From: Stenotrophomonas sp. 610A2
GTDB lineage: Bacteria > Pseudomonadota > Gammaproteobacteria > Xanthomonadales > Xanthomonadaceae
Assembly (NCBI RefSeq): GCF_030549615.1
Contig: NZ_CP130832.1
Coordinates: forward strand, 620,001 to 684,000
DNA: 64,000 nucleotides
Direction of reading: 5' to 3'
The notes under the pieces are model-generated. The model was given only the letters and a program-made list of their open reading frames with translations. It was not told the origin of the DNA and ran no database searches. Made by a program: the position numbers and the translations under genes. Shown piece by piece: positions 1 to 64,000 of the stretch (position 1 is its first letter; every line of letters begins with the position of its first letter).

Positions 1-1180
1 CCAAGCTGTGCCGGCGGCCTTCGATGGCAGCGCGGATCAGGCCGGCACCCAGCATCGAATAGGTGATGCCATTGCCGCCGTACGCCATGGCGAACTGCAC
101 GCGCGGCCCCCACTGCCGGTGCGCACCGAAGAACGGCAGGCCGTCTTCGGTCTCGGCAAAGGTGCCTGCCCAGGCGAAGCTCGGCGTAATCGCCAGTTGC
201 GGGAACAGTTTGCCGACCTTCGCAGCCAGCCGCCGTGCCTTGCGATCCACCTGCGCATCGCGGCGCAGCGGCAGGTCGACCGCATCGTCCTCGCCACCGA
301 CCAGCAGGCGCTGGTCGGCGGTGGTGCGCAGGTAGAGGTAGGGGCGTGCGGTCTCCCACAGCAGGGTGTCGCGCAGCTGCGCCAGCGCATTTGCCGGCAA
401 CGGCTCGGTGACGAAGGCATAGCTGCTGCGGTTGCGCGCCACGCGTTGCCGCAGCCAATGCTGTGCCGCGTAGCCGGCGGCGACCACCAGATGCTTGCAC
501 TCGATGCGCAGGCCATCCGCGGTGCGTAGATGCACTCGTTGGGTGCTGGTTTCGACGGCGTTGATGTGGCAGCGGTCATGGATCTTCGCGCCCTGCGCCA
601 GCAACCGCATCAATAGCCGGTAGCTCATCCGGTACGGGTCCATGCTCGCCGCCGGTGTGCTGAGGATCGCGCCGGGCGCGTTGAAACCGAATTCTGCTGC
701 AACGCCCTCGGCGTCCAGCCAGTCCACCGCGAATCCGTGCTGGCTGCGCAGCTCGAACTCCTCCAGCAGCGGCCGCAGGTGACGGCGATGGCTGGCGTAA
801 TACAGGCTGCGCGCATTGCGGAAATCGACGTCATCCACCTGCCTGGCAAGCGCCTGCAGTTCATCGATGGCCTGCGCGCAGGCACGGTAGGCCAGCAATG
901 CCGCATCCAGCCCATAACGCTTGGCGAGCTCGCGCAAGGGCGTGTCGATTTCGTATTGCAGCAACGCGGTGCTGGCAGCAGTGGAGCCCCAGCCGATATC
1001 ACGCTGCTCGATGACCGCGACCTCATGGCCATGCTGTACCAACTCATCGGCGATCAGCGCGGCAGTGATGCCACCGCCGAGCACCACCACCTCGCAGCGC
1101 AGGTCCTGCTGCAGCGGCGGAAAGGCATGCATCAGGCCATTCTTGATGGCCCAGAACGGGTAGCCACTCTTCAGGTCCAT
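1..1180 (-). CDS. FAD-dependent oxidoreductase (glycine/D-amino acid oxidase, DadA-like), 3' end cut off
   Basis: The frame from the ATG at 1180 stays open to the left edge, about 393 residues, so the C-terminus is missing. Near residues 30-45 is a Rossmann dinucleotide fold, VVVLGGGITAALIADEL, typical of the DAO family of flavoenzymes that oxidise amines or amino acids. The last visible part (AETEDGLPFFGAHRQWG, then YGGNGITYSMLGAGL) matches the C-terminal FAD-contacting block of that family, so only a few dozen residues are probably lost. No signal peptide is seen, so a cytoplasmic enzyme is expected. It starts 27 bases after the lipocalin gene on the same strand and probably shares its transcript. 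The family call is firm; the substrate cannot be read from the sequence. Confidence 0.82.
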   Translation of the reverse strand, partial: MDLKSGYPFWAIKNGLMHAFPPLQQDLRCEVVVLGGGITAALIADELVQHGHEVAVIEQRDIGWGSTAASTALLQYEIDTPLRELAKRYGLDAALLAYRACAQAIDELQALARQVDDVDFRNARSLYYASHRRHLRPLLEEFELRSQHGFAVDWLDAEGVAAEFGFNAPGAILSTPAASMDPYRMSYRLLMRLLAQGAKIHDRCHINAVETSTQRVHLRTADGLRIECKHLVVAAGYAAQHWLRQRVARNRSSYAFVTEPLPANALAQLRDTLLWETARPYLYLRTTADQRLLVGGEDDAVDLPLRRDAQVDRKARRLAAKVGKLFPQLAITPSFAWAGTFAETEDGLPFFGAHRQWGPRVQFAMAYGGNGITYSMLGAGLIRAAIEGRRHSL

Positions 1181-1207
1181 GCGCGCCTCCGCTCGCCGCT
1201 GCAGCTG

Positions 1208-1702
1208 TCAGCCAGTCGGATGGCCGGTATGTGGCGTGTAGATCAAGGGCTTGGTGTCAAAGCCTTGCTGCTGTGCATAGGCGATGTAATGGTCACGGGT
1301 GGTGGCGTCCATCCGTGGCAGGCGTGCCAGCAGCCACAGGTATTTGCGGTCGGGGCTGCCGACCAGCGCAGTGGTATAGGCCGAGTCCAGCTGCATGATC
1401 CAGTAGTCGCCTTTGGTGAAGGGAATCCAGCGCAGGCCCTCCGGCAGGAAGCTGACTTCCAGCTTGCTGTTGCTGTCATCGACCGCGGTTGCCTGGCCGA
1501 TCGATTCTTCCAGGTCGCCGTTGTGCAGGCAGCGGTTCTGCACGCGCACGCTGCCATCGTCGTTGAGCGAGTAGTGGGCACTGACGTCGGTGGCATCCTC
1601 GGGCTCATGGCGCATCGGCAGGCGCGCCACTTCGTACCAGGTGCCCAGATAGCGTTGCAGGTCCACGTGCGGAACGGTTGCCAGGGAGGAGTGTTGCGTC
1701 AT
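1208..1702 (-). CDS. Lipocalin family protein (Blc-like)
   Basis: 164 residues. The lipocalin signature GTWYEVARLP is at residues 20-29, followed by the beta-barrel pattern of bacterial Blc proteins (HYSLNDDGSVRVQNRC, then KGDYWIMQLD) and a C-terminal YAQQQGFD helix. Blc-type lipocalins bind lysophospholipids or fatty acids. E. coli Blc is an outer-membrane lipoprotein, but this one shows no signal peptide or lipobox. The frame is open 18 codons further upstream; the ATG at 1702 was chosen because it has GAGG about ten bases before it and puts the lipocalin motif at the usual distance from the N-terminus. The FAD oxidoreductase follows in the same direction. Confidence 0.85.
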   Translation of the reverse strand: MTQHSSLATVPHVDLQRYLGTWYEVARLPMRHEPEDATDVSAHYSLNDDGSVRVQNRCLHNGDLEESIGQATAVDDSNSKLEVSFLPEGLRWIPFTKGDYWIMQLDSAYTTALVGSPDRKYLWLLARLPRMDATTRDHYIAYAQQQGFDTKPLIYTPHTGHPTG

Positions 1703-1889
1703 GGTTGACCTCTTCGGCGGTGGCGCGGGCGCGCCGGGGCCACAGCTATAGGCCACTGCCGGTTAAGGGACTGTGCCTGCTGGGTTGATTTGCCATTCAC
1801 TGAATCGCTGCCATCGGTGGCAACGCTTTTTCGCGCCGGACAAATCGGGCTGCGCTAGGCTGGCGGCATCCGAAAAACAGGAGTTCTCC

Positions 1890-2138
1890 ATGTTTGTCGT
1901 GATCCTGCTCAAGGGGCAGAACCGCTATGCGCGCGAGCGCTGGGAGCAGCTGCCGGAGGTGGTCGAGTACGAGGGGCAGGGTTTCTGCCTGCGTGTAGGC
2001 CCACGCCAACCGCAGCCAACCACGCAGGTGTGGGAGCCGGTGGCGATCTACGCGCCGCACGAGTTGACCGAGGACGAGTTCATGGAGATCTATGAGCTCA
2101 ACCGCCACCACATCGTCGAGCTGGCACTGGAATACTGA
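1890..2138 (+). CDS. Small conserved hypothetical protein, 82 aa
   Basis: An 82-residue soluble protein beginning MFVVILLKGQ and ending ELNRHHIVELALEY. It is acidic towards the C-terminus and has no cysteines beyond one, no membrane segment and no signal peptide. The ATG at 1890 is preceded by AGGAG at good spacing, better than any start further upstream in the same frame. Codon use resembles its neighbours and it stands alone between the divergent lipocalin gene and the mechanosensitive channel gene. I do not recognise a family. The clear ribosome-binding site and coding bias make it a likely real gene. Confidence 0.7.
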   Translation: MFVVILLKGQNRYARERWEQLPEVVEYEGQGFCLRVGPRQPQPTTQVWEPVAIYAPHELTEDEFMEIYELNRHHIVELALEY

Positions 2139-2199
2139 AGATCGGGCACGGTTTTGCAGGATGTGAACGCGCTCTGACATATAGTTCCCGGCAGGCGCG

Positions 2200-4647
2200 G
2201 TGGTCCGCGCGATCCGGTGCCCCGTCTTGCTTGCCCAACGTTTTTCGCATCCGCTGCGTGCACTGCTGTTTGTTCTCCTGGTTGGCCTGGCTACCAGCAG
2301 TGCGGCCTGGGCCGCGCCAGATGGAGCGGCGGCCGACATCAGTCCGCAGACCCGTATCGAACAGGCCTCGCGCACGGTTGCGGCGGTCAAGCGCGCAGTC
2401 AACGATGCCGACGCACCGGAAACACTGAAAACCCTGGCTGAGCGTGCCAGCCAGGCGCAGCGTGAGGCCGAGGCCAGCGTCGCCGCGCTGCAGCCGGAGC
2501 TGACCCAGCTCGACGCCCGCATCGAACAGCTGGGGCCGGCACCCGAAGGCGGCGAAGACGCCGGCATTGCCCGCCAGCGCAAGCTGCTGGACCAGCAGCG
2601 CAGCCAGGTCGATGCCGACATCAAGCGCGGCAAGCTGCTGGCCGAGGAGGCCAAGCAGGCCAACGAAGCCATCGAGAAGATGCGCGCCCAGCAGTTCGGC
2701 GAGCAGATGGGGCGCAAGGTGGCCTCGCCGTTGTCGCCGGCACTGTGGCGGGAATTCGGTGAGCATGTGCCGGATGATCTTGCGCGGTTCCAATCGCTGT
2801 ACCGGCAGGCCCACGATGCCCTGCTGAAGGCGGCCGGCAAGCAGGGCTGGGGCATGCCGCTGCTGGGCGCCTCGCTGGCCTTGCTGATGCTGTTCCCGCT
2901 GCGCATCTGGCTGCGCCACCTTGGGCGCCGCTATGCCGCTTCCGAACGTGCCCCGGACGGACGCCTGCGTCGTACCGGTCTTGCGGTGTGGCTGCTGTTG
3001 GTCGGCACCTTGCTGCCCGGGCTGGCGGCGACGGTACTGGTGGCCAGCCTGCGGGCAATCGATGCCATCGCACCGCGGCTGGAATCGGTGGCCGACATGT
3101 TCGTTGTCGCCACCTTCGTGGCGGCCTTCATTGGTGCGGTGGCAGCCAGCCTGCTGGTGCCGTCGCGGCCCACCTGGCGCCTGCTGGACATCGATGATGT
3201 CGCTGCCGCCCGCCTGCGACGCTTTGCCTGGGGTGCGGCCAGCCTGACCTGGCTGACCATGCTGCTGCGCGACGTCAATCGCGCGGCGCGGACCTCGGCG
3301 GTGGGTACGGTGACCTTGGATGGCCTGATCGCACTGACCTACGTGGTGTTGATCATGAGCATGCTGGCGACCTTGGCTGGCCTGCATCGACGCCGTGCGG
3401 CAGCGGCCGCACAGGCCGAAGCGGAGAACACCAGCAGCGGCCGCTCGCCGCGGGCGCCACGCAGTGGCTGGCTGATCGTGGCGCGCCTGGGTGGCTACCT
3501 GAGCATCTTCGCCGCGCTGGTGGCGACCTTGCTGGGCTACCTCAACTTCGCCATGTTCACTGCCCAGCAGATGGTCTGGGGCACGGTGATCGTGCTGGCG
3601 ACCACCTTGCTGACGCGTTTCGCCGATGATTTCGCGTTGTGGCTGCTGGCGCCGGAAAGTGCTGCCGGGCGCATGTTGCGGCTGTCGACGGGCTTGTCTG
3701 CCAGTCGCCTGGAACAGGCCGGTGTATTGCTGTCGGCCACCTCACGGCTTGCGCTGGTGATGCTGGGCATCACCGCCTTTGTTGCACCGTTCGGCAACGT
3801 CAGCGCCCTGTACGGCTGGCTGGAGCGTCTGTCGGCCGGCATCAAGATCGGCGGCAACCTGCTGACGCCGGGCTCGATCATCAGCGCGGTGCTGGTGCTG
3901 GTACTCGGCCTTGCGCTGATGCGGGTGGTGCAGCGTTGGCTGGTGGATACCTATCTGCCCAAGACCGAACTGGATATCGGCGCACGCAATTCCATCAGCA
4001 CCGTTGCCCACTATCTGGGCATCGTGCTGGCTGCTTTGTGGGCCTTGGCAGCGTTGGGTATTGGCTTTGAAAAGGTGGCCTTGCTGGCCAGCGCGCTGTC
4101 GGTTGGTATCGGTTTTGGTCTGCAGGCGATCACCCAGAACTTCGTTTCCGGCCTGATCCTGCTGGCCGAGCGCCCGGTGAAAATTGGTGACTGGATCAAG
4201 ATCGGCGACCAGGAAGGCGACATCCGCCGCATCTCGGTGCGTTCCACCGAGATCCAGGTGGGCGATCGTTCCACGCTGATCGTGCCGAACTCGGAACTGA
4301 TCACCAAGACCATCCGCAACATGACCATGGCCAATGCGCTGGGGCGCATCCAGGTGCAGTTCTCGGTGCCGCTGGGCACCGACATGGGCAAGTTGCGGGC
4401 ATTGCTGCTGGGGATCTATGCCGCCAACGAAACGGTGCTGATCGATCCGGCGCCGTCGTTCTTCATTGATTCGATCAGTGGCGGCCAGGTGGCGGTGAAC
4501 AGCTTCGCCTATGTGTCCTCGTCGCGGAGCGTTTACGGCACCCGCAGCGAGGTATTGTTCGCCCTGTTGGAACAGACAGCCGCCGCTGGCATCGCCCTGT
4601 CCACCCCGACCGACATCCACCTGGTACGCGATCCCCCGCAAACCTAG
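2200..4647 (+). CDS. Large MscS-family mechanosensitive channel (DUF3772/MscK-like layout)
   Basis: 815 residues from a GTG start. The N-terminus carries a signal peptide (RALLFVLLVGLATSSAAWA). A periplasmic coiled-coil region follows (about residues 45-215; repeated Q/E/A heptads such as QREAEASVAALQPEL). Several membrane helices come next, then the C-terminal MscS pore and beta domain: GIGFGLQAITQNFVSG near residue 635 is the pore-lining helix, and KIGDWIKIGDQEGDIRRI and VPNSELITKTIRNM are the cytoplasmic beta-domain motifs. The family opens under membrane tension to release solutes during osmotic downshock. The length fits the DUF3772-containing subgroup rather than small MscS. The stop codon is followed immediately by a GTAG repeat. 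Only a weak Shine-Dalgarno precedes the GTG, so the exact start is less certain than the rest. Confidence 0.85.
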   Translation: MVRAIRCPVLLAQRFSHPLRALLFVLLVGLATSSAAWAAPDGAAADISPQTRIEQASRTVAAVKRAVNDADAPETLKTLAERASQAQREAEASVAALQPELTQLDARIEQLGPAPEGGEDAGIARQRKLLDQQRSQVDADIKRGKLLAEEAKQANEAIEKMRAQQFGEQMGRKVASPLSPALWREFGEHVPDDLARFQSLYRQAHDALLKAAGKQGWGMPLLGASLALLMLFPLRIWLRHLGRRYAASERAPDGRLRRTGLAVWLLLVGTLLPGLAATVLVASLRAIDAIAPRLESVADMFVVATFVAAFIGAVAASLLVPSRPTWRLLDIDDVAAARLRRFAWGAASLTWLTMLLRDVNRAARTSAVGTVTLDGLIALTYVVLIMSMLATLAGLHRRRAAAAAQAEAENTSSGRSPRAPRSGWLIVARLGGYLSIFAALVATLLGYLNFAMFTAQQMVWGTVIVLATTLLTRFADDFALWLLAPESAAGRMLRLSTGLSASRLEQAGVLLSATSRLALVMLGITAFVAPFGNVSALYGWLERLSAGIKIGGNLLTPGSIISAVLVLVLGLALMRVVQRWLVDTYLPKTELDIGARNSISTVAHYLGIVLAALWALAALGIGFEKVALLASALSVGIGFGLQAITQNFVSGLILLAERPVKIGDWIKIGDQEGDIRRISVRSTEIQVGDRSTLIVPNSELITKTIRNMTMANALGRIQVQFSVPLGTDMGKLRALLLGIYAANETVLIDPAPSFFIDSISGGQVAVNSFAYVSSSRSVYGTRSEVLFALLEQTAAAGIALSTPTDIHLVRDPPQT

Positions 4648-4709
4648 GTAGTGCCGAGCCATGCTCGGCAGGGGGAGGTCCGCATGTAGTGCCGAGCCAT
4701 GCTCGGCAG
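4648..4709 (+). repeat. Two direct copies of the GTAG palindromic repeat
   Basis: Copies of GTAGTGCCGAGCC-ATG-CTCGGCAG start at 4648 and 4686. Each can fold into a stem (GCCGAGC/GCTCGGC). The first begins right after the channel gene's stop codon. This is the GTAG/SMAG-type REP known from Stenotrophomonas. Confidence 0.85.
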
Positions 4710-4724
4710 GGGCTTTCCCGGTGA

Positions 4725-4826
4725 TTTGTAGGAGGGCGCAAGCAGCGAAGCTGATGGTCCGCCAGATTGCGGCTGCAATAGCGACTGCAGCATTGCCAGC
4801 TTCGCGGCTGACACCGTTCCTGCAAA
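4725..4826. repeat. Degenerate inverted pair of the GGAGCGGCGTAAGCC-type repeat
   Basis: A diverged forward copy (TTGTAGGAGGGCGCAAGC...) is followed by a reverse copy (CAGCTTCGCGGCTGACACC...) about 45 bases later. They correspond to the cleaner copies near 10.2, 13.9, 31.6 and 38.6 kb. They separate the convergent channel and phosphoglycerol transferase genes. Confidence 0.6.
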
Positions 4827-4836
4827 AGCAGCAGCG

Positions 4837-6936
4837 TTACGACCTCGGATGCTCGCTGGTCGGCACCAGCGCATAGTCGTCCACGGCCAACTGCTCGGCA
4901 TGATTCAACCAGGCGCGGATCTCCAGGTCGTCGATCTCCTGGTCCACGCCCAGCGGCATGCGGATGCGGCCATCGGCATCGGGCTGCACCCATTGCTGGG
5001 CCACCACCACGTTGCGCTTGGACGCCACTGCTTCCACCCAGAAGCCACGCTCGGGGCGCTGCGCCGCATACAGCTCCAGCACGTATTGGCCGGGACTGGT
5101 GTGGCGCGGTTGGCGGCTGATCATGCGTGACTGACGCACGCTTGGGCGCGGCCCGCTGAACGCCTGCAGCGGCGCATCCACGGCGATGCCTCGGCGCAGC
5201 TGCGCATCGCGGTACAGGCGCATGCCCTGGTCACTGTCCAGCAGCAGCGCGCACCACTGGCCGTCGGCCGAGCCATCTTCAAACGCAGTGCAGCGGTCGA
5301 CATAGGCCAGGCGATGCTGCGGATCGGCTTCCTCGAACTTGCGCGAGGTATTTTCCAGGTACACCGATTTCAGGTCCCACTGCTGGTCGTATTCCAGCAG
5401 CACCGGCGGCTGCACCTTCTGCACGCCGACCAGCACCTGATCCTCGTCCAGTCTGAGCATGCGGGTCTGTTCGCCCAGCCACAGTGAACGTGCGAACGCG
5501 CTATAGCGTGCGTACGTCCTTGTATCACCGCTGGTAGCCGCGACGCTGGCACTGGCCGCAGGGGCAGGCTTCAACAGTGAGCGGCCAAAGCCGATTGCAT
5601 CGATCGCCGGATCCAGCAGCTGCAGCGCGGTAGCGCCCGAGTCCAGCGTGGTGCCCGCCTGGGCAACAATCTGCTGCGGTTGCAGCTTGTTGCCCAGGAA
5701 CAGCAGCAGGTTCTCGCGCTTCTGCTTTTCCAGCACATGGCTCAGGTCATTGGGCATGGCCAGGTGATCGGAGGCCACCACCACCAGCGTGTTGTCGGCG
5801 AACTCGCTGCTGCGGATGCGATCCACAAGGCGCGAGATCAGCCGATCACTGCATTTGAGTGCATTGAGCAGGCCGATATTGCCGTGCACGCTGCGATAGC
5901 GCGTGTTCTTGCAGGCCACCGGCAGATGCCCGGCCGGATGATGGGTGTCCATGGTCAAGGCGGTCAGCATGAACGGCTGGCCGCTCGCTGACAGCTCGAG
6001 GAAACGTTCGTAGGCGCGCTCCAGCAGCACGTCATCGTGCACGCCCCAATTGGAAAAATGGCGTTTGGCGATGTTCTGCTGCTGGAACCATTCCAGATCG
6101 CGCACGTCGTCAAAACCGTGCGAGTTGAGGAAGTCGGCCTTGGCCGCGAACTGCCCGTTGGCTCCGCCCATGTAGTGGTTGCTATAGCCCTGCTGCTTCA
6201 GGTAATCACCAAGGCAGAAGGCTTCAGGCAAGAAGCGGCCCATCCGCCCCATGCTGTTCTCATCGCCTTGCGCGGTGGTCAGCGGCACGCCGCACATCGA
6301 CGACACCAGGCCGGCGATGGTCCAGCCACTGCCGTCGGCGGAGGCGATGTTGCGGAAATCCAGGCCTTCACCAGCAAGCCGGGTGAGGTTGGGCATAAGG
6401 CCGGGGAATACGCTCTGGTCAAAATACGTACGTTCCAGGCTCTCGCCGTAGATCCAGACGATGTTGGGCCGCTGCGCCAATGGCTTGGATGGCAGCTGGT
6501 ACTCGCCAGCCACCGCGCTGTAGTCCACCGGCTGCATCTGCAGGTAGATGCGCTTGCCGTCGGCGTACAAGGGACTGAGCATCAGCGTGGACAGCAGCAG
6601 CGCCGCGAACCCTGCGAATACCGGCAGACCATGGCGTGGCAGTTGCAGGCGGCGCATGCGCAGCAGCAACAACGGTGTCAGCGATAGCAGGACCAGGCCG
6701 ATGAAGCCGATGATGTAGGCGCTGAAGTCACCAACACCGGCGCCTTCCATGTCGCTGCGCAGGTGGTAGAGCGTGGCGGAATTGATGCCATCGCCGCTGA
6801 GTTTATCGATCAACCACCAACTGCTCAGTGCCAGCAACAGCAGCGATAACAGACCTGCCTTCAACCGGGCCAGGGTGGGTGACAACATCAACAATACGAA
6901 CAGTGCTGCCAGAGACAGCCAGATGATCCAATGCAT
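4837..6936 (-). CDS. opgB: OpgB-like phosphoglycerol transferase (LTA-synthase/sulfatase fold)
   Basis: 699 residues. Three or four N-terminal membrane helices (residues 3-20, 24-42, 72-92, 104-124) are followed by a large periplasmic alkaline-phosphatase-fold domain. Visible active-site elements: NIVWIYGESLERTYF, with E165 as probable metal ligand; GSGWTIAG, with T206 as probable nucleophile; DTHHP near 330; and ASDHLAMPN with D390/H391. The GESLERTYF wording is that of OpgB/MdoB, which moves phosphoglycerol from phosphatidylglycerol onto periplasmic glucans. E. coli OpgB is 763 residues. The roughly 240-residue C-terminal extension shows no motif I recognise. The gene stands alone with a 456-base upstream gap that should hold its promoter. 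A lipoteichoic-acid-synthase-like enzyme with another acceptor is possible. Confidence 0.8.
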   Translation of the reverse strand: MHWIIWLSLAALFVLLMLSPTLARLKAGLLSLLLLALSSWWLIDKLSGDGINSATLYHLRSDMEGAGVGDFSAYIIGFIGLVLLSLTPLLLLRMRRLQLPRHGLPVFAGFAALLLSTLMLSPLYADGKRIYLQMQPVDYSAVAGEYQLPSKPLAQRPNIVWIYGESLERTYFDQSVFPGLMPNLTRLAGEGLDFRNIASADGSGWTIAGLVSSMCGVPLTTAQGDENSMGRMGRFLPEAFCLGDYLKQQGYSNHYMGGANGQFAAKADFLNSHGFDDVRDLEWFQQQNIAKRHFSNWGVHDDVLLERAYERFLELSASGQPFMLTALTMDTHHPAGHLPVACKNTRYRSVHGNIGLLNALKCSDRLISRLVDRIRSSEFADNTLVVVASDHLAMPNDLSHVLEKQKRENLLLFLGNKLQPQQIVAQAGTTLDSGATALQLLDPAIDAIGFGRSLLKPAPAASASVAATSGDTRTYARYSAFARSLWLGEQTRMLRLDEDQVLVGVQKVQPPVLLEYDQQWDLKSVYLENTSRKFEEADPQHRLAYVDRCTAFEDGSADGQWCALLLDSDQGMRLYRDAQLRRGIAVDAPLQAFSGPRPSVRQSRMISRQPRHTSPGQYVLELYAAQRPERGFWVEAVASKRNVVVAQQWVQPDADGRIRMPLGVDQEIDDLEIRAWLNHAEQLAVDDYALVPTSEHPRS

Positions 6937-7392
6937 GCGGTCACGTGGGTAGCGGAGACAGGGTCAACGGCTGCGGCCGTCGGCGCTTTGCAGGCACGCT
7001 GTATGGGCGATGCGGCGAAGCATCTGGATCTTGCCTGCCGTAACCTGACTGAAATGTTTGGACAGCGCTGTCGTATTCATCATCAGCGGATTGCGGCGTT
7101 TTGCGCGTGAGACAGGGTGAGAGAGTGTGCTTTTCAGGCTGATTTATTGATGTTCGCGCCTACTGGCGTCAGTGCGTTGAAGCGACATCACGTAGCCCGG
7201 GTAAGCGCAGCGCACCCGGGATGGCAACGATAGAAGCAATGCAGCTTGCGCGTGGCTGTGCTGCTCCAGCTGTGCGCGCACCTGCAATGAGGCTTGCAAG
7301 GTTCGTCGGCGGTGCTGTCATCGCGTGGATGCACGCCACGCGTGGTCCCGGGTGCGCTGCGCTTACCCGGGCTACAGTTGTTGCGTTCTGGC
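6937..7392. other. 456-base gap upstream of opgB, no gene seen
   Basis: The half nearest opgB (to about 7190) is relatively AT-rich and probably carries the opgB promoter; no clear -35/-10 pair stands out. The half towards the ABC1 kinase gene holds the inverted repeat pair annotated at 7192-7375. Short frames here lack ribosome-binding sites. Confidence 0.6.
7192..7375. repeat. Inverted pair of GTAGCCCGGGTAAGCGC-type repeats
   Basis: A forward copy at 7192-7220 and its near-exact reverse complement at 7347-7375 enclose about 126 bases. Each copy is itself palindromic around GCGCAGCGC between CCCGGGT and ACCCGGG. The same pair occurs at 52201-52320. Confidence 0.85.
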
Positions 7393-9087
7393 TTAGCGGT
7401 GGCCGCGCTCTTCGCGTGCCCGCGCTCTGGTGCGGCGATCGAACAGTAGTGAGCTGACAATCAGGCCCAGGCCGATGAACACACCGAGCAGGAACAGCAG
7501 CATCGCGAAGGCCGGGTAACCAAGCAGCGTCCAGCGTGTTGGTACCCGCATCAGCAGGGTGGAGGACAGCAGCAATGCAGCGGTGATCAAGCCCGCCGCG
7601 ATGCGGTTGGCGACTTTCTGGATGTTCTCCATCAAGCGCGATTCATCCAGGCCGGTCACCTTCATCTGCAGCCTGTTCTCGGCTACCAGACTGAGGATGT
7701 CGGACATGCGTCGTGGCCCGTTGCGCAGCAGCTGCTGCACTTCCATCGCCTCGCTGGCCAGGTTGGCGGCCGACAGCGACTTGCGGAAGTGCGCGCGCAT
7801 CACATGCTGCAGCTGTTTCTCGACCACACGCCGGGTCTTCATCTCGGGGGCGAGGAAACGACAGACGCCTTCCAGATTGAGCAGGGCCTTGCCGAGCAGG
7901 CTCAGTTCCGGTGGCGTGCGCAGATTGCTGGCAGTGGCGATCCGCACGATCTCCAGCACCACGTGGCCTTCGGACAAGGTGCCGTTGGCGGCGTAGCGCG
8001 CAATCATCTGCCCGGTCTCACGCAGGTAGCGCTCTTCGTCGTAGTCCTCAAGCCGGGTGCTGATGCTGATGATTTCATCGGCCACTTCCTCGCCGCGTCC
8101 GTCCACTGCGGCAAACAGCACTTTCAGCAGGCGCTGGCGCAGCCGTGGCGGCACATGCGCGACCATGCCCAGGTCGAAGATCGCCAGCTGGCCCTCCGGC
8201 GTCACCCGCAGATTGCCCGGGTGCGGGTCGGCGTGAATCTCGCCATGTACGAAGATCTGGTCCAGGTAGCCACGCACAAGTGCGGCGGCCAACGGCACCA
8301 TCGACTGCTCGGTGCGGCGGACCTGCGGGATGGCATCCACGCGCACGCCATGCACCAGTTCCATGGTCAATACCCGGCGGCCACATAGATCCCAGACCGG
8401 CTGTGGCACCCACAGCTCCGGGTACGGCGCCAGATGCTGGCCGAAGCGCGCCAGGTTGGCGGCCTCGGCTTCATAGTCCAGCTCCATGCGCAGGGTCTTG
8501 GCGAACTCGCCCAGCCAGTCGGAGAAGCGCACCTTGCGACCAACCCGGGTGAGGTGGTCGGCGGCGGTGGCGAAGCTGCGCAGCACGCCGATGTCCGAAC
8601 GCAGCTGGGCAGCGATATCGGGTTTCTGCACCTTGATGGCGACCTGCCGCCCGTCATGCAGCTCGGCCTGGTGGACCTGGGCGATGGAGGCGCAACCCAG
8701 CGGTTCCGGGTCGAACCAGGCAAACAGCTTGCTGACCGGTACACCGAGGTCGTCCTCGATCACCGCGCGGATCTGCTCGACCGGGATCGGCGCAACCTGT
8801 TCCTGCATGCGCTCAAGCGCGGCCACGTATTCGGGCGGAATCATGTCCGGGCGGGTCGACAGCACCTGCCCGAGCTTGACGAAGGTGGTGCCCAGCGCCT
8901 CCAGGTCGGCGACGAACTGGGTGGGATTGCCGGCGGCCGGTGGCCGGCCCAGGCGCGGGATTTCGCCATCCAGCGAGATCCCGGAGAACACCCCCGAATT
9001 ACGGTAGCGCAGCAGCAGCCGCACGATCTGCTGGCGTCGGCTGTTGCCGCCGACGGTGGTCGGGGCATCGCTGCTGGTCGGTTCCAT
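7393..9087 (-). CDS. ABC1/UbiB-family atypical kinase
   Basis: 564 residues. The family's kinase-like core is clear: a KLGQ region with LGTTFVKLGQVLSTRPD, the VAIKVQKPD lysine strand, and HADPHPGNLRVTPEGQ then IFDLGMVAHV, the ABC1 catalytic and metal-binding blocks. Two C-terminal membrane helices (GLITAALLLSSTLLM and FAMLLFLLGVFIGLGLIV) match UbiB, which is needed for ubiquinone synthesis as an ATPase/kinase at the membrane. The frame is open 63 codons further upstream, but the family homology begins after the ATG at 9087. It diverges from the DUF808 gene with 143 bases between. It is not near the ubiE-ubiJ genes, so it may be a second, non-ubiquinone ABC1 protein. Confidence 0.85.
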   Translation of the reverse strand: MEPTSSDAPTTVGGNSRRQQIVRLLLRYRNSGVFSGISLDGEIPRLGRPPAAGNPTQFVADLEALGTTFVKLGQVLSTRPDMIPPEYVAALERMQEQVAPIPVEQIRAVIEDDLGVPVSKLFAWFDPEPLGCASIAQVHQAELHDGRQVAIKVQKPDIAAQLRSDIGVLRSFATAADHLTRVGRKVRFSDWLGEFAKTLRMELDYEAEAANLARFGQHLAPYPELWVPQPVWDLCGRRVLTMELVHGVRVDAIPQVRRTEQSMVPLAAALVRGYLDQIFVHGEIHADPHPGNLRVTPEGQLAIFDLGMVAHVPPRLRQRLLKVLFAAVDGRGEEVADEIISISTRLEDYDEERYLRETGQMIARYAANGTLSEGHVVLEIVRIATASNLRTPPELSLLGKALLNLEGVCRFLAPEMKTRRVVEKQLQHVMRAHFRKSLSAANLASEAMEVQQLLRNGPRRMSDILSLVAENRLQMKVTGLDESRLMENIQKVANRIAAGLITAALLLSSTLLMRVPTRWTLLGYPAFAMLLFLLGVFIGLGLIVSSLLFDRRTRARAREERGHR

Positions 9088-9230
9088 CAAGCGGGTATCT
9101 CCGTGGTGGCACGGGTGCAGTGTGGCCGCAGCCGGGTTGCAGGTGGGTGAATGCGTGGGCGGATATCCCGATGACGCCACGAATGAGTGAGAATCCCTCT
9201 TCCCCCTGTCCCACGACCTGACGGTGACCC

Positions 9231-10139
9231 ATGGCTGGAGCCAGCCTGTTTGCCCTGCTCGACGATATTGCTGCATTGCTGGATGACGTCTCCATCCTCA
9301 CCAAGGTTGCCGCCAAGAAGACCGCTGGCGTGCTCGGCGACGATCTGGCGCTGAATGCCCAGCAGGTGACCGGCGTCAGCGCCAACCGGGAGTTGCCGGT
9401 GGTGTGGGCGGTGGCCAAGGGCTCACTGGTCAACAAGGCGATCCTGGTGCCGGCGGCGCTGGCGATCAGCGCATGGCTGCCGTGGGCGATCACCCCGCTG
9501 ATGATGATCGGCGGTGCCTTCCTCTGCTACGAAGGGGTGGAGAAGCTGGCGCACAAGTTCCTGCATTCCAAGGATGAGGACGACGCGCACAAGGCCGAGC
9601 GCTTGAAGGCCATGGCTGATGAAAAGGTGGATCTGGTTGCGTTCGAGAAGGACAAGATCAAGGGCGCGGTGCGTACCGATTTCATCCTGTCGGCGGAGAT
9701 CATCGTGCTGTCGCTGGGGGTGGTTTCGAACCAGCCGTTCGCACAGCAGGTGGCGACCCTGATCGTGATCGCGCTGGGCATGACGGTGTTCGTCTACGGA
9801 CTGGTTGCCGGCATCGTCAAGCTCGACGATATCGGCGCCTGGTTGCTGGACAAGGGCCGCGCGCTGGCAGCGCTTGGCCGTGGCCTGCTGTATGCCACAC
9901 CGTGGTTGATGCGCGGCCTGTCGATTGCCGGCACCGCGGCGATGTTCCTGGTGGGTGGCGGCATCCTGGTGCACGCGATCCCGGCCCTGCATCACTTCAT
10001 CGTCGGCCTGGCGCCGGCCAATCTGGAATGGCTGGCCAATGCGGTGGGCAGCGTGGTGGTAGGCGTGATCATTGGTGCAGTGGTACTGACCGTGGTGACC
10101 TTGTTCCAGCGTATGCGTGGGGCGAAAGCCGCGCATTGA
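9231..10139 (+). CDS. DUF808 family membrane protein (YedI-like)
   Basis: 302 residues. The N-terminus [20 protein letters not shown] and the following [20 protein letters not shown] are the recognisable DUF808 start. The protein has about six membrane helices (near residues 65-100, 160-200, 225-250, 265-290) and a basic, acidic-rich cytoplasmic loop around 105-140 ([16 protein letters not shown]). Its function is not established. The start is the only suitable ATG and sits nine bases after a GACGGTGA-like weak Shine-Dalgarno. It diverges from the ABC1 kinase gene. The downstream gap is filled by REP-type repeats. Confidence 0.85.
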
Positions 10140-10147
10140 GTTGATTT

Positions 10148-10300
10148 TGTGGGAGCGGCGTAAGCCGCGAAGCCGATAGACCAACCGTTGTGGGAGCGGC
10201 GTGAGCCGCGAAGCAGATGATGTCACCGGCACCAATTGAGTGCTGGCATGACAGTAATCTGCTGGATTGCCAGCTTCGCGGCTGACGCCGCTCCTACAAA
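10148..10300. repeat. Cluster of three GGGAGCGGCGTAAGCC-type REP elements
   Basis: Two direct copies (near 10148-10174 and 10190-10216) are followed by one inverted copy (10271-10300). Each has the self-complementary core GCGGCGTAAGCCGC or a variant. They separate convergent genes and may act as a transcription or exonuclease barrier. Confidence 0.8.
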
Positions 10301-10318
10301 ACAGCAACGCGGCTGCAG

Positions 10319-10981
10319 TTACTGCAGGCCTTGCTGCAACTCCTGCAGCTGCCGCTGGGCACGGGCCAGCGATTGCCCGGACAGGCTGTCCAGCAGTCGC
10401 TGCCATCGATGATTGGTTGGCACGCGCCGCATCGCCCAACGTGCCGCTGCGACGCTGACCAGCATCAGCACCACGCCGAATCCCAGGGTGCCGAGGAACC
10501 ACGCCGGCGCCATCGCGTACAGGTCCAGTCCCAGCCACTGCACGCACAGGCATTGCAGCACCAGCAGCCATAGGCAGAACCACGGCAGGCCCAGGCCAAG
10601 TTCGCTGAGCGCGGTGAAGCGGCGCAGCTTCGCCAGGCGTTGCTGCTGGATCAACACCGGCGCCGAGGCCATGTCCACATGCACGGCAAGCAGGGCGCGG
10701 GTAACCGATACCCAGATCGCGGCGATGCCGTAGACATGCAGGGCCAGCCCGCTCAGCAGCAGCTGCGGCAGCTGACGGTGCTCGATCCAGAAGCCGGCGG
10801 CCAACACGGTGACCGCGATCCACACCAGCAACCAGCCCAGCTGCAGGCCGCTGAACCAGCGCAGGCGGCGGCGCACGCCGGCCTGGCGTGGCTGCTGCCA
10901 TGCCTGCAGGGCCAGCACTTCCAGTTGGTCGATACGTTGCGCCTGCTGTGCCCAGGCGGCTTTTAGTTGGTCGAGTTCCAT
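10319..10981 (-). CDS. Membrane protein partnered with the upstream ECF sigma factor
   Basis: 220 residues beginning MELDQLKAAWAQQAQRIDQL. An amphipathic N-terminal segment is followed by four membrane helices (about residues 38-60, 65-90, 120-145, 155-180) and a basic cytoplasmic tail ending in QRQLQELQQGLQ. The ATG lies four bases after the sigma-factor stop codon, so the two are co-transcribed and probably translationally coupled. Position and topology suggest an anti-sigma role, but I see no HxxxCxxC zinc motif or RskA/RseA-like anti-sigma domain. The frame is open further upstream inside the sigma gene; the MELD start matches the operon spacing. The sensing role is inferred from context only. 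Confidence 0.75.
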   Translation of the reverse strand: MELDQLKAAWAQQAQRIDQLEVLALQAWQQPRQAGVRRRLRWFSGLQLGWLLVWIAVTVLAAGFWIEHRQLPQLLLSGLALHVYGIAAIWVSVTRALLAVHVDMASAPVLIQQQRLAKLRRFTALSELGLGLPWFCLWLLVLQCLCVQWLGLDLYAMAPAWFLGTLGFGVVLMLVSVAAARWAMRRVPTNHRWQRLLDSLSGQSLARAQRQLQELQQGLQ

Positions 10982-10985
10982 GCGG

Positions 10986-11519
10986 TCAGCCTCGTGTGTC
11001 GGTGGGGTCGAACTGGCTGCGCAGTTGCTGGCGCAGTCGGTGCAGGCGGGTGGCGGCATTGCTGGCGCTGATGCCCAGTACATCGCCGATCTCGCGGTGG
11101 CTGCAGTCGTCCATGTGCAGCAACAGCAGGGCACGGTCCAGCGCTGGCAGGCGGTGGATCAAGGCATTGAGCTGGGCCAGGCTGGCGGTGTCCTCGGCGT
11201 TGTCGGCAACACTGGCCAGGTCATCGTCCAGCGCGCTATCGCTGTGGTATTGCCGTCGCAGTTCGCGGCCACGCAGTTGCGAGATGGCGATGTTCAAGGC
11301 GATGCGGTACAGCCAGGTGCTGAAGCGCGCACGCTGCGGATCGAAGTCAGGGAAGGCACGCCAGGCCTGGGTGCTGATTTCCTGGATCAGGTCGCGGCGG
11401 TCTTCAAGGTGCGCGCAATAACCACGCGCAACCTTGAGCACGATGCCCTGGTGCTGGGCCAGCAGCAGGGCAAAGCGTTGTTGCAGATCGGCGATGGGGG
11501 CGGTCGCAGTGATGTCCAT
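10986..11519 (-). CDS. ECF-type RNA polymerase sigma factor
   Basis: 177 residues with the two core sigma-70 regions. Region 2 (about residues 20-85) includes DLIQEISTQAWRAFPDF and RFSTWLYRIALNIAIS, the -10 binding and DNA-melting parts. Region 4 (about 115-170) includes LPALDRALLLLHMDDCSHREIG, with a helix-turn-helix over IGDVLGISASNAATRLHRLR for the -35 element. There is no region 1 or 3, and length is normal for ECF factors. The membrane-protein gene follows four bases after the stop. No target promoter can be named. Autoregulation through the region upstream of 11519 is likely but unproven. Confidence 0.88.
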   Translation of the reverse strand: MDITATAPIADLQQRFALLLAQHQGIVLKVARGYCAHLEDRRDLIQEISTQAWRAFPDFDPQRARFSTWLYRIALNIAISQLRGRELRRQYHSDSALDDDLASVADNAEDTASLAQLNALIHRLPALDRALLLLHMDDCSHREIGDVLGISASNAATRLHRLRQQLRSQFDPTDTRG

Positions 11520-11586
11520 GCCAAGGTGATTCGCACCAGCGCAGGAAATATCACAGCCGCGGGCGGAATTCCGCTCGGGCGATGGC

Positions 11587-13128
11587 TCAGTTGGCCGGCA
11601 GGACCTGGTTGCGGCCTACCCGCTTGGCTGCATACAAGGCCTGGTCGGCCCGTTGCAGGAGAGCCTGCAGGGCTTCGCCGGGCTGGGCCTGGGCGACGCC
11701 GGCGCTGAAACGCACCTGCACGCGCTGGTCGCCATGCAGGAATGGCCGCTGCGCCATCTGCTGCTGCAGCTGTTGCAGGGTTTCCAGCGCGGCGGCGCGG
11801 TTGAGGCCGGGCAGCACCAGCACGAACTCGTCGCCACCGAGGCGGGCGATGCAGTCGCGCCCGCGCAGGCGTTGCTGGATCACCGCCACCAGATGGCGCA
11901 GGGCCTGGTCGCCGCCGGCATGGCCGTGCTGGGCATTGGTCTGGCCGAAGTGGTCCAGGTCGAGCATGGCCAGGCTGAGCGGCGTGCCGTGGTCGGCCAG
12001 CAACTCGCCCAGCTGCTGCTCGAGCCCGCGCCGGTTCAGGGCGCCGGTCAGCGGATCGGTACGCAGCTGGCTGCCGGCTTCTTCCAGCTCGCGTTCGAGT
12101 TGCTGCACGCGCTGCTCGGCGGCCTTGGCCTCGGCACGGGCATTGGCCAGATGGTCACGTGCACGTGCGGCCTGTTCCTGTACCCGTGCGGTGTCCTGCA
12201 GCACGTCCTGCAGCAGTTGGGTCAGGTCGGAGATGCTGCGGGTCTGGCGTACGGCAATGGCATAACTGGCAATGCGGTCGTGGTATTCGCCGGTTTCGGT
12301 GACCATACCGTCCACCTGCGTCACGAAGTCCACCATCAGGTCTTTCATCGCCTGCTTGGACTGGTCGATGCCATCACGCAGCAGGCCTTGGCGGTAGATC
12401 ACCTCGCGCAGGTCGTTGCGGGTCTGCTCCAGCGAGTTCGCATCCAGCGGCCCGGCCAGCAACTGCCGGATCGAGCGGATCTGGCCCTGCAGCCAGCTGT
12501 CGCCATCGAGCAGTTCGGAGATGTTTTCCAGCAGCATGTCGAACAGGTTGAGCAGCAGGTCGCGCTGTTCCTGCAGGCTGCTGCTGCGCACGCCGACCTG
12601 GTGGCAGAGCTCACGCAGATGTATGGCCACCGGCTGCAGCGGCTGGCCGCTGCGCCAGCTGCGCAGTTCCTCACCCATGCGCTGGGCCTGCTGTTCCAGT
12701 TCCGGTGACTGCTGCATCAGGCTGGCCAGCACCGCGCCCAAGGTGTCGCGCAACATGTCGCGCAGCTGCTCGGCCTGGCTGTTGCTGGTGGTGGAGGCTT
12801 CCAGTTCAACCGTGCGGATGTATTTGTCGATCAACTGCCGCAGCAGGCGCCCGTAGCGCTCCCAGTCCTTCTCGGCGTGGGCGCTGTGCAGGCGCTGGCC
12901 CATGTCGCCAAGCTCGCCGGGCAGGGTGCACATGCCCTGGGCGAAGGCCGCCAACACCGGTTCCGGCGCGTTGGCACCGATGAACAGGCGCTGCAGCATG
13001 GCCATGCCGCCGCCCCCGCTGGCCACGACCTCGCCCGCCGCAGTCGCTTGCGGCGCGCTGCGCCGGGCGAGGATGCGGCCCAGGCCGCCCCTGCGGGAGG
13101 TAGAGGAGTCGTCGGGGCTGTCGGCCAT
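11587..13128 (-). CDS. Diguanylate cyclase (GGDEF) with a long helical N-terminal region
   Basis: 513 residues. The C-terminal GGDEF domain (about 355-513) makes cyclic di-GMP from two GTP. The active-site loop is intact (LGGDEFVLVLPG, GGDEF at 431-435). An RxxD inhibitory site (RGRD) lies five residues before it, so product inhibition is expected. Residues 1-350 are hydrophilic and mostly helical, with a coiled coil just before the GGDEF domain (AEAKAAEQRVQQLERELEE), and show no PAS, GAF or membrane sensor that I recognise. The frame continues 85 codons upstream, but the ATG at 13128 begins the coherent protein. A c-di-GMP-responsive Clp is encoded elsewhere in the window. The signal sensed is unknown. 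Confidence 0.87.
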   Translation of the reverse strand: MADSPDDSSTSRRGGLGRILARRSAPQATAAGEVVASGGGGMAMLQRLFIGANAPEPVLAAFAQGMCTLPGELGDMGQRLHSAHAEKDWERYGRLLRQLIDKYIRTVELEASTTSNSQAEQLRDMLRDTLGAVLASLMQQSPELEQQAQRMGEELRSWRSGQPLQPVAIHLRELCHQVGVRSSSLQEQRDLLLNLFDMLLENISELLDGDSWLQGQIRSIRQLLAGPLDANSLEQTRNDLREVIYRQGLLRDGIDQSKQAMKDLMVDFVTQVDGMVTETGEYHDRIASYAIAVRQTRSISDLTQLLQDVLQDTARVQEQAARARDHLANARAEAKAAEQRVQQLERELEEAGSQLRTDPLTGALNRRGLEQQLGELLADHGTPLSLAMLDLDHFGQTNAQHGHAGGDQALRHLVAVIQQRLRGRDCIARLGGDEFVLVLPGLNRAAALETLQQLQQQMAQRPFLHGDQRVQVRFSAGVAQAQPGEALQALLQRADQALYAAKRVGRNQVLPAN

Positions 13129-13246
13129 TGCGCAGGGATCCGGGCGGGTTGTGGCTGCGCCTGTGCGCAACCGGAGGTGGTGTCCAAGCCCCATTATCGG
13201 CAAGGTAGCAGCCGGCTTGAATGGCAGCCGCTCACAGGAGGACATC

Positions 13247-13879
13247 ATGCGGGTATTGCTGGCTGGCGCGACCGGGCTCGTCGGGGCGCAGGTACTGCAG
13301 CGGTTGCTGGCCGACCCGCGTTGCAGCGGGGTGATCGCACCCACCCGCCGCGCGCTGCCGCTGACCGACGCCAAACTGTTCAATCCGGTGCTGGATTTCG
13401 CCGCGCTGGCGACCGTGGCACAGGGCTGGCAGGTGGACGCGGTGATCTGCGCGTTGGGTTCGACGATGAAGCAGGCCGGCTCGCGCGAGGCCTTCCAGCA
13501 GATCGACCATGGCTATCCCCTGGCGATCGCGCAGGCGGCACGGGGCAACGGTTGCGAGGTATTCGCGTTGAATTCGGCGGCCGGCGCCAATCCGCGCTCG
13601 TTGGTGTTCTACAGCCGGGTCAAGGGCGCCTTGGAGCAGGATCTGCGCGCGCTGGGGTTTGCTTCGTTGACGCTGGTTCGCCCGGGATTGATCGGCGGCG
13701 AGCGCGCCGAACGTCGCACCGGCGAGCATCTGGCCAGCGTGGTGCTGGGCGCGCTGGCGCCGGTATTGCCGCGCGCGTGGCGGATCAATCCGGCCCCGCG
13801 GATTGCCGACGCCCTGGTGGAGGCGGCATTGAATCCACAGCCTGGCGTTCGGGTGGTTGGGGCGGCGGATTTGGTGTGA
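13247..13879 (+). CDS. NAD(P)H-binding atypical short-chain oxidoreductase
   Basis: 210 residues starting MRVLLAGATGLVGAQVLQRL, a GATGxxG nucleotide-binding motif at the very N-terminus. Further features match the extended/atypical SDR group (YwnB/Htatip2-like): ICALGSTMKQAGSREAFQQI, a serine in LNSAAGANPRSLVFYSRVKG with the YSRVK active-site-like pair, and LVRPGLIGGER. The reaction is not known. The ATG at 13247 has a strong AGGAGG five bases upstream. It diverges from the diguanylate cyclase gene across about 118 bases. REP elements follow the stop codon. Confidence 0.83.
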   Translation: MRVLLAGATGLVGAQVLQRLLADPRCSGVIAPTRRALPLTDAKLFNPVLDFAALATVAQGWQVDAVICALGSTMKQAGSREAFQQIDHGYPLAIAQAARGNGCEVFALNSAAGANPRSLVFYSRVKGALEQDLRALGFASLTLVRPGLIGGERAERRTGEHLASVVLGALAPVLPRAWRINPAPRIADALVEAALNPQPGVRVVGAADLV

Positions 13880-13901
13880 GCCTTGGTTGAGCTTGGTTGG
13901 G

Positions 13902-13977
13902 TTGTGGGAGCGGCGTAAGCCGCGAAGCTGGCGATCTGTAAGTGCACCGGCTTCGCGGCTTACGCCGCTCCTACAAA
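13902..13977. repeat. Inverted pair of GGGAGCGGCGTAAGCC-type REP elements
   Basis: A forward copy (13902-13931) and a reverse copy (13950-13977) are separated by about 18 bases, so the whole unit can fold into one long hairpin. It lies between two convergent oxidoreductase genes. Confidence 0.85.
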
Positions 13978-13997
13978 CAGCGGCTCCCACAACGTTG

Positions 13998-14765
13998 TTA
14001 CGCTGGCAACGACTGCCCGCCATCCACCGCCAGTACCTGGCCGGTGATCCAGCGCGCTGCAGGCGAGCACAGGAATACCGCGGTATTGGCCACATCCTCG
14101 ACATTGCCGAAACCACCGAACGGGATCTTGTTGCGGATCTGCTCGTACAGCTCGGGTGCGTTGCTGCGCCGCTGCTCCCACAGCCCGCCGGGGAATTCGA
14201 TCGAGCCCGGTGCCAGTGCGTTGACCCGGATGCGCTCGCGCGCCAGTTCGGTGGCCAGACTGGTGGTGTAGTAGTTCAACGCTGCCTTGGCGGCGGAATA
14301 GGCGGCCGCGCGCGGCGTCGGCACCGAGGCATTGATCGAGCTGATGTTGAGGATGGCCGGCAAGGTGCTCAGGCGCAGATGGGGCAGGGCGGCACGGTTG
14401 GCGCGCACCGCGGCCATCAGGTCGATATCGAAACCGGCCTGCCAGCTGGCATCGTCATTGCCGTTGCCATAGCCGGACGCATTGTTGACGAGGATATCGA
14501 TACCGCCCAGCTCGGCGGCAGCAGCGTCGATCCAGGCCTGGATCTGCGCCGGATCGGCGAGATCGCATTGCTGTGTGTGCGCGGTAGCCGCGCCGTCGCG
14601 AAGCAGTACATCGGCAGCCTGCTGCAGCGTGGGCGCGCCACGTGCGCAGATGCTGAGCTTCGTGCCTTCGCGGGCAAAGCCCTGGGCGATGGCCAAGCCA
14701 ATGCCCCGGCTGCCACCGGCAACCAGGACACGTGCCCCGTGTAGAGAAGCAGAGGATGGATTCAT
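13998..14765 (-). CDS. Short-chain dehydrogenase/reductase (classical SDR)
   Basis: 255 residues with all classical SDR motifs: the cofactor motif VAGGSRGIGLAIAQGF (TGxxxGxG type) near residues 14-30, NNASG near 92, the catalytic Ser in ILNISSINAS near 143, YSAAKAALN with the catalytic Tyr-Lys, and the C-terminal ITGQVLAVDGGQS. It should catalyse NAD(P)(H)-linked oxidoreduction of a hydroxyl or keto group; the substrate is unknown. The motif order resembles FabG-like and 3-oxoacyl-type enzymes. It stands alone, convergent with the atypical SDR gene. The ATG at 14765 is the natural start, with GGAA about 12 bases upstream. Confidence 0.87.
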   Translation of the reverse strand: MNPSSASLHGARVLVAGGSRGIGLAIAQGFAREGTKLSICARGAPTLQQAADVLLRDGAATAHTQQCDLADPAQIQAWIDAAAAELGGIDILVNNASGYGNGNDDASWQAGFDIDLMAAVRANRAALPHLRLSTLPAILNISSINASVPTPRAAAYSAAKAALNYYTTSLATELARERIRVNALAPGSIEFPGGLWEQRRSNAPELYEQIRNKIPFGGFGNVEDVANTAVFLCSPAARWITGQVLAVDGGQSLPA

Positions 14766-14843
14766 TGCTGCGGTTCCGGTGGGCGGAGACCGCGCATTAT
14801 CGCTGCGTCTTGGCTTACGGGCGAAGAACGCGGTGTTCCGTCA

Positions 14844-15266
14844 TCACGGCAGGCCAGGCACGTTCAAGGTCGCGAACAGGTTGTTCTGCGCCTTCTTGGC
14901 CATCGAACGCGGCAGTTTCGCGATGAAGGTATCGCCGGTGAGCGCCATGTCACCGCGGAGGATGAAGCCGTTGATCTGCGTATAGCTCTTGACGGTGTAC
15001 TTGTTTCCATCCTTGGTGACTTCCATGTACATCGGTGAAGTCAGGATGTTGTTGCCCTTGCGATAGACGCGTGTGCCATCGATGTCGCGGACTAGGCGAT
15101 AGCCATGTTCGTTTGCCCAGGCATCGACCTTGGCCAGCACGTCCTCATCGGAACTGAAGGTGGTGAGGTCATGCGGCGTACCGCTGTTCTTCGCAATCAG
15201 CGCCAGGATGTTGATGGCAGCCAAGCCACCCAGACCGCCCACGACCATTCCGGTGATCAAACCCAT
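14844..15266 (-). CDS. Hypothetical membrane-anchored protein, 140 aa
   Basis: 140 residues with one N-terminal hydrophobic segment (MGLITGMVVGGLGGLAAINI, glycine-rich) followed by a soluble domain of about 115 residues that ends FATLNVPGLP. The start at 15266 is chosen because AGGAG lies ten bases upstream; the longer frame lacks one. The glycine-rich helix looks like an uncleaved anchor rather than a signal peptide. The soluble part (SDEDVLAKVDAWANEHGYRL, then YTVKSYTQINGFILRGDMAL) does not match a family I know. It stands alone between the SDR gene and the VOC gene, all on the same strand. Confidence 0.7.
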   Translation of the reverse strand: MGLITGMVVGGLGGLAAINILALIAKNSGTPHDLTTFSSDEDVLAKVDAWANEHGYRLVRDIDGTRVYRKGNNILTSPMYMEVTKDGNKYTVKSYTQINGFILRGDMALTGDTFIAKLPRSMAKKAQNNLFATLNVPGLP

Positions 15267-15335
15267 GCTGTTCACTCCTTGATTTGGACCGGCATTCCAA
15301 CACATCGCAACGCAGGCTGTCGTGAAAAAAATGTA

Positions 15336-15722
15336 TCAATCCCAGGTATTGGGCGTTGCGCCACGTTCTGGATGGTGCATCTGCACGATGCAGAAGCGAT
15401 GGCCGGTGGGTGCTTCCATCACCCACCAGCGTTTGATCCTGGCAATGCGACGTGCGCCCAATGCTTCAAGCCGGTCGGCTTCTGCATCGATATCGTCGGA
15501 CTCGATATCCAGATGCACGCGTGAAGCGTGATCGACGCGCTGCACTTCCACATGCAGGTCAGCGGGTGCACCCAATAGCTCGGCGTACTGCGCGCCATCG
15601 TTCTCGGTATGGCCGGGCTTGGCGGTCAAGCCCAGAGCGGGCGCCCAGAACGCGGCGGCGGCATCGCTGTCGGTGCCTTGGCAATCAATGATGAAACCTG
15701 CAAGACGGCTGCGGTGGCTCAT
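15336..15722 (-). CDS. Glyoxalase/VOC-family protein
   Basis: 128 residues with the paired beta-alpha-beta-beta-beta units of the vicinal oxygen chelate fold. Visible are FIIDCQGTDSDAAAAFWAPALGL at the start (shown here in two parts: FIIDCQGTDSD and AAAAFWAPALGL), HLDIESDDIDAEADRLEALGA in the second half, and WVMEAPTGHRFCIVQ near the C-terminus, the usual end of this group. Such proteins include glyoxalases, dioxygenases and antibiotic-binding proteins; nothing here fixes the substrate. The start at 15722 (MSHRSRLAGF) gives the normal length. Confidence 0.8.
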   Translation of the reverse strand: MSHRSRLAGFIIDCQGTDSDAAAAFWAPALGLTAKPGHTENDGAQYAELLGAPADLHVEVQRVDHASRVHLDIESDDIDAEADRLEALGARRIARIKRWWVMEAPTGHRFCIVQMHHPERGATPNTWD

Positions 15723-15778
15723 GCGGATGCTCCGGTGGCAGAGGAGCGCAGCGTACACCCGCTATCCGTGGTTGCGTG

Positions 15779-16390
15779 TTATCGCGCTGTCGGCACAGCT
15801 GTTGAAATACTCAGTCGCCATGCAGTGATGCATAGCGCGCTGTATACACTCCATTCGGCCAGACGTTGCAGCAGCCCGCGCAAGGGTTGCAGTGGTTCCA
15901 GTCCCATCAATACGAACAGCAGCAACCAGAGCCCTGCCAGCGCGATCCACAACACGCGCGTAGCTGGGCGCAATGTCGGCGCGGTTGCCAACAACACCAG
16001 ACCGAGTGCTGTGCCCAGATAGGTGAACACGCCGAGCAGGGTGTGCAGAGACTGCGACAGGCTGCCGCCGATCGGGCAGCCGAGATCGCAAGGTGCCAGC
16101 GCGGAACCTATCCACGCCAGCGGCTCGAACATCAGCAGCCAATAGCCGAAGTGACTGGCACCGCTTACTGGAGCTAACCGTGCGAACGCGAACAGCAGCA
16201 ATGCGGCCAGTACGCCGACCGGAATGAAGCCGAACAGGCTGATCGCCTGCGCATGTGCGCTGCCGGTCGCGCCGAGTTCACTGATGTATTGCGACAGCGG
16301 CGAATAGCCAGGCTTGAGCGCGGCACCACCGAGCAGCATCAGCAGGTACATCGCCACGAACAGCAGGATCAGGCAGCGCTGGTAACGCAT
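15779..16390 (-). CDS. DUF998 family membrane protein
   Basis: 203 residues starting MRYQRCLILLFVAMYLL. Six hydrophobic helices span most of the protein. The loop between helices 1 and 2 (YSPLSQYISELGATGS) is the recognisable DUF998 signature (S-x-Y-ISELG), and a CDLGCPIGG loop follows later. Function is unknown. The frame extends 23 codons further upstream, but the first membrane helix begins right after the chosen ATG. Same orientation as the neighbouring zinc-ribbon gene; co-transcription is possible. Confidence 0.78.
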   Translation of the reverse strand: MRYQRCLILLFVAMYLLMLLGGAALKPGYSPLSQYISELGATGSAHAQAISLFGFIPVGVLAALLLFAFARLAPVSGASHFGYWLLMFEPLAWIGSALAPCDLGCPIGGSLSQSLHTLLGVFTYLGTALGLVLLATAPTLRPATRVLWIALAGLWLLLFVLMGLEPLQPLRGLLQRLAEWSVYSALCITAWRLSISTAVPTAR

Positions 16391-16416
16391 CGTTGGCCCT
16401 TCGATGCGTGCGCTGC

Positions 16417-16758
16417 TCAGCGTACGCGATTGGACAGGAACAGCTCGACCTTGCCGCAACCCGGGCAGGCGTGCAGATCGAACTCCTCGCGGTTGACGAA
16501 CAGCTCACCGAGATCGCCGAGCAGGAAGGGCATTGCCTGCGAGCCTTCGTGGAAGCGCTTGCGGCCGATGAATTCCATGCGCATGCCGGGGCAGCGCGGG
16601 CAGTCGATCAGGCGCGGTGGTTGGGTCCAGTTGCGGCCGTCATCGGGCTGATAGTCGCGCGGCGGCGGTGCGCCATCGGCGTGGGTGCCGCATTTCCAGC
16701 ATTGATCGAAGTTGTCTTCGTTTACTTCCTTGCAGTTGCTGCAGGTCCAGGTGCCCAT
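16417..16758 (-). CDS. Small zinc-ribbon protein
   Basis: 113 residues with two zinc-binding parts. The N-terminus MGTWTCSNCKEVNEDNFDQC is a RanBP2-type finger (CxxC...CxxC, completed by WKCG). The C-terminal half has CPRCPG and then HACPGCGKVELFL, another CxxC pair that ends in the family's usual hydrophobic strand. Between them is a linker rich in Pro and Asp. Such proteins may bind nucleic acid or protein partners, but no function is established. It is followed 26 bases later by the DUF998 gene. Confidence 0.78.
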   Translation of the reverse strand: MGTWTCSNCKEVNEDNFDQCWKCGTHADGAPPPRDYQPDDGRNWTQPPRLIDCPRCPGMRMEFIGRKRFHEGSQAMPFLLGDLGELFVNREEFDLHACPGCGKVELFLSNRVR

Positions 16759-16879
16759 GATGGTTTTGGTGGCGGTGTGGGATTGAGCAATCGTAGCGCT
16801 GGAATCGTGGGTTGGCGTTACAGGTGGGTGATGTTTTTTTGTGCGGTGAGGTTTGGTGAAAGATCAAAGGCAGGAGCTG

Positions 16880-16987
16880 CCCTCACCCCAACCCCTCTCC
16901 CGCACGCGGGAGAGGGGCTAGGATCGCGGCGGCTCGTAGTGCACTGAGCCCCTCTCCCGCCTGCGGGAGAGGGGTTGGGGTGAGGGG
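16880..16987. repeat. Inverted pair of CTCACCCCAACCCCTCTCCCGC-type repeats
   Basis: A forward copy (16880-16919) and a reverse copy (16946-16987) each contain a small stem (CTCTCCCGC/GCGGGAGAG). The unit recurs near 27.8 and 51.1 kb, and inside the E2 gene at 17.8 kb. Confidence 0.85.
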
Positions 16988-17036
16988 AAGCTTCTAACAA
17001 GCAGGCCCAAAGCAAAGTTCGAAGCAAAAAAGAGCC

Positions 17037-17067
17037 AAAAAAAGGCCCGCATCGCTGCGGGCCCCAA
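17037..17067 (-). terminator. Intrinsic terminator of the 2-oxoacid dehydrogenase operon
   Basis: Read on the minus strand: stem GGCCCGC/GCGGGCC with a six-base loop, then seven T. It begins 22 bases after the E2 stop codon. Confidence 0.85.
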
Positions 17068-17089
17068 AATCACACAGCCAACAAATCTG

Positions 17090-18466
17090 TCAGTTGACCT
17101 TGGCCAGATCATCGATCAGCACGCGCAGGAAGCGCGCGGCTTCGCCGCCGGTGCAGGCGCGGTGATCGAAGGTGACCGACAAGGGAATGACCTTGTGGGT
17201 CTCAATGCCGCCCATCACCGGGGTGACCTGGAAGCGGGCACGGCCTGCGGCGACGATGGCCACGCACGGCGGCACCACCACCGGGGTGGCGTAACGGCCT
17301 GCGAACATGCCGAAGTTGGACAGGCTGATGGTGTAGCCGCTCAGCTCCGACGGGGCGATCGAGCGGTCTTCGACCTGCTGGCGCAGACGGTTGATGCCTT
17401 CGCGCACGCCGCGTGCATCCAGCATGTCGGCATTGCGCAGGGCCGGTACGAACAGGCCATCGTCGGTGTCCACGGCAATGCCGATGTCGACCTGGGCATG
17501 CAGGGTACGGGTGAGGTTGTCACCGTCGAACCAGGCATTCATTGCCGGCACGGCCTGGCAGGCGCTGACGATGGCGCGGACCAGACGCGAGGTCATGTCG
17601 TTGCCCGGCGCCCAGGCGTGGATGTCGGCGTCGTCGCTGAGCGTGGTCGGCACGACCTTGCTGTGCGCATCGGCCATCACCCGCGCCATGTTGCGACGCA
17701 CGCCCTTCAGTGGTTCCGGCTGGCCCTTGGCGACCACGCCCGGAGGGGCGGTACGCATCGGCTTGCCGGCGGCGGACAGCGGGGTGCGGGCACTTGAGCC
17801 CCTCTCCCCCTGGGAGAGGGGTTGGGGTGAGGGTACGGCGGCTGCAGTAGCGATCGAACCCCCGGCCACTGTCCCGGTGGGAGAGGGGAGCAACGCTGAC
17901 GGGTTTGCCGCCGCCTGCTTCACATCATTCATCGTCACCGCGCCTTCGGCGCCGGTGGCACGGACGCGGGCCAGGTCGACGCCGAGCTTGCGTGCCATCG
18001 CACGCACGGCCGGTACCGCCTTGACGCCACCGACGGCCACGGCCTGTTCGGTGTGCACGGCGTTGGAGCTGACCATCGCGCCAACCACGGTGCCTTCGTC
18101 TGCACGTTCGGCGGCAGCGGCAGCCACCGGTGCCGGTGCTGCAACAGGTGCGGGCGCGGCTTCGGCCGGGGCGCCGTGGTGATGGCCGGTGTCCTGGCCA
18201 TCGGCACGCTGCGGCAGGTTCGGGTCGAGCTCGAAGCTGGCCAGTACGTGCCCGGTCACCACGATGTCACCGGCGGGGCCTGCCAGCTTCAGCACCTTGC
18301 CGGAGAACGGCGAGGGCACTTCGACCACGGCCTTGGCGGTTTCCATCGCCACCAGCGGTTCGTCGAGCTTGATCACGTCGCCTTCCTTGACGAACCACTC
18401 AACGATGGTGGCGTCCGGCAGGCCTTCGCCCAGGTCGGGCAGGTTGAAATTCTTGGTCTGGCTCAT
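17090..18466 (-). CDS. 2-oxoacid dehydrogenase E2, dihydrolipoamide acyltransferase (probably branched-chain)
   Basis: 458 residues in the standard E2 order. The lipoyl domain (1-80) has METAKA with lipoyl-lysine K45. A linker rich in Ala/Pro with HHHG follows. The peripheral subunit-binding domain (about 148-187) has VPAVRAMARKLGVDL. The acyltransferase domain (about 250-458) ends with FDHRACTGGEAARFL. It transfers the acyl group from E1 via lipoamide to CoA. The usual HxxxD/N motif reads H435-RAC-T439 here, so the Asp/Asn is Thr. Residues about 192-224 are encoded by a palindromic repeat pair (see separate entry). It starts in a four-base ATGA overlap with the SH3 gene and is the last gene of the operon E1alpha-E1beta-SH3-E2. 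Pyruvate is an alternative substrate; no E3 gene is in the window. Confidence 0.88.
   Translation of the reverse strand: MSQTKNFNLPDLGEGLPDATIVEWFVKEGDVIKLDEPLVAMETAKAVVEVPSPFSGKVLKLAGPAGDIVVTGHVLASFELDPNLPQRADGQDTGHHHGAPAEAAPAPVAAPAPVAAAAAERADEGTVVGAMVSSNAVHTEQAVAVGGVKAVPAVRAMARKLGVDLARVRATGAEGAVTMNDVKQAAANPSALLPSPTGTVAGGSIATAAAVPSPQPLSQGERGSSARTPLSAAGKPMRTAPPGVVAKGQPEPLKGVRRNMARVMADAHSKVVPTTLSDDADIHAWAPGNDMTSRLVRAIVSACQAVPAMNAWFDGDNLTRTLHAQVDIGIAVDTDDGLFVPALRNADMLDARGVREGINRLRQQVEDRSIAPSELSGYTISLSNFGMFAGRYATPVVVPPCVAIVAAGRARFQVTPVMGGIETHKVIPLSVTFDHRACTGGEAARFLRVLIDDLAKVN
17796..17893. repeat. Palindromic repeat pair inside the E2 coding sequence
   Basis: GAGCCCCTCTCCCCCTGGGA...GGTTGGGGTGAGGG (17796-17835) plus a partial inverted copy (about 17875-17893) match the intergenic repeat seen at 16.9, 27.8 and 51.1 kb. 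In frame it encodes VPSPQPLSQGERGSS and LLPSPTG, in the linker between the subunit-binding and catalytic domains. Confidence 0.85.
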
Positions 18467-18816
18467 GTGAGTTTCTCTTCCAGCAATTCGAGTTCGCGTG
18501 CCGGCAGCCAGCCCTGCGCGCCATCGGCGCGCTCGGACCACCACCAGCCACCATGTTCGTGATGCAGCCGTACCTGCTCGCCGCGGTCCACGTCCAGCTC
18601 GCGTGCGCTGTAATCACGCAGCGCTTCGGCGCGGCCATCGTCGAGCACCTGCAACCAGGCCACCGGCGCCCAGCCGGCGCCACCTTCGCTGGTTTTCACC
18701 CAGGCGAAGGCCGGCCATTCTTCGTCGCGGACACCGAGCTCGACGATCTGCCCGGTACGGAACTGCAGGGGGTTACGGTATTGGCTGCGGTAGCTGCCAA
18801 TCAAGCGTGCCAGCAT
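18463..18816 (-). CDS. SH3-like domain protein within the 2-oxoacid dehydrogenase operon
   Basis: 117 residues that look like two SH3-type beta barrels in tandem. The first is about residues 14-55 (FRTGQIVELGVRDEEWPAFA, then GGAGWAPVAWLQVL). The second is about 65-110 (DYSARELDVDRGEQVRLHHE, then GWWWSERADGAQGWLPAREL). It has no signal peptide. The gene starts one base after the E1beta stop codon and its stop overlaps the E2 start in ATGA, so it is tightly coupled to the complex. I know of no assigned role. A scaffold or regulatory contact with E2 or E1 is an inference from gene position only. Confidence 0.78.
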   Translation of the reverse strand: MLARLIGSYRSQYRNPLQFRTGQIVELGVRDEEWPAFAWVKTSEGGAGWAPVAWLQVLDDGRAEALRDYSARELDVDRGEQVRLHHEHGGWWWSERADGAQGWLPARELELLEEKLT

Positions 18817-18817
18817 G

Positions 18818-19804
18818 TCAGCCCACCGCCACCGCGCGCTTGGCGGCGGTCACGATCCGCTCCACGCTTGGCAGGTACTTCATCTCCAGGCGGAACAGCG
18901 GGATGTGGGTGTCATAGCCGGCGACGCGCTCGACCGGTGCCAGCAGGTCGTACATCGACTCCTCGGCCAGGCGTGCGGCGATCTCGGCACCGAAACCAGC
19001 GGTCTTCGGCGCTTCCTGCACGATCACGCAGCGGCCGGTCTTGGCCACCGACTCGGCGATGGTGGCGAAGTCCAGCGGGCGCAGCGTGGCCACGTCGATG
19101 ACTTCGGCGCTGATGCCTTCGCCGGCCAGCTTGTCGGCTGCTTCCAGTGCTTCCTTGACCTGTGCACCCCAGGTGACCAGGGTCACGTCGGTGCCGTCAC
19201 GCAGCACGAAGCACACGTCCAGCGGCAGTGCCTCGCCGTCGTTGACGACCACTTCCTTGTACTGGCGGTAGATGCGCTTGGGCTCCATGTAGATCACCGG
19301 ATCCGGCTCGCGGATCGCGGCCAGCAGCAGGCCGTAGGCACGCTGCGGGCTGGACGGCAGCACCACGCGCATGCCCGGCACATTGGTGAAGATGGCTTCG
19401 TTGGCTTCGCTGTGGTGTTCCGGCGCGCGGATGCCACCGCCCCACGGCACGCGCAGCACCATCGGGCAATGCAGGCGGCCACGGGTACGGTTGCGCAGGC
19501 GTGCGGCGTGGCAGATCAGGTGATCGACCATCGGATAGACGAAGCCGTCGAACTGGGCTTCGGCCACCGGCTTCATGCCCTGTGCGGCCAGGCCGACGGT
19601 CAGGCCGGCAATGGTGGTTTCATCCAGCGGGGTATCGAGCACGCGCTCAGGGCCGAACTGCTGCTGCAGGCCGGCAGTGGCGCGGAACACGCCGCCGTTG
19701 ACGCCCACGTCTTCGCCCAGCACCAGCACCGAGGGGTCGTGTTCCATTTCCCAGGCCAGCGCCTGGGTGACGGCTTCGATGAGGGTGATCGGGGTGGCTG
19801 TCAT
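18818..19804 (-). CDS. 2-oxoacid dehydrogenase E1 beta subunit
   Basis: 328 residues from MTATPITLIEAVTQALAWEM. The transketolase pyrimidine-binding domain (about 1-180) has VLVLGEDVGVNGGVFRAT, RVLDTPLDETTIAGLTVGLA and AQFDGFVYPMVD; the transketolase C-terminal domain (about 195-325) has LVTWGAQVKEALEAADKLAG and DLLAPVERVAGYDTHIPL. Together with E1alpha it decarboxylates a 2-oxoacid on thiamine diphosphate. The start at 19804 has GGAGA seven bases upstream and gives the family's usual length. An in-frame ATG at 19897 overlaps the E1alpha stop (ATGGATGA) and would add 31 low-complexity residues. Both are possible and I prefer the shorter one. Confidence 0.88.
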   Translation of the reverse strand: MTATPITLIEAVTQALAWEMEHDPSVLVLGEDVGVNGGVFRATAGLQQQFGPERVLDTPLDETTIAGLTVGLAAQGMKPVAEAQFDGFVYPMVDHLICHAARLRNRTRGRLHCPMVLRVPWGGGIRAPEHHSEANEAIFTNVPGMRVVLPSSPQRAYGLLLAAIREPDPVIYMEPKRIYRQYKEVVVNDGEALPLDVCFVLRDGTDVTLVTWGAQVKEALEAADKLAGEGISAEVIDVATLRPLDFATIAESVAKTGRCVIVQEAPKTAGFGAEIAARLAEESMYDLLAPVERVAGYDTHIPLFRLEMKYLPSVERIVTAAKRAVAVG

Positions 19805-19889
19805 CGGGGTGTCTCCGCTGTTGCTCGCCGCGCTGTGCGCGACGCCGTGATCGTGGCTGGCCGAGGTGACGGCAGCATTGCGCTTGATG

Positions 19890-20978
19890 TCATCCATGGC
19901 GCTGCTCCAGGGCGATGGCGGCAGCTCGCTGCGCCAGCAGGTCCGGCGGCGGATCGGCATACAGATAGTCGAACATCGCCTCGACCGGCTGCACCGGGCA
20001 GTTGAGGTAGGCGTTGACCTCCTCGTCGACGCGGGTGCCGCATTCGGCGATCCAGTTCTTTTCTTCTTCTTCGCTCCACACACCCTGCGCGGTGAGGTAC
20101 TTGCGCAGGCGGATCAGCGGCTCCTTCAACCAGGCCGACTTCACCTCGGCGTCGTCGCGGTAGCGGCGGGCGTCGTCGGCAGTGGTGTGGTCGGACAGGC
20201 GGTAGGTGAGCAGTTCCAGCACCGTGCCACCTTCGCCGGCCAGGGCGCGCTCGCGCGCCTGTTCCATCGCGGCCAACACGGCGATCAGGTCATTGCCGTC
20301 CACCTGCAGGCAGAACAGGCCGCCAGCCAGGCCCTTCTGGGCCAGGGTTTCGGCGCCGGTCTGGGCCGAGCGGGGCACCGAGATGGCCCAGCCGTTGTTC
20401 ACCACGCACAGGATCAGCGGCAGCTTGTAGGCGCCGGCCGAGTTCACCGCGGCGTAGAAGTCGGTCTTGGAGCTGCCGCCGTCGCCGCAGACGCTGACCG
20501 CGACCTGCGGCATGTTGCGCAGCTTGAACGACAGCGCCGAACCGGCCGCGTGCAGGCACTGGGTCGAGATCGGCACGCAGATGGGGAAATCGCGGACCGC
20601 ATCGCTTTGGCGGTCGTAGTCGCTGCCGCGCTCGTCGCCGCCCCAGTACATCAGGACGTCACGCGGGCGCACGCCGCGCATGAACATGGCGCCGTACTCG
20701 CGGTAGCTGGGGGCGAACACGTCACCGCTCTTCATGGCCGCGCCGATGCCGACATGGGCCGCTTCATGGCCCAGGCAGGAGGCAAAGGTGCCGAGCTTGC
20801 CGGTGCGCTGCAGCGCCACGGCCTTGGTGTCGAACACCCGCGTGGCCAGCATCTGCTTGAACATCGGCAGCAGCGAGCGTGGGTCACGCAGCGAGGCGGG
20901 GAGGTCGTCACGTACCAGGTTGCCGTCGGCATCCAGGTACTGCAGGTAATTGATTTGGAACTGGGCGGAAACCGTCAT
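19890..20978 (-). CDS. 2-oxoacid dehydrogenase E1 alpha subunit (branched-chain type)
   Basis: 362 residues. The thiamine diphosphate motif is intact (GDGGSSKTDFYAAVNSAGA through CVVNNGWAISVP, the GDG...NN pattern). The phosphorylation-loop region reads YRLSDHTTADDARRYRDDAE, the form typical of branched-chain rather than pyruvate E1alpha. This subunit binds the cofactor and decarboxylates the 2-oxoacid. It is the first gene of the operon. The ATG at 20978 (MTVSAQFQINY) has AAGGTG nine bases upstream; an alternative ATG 16 codons earlier has no ribosome-binding site. Its stop codon is 86 bases before the preferred E1beta start. Confidence 0.88.
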   Translation of the reverse strand: MTVSAQFQINYLQYLDADGNLVRDDLPASLRDPRSLLPMFKQMLATRVFDTKAVALQRTGKLGTFASCLGHEAAHVGIGAAMKSGDVFAPSYREYGAMFMRGVRPRDVLMYWGGDERGSDYDRQSDAVRDFPICVPISTQCLHAAGSALSFKLRNMPQVAVSVCGDGGSSKTDFYAAVNSAGAYKLPLILCVVNNGWAISVPRSAQTGAETLAQKGLAGGLFCLQVDGNDLIAVLAAMEQARERALAGEGGTVLELLTYRLSDHTTADDARRYRDDAEVKSAWLKEPLIRLRKYLTAQGVWSEEEEKNWIAECGTRVDEEVNAYLNCPVQPVEAMFDYLYADPPPDLLAQRAAAIALEQRHG

Positions 20979-21432
20979 TGCAGCAACACCTTGGACAGAT
21001 GGTTTCAAATGATAGGAATTACGCATGGTAAGGACTCAGTCCGAAAAAGCCGTCCTGCGCCGCAACAAGATTGACCGGACACAGGGCGATTTTGTTCCGC
21101 AGGGCGCGACTCGGGTGAGCAATTCCAACGTATTCAGTCTGAAGCAACAGGAACGGCACATTGTCGCGCCGCTGGGCTTTGCGCGTGTTTCGATTCCGTT
21201 TGCGCGGGAGCCAGAGCCAGCGCACCCCTCCACGCCCCCTCCCCTTGCCTGCGGCAAAGGGAGGGGTGTAGTGCCGACCCATGGTCGGCAGGGGCTCGAC
21301 CAGGAACGGCCCATGTAGTGCCGACCCATGGTCGGCAGAGGCATTACCGGTAAACCCCTGCCGACCATGGGTCGGCACTACAGGAGGTGCAACCCTGCGT
21401 TACCCTTGCCGCCCCATCCGATGGCCAGGCCG
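20979..21432. other. 454-base gap between divergent E1alpha and kynA genes
   Basis: The E1alpha side (20979-21200) should carry that operon's promoter; no consensus pair is obvious. The middle has a palindrome of the CCCCTCCCCTTGCC...GGCAAAGGGAGGGG type (21237-21266). Three GTAG-type repeats follow (21268-21381). The kynA promoter must lie within or close to the repeats. Confidence 0.6.
21268..21381. repeat. Three GTAG-type repeats, two direct and one inverted
   Basis: Variant core GTAGTGCCGACCC-ATG-GTCGGCAG at 21268-21291 and 21315-21338, and inverted at 21358-21381. The base changes in the two stem arms compensate each other relative to copies elsewhere (GAGCC/CTCGG becomes GACCC/GTCGG at the loop-proximal end), so the hairpin is preserved. 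Confidence 0.85.
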
Positions 21433-22293
21433 ATGACCGTAGAAAAGAACCAGCGTGAGCTCGAAGCCGGTATCCATACCGACCTGCAGGGCAGGCTCAC
21501 CTACGGCGGCTACCTGCGCCTGGATCAGCTGTTGGCGGCCCAGCAGCCGCTGTCCAACCCGCCGCACCACGACGAAATGCTGTTCATCATCCAGCACCAG
21601 ACCTCGGAGCTGTGGCTCAAGCTGCTGGCCCATGAACTGCGCGCGGCGCGCGGCCACATGCAGCGCGACGAGGTCTGGCAGTGCCGCAAGGTGCTGGCCC
21701 GGGCCAAGCAGGTGCTGCGCCTGCTGACCGAACAGTGGGCGGTGCTGGAGACCCTGACGCCCTCCGAGTACATGGGCTTCCGCGACGTGCTGGGCCCGTC
21801 CTCGGGCTTCCAGTCGCTGCAGTACCGCTATATCGAATTCCTGCTCGGCAACAAGAATGCCGACATGCTCAACGTGTTCGCCCACGACCCGGAAGGGCAG
21901 GCGCAGCTGCGTGAGGTGCTGGAAGCGCCCAGCCTGTACGAGGAATTCCTGGCCTACCTGGCGCGCTTCGGCCATGCCATCCCGGCGGCCTACGAAGGCC
22001 ACGACTGGACCCAGTCGCATATCAGCGACCCGGCCTTGCGCCAGGTATTCGAGAACATCTACCAGGACACCGACCGCTACTGGCGTGAGTACTCGCTGTG
22101 CGAGGACCTGGTGGACCTGGAAACCCAGTTCCAGCTGTGGCGCTTCCGCCACATGCGCACGGTGATGCGGGTGATCGGCTTCAAGCGCGGCACGGGCGGT
22201 TCCAGCGGCGTGGGCTTCCTGCGGCAGGCACTGGAGCTGACCTTCTTCCCCGAGCTGTTCGAAGTGCGTACCACCATCCGCGGCGATGCCTGA
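21433..22293 (+). CDS. kynA: Tryptophan 2,3-dioxygenase
   Basis: 286 residues. This haem enzyme opens the indole ring of L-Trp to give N-formylkynurenine, the first step of the kynurenine pathway. With the ATG at 21433 the substrate-pocket histidine of HQTSELW is residue 55 and the proximal haem ligand in RFRHMRTV is residue 240, exactly the numbering of the Xanthomonas campestris enzyme; this decided the start over an ATG four codons earlier. The flexible active-site loop [16 protein letters not shown] is present near the C-terminus. No other kyn genes are in the window. It transcribes away from the dehydrogenase operon and a GC-rich hairpin follows it. Confidence 0.95.
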
Positions 22294-22345
22294 GCCCTTG
22301 CTGTGGTTGAAAGTTCAACCTATTCAGAAACTTGCATTGCATCAT

Positions 22346-22370
22346 GGGCCGGTCTCAAAGGGGCCGGCCC
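22346..22370 (+). terminator. GC-rich hairpin downstream of kynA
   Basis: Perfect stem GGGCCGG/CCGGCCC with an 11-base loop, 53 bases after the stop codon. There is no T run, so it may only stabilise the 3' end. Confidence 0.35.
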
Positions 22371-22504
22371 CGGCATGGCGCAGCGGTTGGTTGCAGCAGT
22401 ATGTATTTGACGTGAAGCCGATGCTTCTGTGATCCTCGCCCGTCGCGCCGGTTCCGGCCGACTTGCTTGCATTACTTACCCAACGAATTATCAGGGGACA
22501 CCGC

Positions 22505-23998
22505 ATGAGCGCTGCCGCGCCGAATTCCGCACCAACCCCGGCGCCCGTGCCGGAGTTCAACAACCTGCTCGGTCACCCGCGTCCGCTGTGGATGCTGTTC
22601 ATGACCGAGTTCTTCGAGCGATTTGCGTTCTACGGTATCCGCTGGGCGTTGACGCTGTACATCGTGGCCCAGTTCTCCGAGAGCCAGGCCGGTGCCAGCA
22701 AGCTCTACGGCGCCTATCTGGCGCTGGTGTATGCGGCGGCCCTGTTCGGCGGCTTCGTCGCCGACCGGATCATCGGTTACCAGCGTTCTATCCTGATCGG
22801 CGCGGCGGTGATGTCGCTGGGCCTGTTCCTGATCGCCATCCCCAACGATCAGGTGTTCCGTATCGGCCTGGCCACGGTGATCGCGGGCAACGGCTTGTTC
22901 AAGCCGAACATCTCCAGCATGGTCGGGCAGTTGTACGGCATCAACGACTCGCGGCGTGATTCGGGCTTCACCATCTTCTATATGGGCATCAATGCCGGTG
23001 CGCTGGTCGCCCCGGTGTTGACCGGCATCCTGGCCGAGAATGTGTTCGGCACCGAAGCCATGCCGGCCTACAAATACGTGTTCATCGCCTCGGGCGTCGG
23101 CATGCTGATCAGCCTGGTGTGGTTCTGGTTTGGCCGTCGCCAGCTCGGCGAAATCGGCAAGCCGCCGGCCGGTGGTGAAGGCATGGGTCGCACCATCGCT
23201 GTGCTGGTGGGTTCGCTGGTGGCGGTGCCGGTCGCCTATGCGCTGCTGTCCATCGATGCCGGCATCCTTGGCTGGATCCTGGGCGGCCTGTTCACCGCGC
23301 TGTGCGTGATGATCCTGGTCGAGGGCATCCGCGAGGGCAAGGTAGCGCGTGACCGTGCCATCGCCATGCTGATCATCTTCGTGTTCAACGTGCTGTTCTT
23401 CATGTTCTTCGAACAGGCGGGCAGCTCGTTCAACTTCCTGGCGCAGAACATCGTCAACCGTGACCTTGGGGGCTGGACCTTCCCGATTGGTTGGTTCCAG
23501 TCGGTCAATTCGGTCGCCATCTTGGCCCTTGGCCCGATCTTCGTCTGGCTGTGGACCGCGCTGGGCAAGGCCAACCCGTCCATCCCGCGCAAGTTCGGCC
23601 TGGGTCTGATCTTCAACGGCCTGGCCTTCCTGCTGCTGATGTACGCGCTGTCCTCGCTGGTCGACGGCGCTGGCAAGATCCCGTTCTGGACCCTGTTCAT
23701 GGTCTATGTGATCCAGACCGTCGGTGAGTTGTGCCTGTCGCCGATCGGTCTGTCGATGACCACCAAGCTGGCCCCGCTCAAGGTGGTGGGCCTGGCGATG
23801 GGCGGCTGGTTCCTGTCCACCGCCATCGGCAACAACCTGTCGGGCATTTTCGCCGCGGTGGTCAGTGGCGAGAGCGGCATGACGGTGGAATCGGCCCTGA
23901 AGGGCTATACGTTCGGTTTCTGGTCGCTGCTGGGTGCAGGTGTGCTGCTGTTCCTGATCGCCCCACTGGTGCAGAAGCTCATGCACGGCGTGAAGTAA
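22505..23998 (+). CDS. POT-family proton-coupled di/tripeptide transporter
   Basis: 497 residues with about 14 membrane helices. The first helix has the POT-family proton-coupling motif (MTEFFERFAFYGIRW, the ExxER form), and NIGxN-like and GxNxG features follow (FTIFYMGINAGALVAPVL). It imports small peptides with protons across the inner membrane. The ATG at 22505 (MSAAAPNSAP) has AGGGGA nine bases upstream; the frame is open 14 codons earlier without a ribosome-binding site. The thioredoxin-like lipoprotein gene starts 11 bases after the stop codon and is probably co-transcribed. Confidence 0.9.
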   Translation: MSAAAPNSAPTPAPVPEFNNLLGHPRPLWMLFMTEFFERFAFYGIRWALTLYIVAQFSESQAGASKLYGAYLALVYAAALFGGFVADRIIGYQRSILIGAAVMSLGLFLIAIPNDQVFRIGLATVIAGNGLFKPNISSMVGQLYGINDSRRDSGFTIFYMGINAGALVAPVLTGILAENVFGTEAMPAYKYVFIASGVGMLISLVWFWFGRRQLGEIGKPPAGGEGMGRTIAVLVGSLVAVPVAYALLSIDAGILGWILGGLFTALCVMILVEGIREGKVARDRAIAMLIIFVFNVLFFMFFEQAGSSFNFLAQNIVNRDLGGWTFPIGWFQSVNSVAILALGPIFVWLWTALGKANPSIPRKFGLGLIFNGLAFLLLMYALSSLVDGAGKIPFWTLFMVYVIQTVGELCLSPIGLSMTTKLAPLKVVGLAMGGWFLSTAIGNNLSGIFAAVVSGESGMTVESALKGYTFGFWSLLGAGVLLFLIAPLVQKLMHGVK

Positions 23999-24009
23999 GG
24001 AGTCATGCG

Positions 24010-24603
24010 ATGAAACTGCTGTTCGGAACGCTTCCCCTGTTGCTCACCGTGGCGCTGGCTGGCTGCAATCAACCGCCGCCTGCCAAGCCTGAAAAGGTGC
24101 AGCCACTGGACACGTCCGAACAGAAGGCACCGGTGGCTGATACCAGCCAGCCGGTAGCATCGGGCAATACCCCCACCGCAGCGGACATCGCTGCGGTGGC
24201 CGGGCTCAATGCGCAGTTCGACCCGGCCCGCGACCCGGTTGCGGATCTGGAAACGGCCAAGGTGGAAGCCCAGCGCGGCGGCAAGCGGATCATGTTGGAT
24301 GTGGGCGGCGAGTGGTGCTCCTGGTGCCATCTGCTGGACGCGTTCATGGAAGGTGATTCGGAGCTGCGCCGCTTCCGCGACGCCAACTACGTGTGGATGA
24401 AGGTCAACTACAGCGAAGAGAACGAGAACGCGGCCTTCCTGTCGCGCTTCCCGGAGATCAAGGCCTACCCGCACCTGCTGGTGCTGGATGCCGAGGGCAA
24501 GTTGCTGCATTCGCAGTTCACTGGCGATCTGGAGAAGGGCAAGGGCTACGACCGCGCCAAGTTCGATGCCTTCCTGAAGGAATGGGCGCCGCCGGCGAAG
24601 TAA
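24010..24603 (+). CDS. Thioredoxin-fold lipoprotein
   Basis: 197 residues. A lipoprotein signal peptide (MKLLFGTLPLLLTVALAGC, lipobox LAGC with Cys19) is followed by a Pro/Thr/Ala-rich linker to about residue 65. Then comes a thioredoxin-like domain with a WCSWC redox pair, a KVNYSEENENAAF segment and a YPHLLVLDAEGKLL strand carrying the conserved cis-Pro of the fold. It probably acts in the periplasm as a disulfide reductase (DUF255/thioredoxin_7-like). It lies 11 bases after the peptide transporter gene, and a strong terminator follows. Confidence 0.85.
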   Translation: MKLLFGTLPLLLTVALAGCNQPPPAKPEKVQPLDTSEQKAPVADTSQPVASGNTPTAADIAAVAGLNAQFDPARDPVADLETAKVEAQRGGKRIMLDVGGEWCSWCHLLDAFMEGDSELRRFRDANYVWMKVNYSEENENAAFLSRFPEIKAYPHLLVLDAEGKLLHSQFTGDLEKGKGYDRAKFDAFLKEWAPPAK

Positions 24604-24622
24604 GCCTGCGATGTGCTTGAAC

Positions 24623-24653
24623 GAAAACGGCGCCGAAAGGCGCCGTTTTCGTT
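24623..24653 (+). terminator. Intrinsic terminator after the thioredoxin-like lipoprotein gene
   Basis: A 12-bp perfect stem (GAAAACGGCGCC/GGCGCCGTTTTC) with a GAAA tetraloop. The 3' arm ends in TTTT then CGTT. It closes the peptide transporter operon. Confidence 0.88.
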
Positions 24654-24655
24654 GC

Positions 24656-24817
24656 CCCCTCCCTTGCGCGCAGCGCAGGGGAGGGCCGGGGAGGGGTGCC
24701 TTTGATTCTGATCTTTGCTGTCAGCTCTCGGCTGGAAGCAAAGCCAAAGTCAAAGCTAAAGCTAAAGCCAAAGCACCCCTCCCCAACCCTCCCCTGCGCT
24801 ATGCGCAAGGGAGGGGG
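24656..24817. repeat. Inverted pair of CCCCTCCCTTGCGC-type repeats with an AAAGCY hexamer tract
   Basis: A forward copy (24656-24700) and a reverse copy (24774-24817) flank a short degenerate tract of AAAGCC/AAAGTC/AAAGCT units (about 24740-24773). The same combination, with a longer tract, occurs at 56.6 kb. It fills most of the 302-base gap before the next gene. Confidence 0.8.
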
Positions 24818-24905
24818 CAGAGCCACAGCCTTCATCTTCATTTTGTTCGCCTGCGGCCGCTAACGAATCAATCCCTCTGCATCCGGCGCCTTGCCCTCTC
24901 TCACC

Positions 24906-26021
24906 ATGCAGCCAGCTGCCAGCCCCGATTCCAGCACCGCAACCGTCGAGCAGGACCTCGCCAGCACCAGCTTGCCCACGGTGGACGAACTGCTGGACGA
25001 GAGCGCGGCAGCAGAAGAATCCGCGCCGCCGCCGCGCTACCGGCTGCCGCAGGCTTCGGTTCCGCCCAACATCATGTTGCAGTCGGCCGTCACCCGGTTG
25101 GTCGAGCAGAAAGAACAGATCGATCAGCTGGCCCGCAACGGCTTGTTGGCCGGCCTGCTGCCGCCGGAGTGGAGTGCATCGCCCGGCAACGAGCTGCGCG
25201 CCTTCGTCGCCAGCGTGGTGCCGTTCGCCTCCGACAGCGTGCGCGGCGAGACCGTCGCTGCACGCGTACCGCTGAAATTCCTGCTTGGTCATTCGCAGCG
25301 CTGGGGCAAGCCCGATGTGGCCGAACCCAATTCCCTGTCGGCCTTCCTGGCCAGCGACGAGCGCGCCAACAGCGGTGCCAGCGATCACGCCGAAGTCATG
25401 CTGCTATCGCCGCTCGGCATCGGTTGGGCGCAATCCGGCCGCAGTCGTGTCGGCTTCCTGCGCGCGATGGGCATGGAATCGATGGCCGCGCGGGTCACGG
25501 CCCTGCCGTATCCGGCGCCGGAACAGCTGGCGCTCTACCAGGTCAGCCATGAAGGACAGACCCAGTTCTGGTGCGTAATGGACAAGCGCCGGCTGCGCGC
25601 GCTGCCGGTGCCGGCCTTGTCGCTGCCGTTGTTGACGGCTTATGGCGTAGAGGCGCCGCAGGCTTGGCCATCGAATTGGCCGGCACCCGCCGAAGTTGAC
25701 GCGGCACTGGCCTTGGCACGCATGGGCAAGGGCGCTGCCGAAGTCGATCTGGTCAAGCTTGTGGACAAAATCGGACGTGACCAAGCCAACGATGCCTGGA
25801 CCGGCGCCAGCCTGATGCAGCTGCACACCTGGGTGCCGCGCTGGCGGTTCTTCCTGACCTCGTTCATCGGTCTGCCGGCCGGCCTGCTGTTGCTTGCAGC
25901 ATTGGCCTTGCCCGGCCGCATTGAGGCGGCAGCGGTGGCGGCGGCATTGGGTTTTGCAGGTGGTGCGATCGCGGCCCTTGCCGCGCCGTGGATCTATGCG
26001 CGGCGCAAGCACCTGAGTTGA
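24906..26021 (+). CDS. Unknown protein with C-terminal membrane anchor, 371 aa
   Basis: 371 residues starting MQPAASPDSSTATVEQDL. The first 50 residues are low-complexity and acidic. A soluble region of about 260 residues follows, and two hydrophobic helices lie at the C-terminus (FLTSFIGLPAGLLLLAALAL, then VAAALGFAGGAIAALAAPW), ending in a basic YARRKHLS. The topology puts the main domain in the cytoplasm. I do not recognise a family; segments such as MLLSPLGIGWAQSGRSRVGF could be searched. The frame can start five codons earlier at a TTG; the ATG was preferred. It is convergent with the MarR gene, with only 13 bases between the stop codons. Confidence 0.68.
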   Translation: MQPAASPDSSTATVEQDLASTSLPTVDELLDESAAAEESAPPPRYRLPQASVPPNIMLQSAVTRLVEQKEQIDQLARNGLLAGLLPPEWSASPGNELRAFVASVVPFASDSVRGETVAARVPLKFLLGHSQRWGKPDVAEPNSLSAFLASDERANSGASDHAEVMLLSPLGIGWAQSGRSRVGFLRAMGMESMAARVTALPYPAPEQLALYQVSHEGQTQFWCVMDKRRLRALPVPALSLPLLTAYGVEAPQAWPSNWPAPAEVDAALALARMGKGAAEVDLVKLVDKIGRDQANDAWTGASLMQLHTWVPRWRFFLTSFIGLPAGLLLLAALALPGRIEAAAVAAALGFAGGAIAALAAPWIYARRKHLS

Positions 26022-26034
26022 TCGTCGGCGACGA

Positions 26035-26529
26035 TCAACCCTCGTTCATGCGCTGCAGGCCGGCATCGGCCAGGCGCGTGATCAGGCGTTCGAGCACCTG
26101 TTCCTCGTCCTCGGTGAGCGCCGACATCAGGCGCCGTTCCATCTCGATCACCATCGGCGCGATGGTCTCGTAGACCTCGAAGCCTGCGGCCGACAAGGCC
26201 AGCACCGAGCGGCGACGGTCATCGCCGTGGGTCTCGCGTTTGATGAAGCCGCGCTCCAGCAGGCGCGCAACGGCGCGGCTGACCGCCACCTTGTCCATCG
26301 CCGTGCGCTCGGACACTTCACTGGCCGAGGAGCCCGGGTACAGCGCCAGGATGGTGATCACCCGCCATTCGGGGATGGCCAGGCCGTAGCGCTCGCCGTA
26401 CAGCCGGGCGATGTTGCCGCTGACCCGGTTGGACAGGACGCTGATGCGGTAGGGCAGGAACTGCTCAAGGTCCAGCAACACGTGAGAGGCGCGGATGCTG
26501 GTGGACTTGCTGTAATCGGAAGAGCTCAT
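26035..26529 (-). CDS. MarR-family transcriptional regulator, divergent from hppD
   Basis: 164 residues with the MarR winged helix-turn-helix. ISVLSNRVSGNIARLYGERY is the dimerisation helix. EWRVITILALYPGSSASEVS and MDKVAVSRAVARLLERGFIK form the recognition helix region. The wing carries the DDRRR motif (THGDDRRRSVLALSAAG) at the expected place. The start at 26529 (MSSSDYSK) is 128 bases from the hppD start on the opposite strand, so the shared region should contain its operator. By analogy with HpdR-type regulators it probably represses hppD and responds to a tyrosine breakdown product. No operator palindrome is obvious to the eye. Confidence 0.85.
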   Translation of the reverse strand: MSSSDYSKSTSIRASHVLLDLEQFLPYRISVLSNRVSGNIARLYGERYGLAIPEWRVITILALYPGSSASEVSERTAMDKVAVSRAVARLLERGFIKRETHGDDRRRSVLALSAAGFEVYETIAPMVIEMERRLMSALTEDEEQVLERLITRLADAGLQRMNEG

Positions 26530-26657
26530 GCTGCAGTGCACCTTGATGGTGGTTTCATGTGAAACTATAACCTTCGGTCCAGACCCGCTTTTTGCGGCGG
26601 ATCTCCCTGTTTTCATCGCCGGCACCCCGGCGTCCGCCAAGCTCCCGGAGGCAACCC

Positions 26658-27767
26658 ATGAACACCCCTACTGCATCCAACGCGCCCAACCTGGGCATGC
26701 AGGTCACCACCTTTGAAAACCCGATGGGCATCGATGGTTTTGAGTTCGTCGAATTTGGCGCGCCGGCCGGGCAGGCTGCCCAGCTGCATGCTTACTTCAA
26801 GAACATGGGGTTCACGGCCGTCCTCCGCCACCGGCAGCGTGCTATTACCGTCTACCGTCAAGGCGGCGTCAACTTTCTTGTAAACGAGGAGCCAAACTCG
26901 TTTGCCGCCGACTTCGCCGCCAAGCATGGCCCGAGCGCCTGCGGCTTCGCCATCCGCTTCCAGAAGCCGGCTGCCGAGGTGCTGTCGGCGGCGCTGGGCA
27001 ACGGTGCCGAGGAAGTCGAGCTGCTGGCTGAAACCCGCGCCGTGTCGGCGCCGGTGATCAAGGGTATCGGCGACTGCATGCTGTACCTGGTGGATCGTTA
27101 CGGCGGTGCCGGAAGCATTTACGACACCGACTACGAGCCGATCGAAGGCGCCGACCAGAACCCGGGCGGCTTCGGCCTGACCTTCATCGATCACCTGACC
27201 CACAACCTGTACCTGGGCAACATGCAGCAGTGGTCGGATTACTACGAGCGCCTGTTCAACTTCCGCGAGATCCGCTACTTCGACATCAAGGGCGCAAAGA
27301 CCGGCCTGGTGTCCAAGGCGATGACCGCGCCGGACGGCGTCGTGCGCATCCCGCTCAACGAGTCGTCCGACCCGAAGAGCCAGATCAACGAATACCTCGA
27401 TGCCTACAAGGGCGAGGGCATCCAGCACATCGCCTGCTTCACCGACAACATCTACGACACCGTCGAAGCGATGCGTGCGCAGGGCATTGAGTTCCTGGAC
27501 ACGCCGGACACCTACTTCGACGTGGTCGACCTGCGCATCCCGAACAATGGCGAAGACGTGGAGCGCCTGCGCAAGAACAAGATCCTGATCGACGCCGACC
27601 CGGAAACCAAGCAGCGCAAGCTGCTGCAGATCTTCACCAAGAACTGCATCGGCCCGATCTTCTTCGAGATCATCCAGCGCAAGGGCAACGAAGGGTTCGG
27701 CGAAGGCAACTTCCAGGCCTTGTTTGAAAGCATCGAGCGCGACCAGATGGATCGTGGTGTGCTGTAA
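26658..27767 (+). CDS. hppD: 4-hydroxyphenylpyruvate dioxygenase
   Basis: 369 residues. The enzyme converts 4-hydroxyphenylpyruvate to homogentisate, the second step of tyrosine breakdown. The Fe(II) facial triad is visible: His in FIDHLTHNLYLG, His in GIQHIACFTDNIY and Glu in CIGPIFFEIIQRKG. The C-terminal gate helix (FGEGNFQALFESIERDQ) is also present. GGAGG lies seven bases before the ATG at 26658. It diverges from the MarR regulator and is followed 220 bases later by hmgA, whose product uses homogentisate; the gap holds two repeats, so hmgA may have its own promoter. Confidence 0.95.
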   Translation: MNTPTASNAPNLGMQVTTFENPMGIDGFEFVEFGAPAGQAAQLHAYFKNMGFTAVLRHRQRAITVYRQGGVNFLVNEEPNSFAADFAAKHGPSACGFAIRFQKPAAEVLSAALGNGAEEVELLAETRAVSAPVIKGIGDCMLYLVDRYGGAGSIYDTDYEPIEGADQNPGGFGLTFIDHLTHNLYLGNMQQWSDYYERLFNFREIRYFDIKGAKTGLVSKAMTAPDGVVRIPLNESSDPKSQINEYLDAYKGEGIQHIACFTDNIYDTVEAMRAQGIEFLDTPDTYFDVVDLRIPNNGEDVERLRKNKILIDADPETKQRKLLQIFTKNCIGPIFFEIIQRKGNEGFGEGNFQALFESIERDQMDRGVL

Positions 27768-27807
27768 CAAGCTTTGCTTGAGGCCTTTGCTTGAAGCCTT
27801 TGCTCAA

Positions 27808-27963
27808 AGCCCCTCTCCCGCCCGCGGGAGAGGAGTTGGGGTGAGGGCAGGCCCTTGCAGTTGCTGTTGATTTCCGCAGCCACCAACGCAGCCAATTGCC
27901 TTAGGATCAAGTCAAAAGCTTCCCCTCACCCCAACCCCTCTCCCGCAGGCGGGAGAGGGGCTC
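27808..27963. repeat. Inverted-type CCCCTCTCCCGC repeats between hppD and hmgA
   Basis: Copies at about 27808-27848 and 27923-27963 contain the stem CTCTCCCGC/GCGGGAGAG; the second is in the CTCACCCCAACCCC form. A diverged run of GCTTTG/GCCTTTGCT units precedes the first copy (27770-27807), resembling the AAAGCC tracts near other repeats. Confidence 0.8.
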
Positions 27964-27987
27964 AATCGCAAAACATAGGCCGTCACC

Positions 27988-29286
27988 ATGGTCAGCAACG
28001 CTTATCAATCCGGCTTCGGCAATGAGTTCGCCACCGAGGCTGTGCCCGGCACCTTGCCGGTGGGTCGCAATTCGCCGCAGCAGGTGGCGCACGGGCTGTA
28101 TGCCGAGCAGCTGACCGGCACCGCATTCACCGCGCCGCGCGGCAGCAACCGCCGCAGCTGGCTGTACCGCATCCGCCCGGCGGCGATGCACGGTGAGTTC
28201 ACCCCGTTCGAGCAGCCGCGCCTGCACAGCGATTTCAGCAAGTCGGCGGCCTCGCCGAACCAGCTGCGCTGGGACCCGTTGCCGCTGCCCACCGAACCCA
28301 CCGACTTCATCGATGGCCTGTACACGATGGGCGGCAACGGCTCGGCCGAAGCCCACACCGGTGCCGGTATCCATCTTTACGCCGCCAATGCCGACATGCA
28401 GGGGCGCTACTTCTACAACGCCGATGGCGAGCTGCTGATCGTGCCGCAGCTGGGCCGGCTGCGCCTGCGCACCGAGCTGGGCGTGATCGAGATCGAACCG
28501 CAGCAGATCGCGGTGATCCCGCGCGGCGTGCGCTTCGCGGTCGAGTTGCCGGACGGGCAGGCACGCGGCTATGTCTGCGAGAACTTCGGCGCGCTGCTGA
28601 AGCTGCCCGATCTCGGCCCGATCGGCAGCAATGGCCTGGCCAACCCGCGTGACTTTGAAACGCCGGTTGCCGCCTATGAAAACCTCGACGGCCAATTCGA
28701 GCTGGTCGCCAAATTCCAGGGCCGCCTGTGGCGCGCCGATATCGGTCACTCGCCGCTCGACGTGGTCGGCTGGCACGGCAACTACGCGCCGTACCGCTAC
28801 GACCTGCGCCACTTCAACACCATTGGCTCGATCAGTTACGACCATCCGGATCCGTCGATCTTCCTGGTGCTGCATTCGGCCAGCGATACCCCGGGCACCA
28901 GCAATCTGGATTTCGTGATTTTCCCGCCGCGTTGGCTGGTAGCGCAGAACACCTTCCGCCCGCCGTGGTTCCACCGCAACATCGCCAGCGAGTTCATGGG
29001 CCTGATCCACGGCGCCTACGACGCCAAGGCCGAAGGCTTCGTGCCGGGCGGTGCGTCCATGCACAACTGCATGACCGGCCATGGCCCGGATGCGGCCACC
29101 TTCGACAAGGCCTCGCATGCGGACCTGTCCAAGCCGGACGTGATCCGCGACACCATGGCCTTCATGTTCGAGACCCGCGGCGTCATCTGCCCGACCGAAC
29201 AGGCGATGGATGCCGGGCACCGCCAGCGCGGCTACCAGGCCTGCTGGAGCGGGCTGCGCAACAACTTCACCGCACCCAAGGCCTGA
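27988..29286 (+). CDS. hmgA: Homogentisate 1,2-dioxygenase
   Basis: 432 residues. It opens the aromatic ring of homogentisate to give maleylacetoacetate, the third step of tyrosine catabolism. The N-terminus [19 protein letters not shown] is typical. The iron-binding region is intact: [20 protein letters not shown] (His and Glu ligands) and [11 protein letters not shown] with the third His. Length equals that of other bacterial HmgA proteins. The start is the ATG at 27988 ([10 protein letters not shown]). The next step, maleylacetoacetate isomerase, is not in the window. Loss of this gene in related bacteria produces brown pyomelanin. Confidence 0.95.
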
Positions 29287-29287
29287 C

Positions 29288-29848
29288 TCAGGCCGGCAGC
29301 GGTGCTGCGTCCAGCACCGCTGCCAGATGCGTTTCGGGCAGCACTTCCTGCAGGCGTCCACGCACGCGCTGGGCATAGCCGTCCGAGGTCATTGCCGGCA
29401 GATGGCTGAGTGCCAGCTTCAGCGCCTGTACGGTATCGCCTTCCTCGCGCGCTGCCTGCACAAGCTTGTGCAGCTGTGCGGCAGTGGGATTGCGTTGCAG
29501 CGCGAGGATATCCAGCACATAGATGCGCGCGGCGACCATTGAGCGGCGCCGTTCGACGGGCGCCTGCTGCGGGACCGTTGCGGGCGCTGTATTGTGCGGC
29601 TGCTGCGCCGGTGCGGGATCGGCAGCCTGTGCTTTTGCGACCGGCGCCGTGGGCGCTTCCACCTGCAGGTAGCCATCGCGCTGCAGCTGTGCGATCAGCT
29701 CGGGCACGTCGTTGCCGAGCATGCCGCTGAGCTCGGCCAGGCTGCGCTTGCCGTCGCACAGGATCAGCGCCCGCCGCTGGCGCAGGTCCAGCGCGGCGCG
29801 GTGCGTCTGCAGCACGGTGTGGCCAAGTTCGGTCTTGTGCGGTTGCAT
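29288..29848 (-). CDS. Unknown protein with helical N- and C-terminal domains, 186 aa
   Basis: 186 residues. Residues 15-65 (RQRRALILCDGKRSLAELSG, then MLGNDVPELIAQLQRDGYLQ) look like a small winged-helix module. A Pro/Ala/Gln linker follows (about 68-100). A C-terminal helical domain (about 105-186) has MVAARIYVLDILALQRNPTA and EVLPETHLAAVLDAAPLPA. It is convergent with hmgA, with one base between the stop codons. I do not recognise the family. The N-terminal motif resembles short modules found in proteobacterial regulators, but no function can be claimed. Confidence 0.68.
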   Translation of the reverse strand: MQPHKTELGHTVLQTHRAALDLRQRRALILCDGKRSLAELSGMLGNDVPELIAQLQRDGYLQVEAPTAPVAKAQAADPAPAQQPHNTAPATVPQQAPVERRRSMVAARIYVLDILALQRNPTAAQLHKLVQAAREEGDTVQALKLALSHLPAMTSDGYAQRVRGRLQEVLPETHLAAVLDAAPLPA

Positions 29849-29980
29849 GGGCGTTGGGCACGGGCGACGTAGGCGCCCAGCCTGTCGCCGGCAAGTGAAA
29901 CCACGATGACAGCCCGGCCTTCGCGCCTGCCATGCAGGGATGCCGCTAGACTCGGCCGCGTACCCGCCTGGAGCTGCCGC

Positions 29981-30577
29981 ATGAACCGTCTTGCCCTGCC
30001 TTTGTCACTGATTGCCGTGCTGTTGGTGGCCTGCCAGCGCACGCCGCCGGCCGAGCCCGCAACCGCTGAACCGGCTGCGGCACCAGCACCCGCTGCGGCG
30101 CCCGCCCCGGCACCGGCCGCCCCGGTTGCTGCCAGCGATGCCGACTGGCAGGGCTATGGCGCGGCACAGCTCGGTATCGACGCCGAGCAGCTGCGCACGG
30201 TATGGACGGGAGAACTGCAGGGCGATGCAGCGGCCGATGGCGGCTGCTACTACCTGTCCCCCGGGGCGCATACCGAGGGCGGGCCGTTCTTCATGCTCGA
30301 AGAGGGCAAGTTCGTACGCTATGACGTGCGTGGCGGCGATACCGCCGCGCCGGGTGGCGGCAAGATCGGCATGGACCTGGCCCAGCTGCAGGCGCTTTAC
30401 CCGCAGGCCGAGCCGGTGCAGCCGCACAAGTACGTGGAGGGGGGAAAGGTACTGCGAGTACCGGCAACGGACGGCAGCCAGGGCGCGTTGGTGTTCGAGC
30501 TGGGTGCTGACGGCAAGGCCACGATGTGGCGCGTTGGCCTGCCGCCGCAGGTGGATTACGTGGAAGGCTGCGGCTGA
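29981..30577 (+). CDS. Putative lipoprotein with Ala/Pro-rich linker
   Basis: 198 residues. The N-terminus MNRLALPLSLIAVLLVAC carries a lipobox (LVAC, Cys18). Residues 19-58 are an Ala/Pro/Glu-rich linker typical of surface-tethered lipoproteins. The rest is a soluble domain with two cysteines that could bond (GGCYYLSPG and the C-terminal VEGCG). Segments IGMDLAQLQALYPQAEPVQP and VFELGADGKATMWRVGLPPQ recall small domains that recur in Xanthomonadaceae lipoproteins, but I cannot name a family. GGAG lies about eight bases before the ATG. Divergent from the preceding unknown gene. Confidence 0.72.
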   Translation: MNRLALPLSLIAVLLVACQRTPPAEPATAEPAAAPAPAAAPAPAPAAPVAASDADWQGYGAAQLGIDAEQLRTVWTGELQGDAAADGGCYYLSPGAHTEGGPFFMLEEGKFVRYDVRGGDTAAPGGGKIGMDLAQLQALYPQAEPVQPHKYVEGGKVLRVPATDGSQGALVFELGADGKATMWRVGLPPQVDYVEGCG

Positions 30578-30654
30578 TACCCTGCTGCGGCTACAGGCGA
30601 TAGTGCGGGTACACGTCCGGCTATCGTCGCCAACAATGTCGGGAGGGAGGCGCA

Positions 30655-31608
30655 ATGTTCGAAGCGATCGCATGGTTTGTCCTTGGGCTGGTGTTGCTCG
30701 CCCTGGGCGGTGATTCCATCGTCAAGGCCGCCTCCGGCCTGGCCCAGCGCTTTGGCGCCTCGCCGTTCGTCGCTGGTTTGTTGCTGGTCGCCTTCGGCAC
30801 CTCCTTGCCGGAGCTGGTGGTCAATGCCCGTGCCTTTGCAACCGGTGCGCAGGAACTGGCGCTGGGCAATGCGGTCGGCAGCAACATCGTCAATGTCGGC
30901 CTGACCCTGGGCTTGGCTGCGTTGGCTTTCCCGTTGATGGTGCGCACGCGCCTGTTGTCGCCGTTGCTGGTGCTGCTGGCGGTGGCGACGCTGGCCTTGA
31001 TCGTGTTCGGGCTGGATGGCGCCATCAGCCGCATCGAAGGCATCGTGTTGCTGCTGGGCTTTGTCGGTGTGCTGGCCTTCCTGCTGAAGCGGGCACGGCA
31101 TGAGCCGGCGGAGCTGCAGGAAAGCATCATCAATTACGCCACCACCCGCACCGTGCTCGGGCTCAACATCATCCGTGTCCTCATCGCCGCGGTGGTGCTG
31201 TATTACGGCGCGCGTTTCGTGGTGCAGGCTGCACCGGTGATCGGTGCTGGCTGGGACATGTCGCCGTTGCTGGCCGGTTTGTTGCCGGTGGCCATCGGCA
31301 CCGCCTTGCCGGAAGTCGCCGCAGCCATTGCTGCCGCGCGACGCGGTCAGGGCGACATGGTGGTTGGCCACGTGATCGGCTCCAGCCTGTTCAACGTGCT
31401 GGTGGTGATCGGTGGCATGGCGGCACTGCGGCCGATGCCGCTGCCCGCCTCGTTCGTACGCCTGGAGTTGCCGGCGGCGATCGTGTTCGTGTTGATGCTG
31501 TACCCGATGCTGCGTGGCGACCTCAAGGTCAGCCGTGGCGAAGGCGCGGTGCTGTTCATCGCGTTCCTGGCGTGGGTAGGCCTGGAGCTCGCGCTGTTCG
31601 CCGTGTAG
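30655..31608 (+). CDS. Calcium/sodium antiporter of the CaCA family (YrbG-like)
   Basis: 317 residues and ten membrane helices. The two alpha-repeats that form the ion pathway are clear: AFGTSLPELVVNARAFATGA with GNAVGSNIVNVG in the first half, and AIGTALPEVAAAIAAARRGQ with GHVIGSSLFNVLVV in the second. The family exchanges Ca2+ (or K+) for Na+ or H+ across the inner membrane. A GGGAGG stretch lies six bases before the ATG. The stop codon TAG is contributed by a palindromic repeat (TGTAGGAGCGGC...), so the last codon borders directly on it. Confidence 0.92.
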   Translation: MFEAIAWFVLGLVLLALGGDSIVKAASGLAQRFGASPFVAGLLLVAFGTSLPELVVNARAFATGAQELALGNAVGSNIVNVGLTLGLAALAFPLMVRTRLLSPLLVLLAVATLALIVFGLDGAISRIEGIVLLLGFVGVLAFLLKRARHEPAELQESIINYATTRTVLGLNIIRVLIAAVVLYYGARFVVQAAPVIGAGWDMSPLLAGLLPVAIGTALPEVAAAIAAARRGQGDMVVGHVIGSSLFNVLVVIGGMAALRPMPLPASFVRLELPAAIVFVLMLYPMLRGDLKVSRGEGAVLFIAFLAWVGLELALFAV

Positions 31609-31719
31609 GAGCGGCGTAAGCCGCGAAGCTGGCACAGCTGAAAGCGCCGGGTTTTATGCAATTACATGCCATGTTGCCGCTGCTGTTGCAGTGGCTTCGC
31701 GGCTGACGCCGCTCCCACA
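31604..31719. repeat. Inverted pair of GGAGCGGCGTAAGCC-type REP elements
   Basis: A forward copy at 31604-31631 overlaps the antiporter gene's stop codon. A reverse copy lies at 31692-31719, about 60 bases later. Confidence 0.85.
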
Positions 31720-31816
31720 GGTCAGCTGGCGCTGCTGCATATAGGGAGTCTGTCTCTTGCATTGATTGCCCGTGCTGGGCTTGAATCAACGGTTCCAAGT
31801 TGACAAGGAGTCGAGC

Positions 31817-32260
31817 ATGCGTGGGTTTTTGTTGATGGCTGTGGCTTGCATGGGCTTGGCGGGATGTGCGCATGTCGGCCGTGGCAGCACATGGGTGGAT
31901 CCATCCATGGCGGTGCAGCTGGCGGCTGCGGCTGGGCCGCAGCGCGGGGTAGATGGCGTGTTTGCGCTGACGGTGCGTGCCAGTGGCAATGCCGATGGCA
32001 GGTTGTACCTGAACTCCCAATCGGACTACCGCGATCCGCGCAATCTGAGCATCAGCATCGGGCCCGATGCGCTTCAGGAGATGGTGGCGCAATACGGGGC
32101 GGATCCCGGCGCAGCCTTGAAGGGACGCGCGATTCTGGTGCGGGGTACCGCACGGTTGGTGCGTATCGGGTTCGTTGCTGATGGCAGGCGCGTCAGCGAC
32201 AAGTATTACTACCAGACGCATGTACGGGTCGATGACGCCACGCAGCTGCAGCTGCGCTGA
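31817..32260 (+). CDS. Small putative lipoprotein, 147 aa
   Basis: 147 residues with a lipoprotein signal peptide (MRGFLLMAVACMGLAGC, lipobox LAGC). The mature domain of about 130 residues has GVFALTVRASGNADGRLYLN and ALKGRAILVRGTARLVRIGF, suggesting a small beta-rich (OB-like) fold, and ends TQLQLR. AAGGAG lies eight bases before the ATG. I do not recognise a named family. It stands alone, with repeats on both sides. Confidence 0.75.
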   Translation: MRGFLLMAVACMGLAGCAHVGRGSTWVDPSMAVQLAAAAGPQRGVDGVFALTVRASGNADGRLYLNSQSDYRDPRNLSISIGPDALQEMVAQYGADPGAALKGRAILVRGTARLVRIGFVADGRRVSDKYYYQTHVRVDDATQLQLR

Positions 32261-32269
32261 AGCGTGCCT

Positions 32270-32337
32270 GTAGTGCCGAGCCATGCTCGGCAGGAGCTTT
32301 CCCGGTAAGGCTCCAGCCGAGCATGGCTCGGCACTAC
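32270..32337. repeat. Inverted pair of GTAG repeats
   Basis: A forward copy at 32270-32293 and a reverse copy at 32313-32337, with about 19 bases between, can fold as one long hairpin. It lies between the lipoprotein gene and the convergent mnh operon. Confidence 0.88.
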
Positions 32338-32358
32338 CGGTGGAGCTTGTGCCCGGCA

Positions 32359-32679
32359 CTATTCCTTCGGCGGCTCGGGCCGGCTTTCCATCATCAGCGA
32401 CAGTGCGGCCTTGGCCATCAGGTGGGCGCTGATCGGTGCGGTGATGAACAGGAACACGGTGATCAGCAGCTCACGCGGCTGCGGGTCCTGGCCGAGGAAG
32501 ATGTGGTACGCCACCGAGCACACCAGTACGCAGCCCACGCCCAGCGTGCTGGCCTTGGTCGGTGCATGCAGGCGTTTGAAGAAATCGGAAAAACGCACCA
32601 GGCCCAGCGCGCCGACCAGGATGAAGAAGCAGCCAAAGGCCAACAGCGCCGACAGCGCGATCTGCAGAAACGTGATCAT
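32359..32679 (-). CDS. mnhG: Mrp/Mnh antiporter subunit G
   Basis: 106 residues with three membrane helices. LGLVRFSDFFKRLHAPTKAS is the signature of MnhG/PhaG. It is one of the small subunits of the multi-protein Na+(K+)/H+ antiporter and is needed for complex assembly. It is the last gene of the operon, and its ATG overlaps the mnhF stop codon in ATGA. The frame is open further upstream within mnhF, but the overlap start fits the family length. No terminator is obvious beyond it; a GTAG repeat pair follows. Confidence 0.92.
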   Translation of the reverse strand: MITFLQIALSALLAFGCFFILVGALGLVRFSDFFKRLHAPTKASTLGVGCVLVCSVAYHIFLGQDPQPRELLITVFLFITAPISAHLMAKAALSLMMESRPEPPKE

Positions 32680-32960
32680 TCGACGATATCCCTGCGCAGC
32701 ACGAACTTGCTCAGCACCACCGTGCTGCAGAAGCCGAGCATGGCGATGATCAAGGCAGCCTCGAAGTAGATGGCCGAGTCCAGGTACATGCCGAACAGCA
32801 TCAGTTCGGCGATGGCGGTGACCGACAAGGTGTCCAGCGCGAGGATGCGGTCTGGCACGGTGGGCCCGCGCAGCAGCCGCCACAAACCCAGCAGCATGGC
32901 GATGCCGACCACGTGCATGCACACGATCAGCGTGGTTTCGAATATCTGGTAACCGTTCAC
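32676..32960 (-). CDS. mnhF: Mrp/Mnh antiporter subunit F
   Basis: 94 residues with three membrane helices. LLRGPTVPDRILALDTLSV is the MnhF motif, including the conserved Asp in PDRILALD. It is a small membrane subunit of the Mrp complex. It overlaps mnhE by four bases upstream and mnhG by four bases downstream, so translation is coupled. Confidence 0.93.
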   Translation of the reverse strand: MNGYQIFETTLIVCMHVVGIAMLLGLWRLLRGPTVPDRILALDTLSVTAIAELMLFGMYLDSAIYFEAALIIAMLGFCSTVVLSKFVLRRDIVE

Positions 32961-33463
32961 GGGAAGATCTCCATCAGCGGCGCTTCGTAGCGGCTCTTGA
33001 TCTCGTTGATCAGGGCATTGGCATCTTCAAGGTGCAGCACATGCACCAGCAGATGGCGGCGGTCTTCGGACAACGCCGCCGACACCGTGCCCGGGGTCAG
33101 GGTGATGAAACTGGTCAGCGCGGCGATGCCGTGGATGTTGGCGATATCCAGCGGCACCCAGATGAAGCCGGGCTTGAGCTTCTCTTCGCGGCCCAGCACC
33201 TGCGCGGCGACGCGCAGGTTGGACACCAGGATGTCCCACAGCACCACCGCCAGCAGCTTGGGCACCGGCCGCAAGGTGCCGAGGCGGGCGAACTCGCGGT
33301 CCAGGCGCGCAGCGAACAGCGGAATCACCACGCCCAGCAGCAGGCCGAGCACGAGTTGGCCCAGATCGAAGCTGGACGACATCACCATCCAGAACGCGAC
33401 AACGGTGATCGACAGCGCAGGCGAGGGGAAGATGCGGCGCAGCAGGGGGCGACGGTCGCTCAT
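32957..33463 (-). CDS. mnhE: Mrp/Mnh antiporter subunit E
   Basis: 168 residues. N-terminal membrane helices (residues 17-55) are followed by a cytoplasmic domain. SNLRVAAQVLGREEKLKPGF and ALTSFITLTPGTVSAALSED are the conserved MnhE blocks. It is a structural subunit of the cation/proton antiporter. Its ATG overlaps the mnhD stop codon by four bases. Confidence 0.92.
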   Translation of the reverse strand: MSDRRPLLRRIFPSPALSITVVAFWMVMSSSFDLGQLVLGLLLGVVIPLFAARLDREFARLGTLRPVPKLLAVVLWDILVSNLRVAAQVLGREEKLKPGFIWVPLDIANIHGIAALTSFITLTPGTVSAALSEDRRHLLVHVLHLEDANALINEIKSRYEAPLMEIFP

Positions 33464-35010
33464 GGCTGCCTCACCTGCGGCGCGGTGCCGCGTACGTCAT
33501 GCAGGTATTGGTCCGGCGCCAGCAGCTGGGCGGCGATGGCATCGGTCTGGCGCATCAGTGGCGCGGCGAACACACTCATCAACACCACATAGCCCAGCAG
33601 CAGGCAGGTTGCGGCGGTCTCGAATGGCCGCGCTGGCGCATCCACCGGTTCGGGTTCGGGTATGGCGGCATCATCGTCGCCGGGCACGCGCCAGAACAGG
33701 CGGATGCCGGTGCGTGCCAGGCCCATGATCACCAGCAGGCTGCTGCCCAGCACGGCGCTCCAGACCACCGCGGTATGCGCATCCGGAACCGCCGACAGCA
33801 GTGCGGCCTTGGCGAGGAAACCGGCCAGCGGCGGCAGGCCGGCCACCGCCACAGCGCCAATCAGGAAAAGCAGACCTGGCACGGTACGGCTCGGCAGCAC
33901 GGCGCTGAGCTCGTGTTCGCGGCGGCGGTCGGCCTGCACGCGGCGACGGCGCATCAGGTCGGCGATCAGGAACAGCGCGGCGGCGGCGAAGGTGCTGTGC
34001 GGCAGGTAGTACAGGCCGGCGGAAATGGTGCCAGCACTGCCCAACGCGAAGGCGATGAACAAAGTCGCGGCCGATACGACAACCAGATACGCCACCAGCA
34101 CGCTCATGCGTGTTGCTGCCAGCGCACCCAGCGCGCCAACCACCAGTGTCGCGATGCCGGCCCATAGCAGCCAATCGCTGCCGTAGCCGCTCATTGCACC
34201 GGCGTCGGCATCGAACCACAGCGAGGTCACCCGCAGCACCGAATACAGGCCGACCTTGGTCATGATCACGAACAGCGCGGCAACTGCAGCCGGTGCGCGT
34301 GCATAGGACTCGGGCAGCCACAGGTACATCGGCAGCAGTGCGGCCTTGGAGCAGAACACCAGCAGCAGCAAGCCCAGGGCGGCCTTGGCCAGCTTCAGGT
34401 GCGAAGGCGGCAACTCGGCGACGCGCTGGCCGATCTCGGCCATGTTCAAGGAGCCGAGCGTGGCGTAGAGCATGCCCAGCGCGATCAGGAACAGCGTGGA
34501 CGCAGTGACGTTGAACACCACGTAATGCAGGCCGATGCGCATGCGCAGGCCGCGCCCGCCGGACAGCAGCAGGCCGTAGGAGGCGATCAGCATCACCTCG
34601 AAGAAGACAAACAGATTGAAGATGTCGCCGGTCAGGAAGGCACCGTTGAGGCCAACCAGCTGGAACTGGAACAACGCATGGAAGTGCGGCGCGCGCCGGT
34701 CCCAGCCGGTGCAGGCATACAGCAGGCAGGCGATGGCCAGCAGCAGGGTGGTGACCAGCATCCAGCCGGCCAGGCCATCGGCAACCAAGGCGATGCCCAG
34801 GCGTGCCGGCCAGTCACCGAGCAGGTAGGCCGAGATCTGGCCCTGGCTGGTTTGTGCGAACAGCAGTGCCACCACTGCTGCCAACGCCGCCATGCTGGCC
34901 CAGGCCACCGTGCGTTGCACCTTGGGTCCGTAGCGGCGGTGCTCGATGAACAAGGACAGCGCTGCGCCGAGCAGGGGAATCAGGATCGGCAGGATCACCA
35001 GATGATTCAT
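33460..35010 (-). CDS. mnhD: Mrp/Mnh antiporter subunit D (NuoN/NuoM-like)
   Basis: 516 residues with about 14 membrane helices, related to proton-pumping subunits of complex I. Conserved elements include FVFFEVMLIASYGLLLSGG with the key glutamate, LLVFCSKAALLPMYLWLPES with the key lysine, and a second lysine in AALFVIMTKVGLYSVLRV. It forms one of the two proton channels of the Mrp complex. The start overlaps the mnhC stop codon by four bases. The ATG gives MNHLVILPILIPLL, the usual N-terminus. Confidence 0.94.
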   Translation of the reverse strand: MNHLVILPILIPLLGAALSLFIEHRRYGPKVQRTVAWASMAALAAVVALLFAQTSQGQISAYLLGDWPARLGIALVADGLAGWMLVTTLLLAIACLLYACTGWDRRAPHFHALFQFQLVGLNGAFLTGDIFNLFVFFEVMLIASYGLLLSGGRGLRMRIGLHYVVFNVTASTLFLIALGMLYATLGSLNMAEIGQRVAELPPSHLKLAKAALGLLLLVFCSKAALLPMYLWLPESYARAPAAVAALFVIMTKVGLYSVLRVTSLWFDADAGAMSGYGSDWLLWAGIATLVVGALGALAATRMSVLVAYLVVVSAATLFIAFALGSAGTISAGLYYLPHSTFAAAALFLIADLMRRRRVQADRRREHELSAVLPSRTVPGLLFLIGAVAVAGLPPLAGFLAKAALLSAVPDAHTAVVWSAVLGSSLLVIMGLARTGIRLFWRVPGDDDAAIPEPEPVDAPARPFETAATCLLLGYVVLMSVFAAPLMRQTDAIAAQLLAPDQYLHDVRGTAPQVRQP

Positions 35011-35387
35011 GCGCCGCCCCCCGACTTGGCCGCGTCATCAGCCGGCAGTTCAGGCTCGTGCGCGTCCACATGATCGCTGTGGTTGTCGCTGCGGCTGCGC
35101 ATCGCCAGCACGATGGTGACCGCAGTCATCGCGAATGCAATCACGATGGCGGTCAATACCAGCGCCTGTGGTAGCGGGTCGGTGTAGTGGGCGAGGGTGG
35201 TTGCCACGCCATCCTTGAGCACCGGTGCCTTGCCGATCACCGGCCGCCCCGCGCTGAAGATCAGCAGGTTGGTGGCATAGGACAGGAAGGTCATGCCCAG
35301 GATCACATCGAAGCTGCGCGCGCGCAGCAGCAGGTAGATGCCGATGCCGGCCAGTACGCCGATGGCGCTTGCCAGTGCCAGTTCCAT
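35007..35387 (-). CDS. mnhC: Mrp/Mnh antiporter subunit C (NuoK-like)
   Basis: 126 residues with three membrane helices. FDVILGMTFLSYATNLLIFS and DPLPQALVLTAIVIAFAMTA are the MnhC/NuoK signatures. The C-terminal tail is acidic and His-rich (NHSDHVDAHEPELPADD) and longer than in many homologues. It starts on the last base of the mnhA stop codon (TGATG), so it is translationally coupled. Confidence 0.93.
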   Translation of the reverse strand: MELALASAIGVLAGIGIYLLLRARSFDVILGMTFLSYATNLLIFSAGRPVIGKAPVLKDGVATTLAHYTDPLPQALVLTAIVIAFAMTAVTIVLAMRSRSDNHSDHVDAHEPELPADDAAKSGGGA

Positions 35388-38215
35388 CAGTGCATCTCCC
35401 CGGTGCGTGCCGAACGGCGGTGGATATCGATTTCGCCGTTGCGGGCATTGCGGGTGCGCGAGGGCTTGATGGTGCCCATCATCGACAGGATCAGCATCAC
35501 TCCGCCGAACACCACCAGGTAGACGCCGGTATCAAAGCCAATCGCACTGGCCAATGGCACCGTGCCGATCAGCGGCAGCTCAAGGTCCAGATGGCCGCTG
35601 GTCAGGAACGGCACGCTGAACAGCATCGAGGCCGCGCCACTGAGCAGGGCGATCAACAGGCCCAGGCCGATGCAGCGGATGTAGTCGAAGCCGAAGCGTG
35701 ACTCCACCGAGACGGTGCCCTGGATGACGTACTGGATCAGCAACGGCACCGCCAGCACCAGGCCGGCGATGAAGCCGCCGCCTGGCGCGTTGTGGCCGCG
35801 CAGGAACAGGAAGATCGATACCGTCAGCGTCAGCGGAAACATGATCTGGGCCAGATCGGCCGGCACCGGCAGCTTGATCGGCGGGCCAGGCATGATCTGC
35901 TCCGGCGCCATCCGCGTGCGTCGCAGCATCGCGTGCACCACCAGCGCGGCGATGCCGAACACGGTGATCTCACCGAAGGTATCGAAGCCGCGGAAGTCGA
36001 CCAGGATCACGTTGACCACGTTGTGGCCATAGGCCTCGGGCAGCGAGCGCAGCAGCATCTCGCCGGCCATGGTGTTGGGCGGCAGCGTCATCAGCGAGTA
36101 GGCCAGCGCGGCGATGCCACCGCCAGCAACGATGGCGAGCAGCGCATCGCGGCGCTTGCGCCAGCGCGAGTGTTCCGGCGGCGACTGCGTTGGCAGGTAG
36201 TTCATGCCCAGCAGCATCAGCGCCAGCGTCACCATCTCCACCATCAGCTGGGTCAGGGCCAGGTCGGGTGCGGACAGGAATACGAAGGTCAGCGCCACCA
36301 TCAAGCCGGTGCCGCCCATCACGATCACCGCCAGCAGGCGCTGCTGGTACAGGAACAAACCGGCGAAGGCGCAGGCCAGCATCACCAGCCACAGCGTCCA
36401 GCCCAGCAAGGGCATGGACTGCGGGGCCGGCCACACCGGCATCACCGGGCTGGCGACATAGGGTGCAGCGGCAACGATCACCGCCACCAGCACCAGCGCG
36501 AACAGCATCCGCTGCAGGCTGCCGTTGGCCAGTGCGGTGGTGACGCGGTGGGCGAAGCCGAACAACACATCCAGGCCGCGGTGGAACAGGTGCTTGCCAG
36601 TCGGCCGATTGCTCGCGGCATACAGGTCGGTGAAACGGCGCAGGCCGAAATACAACAGCACACCGCCGACCACGCCAATCGCGCTCATCGCCAACGGCAG
36701 GTTGAAGCCGTGCCAGACCGACAGGCTGTATTCCGGCATCGCGGCGCCAAGGATCGACGCCGCAGCGGTCTGCAGTACCGGCGCGATGGTCAGCGCCGGG
36801 GCAATGCCGACGGCCAGGCAGATCACCACCAGTACCTCCACCGGCACCTTCATCCAGCGCGGCGGCTCATGCGGCACCACGTCGATATCGACTGGTCCCT
36901 TGCCGAAGAAGGTGTCGTGGACGAAGCGCAGGCTGTAGGCGACGCCAAGGATGCCGGCCAGCAGGGCGGCGGCACTCATTGCCGAGCGCATCCAGTCCGG
37001 GCCCTGCGTCGCCAGTGCTTCGGCGAACAGCATTTCCTTGGACAGGAAGCCGTTGAGCAGGGGGATACCGGCCATGGCCAGCGAGGCGACGATGGCCAGT
37101 GCGCTGGTGATCGGCATCAGCTTGCGCAGGCCGCCCAGCCTGCGCATGTCGCGGGTGTGGGTCTCGTGGTCGATGATGCCGGCGGCCATGAACAGCGAGG
37201 CCTTGAAGGTGGCATGGTTGAGGATGTGGAACACGCCGGCCACCACCGCCATCGGCGCGGACAGGCCGAACAGCAAGGTGATCAGGCCCAGGTGCGAGAT
37301 CGTCGAATAGGCGAGCAGACCCTTGAGGTCATGCTGGAAGATCGCGTTCCAGGCACCGATCAGCAGGGTGAGCGCACCGATGCCACTGACCACGTAGAAG
37401 AACAATTCGGTGCCGGCCAGCGCCGGGTGCAGCCGTGCCAGCAGGAACACGCCGGCCTTCACCATCGTTGCCGAATGCAGGTAGGCCGACACCGGCGTTG
37501 GCGCAGCCATCGCCTGCGGCAGCCAGAAGTGGAACGGGAACTGCGCGCTCTTGGTGAAGATGCCGGCCAATACCAGCAGCAATGCCCAGGGGTACAGGGC
37601 GCTGGCGCGGATCAGATCGCCCGAGGCCAGCACCACGTCCAGGTCGAAGCTGCCGACGATGCGGCCGATCAGCAGCACACCGGCCAGCAGCGCCAGGCCG
37701 CCACCGCCGGTGACGATCAAGGCCATGCGCGCGCCCTCGCGGGCGTCCTTGCGGTGCGACCAGAAGCCGATCAGCAGGAACGAGCTGATGCTGGTCAGCT
37801 CCCAGAACACCATCAGCAGCAAGAGGTTGCCGGCCAGCACCATGCCGAGCATCGCGCCCATGAACAGCAGCAGGTAGCTGTAGAAGCGCCGCGCGCTGTC
37901 CTTGGCTGACAGGTAGTAGTGCGCATACAGCACCACCAGAGCGCCGATACCGAGCACCAGCCCGGTGAACATCCAGGCCAGTCCGTCCAGTCGCAGGCTG
38001 AAGTCCAGGCCTATCTGCGGCAGCCACTGCCAGCTGTTGCGGACGATCTCGCCATCGAGCACGGCCGGGCTGGCGCTGCCGAGCAGGGCCAGACCCAGAA
38101 CAGGCGCCGCTGCTGCTGTCCATGCGGCTGCACTGCGCGACAAACGGCCATTGAGAGCGATGGCCGCTGCCAGCAGAAAAGGCAGCGCAAGCAGTAGCAA
38201 CAGGACTGGCGTCAT
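35387..38215 (-). CDS. mnhA: Fused Mrp/Mnh antiporter subunits A and B
   Basis: 942 residues. The N-terminal 500 or so residues are the NuoL-like MnhA core: LLLMVFWELTSISSFLLIGF carries the conserved glutamate, GIFTKSAQFPFHFWLPQAMA the lysine, and SAYLHSATMVKAGVFLLARL the helix 8 region. The rest of A (to about 770) includes the MbhD/MbhE-like parts. The last 150 or so residues are MnhB, recognised by FLRGHNAPGGGFIAGLVLA. There is no separate mnhB gene, so this is the fused PhaAB arrangement known from several proteobacteria. It is the first gene of the six-gene operon A/B-C-D-E-F-G, which drives Na+ or K+ out in exchange for protons for pH and salt homeostasis. Confidence 0.94.
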   Translation of the reverse strand: MTPVLLLLLALPFLLAAAIALNGRLSRSAAAWTAAAAPVLGLALLGSASPAVLDGEIVRNSWQWLPQIGLDFSLRLDGLAWMFTGLVLGIGALVVLYAHYYLSAKDSARRFYSYLLLFMGAMLGMVLAGNLLLLMVFWELTSISSFLLIGFWSHRKDAREGARMALIVTGGGGLALLAGVLLIGRIVGSFDLDVVLASGDLIRASALYPWALLLVLAGIFTKSAQFPFHFWLPQAMAAPTPVSAYLHSATMVKAGVFLLARLHPALAGTELFFYVVSGIGALTLLIGAWNAIFQHDLKGLLAYSTISHLGLITLLFGLSAPMAVVAGVFHILNHATFKASLFMAAGIIDHETHTRDMRRLGGLRKLMPITSALAIVASLAMAGIPLLNGFLSKEMLFAEALATQGPDWMRSAMSAAALLAGILGVAYSLRFVHDTFFGKGPVDIDVVPHEPPRWMKVPVEVLVVICLAVGIAPALTIAPVLQTAAASILGAAMPEYSLSVWHGFNLPLAMSAIGVVGGVLLYFGLRRFTDLYAASNRPTGKHLFHRGLDVLFGFAHRVTTALANGSLQRMLFALVLVAVIVAAAPYVASPVMPVWPAPQSMPLLGWTLWLVMLACAFAGLFLYQQRLLAVIVMGGTGLMVALTFVFLSAPDLALTQLMVEMVTLALMLLGMNYLPTQSPPEHSRWRKRRDALLAIVAGGGIAALAYSLMTLPPNTMAGEMLLRSLPEAYGHNVVNVILVDFRGFDTFGEITVFGIAALVVHAMLRRTRMAPEQIMPGPPIKLPVPADLAQIMFPLTLTVSIFLFLRGHNAPGGGFIAGLVLAVPLLIQYVIQGTVSVESRFGFDYIRCIGLGLLIALLSGAASMLFSVPFLTSGHLDLELPLIGTVPLASAIGFDTGVYLVVFGGVMLILSMMGTIKPSRTRNARNGEIDIHRRSARTGEMH

Positions 38216-38777
38216 GTAGGGGCGCGGTTCAGAAAGGGGTTTTGCAGTCTAACAGGCGATTTTTTCGATCCGCGAGCTTTTATGAATGATCCGTTCGGAT
38301 TAGATCGCCCGAGCCAGCGCTGCCAGTGGCTCAGCCCGGGAAACGCGGAAGTGCGGCGGACTTCCGGTCGGCGGCAGCAGGCCTGAAGCTTGTGGGAGCG
38401 GCGTGAGCCGCGAAGCTGACGAACGTTCTGCCGCGGCAACAGCGACGGCGCAAGTCCAAGGCACCCCTCCCCAAGCCGTCCGGCCCGAAGGCATAGCCTT
38501 CGGTCGTTCATCAGGTCGCGCGGCAGTGCCGCGCAAGCAGATCTTCTTCACCCCCTTGCCTACGGCAAAGGGAGGGGCAAATGCTGCAGGTTTGTAGGAG
38601 CGGCGTAAGCCGCGAAGCTGGCGCAGGATCAGATGGCAAAGCTTCCGAGGGCTTCAGCAACATCTGCTTCGCGGCTTACGCCGCTCCCACAACCGGCGCT
38701 CCCAGCGTCCCTACGGCGCGATGCTCAATCCCGCCAATGGCTGCGGAATCAGGCCTGCTTCGCCTATCCTTCCGCGC
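38216..38777. other. 562-base gap upstream of the mnh operon, rich in repeats
   Basis: Bases 38216-38300 next to mnhA are the most AT-rich part and the likely site of its promoter. The rest holds REP elements: a forward copy at 38391-38417, another at 38592-38620 and a reverse copy at 38665-38693. A diverged CACCCCTCCCC palindrome lies in between (38460-38578). No gene is supported here. Confidence 0.65.
38391..38693. repeat. Three REP elements around a CCCCTCCC-type palindrome
   Basis: GGGAGCGGCGTGAGCCGC at 38391-38417, GGAGCGGCGTAAGCCGC at 38592-38620, and the reverse form at 38665-38693. The unit between them begins CACCCCTCCCCAAGCC and ends GGCAAAGGGAGGGG. Confidence 0.8.
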
Positions 38778-39686
38778 ATGGAAAACGATATTCGCAGCGC
38801 AGCGGAGCAACGCCGCGCGCTGGTATTTGGTGGCAGTGGCCAGATCGGCAAGCGCCTGCTGGCGAATCTGGCGGCCGCAGGCTGGCAGGTGACCGCGGTG
38901 ACCCGGCAGGCGCGTGAGCCCATGCCTGGCGTGGCTTGGCAGCTGGGCGATCTGTCCAGTACCAATCTGCCGGAGCAGGCCGTGGATGCGGTTTTCAGCT
39001 GTGGCCCGCTGGACCACTTCGCGCGCTGGTATGCGACATCGGCCAGCGCTGCGCCGCGCGTGGTCGCCTTCGGCTCCACCAGCGTCGATGTAAAGCAGGA
39101 TTCGTCCGAGCCTGCCGAGCGCGATGTCGCACGACGTCTGCGCGAAGCCGAGCGTCTGTTGTTCGACAGTGCAGCGGCGCGGAACGTGGCCGCGACGGTG
39201 CTGCGGCCAACCCTGGTCTACGGCGCTGCCAGCGATAAAACCCTGACCAAGATCGCGGCACTGGCCACGCGCACTGGATTCTTCGTGTTGCCGGCCAATG
39301 CCAATGGCCGGCGCCAGCCTGTGCACGTGCAGGATCTTGCCGATGCGGCGATGCAGGTGCTGGCGCATCCGGCAACCGCTGGCCAAGCCTACGCACTGGG
39401 CGGTGGCGAGGTGCTGGCTTATGCGGAGATGGTGCGGCGGACGCTGGCTTGCCTGCCTGCGCGCCCGCGCCTGCTGCGGGTACCCGCACCGTTGTTCAAG
39501 CTGGCGTTGCGGCTGGCCCACGCTGGTGGTCGCCTGCAGGGCATGAATGCAGCGGCGTTGGCGCGGATGACCGAGCCGCTTGCGTTCGATATTGAACCGG
39601 CACGGCGTGATTTCGGCTACGCACCGCGCGCCTTCGTTGCCGAGGCGGCGATGTTCAGTGCGCCGCCGGGATCAGCACAGGCATAG
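38778..39686 (+). CDS. NAD(P)-dependent epimerase/dehydratase-like protein
   Basis: 302 residues. The N-terminal GxxGxxG motif is LVFGGSGQIGKRLLANLAAA (about residues 16-35). The substrate region has VVAFGSTSVDVKQDSSEPAE, and LRPTLVYGAASDKTLTKIAA with the RPxxxYG block of extended SDRs; the YxxxK pair is not typical, with REAERLLFDSAAARN in that place. C-terminal RRQPVHVQDLADAAMQVLAH is a common extended-SDR feature. It probably binds NAD(P) and modifies a sugar or related substrate. It stands alone and no strong Shine-Dalgarno is seen before the ATG. Confidence 0.8.
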   Translation: MENDIRSAAEQRRALVFGGSGQIGKRLLANLAAAGWQVTAVTRQAREPMPGVAWQLGDLSSTNLPEQAVDAVFSCGPLDHFARWYATSASAAPRVVAFGSTSVDVKQDSSEPAERDVARRLREAERLLFDSAAARNVAATVLRPTLVYGAASDKTLTKIAALATRTGFFVLPANANGRRQPVHVQDLADAAMQVLAHPATAGQAYALGGGEVLAYAEMVRRTLACLPARPRLLRVPAPLFKLALRLAHAGGRLQGMNAAALARMTEPLAFDIEPARRDFGYAPRAFVAEAAMFSAPPGSAQA

Positions 39687-39760
39687 CCTGTTCGCCGGGA
39701 GGTGTGTTCCTGCGTGCCGGCTCAGGTGGGCAGATGGTGCGGCGGATGTATCCGCCGCAC

Positions 39761-40234
39761 TCAGTAGCGCCAGCCGAACTGCCGGAACAGCTTGGACAGC
39801 ACCCAGATCGGTCCGATCAGCAGATAGGTCAGGTCGGTGAGGAAACTCGGCCGGCGGCCTTCGATCTTGTGGCCGATGAACTGTGCTATCCACGCCACCA
39901 CGAATACGCCGATGGCGACATACAGCAGCATCTGTATGCCGAGCCGGTCTTCCAGCAGCCGGCAGATGCAACCGAACACGAAGAAGATGATCAGCATGCC
40001 GATGCCCAGCGGGCGTGACAGGCGGTTGTAATAGGCCCAGGTGCCGAACATGGCGAAGGCGGCCCAGATGCCGTGCTGGAACCACGGCACCAGTGGCGGG
40101 ATGCACCACAGCAGGGCGATGACCGACCACAGGATCGCGGGCACCGCGATGACGTGGATGGCCTGGTTGGTGTGGTTGACGTGATCGCCGGAGTAGCTGG
40201 CGAAGTAACGATCCACCGGTCGCGCGATACTCAT
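39761..40234 (-). CDS. Mpo1-like (DUF962) membrane protein
   Basis: 157 residues. The N-terminus has the DUF962 motif YFASYSGDHVNHTNQAIHVI with several histidines. Four membrane helices follow, and the C-terminus has AQFIGHKIEGRRPSFLTDLT, the second conserved histidine block. Yeast Mpo1 of this family is an Fe(II)-dependent dioxygenase that shortens 2-hydroxy fatty acids; the conserved histidines here would be the metal ligands. The start at 40234 (MSIARPVDRY) was chosen over a longer open frame because the family begins there. Confidence 0.83.
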   Translation of the reverse strand: MSIARPVDRYFASYSGDHVNHTNQAIHVIAVPAILWSVIALLWCIPPLVPWFQHGIWAAFAMFGTWAYYNRLSRPLGIGMLIIFFVFGCICRLLEDRLGIQMLLYVAIGVFVVAWIAQFIGHKIEGRRPSFLTDLTYLLIGPIWVLSKLFRQFGWRY

Positions 40235-40328
40235 TCCAGCTACCCTCCCAGGTTGACCGGCAGAGCATAGCGCGGCTTCCCTACGGATGCGCACGGTGGC
40301 GTGCGCATCCGTGATCCAGCTTGCAGGA

Positions 40329-41255
40329 TCAGTCGATGCGGATGCCGGCCAGCTTGTCCAGCGCTTCGGCGTACTTGGCGCGGGTGCGTTCGATCACCTC
40401 GGCCGGCAGCGCCGGGCCCGGGGCGGTCTTGTCCCAATCCAGCGTTTCCAGGTGGTCGCGCACGAACTGCTTGTCGTAGCTCGGCGGGCTGATGCCCACC
40501 TGGTACTCGTCGGCCGGCCAGTAACGCGAGGAATCCGGGGTCAGCATCTCGTCCATGATGTACAGGCGGCCGTCGGCGTCGGTACCGAACTCGAACTTGG
40601 TATCAGCCAGCAGGATGCCGCGCTCGGCCGCGTATTCGGCGGCGAACTTGTAGATGCGCAGGGTGGCATCGCGCACCTTCTCGGCCATGTCGGCGCCAAC
40701 CGCCTTGACCATCGCGTCGAAGTCGATGTTCTCGTCGTGGTCGCCCACCGCCGCCTTGGTGGACGGGGTGAAGATGGCTTCGGGCAGCTTCTCGGCCTGC
40801 TGCAGGCCGTCGGGCAGGGCGATGCCGCTGATCTTGCCGGTGCGCTGGTAGTCCTTCCAGCCGCTGCCGATCACGTAGCCGCGGGCAATGGCCTCGACGG
40901 GTACCGGCTTGAGCTTCTTGGTCACCACAGCGCGCTTGGCGTACAGCGCCGCGTCGACGCCTTCGGGCAGCACGCTGGCCACGTCGATGCCGGTCAGGTG
41001 GTTGGGCATCAGGTGCGCGGTCTTGGCGAACCAGAAGTTGGACACCTGGCACAGCATCTCGCCCTTGCCCGGGATCGGGTCGGGCAGTACCACGTCGAAC
41101 GCCGACAGGCGATCGGTGGCAACCATCAGCAGGTACTCGCCCGGGGGTGTTCCGGCTGGCAGACGTTCGCGCGGGATATCAAACACATCACGCACCTTGC
41201 CGCGATGGCGCAAGGGCAGGCCGGGAAGATCGGATTGCAACAGCGTGGTCGGCAC
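40329..41255 (-). CDS. purC: Phosphoribosylaminoimidazole-succinocarboxamide synthase
   Basis: 308 residues. The SAICAR synthetase joins CAIR and aspartate with ATP in purine synthesis. Visible motifs: [11 protein letters not shown] at the N-terminus (nucleotide loop), [40 protein letters not shown], and near the C-terminus [20 protein letters not shown] and [13 protein letters not shown]. The protein begins at a GTG ([19 protein letters not shown]) preceded by AGGAG six bases upstream; no ATG is available in the right place. The length agrees with xanthomonad PurC proteins. It stands alone and diverges from the J-domain gene. Confidence 0.94.
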
Positions 41256-41420
41256 GGGCACTCCTGGGACTTGGCAATGAATGCCGCCGGCTTGGAGGAC
41301 CCGGGTCTGGAGGACCCGCAGGGCCCGCGGCTGGTCGGCGGGCGGCCTAGTGTACGGCCGGATTGGGCCGCTGTGGCATAAAATGCGCGTCTTGATTGTC
41401 CACAGGCCATTCACCCACCC

Positions 41421-41750
41421 ATGCGCTGGTACGGAAAACTGTTCGGCTTCATCGCCGGGGCCCTGCTTTTCAGGCCCAACCCCTTGTTTGGCGGGATAAT
41501 TGGCCTGTTGCTGGGGCATGCCTTCGACAACGACTGGTTCAAGCTGGGCAAGGACCTGCCGTACCGTGAACTGGGGGTTACCCGCGACGCCACCGATGCC
41601 GAGATCGACCTGGCCTACCGCCGCCTGATGTCCCAGTACCACCCCGACAAAGTGGCCGGCGCCGCGCCCGAACTGCGCGCCCAGGCCGAAAGGAAGTCGC
41701 GGCAGATCAACGCCGCCTACGACCGCATCAAATCCCTGCGTAAACGCTGA
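41421..41750 (+). CDS. Short membrane-anchored J-domain protein (DjlA-like, without the central domain)
   Basis: 109 residues. The N-terminus [17 protein letters not shown], then [13 protein letters not shown], is the glycine-rich membrane segment of DjlA. The C-terminal J-domain (about 47-109) has [20 protein letters not shown] and the HPDK motif (QYHPDKVAG), so it can stimulate DnaK. DjlA proteins normally have a TerB-like domain between anchor and J-domain and are about 270 residues; here the two parts are joined directly with no sign of a frameshift. It is followed 11 bases later by rpe on the same strand. Confidence 0.85.
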
Positions 41751-41761
41751 AAGGCTCTGTC

Positions 41762-42436
41762 ATGTCCAACTGCATCATTGCCCCGTCCATTCTCTCGGCC
41801 AATTTCGCCAAGCTCGGCGAGGAGGTCGACAACGTGTTGGCCGCTGGCGCCGATTGGGTCCATTTCGACGTGATGGACAACCACTACGTGCCCAACCTGA
41901 CCATCGGCCCGATGGTCTGCCAGGCCCTGCGCAAGCATGGCGTCACCGCGCCGATCGACGTGCACCTGATGGTCGAGCCGGTCGACCGCATCGTGCCGGA
42001 CTTCGCCGAGGCCGGTGCCAGCATCATCAGCTTCCACCCGGAAGCCAGTCGCCACGTGCACCGAACCATCCAGCTGATCAAGTCGCACGGCTGCAAGGCC
42101 GGCCTGGTGCTGAACCCGGCAACCCCGGTCGAGGTGCTGGACTGGGTGCTGGAAGACCTGGACCTGGTGCTGCTGATGTCGGTCAACCCGGGTTTCGGCG
42201 GCCAGGCCTTCATCCCCTCGACCCTGGACAAGCTGCGTGCGGTGCGGGCGATGATCGACAAGCTCGGCAAGCCGGTGCTGCTGGAAGTGGACGGCGGCGT
42301 AAAGGCCGACAACATCGGTGAGATCGCTGCTGCCGGTGCCGATGCCTTCGTTGCCGGTTCGGCCATTTTCAATGCGCCCAACTATGCCGAGATGATCAGC
42401 AAGATGCGCGGCAATGTCGCCGCGGCGCGAGGCTGA
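41762..42436 (+). CDS. rpe: Ribulose-phosphate 3-epimerase
   Basis: 224 residues forming a TIM barrel. It interconverts ribulose 5-phosphate and xylulose 5-phosphate in the pentose phosphate pathway. Metal and catalytic residues are visible: [15 protein letters not shown] (Ser), [19 protein letters not shown] (His and Asp), [11 protein letters not shown] (His) and [12 protein letters not shown] (Asp). [15 protein letters not shown] is the phosphate loop. AAGG lies before the ATG. The GNAT gene begins three bases after its stop codon. Confidence 0.96.
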
Positions 42437-42439
42437 GTG

Positions 42440-42931
42440 ATGAGCGCGGCTGAAGTGCAGATTCGTCCGGCCATCGCCGATGACGCAGGCCTGATCCTGC
42501 ACTTCATCCGCGAGCTGGCCATTTACGAGAAGGCCGAATCCTCGGTGCAGACCGACGAGGCCGGCATTCGCGCCAGCCTGTTTGCTGCTGATGCGAAGGC
42601 GCAGGCGCTGATCTGCGAACGCGACGGCAAGGCGATTGGTTATGCCGTGTTCTTCTACAACTACTCGACCTGGCTGGGCCGCAACGGCATCTACCTGGAA
42701 GACCTGTACGTCAGCCCGGAAGCGCGTGGTAGCGGTGCCGGCAAGGCCTTGCTGCAGCACATCGCCAGGTTGGCGGTGGAGCGGGGCTGCGGTCGTTTCG
42801 AATGGTCGGTGCTGGACTGGAATACGCCAGCGATCGACTTCTACAAGGCCGCCGGTGCAGTAGCGCAGGACGAATGGACGGTCTACCGCCTGCAAGGCGA
42901 AGCGCTGCACAAGTTCGCCAAAGGCGACTGA
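42440..42931 (+). CDS. GNAT N-acetyltransferase (diamine/SSAT-like)
   Basis: 163 residues in one GNAT domain. The acetyl-CoA site is LEDLYVSPEARGSGAGKALL (R/Q-x-x-G-x-G/A loop). The surroundings FYNYSTWLGRNGIYLEDLYV and FEWSVLDWNTPAIDFYKAAG match the spermidine/spermine or thialysine acetyltransferase subgroup. It probably acetylates a small amine. The ATG at 42440 follows the rpe stop codon by three bases, with an in-frame GTG just before it; co-translation with rpe is likely. A GTAG repeat pair follows. Confidence 0.87.
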   Translation: MSAAEVQIRPAIADDAGLILHFIRELAIYEKAESSVQTDEAGIRASLFAADAKAQALICERDGKAIGYAVFFYNYSTWLGRNGIYLEDLYVSPEARGSGAGKALLQHIARLAVERGCGRFEWSVLDWNTPAIDFYKAAGAVAQDEWTVYRLQGEALHKFAKGD

Positions 42932-42934
42932 ACT

Positions 42935-43022
42935 GTAGTGCCGAGCCATGCTCGGCAGAGGCTTCACCTGTGATCTTTGGAATTCCCCGGTAATGCCCCA
43001 GCCGAGCATGGCTCGGCTCTAC
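42935..43022. repeat. Inverted pair of GTAG repeats
   Basis: A forward copy at 42935-42958 and a reverse copy at 42998-43022 enclose about 40 bases. It lies between the GNAT gene and the terminator of the candidate minus-strand RNA. Confidence 0.88.
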
Positions 43023-43031
43023 AGGTGAAGC

Positions 43032-43062
43032 AAAAAAAAGCCGCGACGTTGCCGTCGCGGCC
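43032..43062 (-). terminator. Intrinsic terminator of the candidate small RNA
   Basis: Stem GCCGCGACG/CGTCGCGGC with a four-base loop, then TTTTTTTT on the minus strand. Confidence 0.88.
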
Positions 43063-43135
43063 GGGGAATATGCCGGAGGCTGATCCTGCCTCCATCCGTC
43101 GTCCTTGCTATGGACTTCCATTCTCCGGATGCGCT
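43032..43135 (-). ncRNA. Candidate structured small RNA
   Basis: Read on the minus strand, this intergenic stretch shows three stem structures and a U run. First is a six-bp outer stem (CATCCG/CGGATG, 43126-43131 with 43093-43098) enclosing a GTCC/GGAC hairpin (43112-43115 with 43101-43104). Second is GGAGGC/GCCTCC with a seven-base loop (43088-43093 with 43075-43080). Third is a nine-bp terminator stem followed by eight U. Between the second and third lies a single-stranded CAUAUUCCCC. No minus-strand gene lies upstream before the divergent lipid kinase start, so the terminator must belong to an RNA starting in this gap. The 5' end is approximate and no clear promoter was found. Confidence 0.6.
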
Positions 43136-43208
43136 GTGACAAGGCGGTGACATTCACCTGGATGCAGCAATCCACTTGCTAGGCTGCGCGCCTTCAATGG
43201 AGAACCGC

Positions 43209-44138
43209 ATGCACCCAGCGCCCTGTTACCTGATCCTCAATGGCAAGTCCGCAGGCGACGATGCCGTGCGTGATGCGGTTGCGCAGTTGCGCGGGCAGGG
43301 CCAGGACCTCAAGGTGCGGGTGACCTGGGAAGCAGGTGACGCCGAGCGTTATGTGCGAGAAGCCATCGCTGCACAGGCGCAGTTGCTGATCGCTGGCGGC
43401 GGTGACGGCACCTTGAGCGAAGTTGCCGAGGCGCTGGCGCACACCGGTCAGGATGCATCCCGATTGCCGGCTATGGCCTTGCTGCCGCTCGGCACCGCCA
43501 ATGACTTCGCCACCGCCGCCGGCATTCCCGTCGAACCGCTCGCGGCATTGCAGCTGCCAGCACATACGCAGGCACGCGCCATCGATTTGCTGCGCGTGGA
43601 AGGCGATGGCAAGGTGCACTGGTGCGCCAACCTGGCCAGCGGTGGCTTTGGCACCGAAGTGACGGTGGAAACCCATGAAGGCCTGAAGAAGATGCTCGGC
43701 GGCCTGGCCTACGTCATCACCGGGATCGGCAAGCTGGGGCGGATCGAGCCGATCCAGGCACGCATCCGTGGCGAGGATTTCGAGTGGCAGGGCGGTTTCA
43801 TCGCACTTGGTATCGGCAATGGCCGCCAGGCCGGTGGCGGCCAGCAGCTATGCCCGGATGCATTGCTCGATGATGGCTTGCTGGACCTGAGCATCATCCC
43901 TGAGCTGTCCGGCGAGCTGATGGCCACCCTCGGGACCTTGTTCAGCGAGGGCAAGCACGCCGCACTGGAGCAGGTGGCTGAACGCGCCCGCCTGAGCGAG
44001 TTGTGGATCGAGGCCGAGCAACTGCTCACCCTGAACCTGGACGGTGAACCGCTGCAGGCCCGGCGCTTCCATCTCCAGTGCGTGGAAGGCCGGGTACGCA
44101 TGCATCTTCCGGCGGAAACGCCACTGTTTGGCGGCTGA
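43209..44138 (+). CDS. yegS: YegS/BmrU-type lipid kinase
   Basis: 309 residues of the diacylglycerol-kinase fold. The start [20 protein letters not shown], the ATP loop [20 protein letters not shown] and [19 protein letters not shown] are the YegS motifs; [20 protein letters not shown] and [20 protein letters not shown] continue the family. It phosphorylates a lipid such as phosphatidylglycerol with ATP, at the inner membrane. The start at 43209 (MHPAPCYL) has GGAG seven bases upstream and aligns with E. coli YegS; an ATG four codons earlier is possible. Confidence 0.9.
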
Positions 44139-44211
44139 ATCGTTGCCACTGCAAGCATCTGATCATGTTGCAGATGCACACCGGGCGCCGTTCTTGCGGT
44201 AGAGTTGCGCG

Positions 44212-44361
44212 GTGCCCATTCTGACGACCAAGCGTTCCCTTTCTTCCGCTCGCCGCTGGTGGCGATGGTGGCCCGTTGCCGTCGTCCGTACCGCCACCGT
44301 CGATTCCCGGAAGGAAAGCCGTCTTGATCACGCAAGAGCAGTTCCAGCAGCTGGCCGCTGA
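44212..44361 (+). CDS. trpL: Putative trp leader peptide (49 codons, WWRWW run)
   Basis: A GTG-started frame upstream of trpE reads MPILTTKRSLSSARRWWRWW and then PVAVV. It has four Trp codons within five positions (44257-44271), far above chance. The frame has no stop before 44361, so it overlaps the trpE start (TTG at 44324) by 38 bases in another frame. A stop at 44200 limits it upstream, and the Shine-Dalgarno is weak. It would act as a sensor of charged tRNA-Trp, as leader peptides do in other bacteria. That translation occurs is an inference. Confidence 0.55.
   Translation: MPILTTKRSLSSARRWWRWWPVAVVRTATVDSRKESRLDHARAVPAAGR
44239..44318 (+). promoter_or_regulatory. Possible anti-Shine-Dalgarno pairing controlling trpE
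   Basis: CTTTCTTCCG at 44239-44248 can pair with CGGAAGGAAAG at 44308-44318, the trpE ribosome-binding site, giving ten pairs with one bulged G. It ends nine bases before the Trp codons. A competing pairing is GGTGGCG (44258-44264, over the Trp codons) with CGCCACC (44292-44298). No U run is present, so the control would be on translation. Confidence 0.5.
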
Positions 44362-45814
44362 AGGCCACAGCGCACACCCGCATAATTTCGTACCCGTCGT
44401 CCGCGAAGTGCTGTCCGACCTGGACACGCCGCTCTCGGTCTACCTGAAGCTCGCCGACGGTCCGTACACCTACCTGTTTGAATCGGTCGAAGGTGGTGAG
44501 CGCTTCGGGCGCTACTCCATCATCGGCATGCCCGCGCGCCGCACGTACAGCTTCCGTGGCCACACGCTGGAAGTCAGCGAGCTGGGCGAAGTCGTCGAGC
44601 GCCGCGAGGTGGCTGATCCATTGGCCGAGGTCGAAGTGCTGCGCAAGCAGTACTCGGTACCGCAGCTGGAAGGCCTGCCGGGCTTCACTGGCGGCCTGGT
44701 CGGCTGGTTCGGCTTTGAGTGCATCCAGTACATCGAGCCGCACCTGGGCGCGGGCGAAAAGCCTGATGAACTCGGTACGCCCGACATCCTGCTGATGCTG
44801 TCCGAAGAGTTGGCGGTGTTCGACAACCTCAAGGGCCGCCTGTACCTGATCGTGCACGCTGATCCGGCGCAACCGCAGGCCTGGGCACGCGCGAACCGTC
44901 GCCTCGATGAGCTGGCGCACCGTCTGCGTCAGGGCGGTGCCGGTTACCCGCAGTCGCAGGTGTCCGACGCCATCGACGAGCAGGATTTCCAGTCCTCGTT
45001 CACCCGCGAGGAATACCATGCGGTGGTGCGCAAGGCGCAGGAATACGTGCGTGCCGGCGATATCTTCCAGGTGGTGCCGAGCCAGCGCCTGCGCGTGCCG
45101 TTCCGTGCGCGGCCGATCGATGTCTACCGCGCGCTGCGCGCGTTGAATCCGTCGCCGTACATGTATTTCATCGATGTTGGCGGCACCCAGGTGGTCGGCT
45201 CCTCGCCGGAGATCCTGGCGCGGCTGCGCGATGGCATCGTCACCGTGCGCCCGATCGCCGGCACCCGCCCGCGCGGCGCCACGCCGGAGCTGGACAAGGC
45301 ACTGGAAGTCGAGCTGCTGGCCGATCCCAAGGAGCGCGCCGAGCACGTGATGTTGATCGACCTCGGTCGCAATGACGTGGGCCGCGTCGCTGAACCGGGC
45401 ACGGTCAAGGTCGGCGAGCAGTTCGTGATCGAGCGCTACAGCCACGTCATGCACATCGTCAGCGAAGTCACCGGCACCTTGAGGGCCGGCCTGAGCTATA
45501 GCGATGTGATGCGTGCGACCTTCCCGGCCGGCACCGTCAGCGGCGCGCCGAAAATCCGCGCGCTGGAGATCATCCGCGAGCTGGAACCGGTCAAGCGCAA
45601 TGTCTATTCCGGCGCGGTCGGCTACATCGGCTGGAACGGCGATGCCGATACCGCCATCGCCATCCGTACCGCGGTGATCCAGGACGGTTACCTGTACGTG
45701 CAGGCAGGCGGCGGCGTGGTCTACGACTCCGATCCGGATGCCGAATGGCAGGAAACCATGAACAAGGGCCGCGCGCTGTTCCGCGCGGTGGCGCAGGCGG
45801 CGAAGGGGCTGTGA
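44324..45814 (+). CDS. trpE: Anthranilate synthase component I
   Basis: 496 residues from a TTG start (MITQEQFQQLAAEG) with GGAAGGAAAG five bases upstream. It makes anthranilate from chorismate with ammonia delivered by TrpG. The regulatory Trp-binding element is LFES (51-54). The catalytic chorismate-binding domain fills the C-terminal half: IFQVVPSQRLRVPFRARPID, PSPYMYFIDVGGTQVVGSSP, IAGTRPRGATPELD, LIDLGRNDVGRVAEPGTVKV, and FPAGTVSGAPKIRALEIIRE. A leader peptide frame overlaps its start (see separate entries). The SIMPL-domain gene follows 77 bases after the stop codon. Confidence 0.95.
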   Translation: MITQEQFQQLAAEGHSAHPHNFVPVVREVLSDLDTPLSVYLKLADGPYTYLFESVEGGERFGRYSIIGMPARRTYSFRGHTLEVSELGEVVERREVADPLAEVEVLRKQYSVPQLEGLPGFTGGLVGWFGFECIQYIEPHLGAGEKPDELGTPDILLMLSEELAVFDNLKGRLYLIVHADPAQPQAWARANRRLDELAHRLRQGGAGYPQSQVSDAIDEQDFQSSFTREEYHAVVRKAQEYVRAGDIFQVVPSQRLRVPFRARPIDVYRALRALNPSPYMYFIDVGGTQVVGSSPEILARLRDGIVTVRPIAGTRPRGATPELDKALEVELLADPKERAEHVMLIDLGRNDVGRVAEPGTVKVGEQFVIERYSHVMHIVSEVTGTLRAGLSYSDVMRATFPAGTVSGAPKIRALEIIRELEPVKRNVYSGAVGYIGWNGDADTAIAIRTAVIQDGYLYVQAGGGVVYDSDPDAEWQETMNKGRALFRAVAQAAKGL

Positions 45815-45891
45815 TGCACTTCGTGCCGGCTCCTGATTGCCGTGCCTTGCAGGTTCGAGACGATGTCTGACTTCACCAAGGAGATGGGTTG

Positions 45892-46668
45892 ATGCGCCAG
45901 ATACTGCCGCGTGCGTTGGTTCTGCTGTTGTCGCTGGTTCCATTGGCTGTGATGGCGCAGGCCAACAGCCTCCCGTCGCAACCGCATCTACTGGTGAAGG
46001 GTCAGGCGCAGCGTGAGGTTGTGCCTGACCAGTTCGCTATCAACGTGACGCTGCGTTCGGTCGACAAGGATCCGGCCCTTGCCCGCGAACGTGCACAGGC
46101 CAACGCGTCGCAGGTACTGGCCGCGTTCAAGGCGCAGCATGCGCTGAATGACAGCGTGCAGGCATCGGCATTGAGCATCAGCCCAGAGTACCGGTACGAG
46201 AACAATGCGCAGGTGTTTGCCGGCAGCAAGGTCGAGCGTTCGCTGTCTGCCCGGTTTGCGTCCCTGGAGGAAGTACGCCGCTTGCTCGGCAGCTTGAAGA
46301 CCAGCGAAGAATTGCAGGTATCGGGCATCACCACCAGCTTCAAGGATGAGGCCGCAGTGCGGGCCGAGTTGAAGCGCCAAGCCGCGCAACAGACACGGGA
46401 CACGGCGCAGAAGCTGGCTGATTCCTATGGAGTGCGCCTGGGCGGGCTGTACACCATTTCCGAAGTTGCACCGAATTTCGCTTACGGCATTCAGGCGGGG
46501 ACGTGGCCGGGAGCGCGCGGTTCACAGGGCCTGCCAGCGCCACCAGTGCCTCCTGTCGACATACAGGCTAATGCTCGGTCGGCTGATGGCTTCTTCGCTG
46601 AATCGCTGGAAGCTGGCAGCATCACACTTTCCGAAAACGTCTACGCGATCTTCCTGATCGCCCAATGA
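45892..46668 (+). CDS. SIMPL (DUF541) domain periplasmic protein
   Basis: 258 residues. A cleavable signal peptide ([20 protein letters not shown]) is followed by one SIMPL domain: [60 protein letters not shown], and the C-terminal [17 protein letters not shown]. The family is widespread in envelopes, and some members are linked to oxidative stress or immune signalling, but the biochemical role is unknown. AGGAG lies eight bases before the ATG at 45892. It lies between trpE and trpG on the same strand, with ten bases before trpG, so it is very probably transcribed with the trp genes. Confidence 0.88.
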
Positions 46669-46678
46669 GTTCCTGACC

Positions 46679-47263
46679 ATGCTGTTGATGATCGACAACT
46701 ACGACAGCTTCACCTTCAACCTCGTGCAATACCTGCAGATGCTGGGTGCCGAAGTGAAGGTGGTGCGCAATGACGCGATGAGCGTCGCTGAAATCGCCGC
46801 GCTCAAGCCTTCGCACATCGTGGTATCGCCCGGCCCGAAGACGCCGAACGAAGCCGGTGTGTCGCTGGAGGTGATCCGCCAGCTCGGCCCGAACATTCCG
46901 CTGTTCGGCGTGTGCCTGGGCCACCAGGCCATCGGCCAGATCTATGGCGGTGACGTGATCCGTGCCAGCAACATCATGCATGGCAAGGTGTCGCCGATCC
47001 GGCATGAAGGCAAGGGCGTGTTCGCCGGCCTGCCGGACCGCTACGAGGCCACCCGCTACCACTCGCTGGTGGTGGACAAGAACACGCTGCCGGCAGCGCT
47101 GGAAATCACCGCCTGGACCGAGAATCCGGACGGTTCGATGGAAGAGATCATGGGCCTGCGCCACCGCGAGTATCCGGTCGAAGGCGTGCAGTTCCATCCC
47201 GAATCCATCCTCACCCAGCACGGTCACGCGCTGATGAAGAACTTCCTGGACCGCACATGTTGA
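46679..47263 (+). CDS. trpG: Anthranilate synthase glutamine amidotransferase, component II
   Basis: 194 residues of class-I glutamine amidotransferase fold. The start [20 protein letters not shown] is the usual TrpG/PabA N-terminus. The catalytic Cys is in [15 protein letters not shown], and the His-Glu pair in [29 protein letters not shown] is the oxyanion region. It hydrolyses glutamine and passes ammonia to TrpE, and may also serve PabB. Its last seven bases overlap the start of the LysE-type exporter gene. Confidence 0.95.
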
Positions 47264-47907
47264 TCGAACCGAGTCAGTTGCTGTTGTTCATGCTCGCGGG
47301 CTGGTTGTTGAACCTGACACCGGGCCCGGATGTGCTGTACATCATCAGCCGCTCGCTGCGTGGTGGTCGTCGCGCCGGTTTCGCTGCGATCGCCGGCATC
47401 AGTGCCGGTTGTCTGGTGCACGTCGCACTGGCCTCACTGGGCCTGGGCGTGCTGCTGGCGACCTCGGCCACCTTGTTCACCGTGATCAAGTGGATCGGCG
47501 CAGCCTATCTGCTGTGGGTGGGCGTGCGCCTGCTGCGCAATACCGGTGAGTCGACCCTGCAGGCCGATATCGCCGCCAGCGGTGGCAGCGCTGGTTCGTG
47601 GTGGCAGGTATTCGCCGGTGGCTTCCTGACCAATGTGCTGAACCCGAAGGTGGTGCTGTTCTTCCTGGCCTTCCTGCCGCAGTTCATCGCGCCGTCGGTG
47701 CAGAACAAGCCGTTGGCGTTTGCACTGTTGGGCCTGATCTTCATGGTCAACGCGCTGCCGATCAACGCGGCTTACGTGTTGGCGGCCGATCGTGTGCGCA
47801 GCAGCCGTTGGGCTGCGCGTGGCATGCAGTGGCTGGACAAGCTGGCCGGCGTGCTGTTCATCGGCTTCGGCCTGCGGTTGGCACTGACTGCGAGGCCGAC
47901 GCCGTGA
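47257..47907 (+). CDS. LysE/RhtB-family amino acid exporter
   Basis: 216 residues with about six membrane helices. [20 protein letters not shown] is the LysE-family signature near the N-terminus, and [20 protein letters not shown] is the second conserved block. Members export amino acids or their derivatives. The ATG lies inside the end of trpG (seven-base overlap), so expression is tied to the trp cluster; tryptophan or an intermediate would be a reasonable but unproven substrate. The next gene starts in a GTGA overlap with its stop codon. Confidence 0.9.
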
Positions 47908-48416
47908 GCCTGGAAGATTTCCGTCTGTTCGTGGTGATGCTCGGCGGTCGCCATGCGCGCGCCAATACCGAGGTGCACGACGTGGTGTTCGCGGTTGGTC
48001 CCAGCATCGAGCACACCTATCCGCAGCTGCGCCAGCAATGGTTCGGCGAGGCTGCAGGCCTGCATCTCGATTCGTGGATGACGGTCGATGGTGTCGACGA
48101 CTGGCAGGTACGCATTTCCGATGACGTGCCTGCGGCTGACGCGCCGACGCTGTTCTTCGTCAACCTCGGCGGTTACGTCGAAGGCGAGTTCGGCGAAGCA
48201 CATCGCTACCTGCTGGTGGTTGCCGCCGATGCAGTCGAAGCCAAGCGCAAGGCGCTGGCGCAGGCCGAAGCGCAGTGGATCAAGCCGCACCGCGACGCCC
48301 TGCTGGAGGTGGACAACTGCCTGCCGGTCGGGCCGATCGGTGGCCTGCACGTGCAGTTGCTACGTGGCGCACACGCCGGCATCCACAGCCAAAGCGACTA
48401 CATCGTTATTTCCTGA
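47904..48416 (+). CDS. DUF1543 family protein
   Basis: 170 residues from a GTG start that overlaps the exporter's stop codon (GTGA). [20 protein letters not shown] is the DUF1543 signature. The protein continues with two similar halves: [20 protein letters not shown] and [20 protein letters not shown] in the middle, HLQVQL-like [20 protein letters not shown] at the end. It is soluble with no signal peptide. Function is unknown. Its tight placement between the exporter and trpD makes it part of the trp transcription unit. Confidence 0.85.
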
Positions 48417-48429
48417 TTCTGGAGTTGTC

Positions 48430-49467
48430 ATGACCATCACCGCGCAGGAAGCCCTGCAACGCACCATCGAGCACCGCGAGATCTTCTTCGACGAGATGGT
48501 CGACCTGATGCGGCAGATCATGCGTGGCGAAATCTCGCCGACCATGACCGCCGCCATCCTCACCGGCCTTCGCGTGAAGAAGGAAACCGTTGGCGAAATC
48601 GCCGGTGCCGCCACGGTGATGCGCGAGTTCGCGCGCCCGGTGCAGGTTGCCGACAAGACCCATCTGGTCGACATCGTCGGCACCGGCGGCGATGGCTCGC
48701 ATACCTTCAACATCTCCACCTGCTCCATGTTCGTGGTCGCTGCTGCTGGTGCCAAGGTCGCAAAGCATGGCAACCGAAGCGTGTCGTCGAAGTCCGGCAG
48801 TGCCGATGCGGTGGAAGCGCTGGGCGCGGTGATCGAGCTGCAGCCCGAGCAGGTGGCACAAGCCATCGAGCAGACCGGCATCGGTTTCATGTTCGCGCCC
48901 ATGCACCACCCGGCAATGAAGGTGGTTGCGCCGGTACGCCGCGAGATGGGCGTGCGCACCATCTTCAACATCCTCGGCCCGCTGACCAATCCGGTTGGCG
49001 CCACCAATATCCTGATGGGCGTGTTCCATCCGGATCTGGTCGGCATCCAGGCACGCGTACTGCGCGAGCTGGGCGCTGAGCGTGCGCTGGTGGTGTGGGG
49101 CCGCGACAACATGGATGAGATCTCGCTGGGCGCTGGCACCCTGGTTGGCGAGCTGCGCGACGGCAAGGTGCGCGAGTATGAGATTCATCCGGAAGATTTC
49201 GGTATCGCCATGTCCGCCAGCCGCAACCTCAAGGTGGAGAATCCGGCGGAGTCCATCGCCATGCTGCGCGCGGTGCTGGATAACCAGTCGGGGCCGGCCA
49301 ACGATATCGTCGCGCTCAATGCCGGTGCCGCGCTGTATGTGGCCGGTGTCGCCGACAGCATTGCCGATGGTCTGGCCCGCGCCCGCGCGGTGATCGCCGA
49401 TGGCAGCGCACGCGCGCGCATGCAGCAGTACGTCGATGCCAGCCGCGTGCTGGCCGGCAATCCCTGA
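48430..49467 (+). CDS. trpD: Anthranilate phosphoribosyltransferase
   Basis: 345 residues. It joins anthranilate and phosphoribosyl pyrophosphate. The PRPP-binding glycine loop is [19 protein letters not shown], followed by [20 protein letters not shown]. Further TrpD features are [20 protein letters not shown] and [20 protein letters not shown], then the metal-binding [12 protein letters not shown]. The ATG at 48430 has GGAG six bases upstream. It lies 13 bases after the DUF1543 gene; trpC follows 52 bases later. Confidence 0.96.
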
Positions 49468-49519
49468 TAATCCCCCAATCACCTGCGTCAGCAACGCCCG
49501 TCTTCCAGGAAGCAGATCC

Positions 49520-50314
49520 ATGAGCGACATCCTCAACACCATCCTCGCCCGCAAAGTGCAGGAGGTAGCCGAGCGCAGCGCCCGCGTGCCGCTGGCCGAG
49601 TTGAAGGCGCGCCTGGCCGATGCCTCGCCGGTACGCGGCTTTGCCAATGCGCTGAACGCGGCGATTGCCAATGGCGACCCGGCGGTGATTGCCGAGGTCA
49701 AGAAGGCCAGCCCCTCCAAGGGCGTGATCCGCCCGGATTTCCACCCGGCAGATATCGCGGTGAGCTATGAGTTCGGCGGCGCCAGCTGCCTGTCGGTGCT
49801 GACCGATGTGGACTTCTTCCAGGGCGCGGATGCCTACCTGCAGCAGGCCCGCGAAGCCTGCACGCTGCCGGTGCTGCGCAAGGACTTCGTCATCGACCCC
49901 TACCAGGTGGTCGAAGCGCGTGTGCTGGGCGCTGACTGCATCCTGCTGATCGTGTCGGCGCTGGATGACCGCCAGCTGGCCGAGCTGTCCGACCTAGCGA
50001 TGCAGCTGGGCATGGACGTGCTGGTCGAAGTGCATGACATCGACGAGCTGGAACGTGCCATCCAGGTGCCGGTGCCGCTGGTCGGCATCAACAACCGCAA
50101 CCTGCGCACCTTCGAGGTGTCGCTGGAAAACACGCTGTCGATGAAGGATGCGGTGCCGCGCGACCGCCTGCTGGTCACCGAAAGCGGCATCATGGGTCCG
50201 GCTGACGTGGCCCTGATGCGCAGTGCCGGGGTCAATGCCTTCCTGGTAGGCGAGACCTTCATGCGCGTGGAAGAGCCGGGCGAGGGTCTGCGTCAGCTAT
50301 TCTTCCCGGCATGA
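49520..50314 (+). CDS. trpC: Indole-3-glycerol-phosphate synthase
   Basis: 264 residues, a stand-alone TIM barrel (not fused to TrpF). It closes the indole ring of CdRP to give indole-3-glycerol phosphate. Catalytic residues are visible in [15 protein letters not shown] (Glu, Lys), [20 protein letters not shown] (Lys), [10 protein letters not shown] (Glu), [11 protein letters not shown] (Asn) and [14 protein letters not shown] (Glu, Ser). AGGAAG lies before the ATG at 49520. The HAD phosphatase gene starts in an ATGA overlap with its stop codon. trpF, trpB and trpA are not in the window. Confidence 0.96.
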
Positions 50315-51033
50315 CTGATCCCTACCCGAACCCGCGTGACGACGCGCAACTGGTCGTCTTCGACTTCGATCACACCCTGTACGACGGCGATTCCGGCAGC
50401 CACCTGTTCGCCTGGCTGATCAAGCGCAATCCGCTGCGCCTGCTGGTGGCCATCCTCGCCACGCCGCTGCTGGGGCCGCTGGTGGCGATGCTGCCGACGC
50501 GCCGCTTCGGCATCTCAGGCTACGTCTGGATCGCCACCTTCGGCCTGCACCAGGCACGTGAGTTCAACAAGGTGATCGACCAGTACGTGCTCAAGCACGA
50601 GGACGAGATCCGCCAGCACCTGTTGCCACACGCCCTGCAGGTATTCGCCGCGCACCGCCGTGCCGGCGACCGGGTGATCGTGGCCACCGGCGCACCGCCG
50701 GAGCTGGCCCGCGCCATCCTCGCCTTCGTGGCCGAGCAGGGCGTGCCGGTGATCGGCAGCGAGGTGGGTCCGCGACTGGGCGCGATGGGCGCCACCCGCC
50801 ACTGCCACAACGAAGAAAAGATGCGCATGCTGCGCGAGCGCGGCTATGGCGACATCGCCATCGCCTACTCCGACAGCACCGCCGACCTGCCGCTGCTCAA
50901 GGCCGCCAAGGCGCCGGTGGTAGTGAACCCCAAGCATTCGCGCGTTGAATACTTCGGCAAGGTACTGCCGGCCGGCACCCCGATCCTCAACTGGGGCTGC
51001 CCGGGCCGCGGCGGCAAGCCGCTGCGGCAGTAA
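50311..51033 (+). CDS. HAD-IB family phosphatase
   Basis: 240 residues of the SerB/HAD-IB type. Motif I is [15 protein letters not shown] (DxDxT nucleophile Asp). Motif II is [15 protein letters not shown]. Motif III/IV is [20 protein letters not shown] (Lys upstream in EEKMRML; DS...D at the metal site). A hydrophobic cap segment ([20 protein letters not shown]) suggests membrane association. The substrate could be a phospholipid precursor or phosphoserine-like. It overlaps trpC by four bases and closes the trp cluster. Confidence 0.87.
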
Positions 51034-51050
51034 TCTAGCCGGAGCCAGCA

Positions 51051-51167
51051 TCCCTTCTCCCGCAAGCGGGAGAAGGTGCCCGGAGGGCGGATGAGGGGGC
51101 TTGTAGGGCTTTAAGGCAAAAGCCGCCCTCACCCCAACCCCTCTCCCGTAAACGGGAGAGGGGCTAT
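51051..51167. repeat. Inverted-type CTCTCCCGC repeats after the trp cluster
   Basis: A TTCTCCCGCAAGCGGGAGAA palindrome (51055-51074) and a CTCACCCCAACCCC...-type copy (about 51127-51167, stem CTCTCCCGT/ACGGGAGAG) lie between the HAD phosphatase gene and the convergent permease gene. Confidence 0.8.
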
Positions 51168-51192
51168 TAAGAGCAACATCGCCTCACGCGGC

Positions 51193-51954
51193 TCAAGCCC
51201 CGCGCAGCTTCACCACCGCCATTCCAATCTGGAACAGGCTGATCGACAGCACCAGCACGCCGACGGCGATCAGTACCCAGCGTTCCTTGACCCGCTTGAC
51301 CAGCAGTGCCGCTACCGGCGCGGCCATCATCCCGCCGACCAGCAGGCCGGCGACGATGGACAGGTGCTGCAGGCCCATCGACAGCAGGAAGGTTGCCGAG
51401 ATCGACAGGGTGACCACGAACTCGGCCGCGTTTACCGAGCCGATCGTGGTGCGCGCCTGGCCGCCACGGGCCAGCAGGGTGGAGGTGGCCACCGGCCCCC
51501 AGCCACCGCCGCCGGTGGCGTCCAGCAGGCCGGCGAAGAAGCCCAGCACCGGCACCCGCTTCACTTCCTGCTTGGCCATGAACTTGCCGGCCGCCCGAGC
51601 CAGGATGAAGATCGCCAGTACCAGCAGGTAGAGGTAGATGAAGGGGCGCACCACGTCGCCGGGCAGCTGGGTCAGCACATAGGCGCCGATGGCACCGCCG
51701 ACGGCACCGGGTATCGCCAGCCGAAAGAACAGGCGCTTGTCGACATTGCCGGCCGCCAGGTGCGAGACCCCGGAGGCGCCGGTGGTGAACACTTCGGCGG
51801 TATGGATGCTGGCGCTGACCGCCGCCGGTGGCAGTCCCATGCTCAGCAGCACCGAGGATGAAATCAGCCCGAACGCCATGCCCAGTGCGCCGTCCACCAG
51901 CTGCGCGCCGAGGCCGATCAGGATGAACCAATAAAATTCGTTGCCAAATTCCAT
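51193..51954 (-). CDS. TSUP (TauE/SafE) family permease
   Basis: 253 residues with about eight membrane helices. The two internal halves are visible: ILIGLGAQLVDGALGMAFGL with SIHTAEVFTTGASGVSHLAA in the first, and GFFAGLLDATGGGGWGPVAT with TTIGSVNAAEFVVTLSISAT in the second. The family moves sulfite, sulfonates or similar anions. The ATG at 51954 (MEFGNEFYWFI) was chosen; a longer open frame upstream lacks the fold. It stands alone, and no sulfur-metabolism gene is adjacent. Confidence 0.88.
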   Translation of the reverse strand: MEFGNEFYWFILIGLGAQLVDGALGMAFGLISSSVLLSMGLPPAAVSASIHTAEVFTTGASGVSHLAAGNVDKRLFFRLAIPGAVGGAIGAYVLTQLPGDVVRPFIYLYLLVLAIFILARAAGKFMAKQEVKRVPVLGFFAGLLDATGGGGWGPVATSTLLARGGQARTTIGSVNAAEFVVTLSISATFLLSMGLQHLSIVAGLLVGGMMAAPVAALLVKRVKERWVLIAVGVLVLSISLFQIGMAVVKLRGA

Positions 51955-52200
51955 CCGCCAAGCCTGCGGGCCGGGGCAGGGCAGGTCAAGGAAAGCTACA
52001 TCGGAAAGTAATGGTTTAGGTTGAATCCTGACCAATATCAGCGCCGAACGGTCGCTAATTCGCCGTTATGTCGGCGATATGGTTGCTCGCGGGGGGGGGC
52101 GCGGAATGGCGATCTGGCCTGGCATCGAGCACGACGTGGACCAGGAATTCGCAATGGCGAATGAGATTTCTGGCCCCGACAGACATCACACTTCAACACC

Positions 52201-52320
52201 GTAGCCCGGGTAAGCGCAGCGCACCCGGGACGTCGATAAACATCACTCTGCTGGGGGCGCCTGAGGGCGTGGCCACCAACGCGCGAAAAGCCCCGGGTGC
52301 GCGCCGCTTACCCGGGCTAC
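52201..52320. repeat. Inverted pair of GTAGCCCGGGTAAGCGC-type repeats
   Basis: A forward copy (52201-52229) and a reverse copy (52292-52320), the same family as 7192-7375. Confidence 0.85.
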
Positions 52321-52427
52321 CAGATCGCAGGCAGCGGGCTTTCCCGAGGTAAATCAAGCCAGATAGCCCCCTTTGGTAAAGGGGGCGCGCCGACAGGCGC
52401 GGGGATTTGGGAGCTGATAAGCCGGGG

Positions 52428-52475
52428 CCCATGGTTTGCTCCGCAAACCATGGGGGTAACACCCGCTGAGCGGGT
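52428..52475 (-). terminator. Two hairpins downstream of clp
   Basis: ACCCGC-TGA-GCGGGT (52461-52475) lies two bases beyond the clp stop codon. A perfect 12-bp stem CCCATGGTTTGC/GCAAACCATGGG with a three-base loop follows (52428-52454). Neither has a T run, so they may protect the 3' end rather than stop transcription on their own. Confidence 0.4.
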
Positions 52476-52476
52476 G

Positions 52477-53166
52477 CTACCGCGTCCCGTAAAGCACCAC
52501 GGTCTTGCCGCGGGCATGCAGCAGGCCATCGGCCTGCAGCTTCTTCAGCACGCGGCCGGCCATTTCCCGCGAGCAGCCCACCAGTCGGGCGATTTCCTGG
52601 CGGGAAACGCGCAGCTGGGTGCCCTGCGGGTGGCTCATCGACTCCGGTTCCTTGGACAGATCGTGCAAGGTGCGGATGATGCGGTCGGTCACGTCCAGGA
52701 AGGCCAAGCGGCTGGCCTTGCGGCTGGTGTGCAGCAGGCGCCGGGAGATCTGCGAGCCGATGGCGTACAGCAGCTTGGGCGCATCCACTGACAGCGGGCC
52801 CAGGAACAGCTGGTGCAGGCGCTCGTAGCTGATCTCGGCCAGCTCGCAGGGGGTGCGGGTGCGGAGGATGACTTCGCGCTTGTCCGATTCGATGAATAGG
52901 CCCATTTCGCCGACAAACTCGCCTGCGCCGAAGTAGCCCAGCACCAGTTCCCGGTCGTCGTCTTCCTCGGCAATGATGCTGACCGAGCCGCTGATCACGT
53001 AATACATCGTCCCGGCAGGGTCGCCAGGGCGGAACACGTCGGTCCGCGCCGGGTACCGGCGGCGGTGGCTGTGGGCCAGGAATCGGTCGATGGTAGCGAT
53101 ATCCAGCGCCAGCGGGCTGGAGGCAAGACGCACGTTTGACACGGTGTTGGCGTTACCTGGGCTCAT
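52477..53166 (-). CDS. clp: Clp, CRP/FNR-family global regulator
   Basis: 229 residues, almost the length of Xanthomonas Clp. The cyclic-nucleotide-binding domain (about 20-140) has TMYYVISGSVSIIAEEDDDR and FGAGEFVGEMGLFIESDKRE. A helical hinge follows, then the helix-turn-helix (about 165-229) with LRVSRQEIARLVGCSREMAG and RVLKKLQADGLLHARGKTVV. In Xanthomonas Clp activates virulence and enzyme genes and is inhibited by cyclic di-GMP rather than activated by cAMP; the GEMGLF region is where that ligand acts. The ATG at 53166 (MSPGNANTV) aligns with the Xanthomonas N-terminus; an in-frame GTG lies four codons earlier. Divergent from speD. Confidence 0.92.
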   Translation of the reverse strand: MSPGNANTVSNVRLASSPLALDIATIDRFLAHSHRRRYPARTDVFRPGDPAGTMYYVISGSVSIIAEEDDDRELVLGYFGAGEFVGEMGLFIESDKREVILRTRTPCELAEISYERLHQLFLGPLSVDAPKLLYAIGSQISRRLLHTSRKASRLAFLDVTDRIIRTLHDLSKEPESMSHPQGTQLRVSRQEIARLVGCSREMAGRVLKKLQADGLLHARGKTVVLYGTR

Positions 53167-53316
53167 GATGGCGTTCACAGTTTGGATGAACTTGCTTAAT
53201 GAGCAAGCTTAACGAGGCCGAGCATAAGGGGCAAACGGGCGTGACGGTGCAAGTATCACAGCGACCCACTTTGCCCCATACTTCCTCCTTTCCCACCATC
53301 TACAGGATCGACCGCC

Positions 53317-54111
53317 GTGGTCAAGCCGTTGCCTCGCCTGAGGTTGCAAGGATTCAACAACCTCACCAAGGCCTTGAGCTTCAACATTTATGACGTCTGC
53401 TATGCGCGTACCGAAGAGGAGCGCCAGCGTTATATCGAGTACATCGACGAGGAATACAACGCCGATCGACTCACGCAGATCCTCACCGATGTCGCAGAGA
53501 TCATCGGTGCGAACATCCTGAACATTGCGCGTCAGGATTACGACCCCCAGGGTGCCTCGGTCACAATTCTCATTTCCGAGGAGCCGGTGATCGACAAGAA
53601 GCAGGCCGGCAAGGAGTTGATCTCCGACGCCGTGGTTGCGCATATGGACAAGTCGCACATCACCGTGCACACCTATCCGGAAACGCATCCGCAGGAAGGC
53701 ATCGCTACCTTCCGCGCCGATATCGACGTGGCAACCTGCGGTGTGATCTCGCCGTTGAAGGCGCTGAACTACCTGATCGAGAGTCTGGAATCAGACATCG
53801 TGATCATGGATTACCGCGTGCGTGGCTTCACCCGTGACATCAAGGGCAAGAAGCACTACATCGACCACAAGATCAATTCGATCCAGAACTTCCTGGCCAA
53901 GAACATCAAGTCGCGTTACGAGATGTTCGACGTCAATGTCTATCAGGAAAACATCTTCCACACCAAGATGCACCTGAAGGACTTCGACCTGGACCAGTAC
54001 CTGTTCGAAGAGAAGGCCAAGAACCTGTCGTTCAAGGAACGCATGAAGATCGAGGCGCTGCTGCGCCGCGAGATCGAAGAGCTGTTCCACGGCCGCAACC
54101 TGGCCGAGTAA
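53317..54111 (+). CDS. speD: S-adenosylmethionine decarboxylase proenzyme
   Basis: 264 residues, the same length as E. coli SpeD. The proenzyme cleaves itself between K112 and S113 in [17 protein letters not shown], and the serine becomes the pyruvoyl cofactor. It decarboxylates SAM to provide the aminopropyl donor for spermidine. Further family segments: [40 protein letters not shown] and [20 protein letters not shown]. The start is the GTG at 53317 ([16 protein letters not shown]), which aligns with the family start. It diverges from clp across 150 bases, which contain a short inverted repeat CTTGCT/AGCAAG (about 53188-53204) near clp. Confidence 0.95.
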
Positions 54112-54119
54112 GTAAAACC

Positions 54120-54145
54120 GCGCAGGTCGGCATGCCGATCTGCGC
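54120..54145 (+). terminator. Hairpin after speD
   Basis: An 11-bp stem (GCGCAGGTCGG/CCGATCTGCGC, one G-T pair) with a CATG loop, starting nine bases after the speD stop codon. A-rich sequence follows instead of T, so it may be a 3'-end stabiliser or part of the riboswitch leader. Confidence 0.45.
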
Positions 54146-54152
54146 AAAAACA

Positions 54153-54200
54153 GGCGGGACGGCCCGCCCTGCAGCAATGCAGACGTTTGTCGACGGCGGC
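54153..54200 (+). promoter_or_regulatory. Guanidine-II (mini-ykkC) riboswitch upstream of sugE
   Basis: Two hairpins with ACGG tetraloops, the hallmark (ACGR) of this riboswitch. P1 is GGCGGG-ACGG-CCCGCC (54153-54168). P2 is GTCG-ACGG-CGGC (54189-54200, one G-U pair). The linker is 20 bases. The gene behind is a SugE/Gdx guanidinium exporter, the classic target. P2's 3' arm overlaps the 5' arm of a terminator, suggesting that guanidine binding turns transcription on. Confidence 0.82.
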
Positions 54201-54233
54201 TCGGTGCGAAATCACCGGGCCGCTGTCTTTTTT
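54196..54233 (+). terminator. Conditional intrinsic terminator of the sugE riboswitch
   Basis: Stem GCGGCTCGGTG/CACCGGGCCGC (11 bp, one G-T pair) with a six-base loop, then TGTCTTTTTT. It lies 15 bases before the sugE ATG, and its 5' arm shares 54196-54200 with riboswitch hairpin P2. Confidence 0.85.
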
Positions 54234-54248
54234 GTTGAGGAAATTGCG

Positions 54249-54563
54249 ATGCCCTGGATTTACCTGCTGCTTGCGGGCCTGTTCGAGATTGGATTCGCGC
54301 TGGGCCTGAAGTTCAGCGAAGGCTTTACCCGGCTCTGGCCGAGCGTGTTCACCGTGGTGTTTGCCGGCATCAGCCTGTGGCTGCTGACCCAGGCGCTGCG
54401 CACCATTCCGGTCGGTACCGGCTATGCGATCTGGACCGGAATCGGCGCCGTTGGCGTGGCGATTGCCGGGCTGGTCATGTTCGGCGACAGCGCCAGTTGG
54501 CCACGCCTGCTGTGCATCGGCCTGATCGTGACCGGCGTGATTGGCCTGAAGCTGGTCAGCTGA
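54249..54563 (+). CDS. sugE: Guanidinium exporter of the SMR family (SugE/Gdx)
   Basis: 104 residues, four membrane helices. The first helix has the key glutamate (YLLLAGLFEIGFALGLKFSE), and PVGTGYAIWTGIGAVGVAIA is the third-helix region of Gdx proteins. Members of this branch export guanidinium with protons, unlike EmrE, which exports bulky cations. The upstream guanidine-II riboswitch strongly supports this. GAGGAAA lies eight bases before the ATG. It is monocistronic; an array of GTAG repeats follows. Confidence 0.93.
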   Translation: MPWIYLLLAGLFEIGFALGLKFSEGFTRLWPSVFTVVFAGISLWLLTQALRTIPVGTGYAIWTGIGAVGVAIAGLVMFGDSASWPRLLCIGLIVTGVIGLKLVS

Positions 54564-54573
54564 GGTAGCCAAG

Positions 54574-54758
54574 GTAGTGGCGAGCCATGCTCGGCAGGGG
54601 CTCTACCGGTAATGCCCCAGCCGAGCATGGCTCGGCTCTACAAGTGAAGCATTCCCTAGCCGAGCATGGCTCGGCACTACAGGTGAAGCGTTCCCCAGCC
54701 GAGCATGGCTCGGCACTACAGGTGAAGCGCGCCCCGGCCGAGCATGGCTCGGCTCTAC
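54574..54758. repeat. Array of five GTAG repeats (one forward, four reverse)
   Basis: Forward copy 54574-54597; reverse copies at about 54617-54641, 54657-54680, 54695-54719 and 54735-54758. The reverse copies are about 39 bases apart, with AGGTGAAGCGTTCCCC-like spacers nearly identical between copies. It fills the gap between the convergent sugE and coq7 genes. Confidence 0.88.
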
Positions 54759-54768
54759 GGAAGGGGTG

Positions 54769-55413
54769 TTACATCCGGTAGGCCACGGCCTTCATTGCCT
54801 TGGACGCGAGCGCCATTACCGATGGGATCGGGAACGGCAGCTTGCGCGCGCCAGCATGTTCGGCGTGCTCGGCGTGGCGTGCTTCGTCGAGCTTCATCAC
54901 CTTGAGGATCTCGCGGCTGCGCTGGTCGGCGGGCGGCAAGGTCTCCAAGTGCTCATCCAGGTGTGCTTCCACCTGGCGCTCGGTCTCCACCACGAAGCCC
55001 AGGTTCCAGCCGTCACCGCGCAGGCCGGCCAGGGTGCCGATGGTGTAGCTGCCGGCGTACCAGAGCGGGTTGAACAGGCTGGGGCGGCTGTCCAGTTCGC
55101 GCAGGCGGTCCGCGCACCAGCTCAGGTGATCGGTCTCTTCCTGCGCGGCGTCGAGCAGGTGCGCGCGCGTGGCCGGGTCACGCGCGACCGCGGCCTGGCC
55201 GAAGTACAGGCCCTGCGCACAGACCTCGCCGACGTGGTTGATGCGCATCAGCCCGGCCGCGTGGCGGACTTCGGCTGGCTCCAGGACCACCTCGGGTGTG
55301 TCACCGGCCGGGTTGGGGCGGGCGGCCGGCGGATTGCCGAACACCGTATCCAGGGCGCGTTGGGCTTCGGTCAGCAGGTGGTCCAGCGGCGTATGTACGC
55401 GGGCGGTGATCAT
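54769..55413 (-). CDS. coq7: 2-polyprenyl-3-methyl-6-methoxy-1,4-benzoquinone monooxygenase
   Basis: 214 residues of the Coq7/UbiF di-iron family. It hydroxylates demethoxyubiquinone in the last-but-one step of ubiquinone synthesis. The carboxylate-bridged di-iron ligands are visible: [18 protein letters not shown] (Glu), [12 protein letters not shown] (ExxH), [20 protein letters not shown] (Glu), and [18 protein letters not shown] (ExxH). A hydrophobic membrane-contact segment lies near [14 protein letters not shown]. The ATG at 55413 ([14 protein letters not shown]) gives the normal length. It is divergent from rplM and monocistronic. Confidence 0.94.
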
Positions 55414-55501
55414 GGCGGGCAGTGCAGTGGGGTATGCCCGATTCTCGCCGCTGGCTGCGAAGCTGCCAAGGCCGGAGCAGGGTGCCCGTTCAGCCGTCGG
55501 G

Positions 55502-55530
55502 TTGCGCCGGGGCCGTACGGCCAGTACAAT
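55502..55530 (+). promoter_or_regulatory. Sigma-70 promoter of rplM-rpsI
   Basis: TTGCGC, 17 bases, TACAAT. Transcription should begin near 55537, leaving an 80-base leader before the rplM ATG. Confidence 0.7.
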
Positions 55531-55618
55531 CCCGCCTCTTCTGTTTCACCTTCACAACGCGTGGCAAAGTTCCGGTGGTTCATCTCGCCGCAACCAGCCC
55601 GACCTACCTGAGTTCTTT

Positions 55619-56047
55619 ATGAGCACTTTCACTGCAAAGAACGAGACCGTCCAGCGCGACTGGTACCTCGTTGACGCCGCCGGCAAGACGCTGGGTCGTC
55701 TTTCCACCGAGCTGGCTCGCCGCCTGCGTGGCAAGCACAAGCCGGTTTACACCCCGCATGTTGACACCGGTGATTACCTGGTCGTCATCAATGCCGACAA
55801 GATTGCTGTTACCGGCAAGAAGCTGAAGGACAAGAAGTACCATCGCTTCACCGGTTACATCGGTAACCTGAAGACCGAAACCCTGGAGCAGGCGCTTGAG
55901 CGTCACCCGGAGCGCGTCATTGAGACCGCCGTGAAGGGCATGCTGCCGAAGGGCCCGCTGGGTCGTCAGATGTACCGCAAGCTCAAGGTCTATGCAGGCA
56001 CTGAGCATCCGCACGCAGCACAGCAGCCGCAGGTTCTGGATATCTAA
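55619..56047 (+). CDS. rplM: 50S ribosomal protein L13
   Basis: 142 residues. [60 protein letters not shown] and [20 protein letters not shown] are all standard L13 segments. L13 is an early-assembly protein of the large subunit. The ATG at 55619 starts [12 protein letters not shown]. There is only a weak Shine-Dalgarno (GAG at about -9). rpsI follows after two bases in the usual two-gene operon. Confidence 0.97.
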
Positions 56048-56049
56048 TC

Positions 56050-56442
56050 ATGGCTATCACTCAAAACTACGGCACTGGCCGCCGCAAGTCCTCGACCGCC
56101 CGCGTGTTCCTGCGCAAGGGCACTGGCAAGATCACCGTCAATGGCCGTCCGCTGGACGAGTTCTTTGGCCGTGAGACCGCACGCATGATCGTGCGTCAGC
56201 CGCTGGAACTGACCCAGAACACCGAAAGCTTTGACATTCTTGTCACTGCTGCTGGTGGCGGCACCACCGGCCAGGCCGGTGCGATCCGTCTGGGCATCGC
56301 CCGTGCGCTGGTCGAATACGACGAAACCCTGAAGTCCGAGCTGCGCAAGGCTGGCTTCATGACCCGTGACGCCCGTGAAGTCGAGCGTAAGAAGGTCGGC
56401 CTGCACAAGGCACGTCGCGCCACCCAGTTCTCCAAGCGTTAA
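56050..56442 (+). CDS. rpsI: 30S ribosomal protein S9
   Basis: 130 residues. The start [20 protein letters not shown] and [20 protein letters not shown] are typical, with [20 protein letters not shown] in the middle. The C-terminal SKR tail, which reaches the ribosomal P site, is present. It is encoded two bases after rplM. Confidence 0.97.
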
Positions 56443-56452
56443 TCGCTTCGGG

Positions 56453-56474
56453 GTGGGATTCTTCGGAATCCCAC
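56453..56474 (+). other. UUCG-capped hairpin after rpsI
   Basis: Perfect nine-bp stem GTGGGATTC/GAATCCCAC with a TTCG tetraloop, 11 bases beyond the rpsI stop codon and ten bases before the terminator. Confidence 0.75.
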
Positions 56475-56483
56475 TGGGAAAGC

Positions 56484-56510
56484 AAAAGCCCGGCTCCGGC
56501 CGGGCTTTTG
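56484..56510 (+). terminator. Intrinsic terminator of the rplM-rpsI operon
   Basis: Ten-bp stem AAAAGCCCGG/CCGGGCTTTT with a six-base loop. Works in either direction. Confidence 0.9.
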
Positions 56511-56604
56511 TCGTTTCTGGGGTTGGAGTTGGGGGTTGGTGATTCGGAATTGGTGATTCGCCAAAGCCAGGGTCAAAGCCAGGGCTACGGCCAAAGCCAG
56601 AGCC

Positions 56605-56676
56605 AAAGCCAAAGCCAAAGCCAAAGCCAAAGCCAAAGCCAAAGCCAAAGCCAAAGCCAAAGCCAAAGCCAAAGCC
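56605..56676. repeat. Hexanucleotide microsatellite, 12 perfect AAAGCC units
   Basis: Twelve uninterrupted AAAGCC copies, with degenerate units upstream from about 56559 and a final AAAG-CA downstream. Frames through it give only repetitive peptides (QSQSQS, ALALAL), so it is not coding. Confidence 0.95.
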
Positions 56677-56680
56677 AAAG

Positions 56681-56816
56681 CACCCCTCCCCAACCCTCCC
56701 CTGCGCGGCGCGCAAGGGAGGGGGTGGATGGCTGCGCCCGATGCGCATCCGGCGCGGGAAGTGCGGCACTTGTCCCCTCCCTTGCGCGTAGCGCAGGGGA
56801 GGGTTGGGGGGGGGCT
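56681..56816. repeat. Inverted pair of CCCCTCCCTTGCGC-type repeats
   Basis: The copy at 56681-56726 (CACCCCTCCCCAACCC...) abuts the microsatellite. The inverted copy is at 56774-56816. The same arrangement is seen at 24.7 kb. Confidence 0.85.
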
Positions 56817-56880
56817 TTGGCTCTTGGGCCTTTGCTCTGCTCATCCCAGGCCCAAGCCCGGAATCCAGAATGCCAGACAC

Positions 56881-56910
56881 AAAAAAGACCAGATCTTTCG
56901 ATCTGGCCTT
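56881..56910 (-). terminator. Intrinsic terminator of the distal tRNA-Gln gene
   Basis: On the minus strand: stem GGCCAGATC/GATCTGGTC with a GAAA loop, then six T, eight bases beyond the CCA end. Confidence 0.88.
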
Positions 56911-56917
56911 TTATAAA

Positions 56918-56992
56918 TGGCAGCCCCGGAAGGATTCGAACCTCCGAATGTCTGAGTCAGAGTCAGATGCCTTACCGCTTGGCGACGGGGCT
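56918..56992 (-). tRNA. tRNA-Gln (anticodon CTG), distal copy
   Basis: 75 bases including an encoded CCA. The acceptor stem is AGCCCCG/CGGGGCT with G as discriminator. The anticodon stem TCTGA/TCAGA holds the loop CTCTGAC with anticodon CTG, and the T-arm has GGTTCGAATCC. The mature sequence is the same as in the copy at 57094-57168. Confidence 0.94.
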
Positions 56993-57057
56993 ATGGTGCG
57001 TGAAGATTATCGCACATCCGGCCTATTGGTTGTCCTGGCTGTGGCGGGATGGAATAG

Positions 57058-57088
57058 AAAAAGGCCTGATCTTTCGATCAGGCCTTTT
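57058..57088 (-). terminator. Intrinsic terminator between the two tRNA-Gln genes
   Basis: On the minus strand: perfect stem GGCCTGATC/GATCAGGCC with a GAAA loop and five T. Confidence 0.85.
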
Positions 57089-57093
57089 GTGTT

Positions 57094-57168
57094 TGGCAGC
57101 CCCGGAAGGATTCGAACCTCCGAATGTCTGAGTCAGAGTCAGATGCCTTACCGCTTGGCGACGGGGCT
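57094..57168 (-). tRNA. tRNA-Gln (anticodon CTG), proximal copy
   Basis: 75 bases with encoded CCA, the same as the distal copy by eye. It lies 26 bases downstream of tRNA-Met in the transcript. Confidence 0.94.
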
Positions 57169-57194
57169 GTAGTGCAGGCAAAACCTGCGTCCCA

Positions 57195-57271
57195 TGGTGG
57201 CTATGGGTGGACTCGAACCACCGACCCCAGCATTATGAGTGCTGTGCTCTAACCGGCTGAGCTACATAGCC
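57195..57271 (-). tRNA. tRNA-Met (elongator, anticodon CAT)
   Basis: 77 bases including CCA. The acceptor stem is GGCTATG/CATAGCC. The anticodon loop CTCATAA sits between CAGCA and TGCTG. The body resembles E. coli elongator tRNA-Met (GTAGCTCAG...GGTTAGAGCAC). A lysidine-modified tRNA-Ile with the same CAT anticodon is the alternative. Confidence 0.9.
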
Positions 57272-57284
57272 TTGGGAGCCGGTA

Positions 57285-57313
57285 ATTCTGGTGGTGTTGC
57301 GCCACATTGTCAA
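57285..57313 (-). promoter_or_regulatory. Promoter of the tRNA operon
   Basis: On the minus strand: TTGACA, 17 bases, CAGAAT. It lies about 13 bases before the 5' end of tRNA-Met. Confidence 0.75.
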
Positions 57314-57389
57314 CAGGTTTTTCTCTGCTTGTGGCATGACAGCAGCCATGGCAGAGTCCTCGACAGTAGAAATTTTAGGAGTCCGCATC

Positions 57390-58001
57390 GTGATCGATCC
57401 GGACGGCTATCGACCGAACGTCGGCATAGTGCTGATGCGGGAAGACGGGCAGGTGTTCTGGGCACGACGTGTGCGCCGGGATGGCTGGCAGTTCCCGCAA
57501 GGTGGCATGAACACCGACGAAACCCCGGTCGAGGCCATGTATCGCGAATTGCAGGAAGAAACCGGCCTGCTGCCTGAACACGTCGAAGTCCTGGGAGCGA
57601 CCCCCGGTTGGCTTCGCTACCGCCTGCCCACGCGGGCCATCCGCCATACCGAGAAGCAGGTCTGCATCGGCCAGAAGCAGGTCTGGTTCCTGCTGCGGCT
57701 GACCGGCGACGAGGCGCATGTACGTCTGGATGAAACCGACACGCCGGAGTTCGATCACTGGCGCTGGGTGGATTTCTGGTACCCGGTGGAGCATGTGGTG
57801 ATCTTCAAGCGCGGCGTTTACGCACGCGCCTTGCGGCATTTGGCGCCGTTGGCGCGGGGTATAGCTGGCCAGGGCGTGCAGGCGATGCCTGCGTCCGCAC
57901 AGGAGGCGTGGATGCCTGGCAGCAGTGCTGGCCACGACCGCCCGCGCAAGCGTCCGCGGCGCCCGGGAACCTGGCGCGGGAAGAAGATTAATAATGATTA
58001 A
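57390..58001 (+). CDS. rppH: RNA 5'-pyrophosphohydrolase
   Basis: 203 residues. The Nudix box is complete ([20 protein letters not shown], then TGL). RppH removes pyrophosphate from triphosphorylated RNA ends and starts mRNA decay. Other family parts: [20 protein letters not shown] and [20 protein letters not shown]. The GTG at 57390 ([12 protein letters not shown]) has TAGGAG eight bases upstream and matches the family start. ATGs further upstream in the frame have no ribosome-binding site. The C-terminal 45 residues are a basic, disordered tail ([16 protein letters not shown]). Divergent from the tRNA operon. Confidence 0.94.
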
Positions 58002-58007
58002 CGTCCG

Positions 58008-58040
58008 AAATTGACAACCATTCGCATTTGCGATTGAATG
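58008..58040 (+). promoter_or_regulatory. Probable Fur box and -35 element before bfd
   Basis: TTGACA (58011-58016) overlaps AACCATTCGCATTTGCGATTG, a dyad (ATTCGCA-T-TTGCGAT) that resembles Fur sites. Repression by Fur-iron would fit the role of Bfd in releasing stored iron. Another AATAATGATTAA motif lies at the end of rppH. Confidence 0.5.
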
Positions 58041-58081
58041 CTGACACGGCCGCTACGTGCCGGGTTCAGGGGCGTCAAGCC

Positions 58082-58282
58082 GTGTACGTTTGCATCTGCA
58101 ATGGAGTTACCGATCACCAGATCCGTGAAGCCGCGCTTGCCGGATGTGACACGGTGTCCGAGCTGACCATGCGTACCGGCTGCGGCTCCAACTGCGGCTC
58201 CTGCCTGGACATGGCCGCCGGCCTGCTGGAGCAGGCCCGCGCTACCCGCGAGCTGCCGCTGCCCTTGCTACGGGCAGCCTGA
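58082..58282 (+). CDS. bfd: Bacterioferritin-associated ferredoxin
   Basis: 66 residues from a GTG start (MYVCICNGVTDHQIREAALA). The four Cys ligands of the [2Fe-2S] cluster are C4, C6, C38 and C41 (CIC and CGSNCGSC). Bfd reduces the haem and core of bacterioferritin to mobilise iron. The start is the GTG just before the family N-terminus; the open frame extends 18 codons upstream with no homology. bfr follows 113 bases later on the same strand. A probable Fur box lies upstream. Confidence 0.92.
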   Translation: MYVCICNGVTDHQIREAALAGCDTVSELTMRTGCGSNCGSCLDMAAGLLEQARATRELPLPLLRAA

Positions 58283-58395
58283 GCAGGCCTTGCTGCCACC
58301 GCCAACGGCGGTGGCTAATGATCACGATTCGCGTTCCTTCATTGTCTGCCGGCAACCGGTAAAGTGCGCTCGTTCCCCTAGTCGGAGTCAGCGCC

Positions 58396-58866
58396 ATGAA
58401 AGGCGACGCCAAGGTCATCGAATTTCTCAACAAGGTCCTCTACAACGAGCTGACCGCCATCAACCAGTACTTCCTGCACGCCAAGATGCTGAAGAACTGG
58501 GGCTTGAACGAGCTGGCCGAACACGAATACAAAGAGTCGATCGACGAGATGAAGCACGCGGACGTGCTTTCTGATCGCATCCTGTTCCTTGAAGGCCTGC
58601 CCAATTTCCAGGCGCTGGGCAAGCTGCGCATCGGCGAAAACCCCACCGAGATCCTCAAGTGCGATCTGGCGCTGGAGAGCGAAGCGGCGGCGGTGCTGCG
58701 CGATGCGGTTGCCTACGCCGAATCGATCAGCGATTACGTCAGCCGCGAGCTGTTCGTGAAGATCCTCGATTCCGAGGAAGAGCACATCGATTGGCTGGAA
58801 ACCCAGCTTGATCTGATCGAGCGCATCGGCGAGCCGAACTACCTGCTCAGCAAGCTCGAAGACTGA
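58396..58866 (+). CDS. bfr: Bacterioferritin
   Basis: 156 residues, a four-helix bundle. Ferroxidase ligands E18, E51, H54, E94, E127 and H130 are in place ([36 protein letters not shown]). The haem-ligand Met is M52. Twenty-four subunits form an iron-storage shell with haem between pairs. The ATG is the only sensible start. It follows bfd and is convergent with the histidine kinase gene, with 16 bases between stop codons. Confidence 0.96.
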
Positions 58867-58882
58867 TCCGGCGCCAGCCGGA

Positions 58883-61312
58883 TCAGTGAGGTGCCGGCGC
58901 CTGGCCGAGCTGATTGGCCAGGTAGTCGGTCAGCGCCACGCGCGCACGGCCGAACTCGGCCACGATCAGTGCCACCATCACCGTCGGCCGCTCCAGCGTG
59001 CCATTGCGCGCGCCGTGCTCAAGCCGGCGCGCGGCCTCGGACAGGGCCAGTACACCGACATTCGCGCTGGAAGATTTCAGGCTGTGCGCAAGTTGGCCCA
59101 GTCGCTGCAGATCGGGCATCACCGCTGCTTCCTGCAGATCCCGCACCAGCTGCGGGGTTTCTTCCAGGAACACGCTGATGATGGCGCTGATCTCCTCACC
59201 GGCGATCTCGAACAGTTCGTCCAATACGCTGCGCTCCAGTACCGAGGCGGTGATGCCGTCGGTGTGTGCGGTGGAGGCGGCAGCCAGTGCATTGGCGGAG
59301 AGGTCGGTGGTGGGCATGCTGTTAACCAGATCGGTAGTTGCGGCTGACGCGGGCTTGAAGGCCAGCAGGCAGCTCAGGAGTTGCGGGCGGGAGATGGGTT
59401 TGGACAGGTATTCGTCCATGCCGCTGTCCAGGCAGCGCTGGCGGTCGCCAGCCATGGCGTTGGCGGTGATGGCGATGATCGGCAGCCGGGTATCGGCGGC
59501 AGTGCTGGCTTCGTGTTCGCGCCAGCGGCCGGTGGCGGCAAAACCATCCAGTACCGGCATCTGGCAGTCCATCAACACCGCGTCGTAGCGCTTGGCGTGC
59601 ATCTTGTCGATGGCGATGGCGCCGTTCACCGCGGTGTCGACCTCGCAGCCTAATATCTTGAGCAGCTTCTGCGCGACCATCAGGTTGACCGAGTTGTCCT
59701 CGACCAGCAGTACCTGCATGCCTGCCAGTTCCGCGCCGCTGGCCGGGCTGGCCGTTGTGCGTGCTGCTGCAGGTGCAACGGCAACAGCGGTGGCCACGGC
59801 AGTATCGGCAGTGTCGGCGAATGCGCCTGCCGGTGCGGTGCTGCGTGCAGGCGCGGCTGTTGTGACCGCAACCGGCGCATTTTCGCCCCACAGCGCCAGC
59901 GTCGGGTCTGGGCTCGGTGCTACCTGCACGGGCTCGGCCAGCGCATTGCGCAGCTGGGTGTCGGGCAGCTGCCGCGGCAGCAGGGTAGCGCCGTCGCGCA
60001 GCACGTCGGCGATCGGCGCGTCGCCGTACAGCCACAGCAGGCGCGGGCGCTTGTCATCCATGCGTTCAAGGGCGCGCTGCAGCGCCGGCGCACTGTTGCG
60101 CAGCGGTTCCAGGTCGCCGATCACCGCATGGAAGGCACCGGAGATGCTGGGTTGGCGCAGGCGTTCCAGCGCCTCCTGCAGGTTGTTGGCGACCACCGGC
60201 TGATAGCCCCAGTTCGGCAGCACCAACTGCAGCCGTTGGCGCAGGCGTGGCTCCGGGGTAACCAGCAACACCTGGCGGCTGCGCATGTGTTCGGATTGGC
60301 GCAGGTCGCCGATGACCTTCAGCAGCGGAATCTCGAACCAGAACACCGAGCCACGCAGCGGCTCGGACTGCACGCCGATGCTGCCCTGCATCAGGTCGAT
60401 GATGCGCTTGCAGATGGCCAGGCCCAGACCGGTGCCGCCATACAGGCGGGTGGTGGACGCGTCGGCCTGGGTGAAGGCATTGAACAGGCGCTGCGCCTGG
60501 CCGGCATCCAGGCCGATGCCGGTGTCGCGAACTTCGAAACGCAGCAGGTGCTGTGCAGCGGTCTCGCCCAGGCGCTTGACGTGGATGTTGATCTCGCCGC
60601 GCTCGGTGAACTTGATCGCGTTGACCAGCAGGTTGCCCAGCACCTGGCGCAGCCGCACCGGATCACCGCGCACCGACAGGCGCACGGCCGGGTCGATCAG
60701 CAGGGACAGGCGCAGGCCTTTGTGTTCGGCCGCGCGCTGCATCAGCCGCATCATGCCGTCCAGGGTTTCGCGCAGGTTGAAGGTGGTGATTTCCAGCTCC
60801 AGCCGGTTCGCTTCCAGCTTGGAGTAGTCGAGGATGTCGTCGACGATGCGGAACAGCTGCCGCGAACTGTCGGTCGCAGTGTCCAGCATGTTGCGCTGTT
60901 CCAGGCTCAGCGGGCCCTGCGCGACCAGCTCCAGCATCGGCAGGATGCCGTTGAGCGGTGTGCGGATTTCATGGCTCATCGTGGCCAGGAACTCGCCCTT
61001 GGCGAGGGTGGCGGCTTCGGCGGCCTGCTTTGCCTGCAGCAAGGCCTGTTCCAGCGTCTTGTGGTCCTGTGCAGCAACCAGCAGGCGCTTGTTCTCCAGC
61101 ACGCCTTCTTCGATCTGCAGCTGCATGGCGTGCGCCAGGCGCATCTGCCGGCCGGCACTGATCGCCGCCAGCAACGCGGCGATCGCGGCGGCGCCAGCGC
61201 TGGCGCTGGTGGCAATGGCGGGTACTGCCGGCACAAAGCTGCCTGCGCAGCTGGCTGCGGCGCAGCCTGCCGCAAGCAGCGCCCAACCGCGCGTAGCCGC
61301 CGATGCAGCCAT
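58883..61312 (-). CDS. Hybrid histidine kinase (TM-HisKA-HATPase-pseudo-REC-REC-HPt)
   Basis: 809 residues. Two membrane helices lie at the N-terminus (about 9-30 and 33-53) with almost no periplasmic loop. A coiled coil follows, then HisKA with MSHEIRTPLNG (H114), and HATPase with LGNLLVNAIKFTERGEINIH, VRDTGIGLDAGQ and LYGGTGLGLAICKRI. A receiver-like segment without the acidic pair follows (about 345-430, RQVLLVTPEPRLRQRLQLVL). Then comes a true receiver with VLLVEDN and LMDCQMPVLDG. The C-terminal HPt has LGQLAHSLKSSSANVG. This is a complete phosphorelay in one chain, built like RpfC/BarA. It starts two bases after the REC-GGDEF-EAL gene ends, so they are almost certainly partners. Confidence 0.9.
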   Translation of the reverse strand: MAASAATRGWALLAAGCAAASCAGSFVPAVPAIATSASAGAAAIAALLAAISAGRQMRLAHAMQLQIEEGVLENKRLLVAAQDHKTLEQALLQAKQAAEAATLAKGEFLATMSHEIRTPLNGILPMLELVAQGPLSLEQRNMLDTATDSSRQLFRIVDDILDYSKLEANRLELEITTFNLRETLDGMMRLMQRAAEHKGLRLSLLIDPAVRLSVRGDPVRLRQVLGNLLVNAIKFTERGEINIHVKRLGETAAQHLLRFEVRDTGIGLDAGQAQRLFNAFTQADASTTRLYGGTGLGLAICKRIIDLMQGSIGVQSEPLRGSVFWFEIPLLKVIGDLRQSEHMRSRQVLLVTPEPRLRQRLQLVLPNWGYQPVVANNLQEALERLRQPSISGAFHAVIGDLEPLRNSAPALQRALERMDDKRPRLLWLYGDAPIADVLRDGATLLPRQLPDTQLRNALAEPVQVAPSPDPTLALWGENAPVAVTTAAPARSTAPAGAFADTADTAVATAVAVAPAAARTTASPASGAELAGMQVLLVEDNSVNLMVAQKLLKILGCEVDTAVNGAIAIDKMHAKRYDAVLMDCQMPVLDGFAATGRWREHEASTAADTRLPIIAITANAMAGDRQRCLDSGMDEYLSKPISRPQLLSCLLAFKPASAATTDLVNSMPTTDLSANALAAASTAHTDGITASVLERSVLDELFEIAGEEISAIISVFLEETPQLVRDLQEAAVMPDLQRLGQLAHSLKSSSANVGVLALSEAARRLEHGARNGTLERPTVMVALIVAEFGRARVALTDYLANQLGQAPAPH

Positions 61313-61314
61313 GC

Positions 61315-63135
61315 TCACAGCACCGCGTTCTGGAAGTCGAAGTTGAGTTCGCTGCCCGCGCGCTGCACCACGTTGCCCTGGATGAAGTCGATGCCGCCCA
61401 TCCACATGGCGGCGGCGGCCTGCGGATCCTCGATCTGCTGGCCGATGATCTGCAGGTTGGCGCGGTGGGCAAGATCAATCGCGCCGCGCAGTTCGTCGCG
61501 CAGCTTCTGGTTGGTATGGCTTTCGGCGTAGCGGGCGGCCATGCGCACGAAGCTCAGCGGCAATTGGGTCAGCAAGGCATTGGCCTCGGCGCCGGGCTCG
61601 AACTGGCTCAGGCAGAACTGCACGCCGGCCGGCATCAGCTGTGCGCAGAACTGCTGCAGGCTCACCGCATGCACCAGTGCATCGGACAGGCGCACGTCGA
61701 TGACCAGGCCGTTGCCTGCCACCTCGCGTTCCCGCATTGCATTGAGCAGCCATTCCGCATAGGCACTGCGCGACAGCGTGCGCATTGATTGCGAGATGAA
61801 AAGGCGCATCGGCGGCTGCGCGAACTGGTACAGGTGCAGCAGCCCCAGCGCGTGTTCGACCACCTGCTGGTCAAGGTCGGCGATGCGCCCGGCCGCTTCG
61901 GCGGCGGGAATCACCTGGCCGGCTGACAGCAGTGCGCCATTGCTCTGGCGCAGCCGCAGCAGCAGCTGGTACTGCGCGGTATCGCCGCCGGCGACGGCGA
62001 CGATGGGCTGGTAGGCCAGTTCGATCTGGCCATCGAGCAGGGCCAGGTGTTCGTTGTTGATGGCGACGTCGTCGCTCTCGTAGGCGGCAACGCCGGTGGT
62101 GCTCAGGCGCGCCTGCAGGGCGGTGCGCTCCACCGCTTCCAGTGCGGTATCGGCATCGTTGAGGTCCTGCGACAGGGTGGCGTAGCCGACCACGCAGCGC
62201 AGGAACACCGATTCGTCCTCGCGCGGCGCAAACGGCTGCGCGGACAGACCGTCACGCACCTGCTGCGCCAAGGCCGGCACGGCGGCTTCCTCGATGCCGC
62301 GGCTGAGCAGCAGGAAACTGTTGTCGTTGAGGCGTGCCAGCTGGTGCGGGCGCAGGTTTTCGGCCAGGCGCTGGCCGGCCTGCACCATCAGGCGCTCGTA
62401 GCTGGCGTAGCCGTAGCGTTCGCGCAGGCCCAGGGCGCTGGCGATCTCGATGAACATCAAACCAGCCGGCTGCCGCTCGACGATGGCGGTGCGCAGCTGC
62501 TGCAGCACGTTGTGGCGGGTCGGCAGGCCGGTCTCGGGGTTGTTCATCAACGGGCCGGCCTCGGCCTTGCCCGGGCCCTGCATGCGATTGCGACGGATGC
62601 GGTTGGCGACCGCCGCGACCAGGTGGCGCGGGCGGATCGGCTTGACCAGCACGTCATCGGCGCCGCAGTCGAGTACTTCGAACTGGCGGTCCGGGTCGGC
62701 TTCGCCGGTCAGGAACACGATCGGCAGCAGCTGCTGGTGCGGCTGCTGGCGGATCATCGCGGTCAGCCGCATGCCGTCGAGCCCCGGCATGTGCAGATCC
62801 ATCAGGATCAGGTCGGGGCGGTGTTCGCTTATGGCCTGCTGCACGCCTTCCACTTCCATCTGCACGAAGGCCTGCATGCCTGCGCCGTGCAGCACGCTCT
62901 GGGCGAACAGGGCCTGCGAGCGGTTGTCCTCGACGATCAGCACCCGGTACGGCGTGTCATCGCCGACATCACTGGCCATGGCGGTCGCGCCGCTGTCGGC
63001 GTCGGCCTTGAGCTGTGCCTGCACCGCTTCGGTGGGCGGCGCATTGCGCACGCTCCAGCGCTGCCAGTAATCGGCCGGTGGGGTTTCCGCGCGTAGCGGG
63101 CGGGCAGGTGCGTTTGGAGTGTCGGTGCTGGCCAT
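61315..63135 (-). CDS. Response regulator with degenerate GGDEF and EAL domains (FimX-like)
   Basis: 606 residues. The receiver domain (about 63-185) is intact: VLIVEDN, LILMDLHMPGLDG with D113 as phosphate acceptor, and VFLTGEA...VKPIRP. The GGDEF-like domain (about 200-355) has ARLNDNSFLLL in place of GGDEF. The EAL-like domain (about 365-600) has YQLLLRLRQ where active enzymes have a YExLLR/EAL motif, and lacks other metal-binding acids, so neither synthesis nor hydrolysis of c-di-GMP is expected. Such proteins bind c-di-GMP or proteins instead, like FimX in type IV pilus control. It lies between the DUF4126 gene (14-base gap) and the hybrid kinase gene. Confidence 0.87.
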   Translation of the reverse strand: MASTDTPNAPARPLRAETPPADYWQRWSVRNAPPTEAVQAQLKADADSGATAMASDVGDDTPYRVLIVEDNRSQALFAQSVLHGAGMQAFVQMEVEGVQQAISEHRPDLILMDLHMPGLDGMRLTAMIRQQPHQQLLPIVFLTGEADPDRQFEVLDCGADDVLVKPIRPRHLVAAVANRIRRNRMQGPGKAEAGPLMNNPETGLPTRHNVLQQLRTAIVERQPAGLMFIEIASALGLRERYGYASYERLMVQAGQRLAENLRPHQLARLNDNSFLLLSRGIEEAAVPALAQQVRDGLSAQPFAPREDESVFLRCVVGYATLSQDLNDADTALEAVERTALQARLSTTGVAAYESDDVAINNEHLALLDGQIELAYQPIVAVAGGDTAQYQLLLRLRQSNGALLSAGQVIPAAEAAGRIADLDQQVVEHALGLLHLYQFAQPPMRLFISQSMRTLSRSAYAEWLLNAMREREVAGNGLVIDVRLSDALVHAVSLQQFCAQLMPAGVQFCLSQFEPGAEANALLTQLPLSFVRMAARYAESHTNQKLRDELRGAIDLAHRANLQIIGQQIEDPQAAAAMWMGGIDFIQGNVVQRAGSELNFDFQNAVL

Positions 63136-63149
63136 CAGTGAATTATGGT

Positions 63150-63803
63150 TCAGGGGGCGGGCGGCAGCGAGCGATCGCCGGGCGATGACGTTGCCGATGC
63201 TGGCGCGTTGATGTCGGTGCCGGTAGTGCCGAGCAGGCGTTTGAGCCCACGCCACAGCATGCGCCACACCAACCATACGGCGAGGGCGCCGATGATGCTG
63301 GCGCTGAGTACGAAGATAAGCGCCAGCCATGGATGCGCCAGTGCCAGCGCCAATGCGCCGATCACCACGCTGTCCTCGGCAAATGAGGCCACCCAGTTGC
63401 TGGCGGGTTCTGGTGAGGTGTTGAGCAGGGCGCGTGTGCCAGCCTTCAGGCCGTGACTGGTCAGCGCGATACCGGCGCCTGCAGCCAAGGCGCCAGTGCT
63501 CAATTCACCGCTCGGGGACAGCGCGGCGGCGGCGAGGAAGGCGCCAGCCGGGACCCGAGCCAGGGTCTGCAACAGATCCCAGATCGAATCCACGCCCGGG
63601 ATCTTGTCGGCGAAGAACTCGGCTATGGCCAGGGCGCCGGAGGTGCCCAGCACCCACCAGGACTCGGTGGCCTGCAGCGCGGGGGGCAGGTCCACCCAGC
63701 CCATCAGCCCGGCCATGCCGACGCCGAACACGGTCAGGTAGACACGGATGCCGGCCAGCCAGGCCAGCAAGATGCCGATGACGAATACATGGGCTTCGGT
63801 CAT
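63150..63803 (-). CDS. DUF4126 family membrane protein
   Basis: 217 residues starting MTEAHVFVIGILLAWLAGIR. The family features are IRVYLTVFGVGMAGLMGWVD near the start, ESWWVLGTSGALAIAEFFAD and KIPGVDSIWDLLQTLARVPA in the middle, then GIALTSHGLKAGTRALLNTS and SNWVASFAEDSVVIGALALA. About five membrane helices are predicted. Function is unknown. The ATG at 63803 was chosen where the family begins; the longer frame is unlikely. It is the first gene of a three-gene run with the REC-GGDEF-EAL protein and the hybrid kinase. Confidence 0.83.
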   Translation of the reverse strand: MTEAHVFVIGILLAWLAGIRVYLTVFGVGMAGLMGWVDLPPALQATESWWVLGTSGALAIAEFFADKIPGVDSIWDLLQTLARVPAGAFLAAAALSPSGELSTGALAAGAGIALTSHGLKAGTRALLNTSPEPASNWVASFAEDSVVIGALALALAHPWLALIFVLSASIIGALAVWLVWRMLWRGLKRLLGTTGTDINAPASATSSPGDRSLPPAP

Positions 63804-63970
63804 GGGGGAGTCCGGCCGGGGTACTGTGAGCAGGATCGCAACTATCGAGCATGCCTGCAGTGAATGCCAGCTGCCAGCGTGCAAGCGCGTGTGCATTGCT
63901 GTCGTTTACACTGGACCGTCGTTTCAGACGGAGCACAGGTGTCGCCCTCCCGCGAACACTGGAGCCTGCC

Positions 63971-64000
63971 ATGACCCACCGACCTTCTTCACGTTTCCAG
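63971..64000 (+). CDS. Start of a gene running off the right edge
   Basis: ATG at 63971 with GGAG six bases upstream, then MTHRPSSRFQ in an open frame to the end of the window. Divergent from the DUF4126 gene. Ten residues are too few to identify a product. Confidence 0.45.
   Translation, partial: MTHRPSSRFQ

Follow-up and report, generated by a model that had tools for sequence, protein, structure and literature searches.

A Trp-codon leader overlapping the start of trpE in Xanthomonadaceae as a likely translational attenuator

We found that trpE in the 64,000-nucleotide stretch of Stenotrophomonas sp. 610A2 DNA analysed here (the window) is preceded by a leader ORF rich in Trp codons, which passes the trpE start in another frame and ends inside the gene. 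Sequence comparison makes it likely that this leader is a tryptophan-responsive translational attenuator: comparison across loci supports the leader, its frame, its in-gene stop, a species-matched pairing between an anti-Shine–Dalgarno (anti-SD) arm and the trpE Shine–Dalgarno (SD) region (P1), a second pairing (P2) and the lack of a U run. If true, this would explain how Trp synthesis is controlled in many Xanthomonadaceae where no TrpR is evident. This point was checked in the window genome, in which no TrpR is evident because the sole TrpR-family match lies directly before hisG, the position of HisR, which passages of PMC9413887 describe as the first gene of his operons, and in Xanthomonadales.

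Results

A leader ORF crosses the trpE start in the window

ORF reading of the window showed that a GTG at 44212 opens a 49-codon leader ORF (MPILTTKRSLSSARRWWRWWPVAVVRTATVDSRKESRLDHARAVPAAGR) upstream of trpE. Four Trp codons stand in five positions (TGG TGG CGA TGG TGG, 44257–44271; WWRWW), and the frame crosses the trpE TTG (44324) to a TGA at 44359–44361, within trpE. The preliminary description of this DNA, made from the sequence alone, had reported the GTG frame, its Trp codons and the lack of an early stop, and all three were borne out. The features used below, all on the + strand, are:

44200..44205, + strand: candidate −10 box TAGAGT, from which transcription is predicted to start on or beside the leader GTG
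44212..44361, + strand: leader ORF, 49 codons, whose position, frame and stop are conserved across loci
44239..44248, + strand: anti-SD arm, 5′ arm of P1, CTTTCTTCCG, from the fold and from own-versus-cross pairing
44257..44271, + strand: WWRWW codons, with the core GGCGATGG at 44261–44268
44257..44272, + strand: 5′ arm of P2, a nested hairpin, from the window's own fold
44281..44299, + strand: 3′ arm of P2, with irregular pairing in the minimum-energy structure of the window leader
44308..44318, + strand: trpE SD region, 3′ arm of P1, CGGAAGGAAAG
44324..45814, + strand: trpE with a TTG start, Pfam Chorismate_bind and Anth_synt_I_N
44357..44361, + strand: stop site, trpE Ala codon 12 (GCT) plus GA of codon 13, which supplies the leader TGA

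The window genome is a single contig of 4.68 Mb, and the best TrpE match among named organisms was Stenotrophomonas mori (95%, very near records possibly being excluded). Among the 4227 Rfam models, none matched the leader above its gathering threshold; only three tRNAs were found in the window.

Distribution of the leader

TrpE matches were obtained in 394 of 395 family genomes, paralogues counted. We examined 141 trpE loci, made up of 89 from the family search, 40 genome loci from the genus search and 12 from named organisms; at least two of these are repeats (L003 = G125, L010 = G338), and locus G336 was left out since the contig ends there. The leader core GGCGATG[GC] stood at the expected place in 125 of the 141 loci, including 40/40 genus-search loci; the loci were retrieved via the core, so that its constancy is partly a selection effect. 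The 16 loci counted as lacking the core comprise eight family genomes, seven named loci (Rhodanobacter, Dyella, Frateuria, Oleiagrimonas and a MAG) and G364, in which the leader is present and the TrpE match is displaced. These locus sets were hand-picked from the best TrpE matches, and a model search gives a fairer frequency: model R1 (E 0.01) matched 160 of 247 family genomes and 32 of 54 genera, under strict filters that drop weak matches and irrespective of the position of each match relative to trpE. The Trp codons, the pairing arms and the frame overlap are conserved in most Xanthomonadaceae loci examined; the preliminary description had made its proposal depend on such conservation in related species, and this check did not overturn it.

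Across 369 genomes of the class, R1 gave 11 matches, four of them within the family. Only one of the seven non-family genomes (G537) had its match before trpE in the fetched locus, and that leader stops early. Among 27 class TrpE loci beyond the family, 26 had no candidate leader and one (L253) had a single unconvincing candidate. Outside the family, the leaders of L017 and G537 (locus L223) end in KARTWRW and ADLGWRWRA, share the CGA core and stop early; because of this early stop, the overlap may have arisen later, inside Xanthomonadaceae.

Two side observations concern trpE itself. In three loci of Rhodanobacter and Dyella that have no leader (L006, L009 and L019), a TGGCC...GGCCA inverted repeat lies just before trpE and adjoins a TACAAT box. 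In addition, the window TrpE is about 92% identical to that of genus g18 genomes as against 76–83% to most genomes of its own genus, in which 13 of 91 members (the window genome itself counted) reach at least 93%; an exchange of trpE between the two genera is possible.

The overlap and the in-gene stop are maintained

By match coordinates, 118 of 125 leader frames extended beyond the matched trpE start, and the phase between leader and trpE was identical in 123 of 125, at spacings of, for example, 58, 61, 64, 70, 73, 76 and 91 nt. The leader stop mostly falls on a trpE Ala codon GCT followed by GAA, GAC, AAC or AAA, and a stop also arises at sites with a Ser or Thr codon, or with AAC or AAA as the following codon. 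With a strict anchor, T occupied the third position of this Ala codon in 38 of 46 deduplicated overlap loci; three further stop-site loci were judged by eye to be slips of the anchor. Elsewhere in trpE, GCT made up 29 of 1571 Ala codons (1.8%; 35 loci, most from one genus), and nearby fourfold sites had 0–23% T, leaving aside one site with only two loci. The binomial value for the stop-site T ignores shared ancestry and is not a probability.

A stop ahead of trpE was scored in seven of the 125 loci, in six of these at 15–21 nt after the first core codon. Three have a single Trp codon, P1 is weak in some, and one (G065) probably overlaps if an upstream GTG is the true start; none of the seven forms a stop at the in-gene site. 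Of the 16 GGCGATGG-less loci, only G132, which has a variant core, makes the in-gene stop (G102 was not parsed). A counterexample is G231, in which the stop site reads GCG and the leader runs to +98.

A held-out set of 40 trpE loci, previously unread, was chosen solely by model R1. The stop is an independent test in this set because it lies outside the model; the model itself partly determines phase and spacing, and the −10 box served to pick the core. In all 39 scorable loci the phase was the same and the leader stopped inside trpE, at +35 in 29 and at +32 to +62 in the others (TGA 32, TAA 6, TAG 1), with GCT as the stop-site codon in 32, ACT in four and GAT, AGT and CCT once each. The fortieth locus (G139), read by eye, has CGACGG for the core, a WRRW leader and a TAA at the same site. 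Taken together, these comparisons indicate that the overlap is maintained by selection, since the in-gene stop is kept, mostly by the rare GCT, and all 39 held-out stops lie inside trpE.

The anti-SD arm is matched to the SD of its own species

The proposed pairing of CTTTCTTCCG (44239–44248) with CGGAAGGAAAG (44308–44318), ten pairs with one bulged G, is possible as described. In the predicted fold of 44212–44345, P1 took a nine-pair unbulged form (44240–44248 with 44308–44316) in both the minimum-energy and the centroid structure. The Trp-codon pairing had been described as an alternative to this helix, and here the description was wrong: in the fold, the P2 hairpin is nested inside P1. The folding that had been asked for as a check showed a stability not above that of shuffled sequences (z −0.63); the single sequence therefore proves nothing on its own, and conservation has to carry the argument.

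We compared each anti-SD arm with the SD segment of its own locus and with those of permuted partners. Over 53 deduplicated loci, own-species P1 duplexes averaged −13.6 kcal/mol versus −11.6 kcal/mol for permuted partners (z −6.6; 0 of 20000 permutations as good), and permutation within lineage groups gave z −3.0 and −4.3 for two SD segments. Control segments ranged from z +1.5 to −2.6 ungrouped and from +2.1 to −2.6 over both tests, the extreme of −2.6 belonging to the first part of trpE without grouping. Analysed separately, neither the Stenotrophomonas/Xanthomonas-like group (14 loci, p 0.26) nor the short-leader group (7 loci, p 0.22, with a control segment doing better at p 0.054) showed a significant excess of P1; the third lineage group (20 loci) gave p 0.028. 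In the 32 loci outside the first two groups, one fixed P1 register reached z 3.0 versus −2.2 to 1.8 for eight shifted registers; a rigid-register dot-plot of all 53 loci gave a weak signal. Furthermore, P1 beat a shuffled arm in 47 of 53 loci (mean z −1.22).

For P2, the core paired above shuffled partners (mean z −1.65, 53 loci). RNAalifold on a mixed alignment of 25 leaders recovered only P2 and no compensatory double change, and the P2 core hardly varies. Of the support that the preliminary description had asked for, the comparison across loci upheld the conserved Trp codons, and the RNAalifold alignment showed no compensatory double change. CGA is rare in trpE (10 of 1461 Arg codons), and P2 pairing may explain why GGCGATGG, including this CGA, is kept even where the first Trp codon is missing.

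The leader is probably leaderless

In 52 of 53 deduplicated loci the leader ATG or GTG is preceded, at a distance of 6–10 nt, by a TAnnnT hexamer (best candidate taken, no shuffled control); the distance is 6–7 nt in 43 and 6–8 nt in 48, and the hexamer is most often TACAGT (19) or TAAAGT (17). A consensus scan of 43600–44700 found no full sigma-70-type promoter. The spacing of the −10 box would put the transcript start at the start codon, and the leader mRNA is therefore probably leaderless, a feature that the preliminary description had overlooked.

A second copy before trpG in some relatives

We examined 20 further R1-matched regions, of which four are trpE sites and 16 lie before trpG (L257–L271 and L274); TrpG was identified by motif in all 16 loci and confirmed by profile in 8/8 scanned. 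In all 16 copies a −10 box is present, the phase is unchanged and the leader terminates within the ORF that follows. This ORF, a putative relay whose start before trpG was assigned from SD spacing, has 44–136 codons and no evident sequence conservation. Its end overlaps the assigned trpG start by 10–28 nt in 14 of the 16 loci; in one of the other two it ends 3 nt before the trpG start, and in one it is fused in frame to trpG. Some of these loci carry GAGG before trpG, and coupling therefore need not be the sole route to trpG initiation. Own-versus-cross pairing of the trpG copies gave z −2.8 (16 loci, not deduplicated). Four genomes carry both copies, and in two of these the anti-SD arm of trpE forms a stronger duplex with the SD of trpG than with the SD of trpE. 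The window genome has one R1 match and no trpG copy.

Proposed mechanism

For stalling, the transcript start, the direction of control and the reason for the overlap, we infer the following scheme. The transcript would begin at the leader's own start codon, and ribosomes would load at its 5′ end. When charged tRNA-Trp is scarce, a ribosome would stall on WWRWW, and its footprint would mask the anti-SD arm together with the P2 5′ arm, leaving the trpE SD free and allowing trpE to be translated. With ample Trp, the ribosome would pass the trpE SD and start codon in another frame and terminate some 35 nt into trpE; in its wake P2 and P1 would re-form and hide the trpE SD. The frame would be maintained because it avoids both a fusion of the leader to trpE and a stop placed exactly on the trpE start, either of which would give trpE ribosomes under the wrong condition. 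When such a stall was modelled, with assumed values for the ribosome footprint, the median cost of opening the SD fell from 7.2 to 4.0 kcal/mol; a control footprint placed downstream gave 3.7 kcal/mol. The model is consistent with the scheme and fails to separate it from the control.

Alternative readings

Between near pairs of loci, substitutions in the leader were spread evenly over codon positions (37/40/37 upstream and 20/21/21 downstream of the core), unlike those in trpE (45/53/112), and no conservation of the leader peptide outside W-R-W was found in them. This evenness argues against an arrest peptide and for a leader that is read by its codons. The strong conservation of W-CGA-W would suit a TnaC-like nascent peptide sensing free Trp; given the even substitutions, and given that GG-CGA-TGG persists where R or G replaces the first Trp, in line with RNA pairing, we consider such a peptide very improbable. 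Control at the level of transcription, in which translation of the leader would determine readthrough of a Rho-dependent or unrecognised terminator within it, also seems quite unlikely. A simple scan of 43600–44700 detected nothing resembling a terminator, and the longest T run from the Trp codons to trpE was 1–3 in 52 of 53 loci and 4 in one, in keeping with the earlier remark that trpE is not preceded by a U run; moreover, the species-matched pairing points to the SD. On the other side, a GC hairpin with a T run was seen by eye after the Trp-rich leaders of L026, L047, L050, L059 and L063, and Rho-dependent loss after translational repression is common. Because the peptide is unconserved outside W-R-W and no terminator was seen, a translational attenuator is the most likely reading.

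Ribosomes that stop about 35 nt inside trpE might also move back to its TTG or GTG and reinitiate, which would provide basal TrpE with Trp present, besides the initiation released by stalling. Backward reinitiation over such distances is known from RNA phage lysis genes, trpE combines a good SD with weak start codons, and the held-out stops fall at +35 in 29 of 39 loci and within +32 to +62 in all. The same distances are loose for such a mechanism, with +20, +35 and +53 in the trpG copies and +98 in G231, and the phase that would stop exactly at an NTGA start is unused in 123 of 125 loci; we therefore regard reinitiation as unlikely. A small ORF opened by the core ATG (44265) was considered as the real trpE coupler, as in many loci it ends in a TGA that shares bases with the trpE start. 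In G362 and G368 this ORF meets an early stop, and where trpE begins without NTGA (G031, G066 and G361) it has no stop at the start; we rejected it as scarcely credible. A programmed frameshift from the leader into trpE was discarded as a general mechanism: the leader-bearing loci L010, G037 and G107 have a trpE-frame stop between the core and the trpE start.

Discussion

The translational attenuator proposed here may represent a distinct design, a wider claim that we put forward tentatively and hold to be possible rather than probable. In it, a leaderless Trp-codon ORF would have to read across the target's start codon out of frame and end soon afterwards, within the target, so that translating ribosomes reset the start site; the same module would be reused before trpG, where it would drive a relay ORF of variable sequence and convey the Trp signal to trpG through translational coupling. 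Judging from the trpG copy, an ORF without a conserved product may serve as a relay for attenuation signals. The trpE leader offers a case in which the overlap of a regulatory ORF with its target appears visibly maintained by selection on a synonymous site, and in-gene stops kept by rare synonymous codons could reveal other hidden overlapping leaders.

In the E. coli trpL attenuator, stalling at tandem Trp codons is the sensor, and the leader is led by an SD, stops early and is followed by an intrinsic terminator. The leader studied here would share the sensor, if stalling occurs as proposed; an intrinsic terminator, an SD-led leader and an early stop were not seen in the window leader. No U-run intrinsic terminator was found between leader and trpE, and in 118 of 125 loci the leader extends into the structural gene; in both respects it departs from a classical trp attenuator. 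It differs from arrest peptides of the TnaC and ErmCL type in that no conserved nascent peptide was found. The betaproteobacterial loci L026, L047, L050, L059 and L063 also have a Trp-rich leader before trpE, with WRWW in four of the five; they differ in their Arg codon (CGC in those four), in an early stop and in a terminator-like hairpin with a T run (by eye). Another, probably leaderless, Trp leader was observed in 35 of 67 beta- and gammaproteobacterial trpE loci (within L027–L081), mostly with RGAWPWR or RGAWLWR and with a TACACT or similar box 6–9 nt before the ATG; T runs of 4 or more are absent upstream of trpE in 25 of these 35.

The trpL of Sinorhizobium meliloti (rnTrpL/peTrpL) is a leaderless Trp-codon leader before trpE that encodes a 14-residue peptide and acts by transcription attenuation, according to sections of PMC7298713 and PMC10117765. 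It resembles the present leader in its Trp codons and its place before trpE, and would also resemble it in the leaderless start if the start predicted here is correct; it differs in its 14-residue peptide and its transcription attenuation, and those sections mention no overlap with trpE. Another related kind is the translational attenuators of amino acid operons, in which a leader with cognate codons is combined with a structure hiding the ribosome-binding site of the first gene; PMC9413887, in the passages at hand, describes attenuators whose terminator is replaced by such a structure. The present leader has the upstream ORF rich in cognate codons and, by computation, the SD-sequestering helix, the latter without significance in two of three lineage groups taken alone. 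Compared with the general scheme in those passages, the leader overlaps the gene with its in-gene stop kept, and the anti-SD arm adjoins the Trp codons. The antibiotic-sensing uORF of PMC12121999 offers no closer parallel in the portion of that source consulted. A literature search by title and abstract opening, partial in coverage, found no trp leader in Xanthomonadaceae, and comparative papers may mention one. Translational attenuators and leaderless trp leaders are already known kinds; within the literature searched, what is new is the maintained overlap and the proposed trpG relay.
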